In this document: piece by piece, positions 1 through 25,128 of the stretch
How the letters are laid out: each line of letters begins with the position of its first letter
Numbering within the stretch: position 1 is the stretch's first letter
Virus record (IMG/VR): IMGVR_UViG_3300046534_001172
Span: 1-25,128 of that record
Length of the DNA: 25,128 bases
Source: a virus
Reading direction: 5' to 3' (one strand)
Made by a program: the position numbers and the translations under genes
Notes under the pieces: generated by a model
What the model was told of the DNA's origin: nothing
Seen by the model: only the letters and a program-made list of their open reading frames with translations
Databases searched by the model: none

Positions 1-25
1 TTTTTTAATTCTTTATTTTCTTCCA
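1..25 (-). CDS. Start of a further gene (cut by window edge)
   Basis: An ATG at 25 opens MEENKELK and runs off the left end. It begins 5 nt after the previous TAG, as expected for the next gene of the operon. Only eight codons are visible, so nothing can be said of its product. Confidence 0.35.
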
Positions 26-30
26 TAGTT

Positions 31-171
31 CTATTGATTATCAATTAGTCATACATCTATTAATATTTTTTCTTTATGTACTATAAAATCTCATTGATTA
101 ATAGTATTATGTCAGCTATATGATAATTTATCATTCTCTGTTAATCATCATTTAAAATCTTTTATTTTCAT
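31..171 (-). CDS. 46-aa hypothetical protein
   Basis: MKIKDFKGGLTENDKLSYSG followed by HNTINQGDFIVHKEKILIDV, ending in TAG. Two adjacent TGA glycines at residues 8-9. The 2-nt gap to the previous stop makes it part of the early operon. No family recognised. Confidence 0.55.
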
Positions 172-173
172 AA

Positions 174-584
174 TTATTTATTATTTAAATAAGCTTCTTG
201 CATCTCCTTAGTTATATCTGAATCGTAGAATACTTTATATCATAACTTCTGTAATTCATCTTTGAATAATATTCATAACGTTCAAAACTTCTTACTACAT
301 TCACAATCTCAAGTTAATGATAATTCATGTCTTGTTCAGAATGAACAGATAGTTACTTTGTCTCATAATGTAGGATCTCTCTTAATTGCTTGAAATGCTT
401 TTATTTCATTACATCTTCATTCATAAGTAATCTCATCAGTATCTATATCGTGTATAGTTATGAAATCATTATGCTTCTTAATCTTTATCTCTTCTCTGTA
501 TAGTTCGTATTGTGATTGAGTTATGCTTATCTTATTTCAGTCTTTGAATACGATTGCGTGAGTTCTTTGGTTCTTAGTTAGCAT
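174..584 (-). CDS. 136-aa hypothetical early protein
   Basis: Begins MLTKNQRTHAIVFKDGNKIS and includes QSQYELYREEIKIKKHNDFI, HDIDTDEITYEGRCNEIKAF, and a DCECSKKFGTLG segment with two cysteines. A mixed alpha/beta protein of early-region type; no family recognised. It is 13 nt downstream of the previous gene in a tight operon with the replication protein, so an accessory role in replication or host takeover is possible. Seven or so TGA glycines. Confidence 0.65.
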
Positions 585-597
585 ATTTTTTATTTTA

Positions 598-861
598 TTA
601 TGTAAGACCTAATATTCTTTTCCATTCTGATTTTGAGTGCGATTCTCATTTATATTCCACTATTATCTCACGTCAAACAGGACTTCAGCATCAACAAGAT
701 TTTGATTTACCCTGTGTTAAATTTGCAAATCTAGGATAATAAATCTCTCAGCAATGACATCTTGCTTTAACTTTAATCTTATCATTATACGTTCATCATT
801 GTAATAATTCTATTCAATTATACATATCTCATACATTCTTTACATGTGCAAGTCTTCACAT
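598..861 (-). CDS. 87-aa CHCG...SCGC protein, zinc-ribbon-like
   Basis: Contains KARCHCGEIYYPRFANL then TQGKSKSCGCGSP, a four-cysteine module (CxC...CxC) nearly the same as the N-terminal module of the HNH protein (KCLCECGIIKYIKLGHIR, SCGC). Such modules occur in phage nuclease/DNA-binding proteins. The C-terminus (GESHSKSEWKRILGL) is a short helix of the kind that follows homing nucleases. It may be a free-standing DNA-binding protein or the remnant of a nuclease without the catalytic core. The start ATG-TGA gives Met-Gly. It begins 3 nt downstream of the replication gene's stop. Confidence 0.65.
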
Positions 862-864
862 AAT

Positions 865-1638
865 CTAAAATTTATTAAATAAATCTCTCTTCTTTCTTTC
901 TATCTCTTCTAGCTTTCTTTTATTCTCATCATCTTCTGAATTTACAATAACTGTTTTACTCCACTTATCATTGTTCTTCATCCAGTTTCTGAATCTAAGC
1001 TTTGGGTCAAATGTTTTCTCTTTCTCCCGTCTTTCCTTTTTTCAATTAATAGATTTCTCTTTCCAGTATAATAAAAATGATTCACACTCTTCTTGAAAGT
1101 CTGTTTTAGTTAAGTTGTATTTATTATATATATCTGAAATAAATTCTAAACTAAAATCATTCTTTATATATGATTCTAGGGTAGCAACTTTAGTTGCGAT
1201 TGAAACTTCCTTATCTATAGACTTAATTATATTATTTTCTTTATTATTATTATTAACCTTATTAGTAGTGGTTACTTGTTGGTTACTTGCTGGTTGCTTG
1301 TTGGTTGCTTGTTGGTTATCTTGCTGGTTATCTCATTGATACTCATTGTAGTTTAATAGCTTAACAATGCTATATTTACTGGTTGGTTTGATGGTTATCT
1401 CGCTGGTTGATTTTAGCTTAGTAAGTGAAGTCCTTATCTGTTGTTCTGATAATCAGGTCTCAGCAGCAAGTGTTATTCTTCATGTTAATAGCTCTCATCT
1501 TTTTATATATATACCTCTCCAATTCTTATCTTTCCAATTAGCTTTTAGTAGTAAATGTATAAATAATGTCTTTGTATTTATATCATCATACCATTCCCAT
1601 TCCAGCATCTTTCTATGAAGCTGTATAAATCATTCCAT
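865..1638 (-). CDS. Replication initiation protein (DnaD/helix-turn-helix type)
   Basis: 257-aa protein beginning MEGFIQLHRKMLEWEWYDDI, the typical opening of phage replisome-organiser proteins. The N-terminal winged-helix region has KTLFIHLLLKANWKDKNWRG, RGELLTGRITLAAETGLSEQ (recognition helix) and IRTSLTKLKSTSEITIK, where a plasmid/phage replication protein binds origin DNA. Residues about 100-130 are a Gln/Asn/Thr-rich linker (DNQQDNQQATNKQ). The C-terminal part has a DnaD-like helical block (YIKNDFSLEFISDIYNKYN ... LYWKEKSINGKK) and FDPKLRFRNWM, used to recruit a helicase or loader. The origin is expected in or near this gene. Regulated by its own promoter and the structured leader. TAG stop. 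Confidence 0.8.
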
Positions 1639-1657
1639 AATTCTATACAATTAAAAA

Positions 1658-1744
1658 CTCATACCTGTAGGCTGTTCCGACTAAAGAGAACCTACAAATA
1701 TGAGTCTTAAATTTGATTGTCGGAACTATTTAATCTCTTTAGTC
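1658..1744 (-). ncRNA. Structured 5' leader RNA element, copy 1
   Basis: Leader between a TATAAT promoter and the replication-initiation gene. In RNA order: a GACTAAAGAGA (1744-1734), linker TTAAATA, b GTTCCGA (1726-1720), spacer, c CTCATATTTGTAGG (1704-1691), a' TCTCTTTAGTC (1689-1679), b' TCGGAAC (1680-1674), conserved AACAGCCTA, c' (1671-1658). Stem a is 11 perfect pairs, b 7, and c 11 pairs (6 plus 5 around a 3x3 internal loop). Same order, same crossing topology and same core words as copy 2 at 3809-3887, but almost none of the paired bases are identical, so the base pairing and not the sequence is conserved. It ends 19 nt before the ATG. Confidence 0.78.
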
Positions 1745-1750
1745 ACGAGT

Positions 1751-1778
1751 ATTATATCATAAACTTAAATAAAAACAA
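1751..1778 (-). promoter_or_regulatory. Promoter of the replication gene
   Basis: -35 TTGTTT (1778-1773), 16-nt spacer, perfect -10 TATAAT (1756-1751), minus strand. Six nt separate the -10 from the leader RNA element at 1744, the same distance as at the other copy. Confidence 0.7.
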
Positions 1779-1806
1779 ATAAAAAGTCTAAAAAACTTAT
1801 CACACC

Positions 1807-1833
1807 TGATACATATAAGCTATACATGTATCA
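1807..1833. promoter_or_regulatory. Inverted repeat, possible operator
   Basis: TGATACAT (1807-1814) and ATGTATCA (1826-1833), perfect 8-bp arms separated by 11 nt, in the untranslated region between the terminator at 1856 and the replication-gene promoter. The right arm overlaps a weak promoter-like pair (TTATGT, 16 nt, TATGAT at 1857-1830). Arm length and centre spacing fit a dimeric repressor site controlling early genes; an origin element is the alternative. The remainder of 1757-1806 is A/T-rich without visible features. Confidence 0.4.
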
Positions 1834-1855
1834 TAACTGTAATATTTTGAGACAT

Positions 1856-1881
1856 AAAAAAAGAGTGTCGATTTAACACTC
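1856..1881 (-). terminator. Intrinsic terminator after the 27-aa ORF
   Basis: Minus strand GAGTGT-TAAATCG-ACACTC followed by seven T: perfect 6-bp stem with 7-nt loop. Confidence 0.85.
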
Positions 1882-1956
1882 AGTCTGTAATCTATACATT
1901 CTTTCTTCTTTCATTTCTCTAGCGTATCTAGTGAGGGCTGTTTCTTCTTTCTTCAT
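1873..1956 (-). CDS. 27-aa peptide ORF
   Basis: MKKEETALTRYAREMKEERM then YRLQTEC: a charged single helix. The TAA stop lies in the loop of a terminator hairpin. It has no TGA and no Shine-Dalgarno, but an A-rich leader (AAGAAATAACT) as in other genes here. It stands as the only ORF of a small unit; it could be a small regulator or merely the leader of an RNA. Plausible rather than certain. Confidence 0.42.
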   Translation of the reverse strand: MKKEETALTRYAREMKEERMYRLQTEC

Positions 1957-1984
1957 AGTTATTTCTTATACATTAAGTATGTAT

Positions 1985-2012
1985 ATTGTATATATTTATG
2001 ATGGCTTTACAA
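1985..2012 (-). promoter_or_regulatory. Possible promoter for the 27-aa ORF
   Basis: -35 TTGTAA (2012-2007), 16-nt spacer, -10 TACAAT (1990-1985) on the minus strand. Both boxes deviate by one to two bases from consensus; supported mainly by the same 16-nt spacing and by its place between a terminator and an ORF that has its own terminator. Confidence 0.4.
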
Positions 2013-2046
2013 TAGGATTATGTAGAGAGTTCGTGAAGATTACAAC

Positions 2047-2070
2047 AAAAAAAGCCCCTTGCAAAGACTT
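2047..2070 (-). terminator. Intrinsic terminator of the 53-nt RNA
   Basis: Minus strand AGTCTTT-GCA-AGGGGCT followed by seven T. The 7-pair stem uses several G-U pairs and a 3-nt loop, so it is weaker as a helix than the others, but the U-tract is good. Confidence 0.65.
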
Positions 2071-2099
2071 TTTATGTAACCACTTATTGTTTATTCTGT
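2047..2099 (-). ncRNA. Candidate 53-nt small RNA
   Basis: Lies between the promoter at 2106-2133 and a terminator at 2047-2070 and has no ATG, so it cannot be an ordinary mRNA. It contains GTTACATA (2080-2073), an exact 8-nt complement of TATGTAAC at the very 5' end of the neighbouring 177-nt transcript (2309-2302), which would allow antisense pairing between the two RNAs. Function unknown. Confidence 0.5.
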
Positions 2100-2105
2100 G
2101 CAACT

Positions 2106-2133
2106 AGTATATTGAGAAATGATTTAAAGTCAA
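2106..2133 (-). promoter_or_regulatory. Promoter for the 53-nt RNA
   Basis: -35 TTGACT (2133-2128), 16-nt spacer, -10 TATACT (2111-2106), minus strand. The -35 overlaps the end of the T-tract of the terminator just upstream. Start predicted near 2099. Confidence 0.7.
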
Positions 2134-2158
2134 AAAAAAAGCCCTAGTAACATAGGGC
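2132..2158 (-). terminator. Strong intrinsic terminator
   Basis: Minus strand GCCCTA-TGTTAC-TAGGGC followed by nine T: perfect GC-rich 6-bp stem, 6-nt loop. The T-run continues directly into the -35 TTGACT of the next promoter. Confidence 0.92.
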
Positions 2159-2174
2159 GAAAGGTCTGTCGGGA

Positions 2175-2288
2175 TTATACTTTTCATAAGACTAACAAGA
2201 TTCTGTTAGAATAGATAGGCTTAATCACCTCCTGAGGTACTGCGTTGGTTTGTTTCCTGTTGTAAAGTGACCGTTTCATAAAACGCAT
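2175..2288 (-). CDS. 37-aa basic peptide ORF in the short transcript
   Basis: MRFMKRSLYNRKQTNAVPQE then VIKPIYSNRILLVLGKV, with one TGA glycine near the end and a TAA stop 16 nt before the terminator hairpin. It starts about 20 nt downstream of the predicted transcript start and has no Shine-Dalgarno, like the other genes here. Basic, with a hydrophobic C-terminus. Being the only ORF in its own transcription unit favours a real early peptide, but its small size leaves the alternative of a noncoding RNA open. Confidence 0.5.
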
Positions 2289-2314
2289 AGAAAGGTCTAC
2301 TGTTACATAGATAT

Positions 2315-2342
2315 ATTATAATAATTTCTGAATTTAATGCAA
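2315..2342 (-). promoter_or_regulatory. Promoter for the 177-nt transcript
   Basis: -35 TTGCAT (2342-2337), 16-nt spacer, perfect -10 TATAAT (2320-2315) on the minus strand, right behind the terminator at 2344-2371. Predicted start near 2308, giving a transcript that ends at the terminator 2132-2158. Confidence 0.75.
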
Positions 2343-2343
2343 C

Positions 2344-2371
2344 AAAAAACTCTTATGTGTCGTAAGAGTTT
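2344..2371 (-). terminator. Intrinsic terminator after the lysis operon
   Basis: Minus strand AAACTCTTA, 7-nt loop, TAAGAGTTT, then TTTG: a perfect 9-bp stem followed by U residues. It separates the 52-aa gene from an independent promoter whose -35 lies 2 nt beyond the stem's tail. Confidence 0.88.
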
Positions 2372-2406
2372 CTTTTGAAATGTATATGTATTATATTGAT
2401 TATCTA

Positions 2407-2565
2407 TTATATATCAACTTCTTCTTTCCCTAGGATCTTATAAACTTTGTTTCTTGTATGTAAAACAACGATTAAAGTTAATCACACTACAGCTATTCAA
2501 GCTACTGTAGTTACAATTAATGTTCATATAACAACATCGGCTAGTTTAGTCTCGAAGTTTTCCAT
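2407..2565 (-). CDS. 52-aa single-pass membrane protein
   Basis: MENFETKLADVVIGTLIVTT then VAGIAVVGLTLIVVL gives one long membrane helix (residues 10-36), followed by a basic HTRNKVYKILG tail and acidic end. Start is the first ATG after the peptidase stop, 7 nt away. Three TGA glycines lie in the membrane segment. It may be a second holin or a membrane anchor for the peptidase; it closes this operon, as a strong terminator follows. Confidence 0.65.
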
Positions 2566-2572
2566 AGGTTGT

Positions 2573-3190
2573 TTAAAAGAAAATATACTTAGTATTCATA
2601 GATAGGTCCTCTAATACTTCTTTTATATCACACTTATAAGTTGAATTCTTTTCCATATAATTATCTATAAACATATCTTTATGATGTTCTTCTGTATTTG
2701 TTTCCCCTCTGGAAATCCATTTTGCTATACAATTGAAATGACCTATTCATCATACAAGGTTAGCATAATCTTTAATATCAATAGACCCATCTCTAGAATC
2801 CTTATAAAATTCTTTATTTACTTTGATTCAAATAACAGCTGCGTACCCTCTATTTATCCAATCGAATAATTCTACTTCATCTTCTTTCTTAAATATAGCT
2901 AAATTTGGTACTTTATATCATCTCTCAAGAGCGTTTTCTTTTACGAATTCTAGTATTGCCTCAATTCAATCAGAACCTCTTCATCCGTTTTTAAATGAGA
3001 ACTTTCATTCCTTCTCTTTTTTTAATGCAATTCCTTTTATATCTGATTCTGATATATCTATTCAGCAGTTATATTTTAAATTTGCAGCAGGTCCGAAATA
3101 AGTGCAGCACATTTTACTCCACACTTCATCTCATTGATTAAGATTGTGAAATAATGCAATATCATTGATTTTATTAAATTTAAATTTCAT
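2573..3190 (-). CDS. Papain/C39-like cysteine peptidase, candidate lysin
   Basis: 205-aa protein. The N-terminal SKMCCTYFGPAANLKYN (Cys28 or Cys29 as nucleophile, followed by an aromatic and helix-forming stretch) and the later VGGIGHFNCIAKW (His151) and FIDNY (Asp176/Asn177) form the order Cys - His - Asn/Asp of papain-like and C39-type peptidases, with the His strand G-H-F followed by hydrophobics. Between them are GSDGIEAILEFVKENALERG and WINRGYAAVIGIKVN, fitting the second half-barrel. No other peptidoglycan-degrading enzyme is visible near the holin, so this may be the endolysin; alternatively it processes virion proteins or acts on host proteins. It begins 2 nt after the HNH stop and contains many TGA glycines. 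Confidence 0.58.
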
Positions 3191-3192
3191 GG

Positions 3193-3795
3193 TTATTTAG
3201 TTAATTCTAAAGCTTTTTCATAAGTCCATCATAGCCTATTTATTCTTCCAAAAACAGTTGAGGGGTTAATATCCAATTCCTCACACCATTGTGTAATACA
3301 TTTTCATTTATATAAATGATTTGTTCTTCTATTCCTCATCTGTTCTTTTCTAGTAGCCCATCTACAATTTGACTTACAATAATTTCAATTATTATCGACT
3401 CGATCTATTTCTAAAGTATCTGAATATCATTCAGACATATCTTTATAAAAATATTCAAAAGATCCCCATTCGCATTTAATTCATCTTCATCAGTAATGAT
3501 GATAACTAGTACTATTTGTATTATTACATCTTTCTTTTATTAATCAAAATATTTTATATATTCTTGACCTACTAAGTCAATGTTTTAATCATGGTCTTAT
3601 TGATTTTATTCTTTCTTTAGCTTTTTCTGATGAATAACACCCACATGATATTATATCTCAAGATCTTATGTGTCATAATTTAATATATTTTATAATTCAA
3701 CATTCACATAGACATTTAATTTTATCTTTACAATAAATATTTCAGCCTACTAATAATATAAGCCTTCAGTATTTATCTCATTCTTTTACGTGCAT
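3193..3795 (-). CDS. HNH homing-type endonuclease
   Basis: 200-aa nuclease of the widespread phage class with YGGRGI (about residues 101-106), EIDRVDNNGNY and NCRWATRKEQMRNRR. Together these form the beta-beta-alpha metal-type active site with the conserved NCRWAT. The N-terminus carries a Cys-rich module (KIKCLCECGIIKYIK ... SGDIISCGC), probably a structural zinc or DNA-binding element. The C-terminus is a helix-turn-helix like those following homing nucleases (CITQWCEELDINPSTVFGRI, GWTYEKAL). Such genes are mobile and often sit freely between phage genes. Glycines in YGGRGI are TGA, so the gene is adapted to the same code and is not a recent arrival from a standard-code phage. Confidence 0.85.
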
Positions 3796-3808
3796 AAGAG
3801 TATACTTA

Positions 3809-3887
3809 AATAAGTTTATAAATTAGGCTGTTTTGGATAGAACCCTCTTTATAAACTTATTAAAATACCAAAACATTTAATCTATCC
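3809..3887 (-). ncRNA. Structured 5' leader RNA element, copy 2
   Basis: Leader between a TATAAT box and the HNH gene. In RNA order (minus strand) it has stem a GGATAGA (3887-3881), linker TTAAAT, stem b GTTTTGG (3868-3874 on plus as CCAAAAC), stem c TTTATAAACTTATT arm (3848-3861), then a' (3835-3841), b' (3830-3836), conserved AACAGCCTA, and c' (3809-3822). Stem c is a perfect 14-bp helix; a is 7 bp, b is 7-8 bp. a' and b' sit inside the loop of c and overlap by 2 nt, so the stems cross: either a compact multi-pseudoknot or a switch between alternative folds. It ends 13 nt before the ATG. The core words (GATTAAAT, GGTTCT, AACAGCCTA) match copy 1 while stem sequences differ. No known RNA family recognised. 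Confidence 0.75.
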
Positions 3888-3893
3888 ATATAT

Positions 3894-3899
3894 ATTATA
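3894..3899 (-). promoter_or_regulatory. -10 box of HNH-gene promoter
   Basis: Perfect TATAAT on the minus strand exactly 6 nt before the leader RNA element at 3887. The -35 position (TTCCAA, 16-nt spacer) is poor. The same TATAAT-to-element distance occurs in front of the second copy at 1744, so transcription probably begins at the first G of stem a in both. Confidence 0.6.
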
Positions 3900-4083
3900 T
3901 TACTTTTCAGACAAATTGGAAGTTTTTATTACTTTCATGGCTTTCTTGGTTATCAATTACTTCCTGTTCTAAACTTTCTTGCTGTACGCTATTTATATAG
4001 TTTATAACTGGGATAGTTCATATGAGTCATAAGAATCATAGCAATACAAGGAATACAGCTTCGTAGAATATTTTTTTTATCAT
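3895..4083 (-). CDS. 62-aa single-pass membrane protein
   Basis: MIKKIFYEAVFLVLLGFLGLIG is a strong N-terminal membrane helix (or uncleaved signal), followed by an exposed Gln/Glu/Asn-rich tail (NSVQQESLEQEVIDNQESHE). It starts 3 nt ahead of the end of the previous coding unit and ends in TAA, directly at the -10 box of the next promoter (TATAAT at 3899-3894 overlaps the stop). Together with the 58-aa protein it could form a two-component spanin or an envelope-modifying pair; function unknown. Confidence 0.62.
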
Positions 4084-4086
4084 AAT

Positions 4087-4242
4087 CTAAGAGTTAGTTG
4101 TCTTTGCTTTTTTCTTTGTAAGCATTTTAGCCCCTCAAATTTTAATCTTTATTTTCTTAGGTTTTTTTATAGCATTAGTTACATTTACTTTTTTAACCTT
4201 ATATTTAGAAGGTTTTTTAATCTTTACAGTTACTTTTGTCAT
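4087..4242 (-). CDS. 51-aa lysine-rich basic peptide
   Basis: 19 of 51 residues are lysine, arranged with alternating hydrophobics (VTVKIKKPSKYKVKKVNV and KKPKKIKIKIGGAK). Such a composition suggests nucleic-acid binding or an amphipathic membrane-active peptide; the neighbours are membrane and lysis proteins. One TGA glycine, TAG stop that overlaps the next start region. No family recognised. Confidence 0.6.
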
Positions 4243-4252
4243 AATTATTTTA

Positions 4253-4429
4253 TTATTCAATTATTACTTCTACTATTATTTCTCTAGTATTTAGTTCTAT
4301 TTGAACGAGAGTATCAGCTATTCTATTATTTACTTCAAGAGATACACTAGCAATATATACTAACCCTCAAACTAATAATATTAATATTGCCATCTCTATT
4401 ATAGAGTACTTGCTTATTTGCTGTTTCAT
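4253..4429 (-). CDS. 58-aa single-pass membrane protein overlapping holin
   Basis: Starts inside the holin gene in another frame (overlap of 16 nt). MKQQISKYSIIEMAILILLV forms a membrane anchor (residues 9-27) followed by a soluble helical tail (EVNNRIADTLVQIELNTREI). The topology of one N-terminal membrane helix and a coiled-coil tail fits an inner-membrane spanin subunit or antiholin; both usually lie next to the holin. Contains one TGA glycine in the membrane helix. Confidence 0.65.
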
Positions 4430-4728
4430 ACTATCTTCTTTAGAATTAATGGTAAACCTCTTTTCTCTAATAGATCTAATATAGGGTAACTAAGAAATCA
4501 ACATATTGAAATCATTGAGTTTTTTATATTTCAGAATGAATCTGGTATAAATTCTCACGCTAGGTATCAAACCCACATAGCTAAAAGTATATTAACTATA
4601 AACATTCAAGTTGTAAATTTTTGTCCTTTCCTTACTTGGTTCAAGTACATAGCCATTCCTCATATAGCTCAAATCCAAGAGTGGGGTGGTATAAACTCGG
4701 CTATCTTTTCAAATATGTCCATTGGCAT
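4414..4728 (-). CDS. Holin
   Basis: 104-aa membrane protein with three hydrophobic helices, near residues 18-30 (WIGAIGGMAMYL), 42-58 (MFIVNILLAMWVGYLAG) and 70-86 (SMISICGFLSYPILDLL), and a charged C-terminus (EKRGLPLILKKIVGNSK). The GFLSYPILDLLEK stretch resembles phage holins of the LydA/holin-superfamily type. It forms holes in the inner membrane at the end of infection. Two nearby in-frame ATGs exist (4728 and 4722, MPMD), a dual-start layout known for holin/antiholin pairs. Its last 16 nt overlap the next gene. Confidence 0.65.
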
Positions 4729-4745
4729 AACTGGAATTTAATAAT

Positions 4746-4751
4746 ATTATA
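4746..4751 (-). promoter_or_regulatory. -10 box of lysis-gene promoter
   Basis: Perfect TATAAT on the minus strand 12 nt behind the preceding terminator, with a start predicted near 4739, just 11 nt ahead of the holin ATG. No good -35 is visible at 16-17 nt (it would fall in the terminator stem), so this promoter may need an activator or be weak. Confidence 0.45.
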
Positions 4752-4763
4752 TCATTTATACCA

Positions 4764-4790
4764 TAAAAACCCGCTAATTGCAAGGTTTTA
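4764..4790 (-). terminator. Terminator at the end of the structural operon
   Basis: Minus strand AAACCTTGC-AATTA-GCGGGTTTTT: stem of eight pairs (one G-U) with a single bulged T, 5-nt loop and a five-T tail. The stop codon of the PLA2-like gene is at its base. Confidence 0.7.
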
Positions 4791-5060
4791 TTTAATATAA
4801 TTAAAATATTTCCGTCAGAATAATCTTACACCTATATAATATATATAGCACCACATATAGAAATATGGTTGTTTCCATTTTGTAAGCCTTGTGACATCCT
4901 CAGACATATATTTTAATAATCATTTATCCGCTTTTAATCTATCATCTTCCGTTCATCAGTTATCATAGTTCACATCATGAATACGACAGCTTGTATCGAA
5001 GAATATAGAGTAAGGTGGCTTAAACCACCCACCCTTTCATCAACATCAATTTGTTTGCAT
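4788..5060 (-). CDS. Phospholipase A2-like lysis protein
   Basis: 90 aa. Residues 20-46 read FFDTSCRIHDVNYDNGG and then DDRLKADKGLL: Cys25, the His28-Asp29 catalytic pair, Tyr32 and the downstream Asp45. This C-x-x-H-D-x-x-Y ... A-D pattern is the active-site signature of secreted phospholipase A2-like folds, also used in parvovirus VP1u and in bacterial, fungal and some phage PLA2-like proteins. The Gly-rich loop before it (NGCGGKGGW) is like the calcium-binding loop; three of those glycines are TGA. The C-terminal third is hydrophobic/aromatic (YFYMWCYIYYIGVRLFG) and may bind membrane. It starts 4 nt after the 1084-aa gene and precedes the holin, so a membrane-degrading role at lysis or at entry is inferred; activity is unproven. 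Confidence 0.62.
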
Positions 5061-5064
5061 AGAC

Positions 5065-8000
5065 TTATTTTAATCAAATAAATAAGTTTGTAGTGAGTGT
5101 TTTATCAACCTTTGTACTAACAGTATCTATCTCTCATAACTGAGTACTCTCAGCAGGAGTTAATCAACTTACTCATGTCTCTGCAATAAAGATTTGATTC
5201 TTCCAAACTATATCTATTCATCATCCTCAAGTAGTTGGATTCTTTATAGGGTAGGCATCATCAGATCTATATATCCTTATATTATCTGATTGAAAAACAT
5301 TCGTTGTAGTAGTATTATCAAAGAATACATCAATAGTTGCATTGTTTATTCTTAGATTAGCAGAATCTATTGCTGTAACTCATCCATAGAATTCTTGTAC
5401 TCCTTGTACTGTTGTTAATGTATAAGTCCACCAAGCATATAATTCTTGTGCTGAAAAGTTTGAAGCAACTATTAGATCAATCTCATCATTTACAAAATCT
5501 GCTGTAAACTTAGTAATAGTAGATCAATCAAGTCAGTATAGAATATATATAGAATCGTCTACTTGTGTATTAATAAAACTTACTCAACCAGATGATGCTA
5601 CTGCTTCTGAATCTAATGGAATCTTTGCAGTTGTTGTTGATTGATAAGTAGCCCTCATTCTTATTACATCTCAATTTTCTATTACTTCTCATGGTCAGAA
5701 TAATGCTGATAGTGAAGCTCATGAGCCACCAGATACAAGAGCATTATCTAATTCAGATGCTTGTGTTACATTATAGAATTGATACCTTGTTCAGTCTACT
5801 AAATTAGCCGCACTTACTGTTACTTGTATAGCGGGAGCAAAAGTAGTTCAGTCATCAGCCATAAAACTATCGAAATCAGCGTGAGGAGTTGTTCCGTCTG
5901 CTTGTACTACCCTTATTCATTTAAGTAACGCTCAAGCGGAGTTAATTAGTGTTCCTCTCTCTGTTTTAAACTTCGTTCAGTTATCATATACCATATCAGA
6001 CCAATTAAATGGATCTTCTGATTGGAAAGTTGCATCTTGTGCTAAATTATAGTTAATCTCTTGTTGTATAATAGTTCATGATAATCATGTTGTATCTGTT
6101 ATAGTCAAAGAGTAAACTTTACCATTCCATGTTACTGGACTAGCTCAATGATTTGTAATTGTTATAGAAACAGCAGGATCAGAAGCTGTTATATTTGCTA
6201 GAGTTGGTTGAAGAGAAACAATATATAATTCATCTGATAAATCAGCTCATCCGTATGTAGAAACAACATCTACTTCTCCTTGATAATATCAAGCTACTTG
6301 ATATTTTATCACCATGTAACCTCTATAGTTAAAGTTTCAATGTGAAGCATCTCAGTATATTTGTACTAATTCATCTACTACTCATGTATTAGCAGCATCT
6401 ATTGGTGCAGCTCAAATAACTTGTTGTATTTCAGCAGTGAATCAAGTTACATCTCATGTTGTTAATATAGCAGACCATGCAGCCGTTTCAACTGATGAAG
6501 CATCTAAGTATCTTAATCAATCTCTTGAAAGGAATGCTATATCTGTACTTCATGCAAATTCCCAAGTATCATCTAAAGTAAATGAATTCGGTCAGTTTGG
6601 AATTATAGGGAATGTAACATTTCTTAAGTTTTGATTAGCTCCTGTATCATTGTCTTTCCATTCTTCCATCATGAAAGAGTAATAGTTTTGCAATGTACTT
6701 GCTTTCGTTAGTGTGAAAATCTTAGTTGATTCATTCGCTGTTGCGTCAGTTGTATATACAAGCCCTGATGAAGCCACATAAGCTCTATCAACTACTTGCT
6801 GTATTCATTCAGCAACTTGTGTTCATCATACTGTAACTGTTTTTCTAATTGGTACTTGTCAAGGTAATAGAATTGTATAATCAACATCTTCTTCAATTGT
6901 AGCTGTATATGTCTCTCATGTTCAAGAGCTATTTACTCTGAATCTTTCTGTAGTTGTACCCGTTGCATAAACAACTACTTGAGAAGTTGCAAGTAGACCA
7001 GAGAATATTATACCTTTTGCAGGTGCTACTAATACAATTGAACCTGAACCAGATGCGTTAGTTGTTGGCGTTGATCCTCATGATATTGTCACTGTTAAAA
7101 CACCACTTCATGTATATTCTATATCAGTTGTGTTAGTTGAAAAAGAAACATTAGTAAGCGTTACCGAAGAACTACCAGCAAAATTGAAACGCATAGCGGT
7201 AGTATTTCCTGATAAACTTGTTCCAGTTTGATTACTTGCACTTATAATATCTAGTGCGACTGTAGCAGTTGAGTTTTTAATTATTACATTTGTAAAAGAG
7301 GGGTCTGTAACACTTAATGTTGAACATCAATCAAAAGTAACAGCATTAAAATCATGTCAATCACTTATAGTAGATTCTCAAGCGTTCTTAATTACACAAG
7401 ATAGATAATTTACTGTAGCTGATGATGACCCGATTGAGTTCCAAAAGAATGGAGTATCACTAATCCAGTTACAAAGTTCAAAATATATAACATCAGAACT
7501 TGAAGCGTTAGCTTCATATCATATATCATTATCATTTATATGCGCTCTCCCATAATTACTTGAAAAATCAACTTGTTTTGCAAATTCCCAAACTTTTAAA
7601 ATATCAGAGAAATGAGTTAATGTAGACCCATCACCTACTCACCATGCAAAGAAACAAAGATGTATATTATCTGTAGGTGAAACATTAACTAAGGTATTTA
7701 AACTGTTTGTATTAGTCGTAATTTGTAAAAAACTACCTTTATCCCCAGATGTTCAATTAATAACAACATAAGGGTCTACATATCAAAAACTATCAATAAC
7801 TACATTTGAATAATTAGTAGAAAAAGTAGCAGCAGAACCCATGTGTGAAATATTATTTACATCAAAAGTTCAACTATATAAATGTGCATCTGTAGACCTA
7901 TTCATATTAACTACAGCACAATCAAAAGAGCTGATAGGATTATTTCCCCCATTAACCGCCCATGCTGCTTCTTGTGTTCCTGTTCAATTTGAGTTTACAT

Positions 8001-8319
8001 ATAACATTAACCCTGTATTTAATGTAATAGCACTCACTCTGCTAGTATTGTAATAATGGAAAAATGCAAGTCTATTAGCTACACTAAAATCCGTAGTAGT
8101 AACAGCATATATTCATCCCATCAAAGCACTACTTTGAGTATTTCAAGACGGATTATAGGTTCATGACCCTGTAAGATTAATTCATGTTTCATATCAATTT
8201 CATATACTAGTTGCTGCTAATGGAGTCCCCCCTATTGGAGATAACGGGCTTACTCATCATGATCATGTATCACAAGTATTTAATACTGTTACTCAACCAG
8301 TTACACTAGGAATTGGCAT
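5065..8319 (-). CDS. 1084-aa tail/tailspike-like protein
   Basis: Largest gene of the window. It begins MPIPSVTGGVTVLNTCDTGS and is almost purely beta in appearance: Ser/Thr/Asn-rich repeated strands in the first 450 residues (VVIDSFGYVDPYVVING, FDGCSTLSVTDPSFTNVIIK) suggest a right-handed beta-helix. A central immunoglobulin-like part (RFRVNSSGTGETYTATIEED) links to a segment FTLTKASTLQNYYSFMMEEW. The last 300 residues hold an elaborate region with ELYAWWTYTL and SDNIRIYRSDDAYPIKNP, then a short coiled coil (ESTQLGEIDTVSTKVDKTL) that may trimerise it. Probably the distal receptor-binding or depolymerising tail protein. No catalytic residues could be assigned. It uses dozens of TGA glycines, which is why no long ORF exists here under the standard code. 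Confidence 0.75.
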
Positions 8320-8339
8320 ATTTTAAAAGTTAGTGGATA

Positions 8340-8651
8340 TTATTGTGAATATGATAAAGATGCTCTATTGTCCCAAATATTATCAAAGTTTGCATTACTA
8401 TCAGCCCATCAAACAGCGAGTCAAGTTGTTTCATCTAGTTTCTTGATTCTCCAAACTGCAGAAGATTTAGCAGATCATATAGCAGCTTCTCATACATATT
8501 TATTATTAGCTGTTGTAGTATTATCTAGTAATAGATCATAAGTAGATGCCCCTCATAACGCAGAAATAATAGCATCTTGTTTTTCCTCTGTAGAAGGATT
8601 AATGATGACATTAGCAACATTCTTTATATTAGTTTTCTTAATTAAAGGCAT
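8340..8651 (-). CDS. 103-aa structural protein
   Basis: MPLIKKTNIKNVANVIINPS then TEEKQDAIISALGGAS, a region typical of small virion proteins with the NP-TEEKQDA helix, and a beta-rich second half (YVGEAAIGSAKSSAVWRIKK, LAVGWADSNANFDNIWDNRA). The starting words ATGCC and the spacing (3 nt after the previous stop) match the neighbouring structural genes. Likely a tail or fibre-associated protein that sits before the 1084-aa tail protein. Six or so glycines are TGA, including one directly before TGG. Confidence 0.65.
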
Positions 8652-8654
8652 ATT

Positions 8655-9464
8655 TTAATAAGTTAATGCGAACCAGTTGGTTCAGTCATTTGAGAATAAA
8701 ATTCAAGTATTATCATCAAGCTCTACTGTTGTTTCTCATTCTATTAAACCACTTTGTGGAATTATGGAAACCAGATTAGAATCTGCTGTAGTCTTTTTTA
8801 TATAATACGCAATATCTTTATTAATTCAAGTTTCAGGCAAATTTAAGTTTACTTGTCATGCACTTGTATCACAATATATAGTACCATATGCAGTATTTAA
8901 GGTATGTGTTCATGCTGTATATGTAAATGATGTCCTATTGAAATCATCTCAAGAGAAACCTCTTACTCATCTAGGTCATTTTAAACTTCTATATTCAAAG
9001 TCCCTATCTCATACTTTTTTTACTCATAGATCAGTATCCTTCCAATCAAATTCAAGTCATGATCAACTAATTCAATCTACTCAATCAAATCAGTCAATTC
9101 AATCAACTCAATCTATTCCGTCTATTCAAGTAATCCCATCCTTTCAATCAGATCATTTTACTCAGTCTTTTCAGTTATCTCATTTGTTACCATCTATTCA
9201 ATCTTTACCTTTTAAGTCTTGATAAATAAACTTATTATCTACTTTTCTTTTAATTCATAACTGAGTTCAATTCCAATTATATTCAAGTCAAAGTTCTTTT
9301 GATTTCTCTATTAACGTAAGTTGAAGGATTATATTATTTAATGTTTCTTCATCAATATCTCATTCAATATTTATATCTCCTTTAGCATTACTTAAAGACT
9401 CAATTAACTCTAATTGACCTTTAAGTTTTGCGTTTAGGTTTCAGTTAATATTTATATCTAACAT
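8655..9464 (-). CDS. Collagen-like tail fibre
   Basis: 269-aa fibre. Residues 1-85 are helical and beta-rich. Residues 86-136 are 17 uninterrupted Gly-X-Y triplets (GKDGIDGNKGDNGKDG and on to GFDGVDGISGSG), a collagen triple helix rich in Ile/Asp/Lys. Next comes a spacer (GLEFDWKDTDLGVKKVGD), a short extra G-X-X region (GPRGVRGFSG) and a beta-rich C-terminal trimerisation/knob domain ending TNWFALTY. Of the 17 collagen glycines 13 are TGA and 4 GGN, so the periodicity itself decodes TGA. Collagen-like segments in phage fibres give long stable trimeric shafts. In the spacer, LEFDWKDTDLGVKK echoes residues 60-73 (LEYNWNGTQLGIKR), a duplicated fold unit. Confidence 0.88.
9057..9209 (-). repeat. 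Gly-X-Y collagen repeat, 17 triplets
   Basis: A 9-nt coding periodicity over 153 nt in the 269-aa fibre gene. Every third codon is GGT, GGG, GGA or TGA (TGA 13 times), the other two usually Ile/Val plus Asp/Lys/Asn. On the plus strand it appears as runs of TCA spaced 9 nt apart (CAATCTACTCAATCAAATCA type), which is only the shadow of the minus-strand frame. Copy number in such repeats often varies between related phages. Confidence 0.92.
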
Positions 9465-9469
9465 ATATT

Positions 9470-9826
9470 TTATTTGTTAAGAATATTTTTGATTCAATTA
9501 GTCATATCTAAACCATTTTGCATAGTAGGAGATATAGTTTCTCTTTCAAGTACCATTTCTTCCATTATAAGAGCTAGTTGGTTTATCTGGTCTGTAATAG
9601 TTGCTATCTTTTCAATATCAATAGCTTTTTGTTTTTTTGCTTGTTCTACTAATTGTATTGCTTCAACTTCTGACCAAGCAGTATCTAGTTCTGATTTGGT
9701 AGGTTGTGTTATCTCTTGGTTTTTCCATTGTATATAATCTGGCTCTCATTGACTATCATTTAATACCATGAAATCCTCATCTCATAAAGTAGGGTATAAA
9801 TGTTTTATTGCGAGTGTTAATTCCAT
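9470..9826 (-). CDS. Tail-fibre accessory/chaperone-like protein (XkdW-like)
   Basis: 118-aa acidic helical protein starting MELTLAIKHLYPTLGDEDFM. The first half contains GEPDYIQWKNQEITQPTKSE followed by LDTAWSEVEA, a pattern found in XkdW-like and other small proteins encoded next to tail fibres (a short beta-strand pair followed by PT-x-x-E-L helix). The second half is a coiled coil (KQKAIDIEKIATITDQINQL). It lies between two fibre genes, fitting a fibre assembly or attachment role. Family assignment by motif appearance only. Confidence 0.55.
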
Positions 9827-9842
9827 AATGCTTTATTATTAA

Positions 9843-11132
9843 TTAAGATATTTTATATCAAGAAAAAGAAGATTTTTGATTTCATTCTCTTATTACTCAC
9901 CTTGAAGCTGTTGTATTTCTTCACCTGATTTCAATAGTGTCAGATGCTGTCAAATCAAATACAGCACTCATTGAAAAAGATAATTGAGTTCATCAGACAG
10001 TAGATTGTATTAATTTTTTTAATGTTGTATTTTCATGGATATAAAACTGGATTAAGTCTCAATCTGTTAATGTGTCAATAACTACATTATAACATATAAA
10101 ATACTGTCAATCAGACGGAGCTGTGAATTGATATGTTCAAGTATTATAATTACTTCCAGTATCTACATTTTCAGTATTAAAAGTAATTACAGAAGTAGTA
10201 GTAGTAAGATTATATACTGCACTCATATAAGTATCAAATATTTCACTACCTCAAACAACTTTATCTTTTAATATTCCTGTTGCACTATCTGCAATTCATA
10301 CTTTTGCTGTAATAGTTCAAGGAGTAGTTGATATAGCTCAAGCTGTATCTGATAAATAATAAATACTTCACGCTGTTAATCATGTTTGATTTGCATTAAC
10401 TCATGAAGTTGTAACTGTAACAGTCTCAGTAGCTAATACTGTATTAGTAGCAAATCATATAAATCAATCTATTCTTGCTTGATTGTTTCATATCGTCAGA
10501 TTAATTTGACCATCACCTCTCATATATACAGCTTGTCATGCAGTTATTCCCGCAAATGCAGTATAATCACTAGTTGTTGCTACTCATCACCCTCCCCCTC
10601 AAGGTAAATTTGTTATTGTATTATCATTATAATCAATTGTCTTATTTGTAAGTGTTTCAGCTCAAGTTAGAGTAACATCTCAAATAACTGTATCTCATTC
10701 TAATATAGTTCAAGCAGTTGTTCAGAAGTCTTTATTAAATGCAGTGTTTTTGGTAAAACTATCTTCTTTAGTATTTATTTCAACTTGTTGTACCGTAGAT
10801 ACTGGTTTATCAACATCAGATGTATTATCTACATTACCTAATCCAACTGTAGTCGATGCTTGTGTTCAAGTATGGTTAGCTCTATCTAATAAATAAGCAT
10901 CTGAACTATTAGCAGTCGCTGACGTTGCTATTGAGTCTAACTTAGTTTTATCTCAATCTACAAAAGCTCACTCAGAAAGTATGTTTTGCTTTCAAGCTAT
11001 ATCAGATGACTCAAGTTTATCTGCATTAAGATTATCAAAGTTATCATTAATAATTGTACCAGCACTTCTCAATGGAGTTCAAGTCCTATCATTAGCAGTT
11101 GTTCATAGGTTTAAATCCGTTATTGTAGACAT
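9843..11132 (-). CDS. Tail fibre protein with HTGTQ trimer motif
   Basis: 429-aa trimeric fibre. The N-terminus contains NDRTGTPLRSAGTIINDNFD, a widespread virion-attachment motif of phage fibres. His87 starts the ANHTGTQ signature, followed by TVGLGNVDNTSDVDKP, the classic fibre-shaft unit (LGNVDNTSD-KPVS). A middle region with GQAVYMRGDGQ and GSIYYLSDTAGA repeats is common in metagenomic fibres. The C-terminal 140 residues form a C1q-like knob (TGTYQFTAPSDGQYFICYN). The glycine of HTGTQ is TGA, again requiring Gly. Acts in receptor binding, probably together with the 256-aa and collagen-like fibres. Confidence 0.85.
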
Positions 11133-11148
11133 ATTTTTTTATTAATTA

Positions 11149-11919
11149 TTAAGTTCATTTCACTGTAGTAGCATTAATTCTCATATTACTTCATGAACTA
11201 GTTTGCTTAGCTTGGAAATTTATTGCATCCCCAGCTACTATATGTACAACTCATAAGAATGTATCAGTATTATTAGCTGCTAATCAGAATTCTCAATAGA
11301 TTATTCAATCTACCTCAATTCGAGTAGTTCATCCAGATCACGAGTTTGCTGTTTCTCTTCAAGTATATTCAACTCTGTATGCACCACTCTTTGTTGCTGT
11401 AAATGTTTTTAATGTAACAAATGATGTACTAGTTGTGTTATCTTCTCATGCACTACTTAAATATGTTGTCGTTTGAGCTGGTTGAACTGGTAAGTTATCA
11501 GCTAATTGTTTTGAACTTATATATCTAGTTGTATCTGTACCAGCAGCAGCCTCAGCATCTGTTGCTCTTTCAACAATTCATTCTGATGTTTCAGTAGCAC
11601 TTGGAACTGGATTATCATCAACATACTTTTTAGTAGCAGGATGGTAGTCCGCTGTAGGAGTATATACTGCGGCATTATCTAATTCAAGTACATTAGTTTT
11701 ATCTGCCTTTGCTACTACAGTAGTATTAGCAGTAACTCTCGCTTCTGTATAGTATAGATTAGTTCCCTCTAGTAAATCAGTTGTTGAATTATTAGTCATA
11801 GTATATAAAGCTATACTAGCGACTGTTAAGTTAAAATTTATTATAGCATCAGAAGACCAAACAACATCTGTTCAATCTGGTATAGCTTTTGATGTATATC
11901 ATGTTGGGAATACAGTCAT
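11149..11919 (-). CDS. Tail fibre protein with YHPATKKYVDD motif and C1q-like head
   Basis: 256-aa fibre. After a beta-rich N-terminus there is the phage-fibre motif ADYHPATKKYVDD around His93, then SATETSEGIVERATDAEAAA and YISSKQLADN, the repeat type seen in many side-tail fibres (TEGIVELAT-like followed by a SPKQLA-like motif). Residues about 150-256 form a C1q/TNF-like jelly-roll pattern (SFVTLKTFTATKSGAYRVEY, FGLAANNTDTFLGVVHI, AGDAINFQAKQTSSGSN), the usual trimeric receptor-binding knob. Gly-rich loops use TGA heavily (ANSGSGGTTRIEVDG). Function: host recognition or adsorption. Confidence 0.8.
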
Positions 11920-11929
11920 AATTATATAT

Positions 11930-12241
11930 TTAAGTGTAAAATGTATCTATTTTATTTGTCCTACCTCACGATATTCATAATACTTGATTTCAAGATATAT
12001 CAAAAACATTTGCTCATGTTATATCTTCGACATACGACCCATATCTTGGCGTAGTATAACTTGTACTTATTTCAGCTCATCATGAGACTGTTTCATCAAA
12101 TGTAAATAATGTGGAATCAAATGTAATTATATCACTATCAAAAGATACTGAAGTAGATCATGGATTATTCCTTGGTCTAGTATATTCAGTTGTAGGCTCT
12201 GTTCTAGGTGTTATTACAGTTGTTATTATAGTTCTAGGCAT
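11930..12241 (-). CDS. 103-aa minor structural protein
   Basis: Thr/Ser/Asp-rich protein with a near-repeat of beta strands (DIITFDSTLFTFDE) and a glycine-rich second half (GANVFDISGNQVLGISGG), starting MPRTIITTVITPRTEP. The composition and its place just ahead of the fibre genes suggest a tail or fibre-attachment protein. The start at 12241 lies 3 nt after the previous TAG. No family recognised. About seven of its glycines are TGA. Confidence 0.6.
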
Positions 12242-12244
12242 TAT

Positions 12245-12412
12245 CTATCAAGTTACAAGATATTGTAATAAATGTATTGTACTTCATATACATATAAATA
12301 CTAAGGAAAGTTTTAACACATAGATGTAATTTAAATCTATAATAATAGCTTTTATAGATTCGAATCCCCATCATATTAAGAAAGTCCCCAGTATAATATA
12401 TAATAGTGTCAT
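12245..12412 (-). CDS. 55-aa small membrane protein
   Basis: MTLLYIILGTFLIGWGFESI, then a hydrophilic turn, then IYVLKLSLVFICIGSTIHLL: two predicted membrane-spanning helices in 55 residues, like small class II holins or membrane anchors. It starts 5 nt after the stop of the ejection protein and ends in TAG. The TGA before TGG in IGWG shows Gly and Trp side by side. A tRNA-like word (TTCGAATC) inside this gene is coding, not a T-arm. The function could be a holin-like pore or an accessory to DNA entry; it is not adjacent to the main lysis block. Confidence 0.65.
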
Positions 12413-12417
12413 AAATT

Positions 12418-14217
12418 TTAATTATTTTCTAAATTACTTATTGCTTCTATCTTTAGTGCATTATCTCAAACAAAATCACTAAATATGCTTCTAGTCTCTT
12501 TTTCTAATTGTTTGTCTGTTAGAGTATCGGCTTTCTTCTCTAATTCTGCAAATTTCTTTAAGTTCTTAGCTAGATTAGATTGTATAGCTAAACTGTTCAT
12601 AGTCTTTTGACCTACATTACTTCATATGAAGGCTTGTGTTAATCATCCAGCAGCTCATAACGTTAGAGAGTTTATAATCTTACCTACAACTCCTCAAATC
12701 TTAGCACCTATTCATCTTTTATTTAATTTTTTAAATAGATCATTTACTTTCTTTGTTGATTTACTTGCAAGATCTTTTGTTTCAAATAGAGCGCTTAGTT
12801 CACTATCCAATGCCTTTACTGTATCATCTGGTAGTAAATCTCTAGATATTTGCTTTAATCATTTTCTGTTATTCTCAAAAGTTGAAGATGTTATAGATGA
12901 TTTTTGATTACCTAGTTTATCGAATGATTTATTTTTAAACTCTGATCAATAGAATCTAGCAAGGTCATTTATATCTTTTACACTTAGAGCAGTCTTATCT
13001 CTTAAGTCATCTACTTTATTTAATAACTCTAGGTCATTTGATTTATTTCAAACCTCTTCTAGATCATCAAGTGCATTTTTTACAAAGTTTGTAGTTCTTT
13101 TCCCTTTAGTTGTAACTAAGTCATCTATCTTTAATACTTCATCAGTAGGTAATAACGTATCTTGTTTCCTCGATATATCAGTTATTTTATTTGATATTGT
13201 TGAAGTAAAGTCTTCAAATGTATTTATTCCTTTCGTGTCTATTAATCATAGAGTCTTTTTAACTCCAGGTAGATTAGCTACGTCTCATTGAGATATTTCT
13301 AATACTAACTCATCTAATGTTTTTTCTGGAAATAAACCTTTTTTAATCTTACCTGCTTTTGTTTTTGCTAATTTTAGAGCTTCAACTTGTACTTTTATAG
13401 GGTTTAATGCAGACTCTACCTTCTCTAATTTTGTTACTAATCAAGTAAGTTTCTTAGATTTAGCTATATTCTTTGCAATTCACGCTCATCATACAAATGA
13501 TAGTAGTACATCTGCTGGGTTTTCAACTAAGATTTCTTTTAGTCTTCAAGGTTCATTAGATAATCTATTGAATTCTTTTCAAACAGTATCAGATACTAGT
13601 TTAATTTCATCACTTGTGAAATGTTCTTTTCAGTCATCTAGGAATAATCTATTTAATGTAGACTCAACTCCTGCCTTAGCTAAATTATTTACTGATTTTA
13701 TAGTTCATACAGGATCTGAGATAATACTTATTAAATCTCAAGCTATTTGAGCTGTATTCTGTGGTAAGTTTCATAAGAATTTAAATGTTGATTCAATTAT
13801 CCCGTCATCTACATTAGATTGGAACTTAAACTTTTTAGCGGTTTCACTTATAGCTTGTCCTCACTTAACTCATATATCAAATCACTGTATATCTTCTTCT
13901 GTTACCTCTACCTCTTCTGCTTCTGTTATTTGAGTAACTTTATCTCATCTCACTTGAGTAAGTATTTCATTAAAATCTTCTTCAGAACCTCATTGTTCTT
14001 TTATATCAACCATCATTTGGTATTCTTCCATATTATGTAAACCAAAACTAGCCAAGTCAATTTCTTGTTCAGCTATCTCTGGTACATTTAATGTTGGTTG
14101 CAAAGTATTTTCTATATCTTGCAGGTATGGTGCTTGATTAGCAAATGTTCATGCAGGTGCTTCTGTTGTCACCTGCTCTTGTAATCATATGTCTACTAGA
14201 AAATTTCAAGTTGCCAT
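12418..14217 (-). CDS. Ejection (internal virion) protein, membrane-active
   Basis: 599-aa helical protein with three hydrophobic glycine-rich segments: near residues 150-175 (NTAQIAGDLISIISDPVGTI), 233-252 (ADVLLSFVGGAGIAKNIAK) and 505-535 (IGGVVGKIINSL, LGAAGGLTQAFIG). The N-terminal 110 residues are acidic and Gln/Glu-rich. The rest is Lys/Asp/Leu-rich coiled-coil. Such proteins in podoviruses (P22 gp7/gp20/gp16, T7 gp14-16) leave the virion at infection and form a conduit across the envelope. Gene position after the head-tail block and next to the 843-aa protein supports this. Many of the membrane-segment glycines are TGA. Family membership is inferred from layout, not from alignment. Confidence 0.65.
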
Positions 14218-14228
14218 TTTTGTATATA

Positions 14229-16760
14229 TTAATTATTAAAGAAGTTACTTCTATTATTCTTTGTTCAAGTTGTATCATATTTAAATCAAGAAGAAGTTGT
14301 ATATGTTTTATTTCAACTTATAGATTTAATATCATTTGATTTAAAGTCTGATATTAAATCAGTAATTCTAGTTGGTAAGTTTGTTCCTCATATACTAGCA
14401 TTCCCTAGTACTCTTTCCATATCATTATACTTTATATCATATAGTTTCCCTTTATTCTTAACAAATTCAAAAGCTAATCTTCAAAATTCTTCTCTTTGTA
14501 CGTTTGTTAATAGTTCTCATGTACTTATCTTTTTAATAAGTAATTCTGGTTTACTTGATATACCTGCACTATTCCCAGCAACCGCAAATTCAGATTCTCT
14601 TACTACAGAAGCAGGATCAAGAGTTTTCATAAATTGGAATATTGCAGCTACATCTCATGGTCAGCTAACTGAGTCAAGTGACTTTATTAGATCTCATCCA
14701 GAAGACAATGCAGATTCGAATGATTTTACTTGTGGATCTGATTTAAATTTACTTTGTTGTTGATTAAAGAATACTTGTTGGTCTCTTGTTAAAATATCTG
14801 AAAACTCTTTTTTGTCTATACCTATATTATTGAGATATTCTTCAGTCTGTTTAGAACTTCTTGTTATTCCATCTGGTCAAGTAGTAACTATATCTAAGTG
14901 AGAACCAAATCATGCTTTTAATTCAGATTGTGTTGGCTTATTTCAATTTAACTTTAATACATTACCTGTATTTCATATAGTACCTACAACTGAACCAGCT
15001 CATACCTTTTCTCATACTTTAGTAAAAAATTCATCTAAATGAGATAATCTAATTTCATTACCATCTTCTGTTTTTATAATCATTGTTTTTCCATATAGAG
15101 GATGATTCATCATATTCTCTACTATTCATCATACTGGCAATGTTATAGAGTCACCTATTTCACCATCTATATCTAATCATTGGAATTTATCATGAGGTCA
15201 TCCATAAGAAGTTATAGATCAAGTCCCAGTTCATTCAATCCAACTTGTAGATTCTTCTCATGCAGCACTAAATGTTTTATGAAATAAGTTTTGCCCCTTC
15301 TTAGGTAACCCAAATACTTCATAGCTTCCATCTTCATTAGCTTTTATTTGATAAGTATAGTTATCATCTTCACTAGATCACACAGGTTTTCATAATCATG
15401 TTAAAGTATTGAGTATTTTACCATTCTTTACATAAGACAGATCTCACTTACCATTATCTATATAATTACCTCAAGTATTTCAAGAAGTTCTAAGCTCATT
15501 ATTAAACTCAGCTAATTCTTTTTGTCTTTCGAATTGAGATTCTGCAGCAATCTTTTTATTTTTAGCTAAGAACTCATCTTTTTCATCTTCCCTCATTTCC
15601 CCTCTTCTTTTTTCATAGATACCTAAAGCTGTCATATACTTTTCTTTAGCTTGTTGATCTTCATATTTTATAAAGTCTAACTCTTGAGCAGCATTATCTT
15701 TTAATGATTGATATTCTCATAGACTAGCGTTATATTCAGCTAATAAGAGTCTTTTTTCTTTTACTGAGTCTCTATTTGCATCTCTTACAGCAGCATCAAT
15801 AGTTCATGGTAAACTTCAAGCTAGTTCTTTTCTTATATTTTCTGGTTGGTCTTCCATTTCTATATCAAACTTTTCTATCTCAGCTTTTTTACTTGATAAA
15901 GTAGAAACAAGTTTAGTTATTTCAGGAGTATTAATCATCGCTTTATACTTAGCTCTTAGATTAGTTGAGAATATAGTATCTGGTAAATTTATTATATCTG
16001 TTCATGATGTGACTTTATCAGACGCAGTAAAATCAGTCTTGTCATTAATATTAACAGACTCATTTATATTTTGGAATTGTTTAAATGAATTTCTTTGTTC
16101 TTCTGGTAGTAAGTTATATTGTTCACTTCATGGAACTATATTACCTGCATCAACTTGAGCTTGTAATTGTTCATTACTCATTCATGAGTATTTACTAAAA
16201 TACTTAGTATTAGCACTGTTTTTAAAATGAGATTTTAATACTGAATTAAATGAGTCTCTATATTTAATATTCTTATTAGCAAAAGTAGCCATATCTTCTA
16301 TTGAAGAACCACTTTCTAACATTTTTGTGAACTCATCAGTAGCTTTTATCTTATTCTGTTCATTTAAAGCACTCTCAGCACTTGCATTAGCAGTTTCCTT
16401 AGCTTTTATATCCTGTGCTGTTTCAACTGGTTCAGTAGGAAGAATTGGCTTTACCTTTTCTTCTTTAGTTCAGTTAATAGTTATTGTTGATTTAGATGGA
16501 GCTTCTATCGGAGTAGGTTCTGTTGTTTTATTTAATTCAGGAGTTTCTTCTATAACAGGAGTATTAATTATAGGCTGTTCTATAACGGGATTTTCTGCTA
16601 TAGTTTGTGCTTTTTCTGCTGTAAATACATCCTCTTGAGTAGAAACAGAAGGATTAAAAAATCATGTAGCACCTCATTGAGCTGTTTTTTCTTCTGTTGG
16701 AAGTGTTCATTCTGGAAGAGTACTTCCTCCTCATGTAATTGGATCTTTTAATAAAGCCAT
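14229..16760 (-). CDS. 843-aa virion/ejection protein with degenerate LytM (M23-like) domain
   Basis: Large virion protein. Residues 1-30 are Gly-rich, 30-130 form a Pro/Thr/Glu linker (ENPVIEQPIINTPVIEETPE), and 150-450 are helical with long coiled-coil stretches (QFERQKELAEFNNELRTS). Residues about 510-640 resemble a LytM/M23 peptidase: GGPHDKFQGLDIDGEIGDSI, KTMIIKTEDGNEIRLSHLD, VGAGSVVGTIGNTGN and GSHLDI. In active M23 enzymes zinc is held by HxxxD and the second His of HxH. Here the first ligand position is Phe526 (with His523 nearby), Asp530 is kept, His574 is kept, and the last motif is His621-Leu-Asp623. So it may be inactive, a binding module, or use altered ligands. The C-terminal 200 residues are helical. 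Likely injected or tail-tip associated, acting on the cell wall during entry. Confidence 0.72.
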
Positions 16761-16797
16761 AGTTTTCAATTAATAATATTAAAATCAGTATACATAT

Positions 16798-16923
16798 TTA
16801 AGTCTGTATTGCAATATCTTGCTGTATCTGAGGAACATTAATTCCTATTTCTTCTGTTGGTTTAAAAGGTTCTGGATCTAGTTCTTTTAGATACGAAGCT
16901 TTAAATTCTTTGTTTTTAGTCAT
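16798..16923 (-). CDS. 41-aa hypothetical peptide
   Basis: Begins 1 nt after the TAA of the upstream gene, so it is translationally coupled. MTKNKEFKASYLKELDPEPF followed by a proline/glutamine-rich tail ending QIQQDIAIQT. It has no TGA codon and no recognised family. It is retained as a gene because of tight packing (no alternative frame, 37 nt before the next ATG) and a reasonable protein composition; it may be a small tail or needle component. Confidence 0.55.
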   Translation of the reverse strand: MTKNKEFKASYLKELDPEPFKPTEEIGINVPQIQQDIAIQT

Positions 16924-16924
16924 A

Positions 16925-18397
16925 TTAAGTTCAAATTATATCATAATCTAACATGAATTCATGTAGTGTTGGTGGAGTGTTATCTCCGTCATCACTATGA
17001 AATTCTACTTTGAATTGTATATCTATAAATTGCTTGAATGATGTTCCATCTGGAAGTTTATGTATATTCTCAGCAATTATAGTATTATTATCCTCACTTA
17101 TTGTTCTTAATACCTCCCAAGATCAATTATTTATTCTATATGACAATATAACAGTGTTTGTAGAGGCTGTATTACTTGTAGCTACTCTTACTGTATTTAT
17201 TTTCTTTTTGAAGCTTGTACCTCAACTAAATACGTCACTTATTATATATCAATCTGTACTTGTTGTTAATGTCTCTAAATCTATGAAATCTACCCCATAT
17301 GTAGTACCTGCTTTATAACTGAAGAATAATTTATTTATTGTTCTCTCGAAATAGAAGAAGTCATATATATAATCTATTTGAGTACCTGCATAATTCTCAG
17401 ATATTATCTTATGAAGACCTTTTGGTAATCATGGTAGAATGTTTCAATATTTATATATTCATTTAGTAGTATCTGACGCATACATATATATATCGTCTCT
17501 TGCTGAGATCATTGTTTTATTTTGATGAGCGCCTGTATCATCATTAATAAATTTAAGTTTATCTGTAAGAGTAGAATTATCTTCTAGCCTTAAACTTCTT
17601 TTAGGTTTAGTTATTCTTTGATAAGTATAACCGCTTCAAATATATAATTGACCGTCTTCTGTAGTTACAAAGTCTTGATTAGATATTTGAGTTACTTTTT
17701 GCACTCTTGATCCTAGCTTTGTTCTTGCGTTCTCACTTGTAGAACCTCAATCCCAGAAGTAAATAGTTCAACTTTGACTATATACAACTACTGTAGATCC
17801 TTGAAGAGTTAATCAGAATACATCATCATCTGGAAATGCATAACTATCTTGTAATCAAGCACTTGTAATTCTATGTATATATCATGATCCTCATGCAAAT
17901 ACATCTGTTCATACTACAAGTATAGGAGGACACCCTTCTACACTTATTCAGATAACTAGTGCTTCATTCATTGTTCACCAGAGTCAAAGAGCAGCATCTG
18001 ATGCTAGAATATATGCAACCTTCATATTTTTAGCAGCGTATGAATCTTTGGTAAAAAAGAATAGATTATCTCATTGTTGTACAACCTGTACTATATGTTG
18101 TCCTGCTGAAAGTGTATGTTCAGGAGTATTATCAACTGAATCTAGGTTATATATGTGTCAATTATCTCATCATACCCATATTTTTGATGTATCTCAAGTA
18201 GATACTTGACTTCATTCCATTGCCCTCATTGCACTTGTACTTGTAAGTAATTGATTACTCACTAAAGGTCATAGAGTTATTCAATACCCATCTCTTAACC
18301 CGTCCACGTTTTTATGCTCAATAAAATTAGCTCAACCAGTTAAATAGTCGTCTTGTTTTACTCATGGATAAAACGCATTGTATGATCTAGTAGCCAT
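16925..18397 (-). CDS. Head-closure / tail stabilisation protein, propeller-like
   Basis: 490-aa beta-rich protein beginning MATRSYNAFYPGVKQDDYL. It is built of repeated short units with aromatic-Gly turns (KIWVGGDNGHIYNL, DNLFFFTKDSYAAK, GGSGYIHRITSAG, GTIYFWDGGS, GQLYIGSGYTYQRI, DIYMYASDTTKGIYKYG), the appearance of a beta-propeller. P22 gp10 (packaged-DNA stabilisation, about 472 aa) and T7 gp12 nozzle are propeller-type proteins at this position, so a plug/nozzle role after the adaptor is the best reading. The C-terminus is a beta-sandwich-like region (INTVRVATSNTASTN) ending HEFMLDYDIIGT. It carries many TGA glycines, several at the structurally required turn positions. Confidence 0.7.
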
Positions 18398-18424
18398 TAT
18401 TGTTTAATTAAGAAAATATCACGC

Positions 18425-19120
18425 TTAACGCATTGAGTTAGGAACTACATTTTGTTTTTTAATAGGCTGGTTATATCTTTGTTTCATTACAGCAACCATA
18501 TCCCTTATTCAACTATCGTATCTTGCTTGTGCTGCTTGAGCTTCATTCTCTTTACCTTGTCCTAAAAATATATCTATTCTTAATCAATCAGATATTAGTT
18601 TATGAAATTGTACAGGTAATTCTATTATATCTTCCGCAGTAGCTGTAGTAATTGCAACTGGTTTATGTATAACAAAAAGTTCTAGTCCTCATGTAACTAC
18701 TTCCGTAGGAGCAGGGAATAAGAATATACTATTATCTTGTATATAGAAAAAAGGTTCTATAGTTGGTTGATTTACTGAATAATAATCTGGATGTTCTTCT
18801 AAGACTCAAGGGTTTTGATAAACAGCTCTTGTAAATTTACTTTGTGTTGAAGTATATTTAATCCAAACTTTGTTTATTTTCTTAATGTCAAGGTCATCTG
18901 GTGAAATACCTAGTTTTTCTGCTACATATTCACTTTGTCATATTACTGTATTTGTAACTCATGTATCCCAAAAATAGTCTCACTTAGAAACTGAAACAAC
19001 TTCATCAATTAACTCTTGGTATCTTATATCTATATCTATATCCGCTTCTGTAGTAGTGTAATCTACTGCATTTGTGTGCGTTTGACTTAACGCTCTATTA
19101 TATATTTGTATTCAATTCAT
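18425..19120 (-). CDS. Head-tail adaptor protein (P22 gp4-like position)
   Basis: Predicted ring protein that docks under the portal. 231 aa beginning MNGIQIYNRALSQTHTNAVDY, mainly helical N-terminal third (RYQELIDEVVSVSKGDYFWD), a beta-rich middle with VWIKYTSTQSKFTRAVYQNPG and FYIQDNSIFLFPAPT, then helices (IELPVQFHKLISDGLRIDIF) and a Gln/Ala-rich C-terminal helix (EAQAAQARYDSGIRDM). This alpha-beta-alpha arrangement, ending in a helix, is that of gp4/gp6/gp15-type adaptors. An earlier ATG at 19130 is out of frame and stops after 10 codons, so 19120 is used. Eight or so glycines are TGA. Identification is from organisation and gene order. Confidence 0.7.
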
Positions 19121-19147
19121 AAGAAGGCATTATTAATATTTATATTA

Positions 19148-19175
19148 AGTATACTTATAATAAGTATATAATCAA
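19148..19175 (-). promoter_or_regulatory. Promoter for the head-tail gene block, with palindrome
   Basis: -35 TTGATT (19175-19170), 16-nt spacer, -10 TATACT (19153-19148) on the minus strand; the -35 overlaps the U-tract of the preceding terminator. The spacer and -10 are covered by a near-perfect palindrome ATACTTAT-A-ATAAGTAT (19151-19167), which could be an operator for a dimeric repressor or activator. Transcription would begin near 19141, 20 nt before the adaptor ATG. Confidence 0.7.
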
Positions 19176-19200
19176 AAAAAAAGAAAGCCCGAAGGCTCTC
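19174..19200 (-). terminator. Strong UUCG-loop terminator after capsid operon
   Basis: On the minus strand GAGAGCC-TTCG-GGCTTTC followed by nine T. The 7-bp stem (one G-U) is capped by a C(UUCG)G tetraloop, an exceptionally stable RNA hairpin, and the U-tract is long. It starts immediately after the stop of the 53-aa gene. The opposite strand pairs worse (A-C mismatch) and lacks a T-run, so it is directional. Confidence 0.92.
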
Positions 19201-19362
19201 TTATTTCTTAGTAGTTTTTTTAATCACTACTTTTTCAGCCCCTAATTCCTCTAGTATTTGGATTTCAATATCTTTTTTAGTTTCAAATTCTCATTTGTCA
19301 TCAAATTCAATACCTCCACCTAAAGTAGCTAGGAAATAATTAGCTTTATATTTAAACTTCAT
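19201..19362 (-). CDS. 53-aa hypothetical protein
   Basis: Small protein, MKFKYKANYFLATLGGGIEF then a charged helical tail ending in a lysine-rich KKTTKK. One TGA glycine (DDKGEF). The position directly after the coat gene resembles small head-decoration or head-completion proteins in other phages, but nothing in the sequence proves this. It ends in TAA at the foot of a strong terminator and so closes the scaffold-coat transcription unit. Confidence 0.7.
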
Positions 19363-19377
19363 ATTTCTATATGGTTA

Positions 19378-20217
19378 TTATATAGCAGTATAATTAACTG
19401 TTGCTAGTCTAAGACCGTTAGATGTCATAATTTTAGCATCATATACAACTTCACCAGTTATAATATGAGAGAATGCACCTACTTCTTTTTCTACTTCAAG
19501 TTGATTTAATTGATCTACAAAGTGACCTGATTTATCTTGCATAAACAAGATTCTATCAACATTTTGCATAGAGTTAGTAGTGTATAATCTAACACCGTCT
19601 AACATACCAATAAACCCTTTCATTCTAATATCAAGTCCTCCATCAGTACCGTCTAATACACCTGATTGTTTTAATAATGCAGAATATTTAGGTTCTACGA
19701 AACAAGCAACTGGAGTAACTAAAGGATCTACATTTGCTTCAATTAAAGCAGTAGTACCTAGTAAGAAATGATTATAGATATTAGCAGCTGTTAATGCAGT
19801 AGCAGGAGTTAATATATTAGCAGCACCAACACCAGCAATAGCTTGAGCAGTTGCGTATGTGTCAAATTTAAGAGCTTGGTTATAACCAATTCTTTTAGCT
19901 AATTCATTTTGTAAGTTTAGGTTAGATCTAACTTTTTCAATGTCTTTTACTCTTTGCCCGATTTGAGCAACTTGTAATACTTGGAAAGATTCTGTAGTAA
20001 TTGCGAAATCAGTAATTGTAATTGCATTACCTGCATCAGCAACTGTAGCGTCAGTCCACGCAGTATCTGGGAATACTTCTACTAGAACTGTATCACCAGC
20101 TTTAGTTAATTCTCCTTCAAATTCTCTATTAAAGAAAGGTACAACAACGAAATTTTGATCTCTAAATAGAGCGATTTTGTCTCTAAGATTTTCTCTTAGG
20201 ATAATTGTATTTGGCAT
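19378..20217 (-). CDS. Major capsid protein
   Basis: Coat subunit that builds the icosahedral head. 279 aa, beginning MPNTIILRENLRDKIALF. Features fitting an HK97-fold coat protein: an N-terminal arm, an E-loop-like beta hairpin (GDTVLVEVFPDTAW), a long spine helix (NLQNELAKRIGYNQALKFD), and a C-terminal core with FVEPKYSALLKQSGVLDG and GFIGMLDGVRLYTTNSM, a segment frequent in P22-type/metagenomic coat proteins. It is the only large gene here without any TGA: all 19 glycines are GGN, and the one tryptophan is TGG, so it would translate identically under the standard code. This suggests codon selection for abundant expression. Start has no Shine-Dalgarno but an A-rich ACAAACAAA just before ATG. 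Confidence 0.85.
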   Translation of the reverse strand: MPNTIILRENLRDKIALFRDQNFVVVPFFNREFEGELTKAGDTVLVEVFPDTAWTDATVADAGNAITITDFAITTESFQVLQVAQIGQRVKDIEKVRSNLNLQNELAKRIGYNQALKFDTYATAQAIAGVGAANILTPATALTAANIYNHFLLGTTALIEANVDPLVTPVACFVEPKYSALLKQSGVLDGTDGGLDIRMKGFIGMLDGVRLYTTNSMQNVDRILFMQDKSGHFVDQLNQLEVEKEVGAFSHIITGEVVYDAKIMTSNGLRLATVNYTAI

Positions 20218-20225
20218 TTTGTTTG

Positions 20226-20254
20226 TTAGTTAGTTTTAAAAATATACTAACTAA
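20226..20254 (-). promoter_or_regulatory. Leader hairpin before the major capsid gene
   Basis: Eight-base inverted repeat TTAGTTAG (20226-20233) and CTAACTAA (20247-20254) with a 13-nt loop in the untranslated leader; its 3' arm ends 8 nt before the capsid ATG. The same TTAGTTAG word occurs in the scaffold leader (20825-20832). It could be a 5' mRNA stabiliser or a translational operator; there is no U-tract, so it is not a terminator. Confidence 0.5.
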
Positions 20255-20260
20255 TACTTA

Positions 20261-20761
20261 TTAAATAGTTTCAGTAGCTTTACCAGAAGCAATTTCTTCC
20301 ATTGCTTGTCTTTTTAAAGCGGGATTCTTTTGCCCTAGATTATATAAGTCTTCTTGACTATATGATTTAGATCCACCTCAACTAACTCAATCAGTAAAGT
20401 TAGAATTGTTAGTGTTTTGTCTAGCTTGGATAGTAGAATCATTTGCCATAACTAATGTCATTGCATCTTTATTACTCAATCCATTTGAAGTATGTTTGTC
20501 AATAGCTTCCTTATGTTCAGTCATATTAGGATTAGCAGAATAGAAATCTCTATCATCTAACATTTTTTGCATATCTTCTTTTCAGAATGTCTGTGTTTCA
20601 GAAGACGCATCAGCTTTAGGAGCTTTTTTATGTTTTTGGATAAGTGAGTTTAATCTTTTTGCTTCCTTATCTGCTTTCTCAAATTCAGCCTTGTAATCAA
20701 TTGCTTGATTTTCCGTAGTATCATTTGCAACTTCAACTACTTCTTCGTTTACTTCTTCCAT
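20261..20761 (-). CDS. Capsid scaffolding protein
   Basis: Assembly chaperone that directs coat protein into a procapsid and then leaves or is degraded. The 166-aa protein is acidic and glutamate-rich at the N-terminus (MEEVNEEVVEVANDTTENQ), has a coiled-coil-like charged middle (KAEFEKADKEAKRLNSLIQ) and a low-complexity Asn/Gly/Ser linker (NTNNSNFTDGVSGGGSKSYS). It ends with a short basic helix (NPALKRQAMEEIAS), the kind of C-terminal coat-binding helix seen in P22-like scaffolds. Position immediately upstream of the coat gene supports this. Three glycines are TGA codons. No sequence family was tested, as scaffold proteins rarely align. Confidence 0.75.
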
Positions 20762-20844
20762 AATAATATATGGTTAGTGTTATGTTTTAATCAGACATAC
20801 TAACTGTGGAAAGCTTTGAATAGGCTAACTAACTATTGATATAC

Positions 20845-20872
20845 AATATATACTTGTTTTATATCTTGTCAA
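20845..20872 (-). promoter_or_regulatory. Promoter for scaffold and capsid genes
   Basis: Consensus -35 TTGACA (20872-20867), 16-nt spacer, -10 TATATT (20850-20845) on the minus strand. It is the best -35 in the window and lies directly behind a terminator, as expected for independent high-level expression of scaffold and major capsid protein. Predicted start near 20838 leaves a leader of about 77 nt that can fold (GTTAGT 20773-20778 with ACTAAC 20799-20804; also carries TTAGTTAG). Confidence 0.75.
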
Positions 20873-20873
20873 G

Positions 20874-20908
20874 AAAAAAAGACTAGGAGCTAACCTAAAT
20901 CTTTTTTT
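20874..20908 (-). terminator. Intrinsic terminator after the 82-aa gene
   Basis: On the minus strand AAAAAAAGATTTAGG, a short loop around TTAGCT, then CCTAGTCTTTTTTT. The stem combines TAGG/CCTA and AGA/TCT with the A-run pairing the U-run, ending in seven U. The stem begins inside the last codons of the 82-aa gene. The U-tract runs straight into the -35 box (TTGACA) of the scaffold/capsid promoter, giving a fused terminator-promoter. Confidence 0.8.
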
Positions 20909-21138
20909 ACTATTTGTTGAGTAGATGTTTTTGCAGTATTAATTAAGTACTCAGCTCATGATAACATATTCTGCGAATTACTAAGAGCTATAGCCACTCA
21001 TTCAAGTGCTAAGTTATGAGTTTTAAACTTACTAAGTAGACTATATTCCATATCTTTCACTAACTCTTCTAGGATTTTAAATCCTCTATGTTCTGTAAGA
21101 CTTTTTAAATCTTCCTTTTGTAATTTATCTAATTTCAT
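20890..21138 (-). CDS. 82-aa hypothetical helical protein
   Basis: Short, mostly helical protein (MKLDKLQKEDLKSLTEHRGF... ending STQQIVKKDLG) with two TGA-encoded glycines and a TAG stop. It lies between portal and scaffold. Its start has the only purine-rich upstream sequence in the window that resembles a Shine-Dalgarno (AAGGA), but that ends only 2 nt before ATG, too close to work normally. The final codons form the left arm of the following terminator hairpin, so gene and terminator overlap. No family recognised; a minor head protein or regulator is possible. Confidence 0.75.
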
Positions 21139-21155
21139 ATTCCTTTTATTAATAA

Positions 21156-23081
21156 TTAAGCACTTACATCTTGGATACTAGGATTAGCTCATTGAGAAGC
21201 TTCTCAAGCTAACATAGAAGCTCATAATTGTTGAGCAACTCATCATCAACCAGCTCATTCTTCAGCAGTTGGTTCAGGTGGTTCTTGTTCTAAAGCTAAT
21301 TCTCTTAATCATATAGCTTTAGCTCTCGCTTCATTCTCTAATCCAGATTTATATATATTAATATAAACATTATGATCTTCTCATGCTGCTGGTTTAGTTT
21401 TTAGCTGCATATTATTATTTAATATCTCTAAATTATCGTATGCAATCCTTTCATCTCTAGTTAATGGGTGAATAGCGTCTGCATCTAGTCATTTTATACC
21501 AGATTTAGCTATTAGAGTTCTATCTATAATTATATCTTGCGTACTTCAAGGTTTCACTGATTGCTTTAATGTTCCTATAACACTTAGTAATACAGCAAAA
21601 TCTTGCTTTTGTTTAATATCTTCTTGAGCTTTTGATTTAATAGTTACATATACATCTCATTTAGATACAAATTCATTCTTTTTGAATCCGTATGAATTAG
21701 TTTTATCATTATCATCTATTGTAACAATAATCTTTTTTCTTTGAGGACTCATATTGACTGAGTAACTTCTCATTATATCAGACCATAAATCAATTAATGA
21801 ATCCATATAATTGGAAGCCATAAGTGAGATACCTTGATTGATATTTTGTTGTAATGTTTGTACTTCTGATTTAGTTTGTGATCCTCATAAGCTTTGACCT
21901 TGTACTAATGCACTACCTGTACTAGATCATTCTTGAGCTAATCATTGTAGTAATGCAAGACCATTTTGAACAGCAGGATTATTAGGCCTAGGTTGTTCTA
22001 AACTAATACTATTAGCGGCATTCTTATTTGGATTATCTGAAGTATATGGAATTACAGCAGGTCATGTAATACTTGCTAGGTCATCTGTATCAATTCATAA
22101 ATCACTATCGATAAATGTCTTACCTCATAATCAAGCTTCTATTGATTGACTTATAAGTAAATTAGTTAATAGGGTTTCTAAATCTTGGTATTGTCCAACT
22201 TCATCTATCAAACTTGCACCTGCATAGCTTCATTTTATTGGATTAGCTCTGAATAATTGTACACCTAGAGTTATTTTACTTGGATCAGCTTTTTCAGTAG
22301 CTGTTAATGCTCTCATCTTGATAGCTCTTGTTAGAGTTGCTCTATCAGCTCCCCATGAAGTTAAATATAAATGATATTCTTTATCTTTACTTGATTTAAA
22401 GATTGTAATATGATTATACATATCAACTAAATCATCTCATACATCAGTATCAGTAAATCATTTAATTCTATTATTTGCTCTGTCTATCTTATCTAGTTCA
22501 GTATCTCTTTGAAGTTTAACTTCATTTATTCTTTCTTGATCATAAGCTTCATCTGCTTCTAATTCAAATAAGTTTTTTCTTAATAGAGTTCAGAAGAATC
22601 TCATTTTATTTCATCTCCAGTTTTTAGGGTCTGGATAAGTTAATCTTGAATCAACATAAGATATAATTGGTTCTTGATCGTGATCATTCCATCAACTAAC
22701 AGTCAGAACTCATATACCTTGCATAGCATCATCAACTAATACTTCTTCATACTTATCTCTAATACTCATTGATCTGTAATTTGCTTTGAATATTTTATCT
22801 CAATTAGATGCAATACTTTGTCAAACTACTCAATCACTAGGTATATTTGTTACTTGTAACTCATCAGATAAGAATATACTTTTTCTGATCTTTAGATTAT
22901 TCCATATCTTTCTTACTTTTACTTTATCTTGTTCTGGTTCAGGGAATAGGTAATCTCTCCCTACATTCTCAACTGAGGATTTCCAGTTACTTGTGTGAAC
23001 ATCAGATGCTTGGAATTCAGAAGACATTTGAACCCTTAATCTCTCTTCATCTTCATGAGTTAGCATGTCAATAATTTTCAT
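21156..23081 (-). CDS. Portal protein
   Basis: Dodecameric ring at the unique capsid vertex through which DNA enters and leaves. At 641 aa it is in the size range of P22-like portals. The N-terminal third is helical and charged with IRDKYEEVLVDDAMQGIGVL and VDSRLTYPDPKNW, a segment often seen in this family (conformation-dependent surface and stem precursor). A long helical middle has SIEAGLGGKTFIDSD and later ENPAVQ-like and QTKSEVQTLQQNINQGISLM, which fits the stem/clip helix. The C-terminus is Glu/Gln/Gly-rich with a run of glycines (EEGAGGGVAQQ), mostly written TGA. Only by reading TGA as Gly does one 642-codon frame emerge; the standard code breaks it into short fragments. Assignment is by length, composition and position between terL and scaffold/coat; the fold was not directly verified. 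Confidence 0.8.
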
Positions 23082-23092
23082 AGTTTATTTTA

Positions 23093-23293
23093 TTAGATGT
23101 AAAATGCTTTTATCTCATCTTCTGTAGCTAATATTGTAATATCAGGATTAACTTTCTTTCCTCATACAGTATAAATATCATCTCCGTCTTCTTTTACTTG
23201 GATTCCATCAACAATAGAGTAGTATCTAAAGTTTTCTGCTCCCTCGTCTTCATTTAGTGATAAAATCACAACCTTATCGCCTATCTTAAACAT
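23093..23293 (-). CDS. 66-aa hypothetical protein, SH3-barrel-like
   Basis: Small acidic protein starting MFKIGDKVVILSLNED and containing YTVGGKKVNPDITIL. The pattern of short beta strands with GDKV and YTV-G-K resembles small SH3-like barrel proteins, but no family was recognised. One internal TGA (Gly in TVGGKK). It sits between terL and the portal, where phages often carry small connectors or regulators; its role in this virion is unknown. The ATG at 23293 follows the hairpin and an A-rich leader (ATTACAAAAAT) without Shine-Dalgarno. Ends in TAA, 11 nt before the portal start. Confidence 0.75.
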
Positions 23294-23312
23294 ATTTTTG
23301 TAATTAATAATA

Positions 23313-23349
23313 AAAGGTTATAGCTAGTATAATACTTTCTATAACCTTT
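23313..23349 (-). terminator. Hairpin terminator after terL
   Basis: Perfect 11-bp inverted repeat AAAGGTTATAG (23313-23323) and CTATAACCTTT (23339-23349) with a 15-nt loop. On the minus strand it follows the terL stop by 14 nt and is followed by a U-rich tract (TTATTATTAATTA). It precedes the next gene by only 20 nt without an obvious promoter, so it may be a partial terminator or a processing/stability hairpin rather than a full stop. Confidence 0.6.
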
Positions 23350-23363
23350 GCAAGACCTTTTAC

Positions 23364-24674
23364 TTACCTTATTGATACCCTTTTAATTTTATTAATAACT
23401 TTAGGCTCTGTTCTTTGAGTAACAGCAAAGTATCTAAATGAATCCGCTGCATGAGAAGACCAATCATGATCATGAGTATCTAAGTATACTTTTCTTTTAT
23501 CATCATACTTTTTATGATAACTTTCTAAACACCTTATTCCTTGCTTACATCAATCTATATCAAATCTACATTTAGGAAGAATAGCTCTTACAGCATCTCT
23601 ATCTTTTTGTACACTAGTTGTTCTAGTAATATAATGAATCTTATGTACTCAATACCTTTCTTGAGCTAACTGTAGACTGCTTTTCTCTGCTTCTATATGC
23701 TTTTGAGTACTATCATGAGGAAAGAATAATTGCCCTAGCTGTAGGTTATGTTCTGCTAGGTAATCATCTATATAATCAAAGTATCTTGAAATATGTAATC
23801 AACTTGCTTCGTAAGAATGTATAAAATTATAAAACTGTCAATCATTCTGTTTCATCCATACAGCAGTTGAATCATTCCTTCATAGATCAAAGTAAATATC
23901 AACTTGATTAAATAATTTAGGTAATTTAGTGATTCTTCATTCATTATTAGCCTTAGTCATAAGATCAGCGTAATAAGATCATATTGCACCTACTTCAAAC
24001 GATACATAAAACTCTTGCTGTATCATTTCCTCAGTCATTCATTCTTCTCTCTCTCATTGTATGTATTCAGCACTTACAACTCAAGTATCTTCAACTGTTA
24101 AACTTTGATAGAACCATTTAGAATTATCTTTAGCATTCTCACACATATCATAAAAGTGATTCTTACCATTAGGAGTTGAATTAAATATAGCCCATCAACC
24201 ATTTTCAGCAAGAATAGGTCTTAATACATCCCAAACAGTAGGATTCTGGAAAGCATACTCTGAGAATATAACTCATTTCCAGTTCGTTCATCTGATCGTA
24301 TCTATTCTATCTGATCATAGTATTTGAATAAAACTTCAATTCTTTAAGTTGAATTTAAGTTCTACCGTGTTTGTATTCTCTAGGGCTTCATTTGGTATAT
24401 GATCTTTAAACTTTAATCACATCTTATCTATTGAATCCCATATAATCTTTCTACCTTGTGCATAAGTAGGTAAAATATAAGCATAACCTCAAACCTCTCT
24501 TATTGCTGCTTCTACAGTTAAATTAAAGAAGGTCTTATCTTTTCATGCTCTACGATGCCATTTAGTTACAGCTCTCTTACCTAAAAAACTACCTCATTCC
24601 CTCATATAGTCTCTGAGTGGAGTTTGATAGCCTCTGTATTCTAGATTATGTGGAATCTTTACTTGTTTTGTCAT
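23364..24674 (-). CDS. terL: Terminase large subunit (packaging ATPase/nuclease)
   Basis: Motor ATPase and headful/cohesive-end nuclease that pumps DNA through the portal. It has 436 aa, usual for the family. Visible motifs: a Walker A variant at residues 40-48 (HRRAGKDKT), a Walker B at about 135-139 (VIFSE) preceded by DTIRGTNWKG, a coupling motif NGGWAIFNSTPNGKNHFYD near 160-180, an RNase H-like nuclease start at FDLGRND, then PHDST, and a C-terminal AADSFRYF acidic motif. The P-loop glycine, the glycine before W in the coupling motif and the glycine of FDLG are all TGA, while the adjacent tryptophans are TGG; this fixes TGA as Gly. The ATG at 24674 is the first in frame after the upstream stop; no Shine-Dalgarno is present. 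The P-loop class HRRAGKD is common in podoviral and T7/P22-like terminases. Confidence 0.95.
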
Positions 24675-24738
24675 TTGATATTAATTAGATCTACCGTATG
24701 CACGATGTTAAACTAACCCCTTTACTTAGCGATCATAA

Positions 24739-25128
24739 TTATCCGATTATAAACTGAACTTTACTATCTTTATTCCCTTCTCAGAAGATTGCCTTTCTCT
24801 TAGTAGAGTTATTAGCTAAATCTCATATCATTTTTACATCAGATAGAGATAAACTTGAAACTATAATATTTCCTTCTTCATCTTTTGGAGCTTCTTCCAT
24901 TATCTTTTGCAATGTTATTTGGTTTGATAAGTCCATTATATGATCATCCATTTCAAGTACTTTATCTAAAATAGTGCTTTTTGCTCAGTTTTGCTCAAGT
25001 TCTATTTTATGATTATGAGCGGTTCAATTAGACAATCCTGTCTTTTTTGCTAGTTCTCTTTCTGTTAATGTTGGTTCTTTTATAAGTGCTTTTACTACTT
25101 CTGCTTGATTCTTTTTCTTATCAGCTCT
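24739..25128 (-). CDS. Terminase small subunit (5' end beyond window)
   Basis: DNA-recognition subunit of the packaging motor, predicted to bind the phage pac/cos region and hand it to the large terminase encoded next. The visible 129 residues are open to the right edge of the window, so the start is missing; the stop is TAA. Near the N-terminal end is a helix-turn-helix-like stretch (LTERELAKKTGLSNGTAHNH), followed by a charged helical region and an SLSDVKMIGDLANNSTKRKA segment typical of small terminases. Three glycines here are TGA codons. The assignment rests on the HTH, the size and the position immediately upstream of a clear large terminase; sequence identity to a named family was not tested. 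A 64-nt gap separates it from the next gene. Confidence 0.7.

Follow-up and report, generated by a model that had tools for sequence, protein, structure and literature searches.

Two mRNA leaders on the minus strand of a phage genome segment (the window, 25,128 nucleotides) have sequences that predict a fold of three mutually crossing helices (ABCABC or "pseudotrefoil") meeting in a single three-way junction with a conserved core. We are highly confident that these leaders belong to a genuine structured-RNA family. Our best reading is that they represent a new cis-acting 5'-UTR RNA family carried by phages whose hosts use code 25. The leader was first recognised as a pair of copies within a single phage and was then upheld by four copies in others. 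It offers a concrete candidate for RNA-based regulation in viruses infecting uncultured bacteria of candidate phyla, where Shine-Dalgarno signals are missing. Few conserved RNAs have three long helices that all cross one another, and standard covariance searches miss the whole.

Leader position and carriers

The window copies, designated copy 1 (w1, leader of a DnaD-like gene; 1744-1654) and copy 2 (w2, leader of an HNH gene; 3887-3809), both follow the helix order a-b-c-a'-b'-c' (Table 1). As a sequence-only reading of the window had described, they share core words, here located on the minus strand: GATTAAAT at 1735 and 3882, GGTTCT at 1692 and 3844, and AACAGCCTA at 1676 and 3832. The same reading had placed both leaders 6 nt after a TATAAT box and ahead of a replication initiator and an HNH nuclease. 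The spacing proved exact in both copies, upholding a 5'-terminal position in the transcript (the predicted +1 is the first base of strand a, 7 nt after TATAAT), and the two genes matched PHROG 2514 and PHROG 374, respectively.

Table 1. Features of the two leader copies and of the genes behind them (window coordinates).
Feature	Position	Strand	Evidence or remark
Copy 1 promoter: -10 TATAAT (1756-1751) and 6-nt discriminator (1750-1745)	1745..1756	-	sequence
Copy 1 strand a, GACTAAAGAGA	1734..1744	-	starts at predicted +1; pairs with 1679-1689
Copy 1 junction J_ab, TTAAATA	1727..1733	-	AAA conserved
Copy 1 strand b, GTTCCGAC	1719..1726	-	pairs with 1674-1681
Copy 1 strand c, 18 bp core	1691..1708	-	GG at end; pairs with 1654-1671
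Copy 1 junction J_ca, T	1690..1690	-	invariant across six copies
Copy 1 strand a', TCTCTTTAGTC	1679..1689	-	last 3 nt common to b'
Copy 1 strand b', GTCGGAAC	1674..1681	-	
Copy 1 junction J_bc, AG	1672..1673	-	(A/C)G across six copies
Copy 1 strand c'	1654..1671	-	CC at start; ends 15 nt upstream of ATG
Gene behind copy 1: DnaD-like helicase loader / replication initiator, ATG 1638	865..1638	-	PHROG 2514, E=4.7e-27
Copy 2 promoter: -10 TATAAT (3899-3894) and 6-nt discriminator	3888..3899	-	sequence
Copy 2 strand a, GGATAGA	3881..3887	-	pairs with 3835-3841
Copy 2 junction J_ab, TTAAAT	3875..3880	-	
Copy 2 strand b, GTTTTGG	3868..3874	-	pairs with 3830-3836
Copy 2 strand c, 14 bp + 2x2 internal loop + 3 bp	3843..3861	-	GGG at end
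Copy 2 junction J_ca, T	3842..3842	-	
Copy 2 strand a', TCTATCC	3835..3841	-	
Copy 2 strand b', CCAAAAC	3830..3836	-	
Copy 2 junction J_bc, AG	3828..3829	-	
Copy 2 strand c'	3809..3827	-	ends 13 nt upstream of ATG
Gene behind copy 2: HNH endonuclease, ATG 3795	3193..3795	-	PHROG 374, E=1.3e-52

Four more independent copies were found in other phages that use code 25 (TGA=Gly): G001 (L002), G014 (L326), G021 (L353) and G022/G024 (L334/L349). This brings the total to six copies in five phages, whose expected hosts are Absconditabacteria/Gracilibacteria. The leader is about 90 nt long and occupies almost the entire 5' UTR, with 10-16 nt, approximately, between the 3' foot of helix c and the start codon in all six copies. 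A replication gene follows in four copies and an HNH-type nuclease gene in two. The 6-nt spacing between TATAAT and strand a is identical in w1, w2, G001 and G022, and leader start and predicted transcription start lie no more than 1 nt apart in five of the six copies (four exact, the fifth one nt later). The exception is G014, which starts about 18 nt after the -10 box.

This geometry bears on the proposal that the leader protects the 5' end, as 5'-terminal stabilisers or exonuclease-resistant RNAs do. Burial of the 5' triphosphate in helix a would block pyrophosphohydrolase or a 5'-to-3' exonuclease and stabilise the mRNAs. A base-paired predicted +1, the near-constant start of strand a and the fraction of the 5' UTR that the element takes up are all consistent with such a role, but about 10 unpaired nucleotides precede strand a in G014, plain hairpins would do without need for a conserved junction, and the constant start-codon distance is left unexplained. 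We therefore regard protection as unlikely to be the function.

Three crossing helices and their junction

Helices a, b and c measure 11, 8 and 18 bp in copy 1 (c can be extended to 22) and 7, 7 and 3+14 bp in copy 2, where a small internal loop lies within c. The pairings proposed from sequence alone stood, but the sizes first given (11/7/11 and 7/7-8/14) were too short. Across the six copies, the lengths range over 6-11 bp for a, 7-8 bp for b and 14-22 bp for c. All 98 base pairs of helices a and b are Watson-Crick, although most of the bases differ. On the transcript strand, helix c contains 14 G-U pairs but lacks any A-C mismatch, which points to pairing at the RNA level but is only suggestive, given that the search itself tolerated G-U. 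The initial impression that nearly all paired bases differ between the window copies holds for the distal pairs but not next to the junction, where AGA:TCT, GTT:AAC and GG:CC are common to both.

AT-rich sequence frequently forms weak helices, as the noise matches of our descriptor illustrate, and the pairings could in principle be fortuitous, or stem from an array of repeats in the DNA, instead of reflecting RNA structure. All the controls were contrary to this explanation. Dinucleotide shuffling failed to reach the observed triple-helix pairing in any of 2000 trials for each of the six leaders; the totals were 40.5 for w1 and 31.5 for w2, against a maximum of 27.5 among shuffles. Swapping partner strands between copies disrupted the helices, and the identity pairing was matched by only 2/720 (a), 1/720 (b) and 1/720 (c) permutations. 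The six copies scored 43.5-54.5, and the control maximum was 34 in 2.4 Mb of real and 1.5 Mb of shuffled sequence. Among the matches listed, none of some 180 chance word-match loci elsewhere folds in this way (best about 21.5). Chance is thus refuted to the extent that computation allows, and the shuffles, partner swaps and control sequence bear out the earlier claim of selection on RNA structure.

When the leader is drawn as a three-way junction, conservation is confined to the junction: NNAAA(U/G), U, (A/C)G and the GG:CC pairs closing c. The strands observed were UUAAAUA, UUAAAU, CGAAAGU and GUAAAG for J_ab, AG and CG for J_bc, and U for J_ca. Because a' and b' share 2-3 nt, both cannot pair at full length simultaneously. 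The sequence-only reading had seen an either/or between a complex pseudoknot and a switch of c against a+b, a choice that is not forced: a coarse rigid-body model accommodated all three helices at once in each of the six copies, the linkers being almost fully extended. The pseudotrefoil class was reported in 51 of 1939 pseudoknotted RNA STRAND structures analysed (PMC3390330); it is a topology rather than a family, whereas the long helices described here are conserved as a regulatory leader.

Family status and homologue searches

The view that the element belongs to no described family agrees with our Rfam scans (4227 models, release 15), which gave no match at the gathering threshold for w1, w2, G001 or G022/G024, and nothing near threshold in E-value mode for G014 and G021. 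All four further copies maintain the three pairings, the outcome expected of true homologues. A nested covariance model restricted to helix c (R1) retrieved the G021 copy at 1.8e-8 and copy 2 merely at E=0.11. Among the matches listed for word patterns run against viral contigs, those outside the two known phages were all due to chance and none folded. A word pattern run against 84,980 bacterial and archaeal genomes gave no structural match, with words narrow enough that divergent copies could escape. Code-25 relatives were gathered with TGA-coded motifs. The relatives recovered by terminase alignment were not code-25, probably because back-translation of glycine omits TGA. Besides the window phage, 16 code-25 records identified by a terminase motif were scanned, and one of them (G014) carried the element. 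In other database phages, homologous rep genes lie close behind the upstream gene where annotated (L363 is unannotated), and therefore leave no space for a leader. A search for a trans-acting gene common to all carriers found none.

Candidate functions of the leader

The sequence-only reading had listed riboswitch-like, protein-autoregulated, processing and ribozyme roles as options. At slightly below even confidence, we propose that the pseudoknot gates translation of the downstream gene. Strands a and b would bind the loop of hairpin c as it emerges during transcription, and this capture would lock c into a stable pseudoknot. Locked c would then abut or cover the TTAA region where initiation takes place on an mRNA that has no Shine-Dalgarno sequence, gating 30S loading. 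Expression of a dosage-sensitive first gene would thereby stay low or be timed, pending the opening or re-setting of the junction by a protein, RNA or ligand. Gating is favoured by the constant spacing between leader and start codon and by the TTAA initiation motif at the base of helix c. The genes of G001 and G002 have no Shine-Dalgarno sequences and are enriched in TTAA at -16 to -13, and w1, w2, G001 and G021 have the matching TTAA at the base of c'. Against the gate, the G022 leader has no TTAA. The gap of 10-16 nt could also leave the initiation region free and c non-repressing, and the conserved unpaired junction bases suggest a role beyond a passive block. Replacement of the Shine-Dalgarno sequence was rejected as a function, since nearly all genes of these phages lack one anyway.

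Translational gating has precedents in phages. The gene 32 transcript of T4, encoding the replication SSB, has a pseudoknot operator at its 5' terminus, upstream of the gene, and UUAAA repeats come next (PMC535899). Like the T4/RB69 element, the leader is 5'-terminal and precedes an unstructured A/U-rich initiation region with UUAA and, in four copies, a phage replication gene; the other two precede HNH-type nuclease genes, and no SSB is encoded directly downstream of the leaders. The T4 pseudoknot is small (about 28 nt), however, whereas the three-helix ABCABC leader of about 90 nt stands ahead of several unrelated genes. In homing endonuclease transcripts (I-TevI, the HNH gene mobE and seg43(25)), stable RNA hairpins likewise sequester or abut the ribosome-binding site of a phage nuclease gene (PMC2988022). 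Those hairpins are simple and occur on specific transcripts, whereas the hairpin loop of the leader is captured by the 5' end.

Helix c does not fit an intrinsic terminator or attenuator, which would have a GC-rich stem, a short loop and a U-tract in every member; its loops span about 15-22 nt, and the U-tract is unclear in w2 and absent in G022. HK022 put is present at each of two promoters, where it lies 5'-terminally in the transcript. A put-like antiterminator that acts on RNA polymerase as it enters early operons would match the two 5'-terminal copies at two promoters of the window phage (PMC9378689), and put is, like the leader, a structured cis-acting RNA of phage early transcripts. Yet put contacts RNA polymerase and suppresses pausing and termination, whereas the leader is tied to the first gene's start codon. 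Downstream of copy 1 (12.7 kb, in a longer record) and of the G001 copy (5.6 kb), no intrinsic terminators were found on the coding strand. The lack of downstream terminators and the closeness to the start codon make antitermination highly improbable.

A conserved-core three-way junction with variable stems adjoining a start codon would also suit a riboswitch in which a small metabolite or ion stabilises the pseudoknot at the junction. However, the genes under control (phage replication and HNH nuclease) share no common metabolite, and the element is so far confined to code-25 phages, within the reach of the narrow-word genome search. We consider a riboswitch very doubtful.

The junction strands of the hammerhead ribozyme are 7, 3 and 1 nt long, close to the 6-7, 2 and 1 nt of the leader. 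In the experimentally active type-CSG hammerhead, a non-circularly permuted form like type SGC, the strands run stem I - core strand - stem II ... stem III' - core strand - stem I' ... stem II' - core strand - stem III (Eckert et al., 2023; PMC10085705). This order is identical to ABCABC, and all six copies follow it (a-J-b, c-J-a', b'-J-c'). Together with covarying stems and conserved bases clustered at the junction, the connectivity suggests a new class of self-cleaving ribozyme, in which the conserved core would cleave, plausibly at J_ca. But CUGAnGA and GAAA of the hammerhead core are both missing, only a handful of unpaired bases (AAA, U, G) are invariant, scans of four of the six copies against Rfam ribozyme models found no match even when E-values were relaxed, and cutting within a 5' UTR is of no evident use. 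The leader differs further in its position at +1 of phage mRNAs ahead of genes, in its much longer stem c, which has a closing G-C pair where hammerhead stem III has U-A, and in that cleavage is only hypothetical. Self-cleavage is thus quite unlikely. We also considered the pistol ribozyme, as UUAAAUAGUU presumably occurs in a pistol sequence, and ruled it out by its mismatched strand topology. More tentatively than gating, the leader may carry a functional RNA core, catalytic or sensing a ligand or protein, on an ABCABC-connected, non-circularly permuted three-way junction unrelated to the hammerhead. Such a core would control replication and homing-nuclease genes and represent the second natural instance of this permutation. 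The strand connectivity of permuted hammerheads, itself recently recognised, extends with these copies to natural mRNA leaders.

Crossing-helix leaders in code-25 phages

The window represents a genome fragment from a phage with genetic code 25 (TGA read as glycine), the sole code under which its ORFs open well, and part of a longer record (IMGVR_UViG_3300047667_000926) is 99.98% identical to it. Two of its minus-strand transcripts start at TATAAT boxes, and 6 nt past each box we recovered the leader RNA described in the sequence-only reading, with three helices whose 5' (a, b, c) and 3' (a', b', c') strands follow the order a-b-c-a'-b'-c'. A word pattern identified, among the matches listed, one extra phage carrying the element, G001 (IMGVR_UViG_3300023313_000019), which has just a handful of genes in common with the window phage. 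Additional code-25 phages were sought via protein motifs with a conserved glycine encoded by TGA (terminase WHRRAGKD and helicase loader KANxxDxxWxG), and these searches added three copies. The family comprises six independent copies from five phages, leading a replication gene in four copies and an HNH-type nuclease gene in two. The four found beyond the window keep all three pairings, as the sequence-only reading required of homologues. A narrow word pattern gave no copy in host genomes; the host of the carrier phages is assigned from the genetic code alone. As a search strategy, degenerate DNA patterns with TGA for a conserved glycine retrieve recoded phages from large collections, and back-translation without TGA misses them.

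Leader copies and associated features, in positions of the window, of phage records (G) or of loci fetched from phages (L)
Feature	Location	Strand	Remark
Copy 1 leader	window 1744-1654	minus	precedes DnaD-like helicase loader
Copy 2 leader	window 3887-3809	minus	precedes HNH endonuclease
G001 leader	L002:5084-5173		precedes DUF6291 gene in replication cluster
G014 leader	L326:11722-11811		precedes loader 50% identical to the window's
G022/G024 leader	L334/L349		identical leaders, counted once; precedes loader
G021 leader	L353, G021:27392-27301	minus	precedes NUMOD4-HNH-type gene
G021 rep gene leader	L332	minus	~125 nt upstream of rep ATG
136-aa protein, window phage	window 174-584	minus	C-x5-H-x7-C-x-C motif
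136-aa protein, G001	L002:5897-6307		C-x5-H-x7-C-x-C motif
Putative small RNA	window 2312-2128	minus	probable; own TATAAT, strong terminator 2158-2141
Putative YopX-like gene, G001	G001:30459-30812		directly upstream of the element's promoter
Putative YopX-like gene, G021	G021:27565-27966		directly upstream of the element's promoter
Putative YopX-like gene, G022	G022:18740-19180		within ~1.4 kb of the element's promoter

One or two genes past the led replication gene, the window phage and G001 encode a 136-aa protein (46% identity) that had no further relative among viral contigs and no match in Pfam or PHROG.

Covariation of the helices around a conserved junction

We scored the three crossing helices with a purpose-written descriptor of the a-b-c-a'-b'-c' order. 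The helix total of each of the six leaders was reached by none of 2000 dinucleotide-preserving shuffles, and two control leaders fell inside the shuffle range (35/2000 and 837/2000). With a small core bonus, the copies scored 43.5-54.5. The control maximum, over both strands of 2.4 Mb of unrelated viral and genomic sequence plus 1.5 Mb of code-25 DNA after shuffling, was 34; the bonus-free shuffle test is the cleaner one, because the bonus was fixed after four copies were known. Among the matches listed, none of ~180 loci with the common words by chance folds.

Strand a reads GACTAAAGAGA, GGATAGA, GACTAAGAGA, GATAGT, GTGTTGTC and GCTAAAGACA in the six copies, each time with its exact complement in place, and helices b and c likewise covary. 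Matching 5' strands to the 3' strands of other copies gave a paired fraction of 0.58/0.40/0.52 (a/b/c), compared with 1.00/1.00/0.90 within copies, and the true pairing total was attained by 2/720, 1/720 and 1/720 reassignments, respectively. This loss and the 98 Watson-Crick pairs in a (52/52) and b (46/46) uphold the earlier proposal that compensatory change preserves the structure. Helix c has 14 G-U pairs and zero A-C, a strand bias that is merely suggestive because the search tolerated G-U. When the element is drawn as a three-way junction (a-J-b, b'-J-c', c-J-a'), invariance is confined to the junction: J_ab is UUAAAUA, UUAAAU (three copies), CGAAAGU or GUAAAG, J_ca is U, J_bc is AG except for CG in G022, and the closing pairs of c are GG:CC. 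Strands a' and b' abut, with a 2-3 nt overlap in five copies and 5 nt apart in G014.

Fold and known RNA classes

In ViennaRNA alone, nested folding is dominated by c (z of -5.3, -3.6 and -5.0 in three copies), and helix energies are substantial, ranging from -4.5 to -14.2 (a), -5.9 to -14.6 (b) and -14.0 to -28.5 kcal/mol (c). When the helices are modelled as rigid A-form bodies joined by stretchable linkers, all three coexist without clashes in all six copies; this is a feasibility test that ignores linker sterics, ions and threading, and the linkers in it are near full extension. This ABCABC topology is a known class: of 1939 pseudoknotted structures analysed from RNA STRAND, 51 contain it (PMC3390330). 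Consistent with the suspicion that the element lies outside known families, Rfam returned no match, and the open-licence papers searched describe no such element from Absconditabacteria or Gracilibacteria phages. A ribozyme is a rival reading: the closest structural relative, the type-CSG non-circularly permuted hammerhead, has the identical block order around a three-way junction (PMC10085705). The element lacks, however, the hammerhead core (CUGAnGA, GAAA), and membership therefore fails.

In G021, rep is preceded by a structured leader of another type, which also begins just past TATAAT and has the kissing-hairpin order a-b-a'-c-b'-c' (12, 8 and 16 bp; 0/1000 shuffles); here, too, upstream RNA captures the loop of the RBS-side hairpin.

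Position and a possible translational gate

The gap between TATAAT (or the equivalent box) and helix a measures 6 nt in four copies, 7 nt for G021 and ~18 nt for G014, and the foot of c (3' end of c') lies ~10-16 nt from the start codon in all six. From these spacings, the element fills almost the whole 5' UTR and stops at the initiation region. Protection of the 5' end is a rival reading of the element. TTAA is located at the base of c in both window copies, G001 and G021. Nearly all genes of phages G001 and G002 lack a Shine-Dalgarno; across the upstream regions of 89 genes, TTAA/TAA is most frequent at -16 to -13 and G is strongly depleted at -23 to -7, possibly an initiation signal. The putative small RNA of the window, whose folding z is just -1.0, contains AGGAGGTGAT, perfectly complementary to the 3' terminus that 16S rRNA usually has; nearly all genes of this phage lack a Shine-Dalgarno.

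The structure, position and gene association of the element are shown by the sequences, and its best-supported reading is a translational gate. Strand c' is transcribed last, after a, b, c, a' and b' in that sequence, which would permit a and b to pair ahead of c closure. Hairpin c lies close to the RBS, and capture of the 5' end by its loop would lock it. Helix c may then limit 30S access until something opens it; a riboswitch is a further rival reading. Phage precedents for a gate include the gene 32 pseudoknot (PMC535899) and the RBS hairpins of homing endonucleases (PMC2988022). A put-like antiterminator is disfavoured, because the coding strand has no intrinsic terminator for 12.7 kb past copy 1 in the window phage or for 5.6 kb past the G001 copy.

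Four of the five carrier phages, versus 1 of 10 other code-25 records, encode homologues of the putative YopX-like gene.
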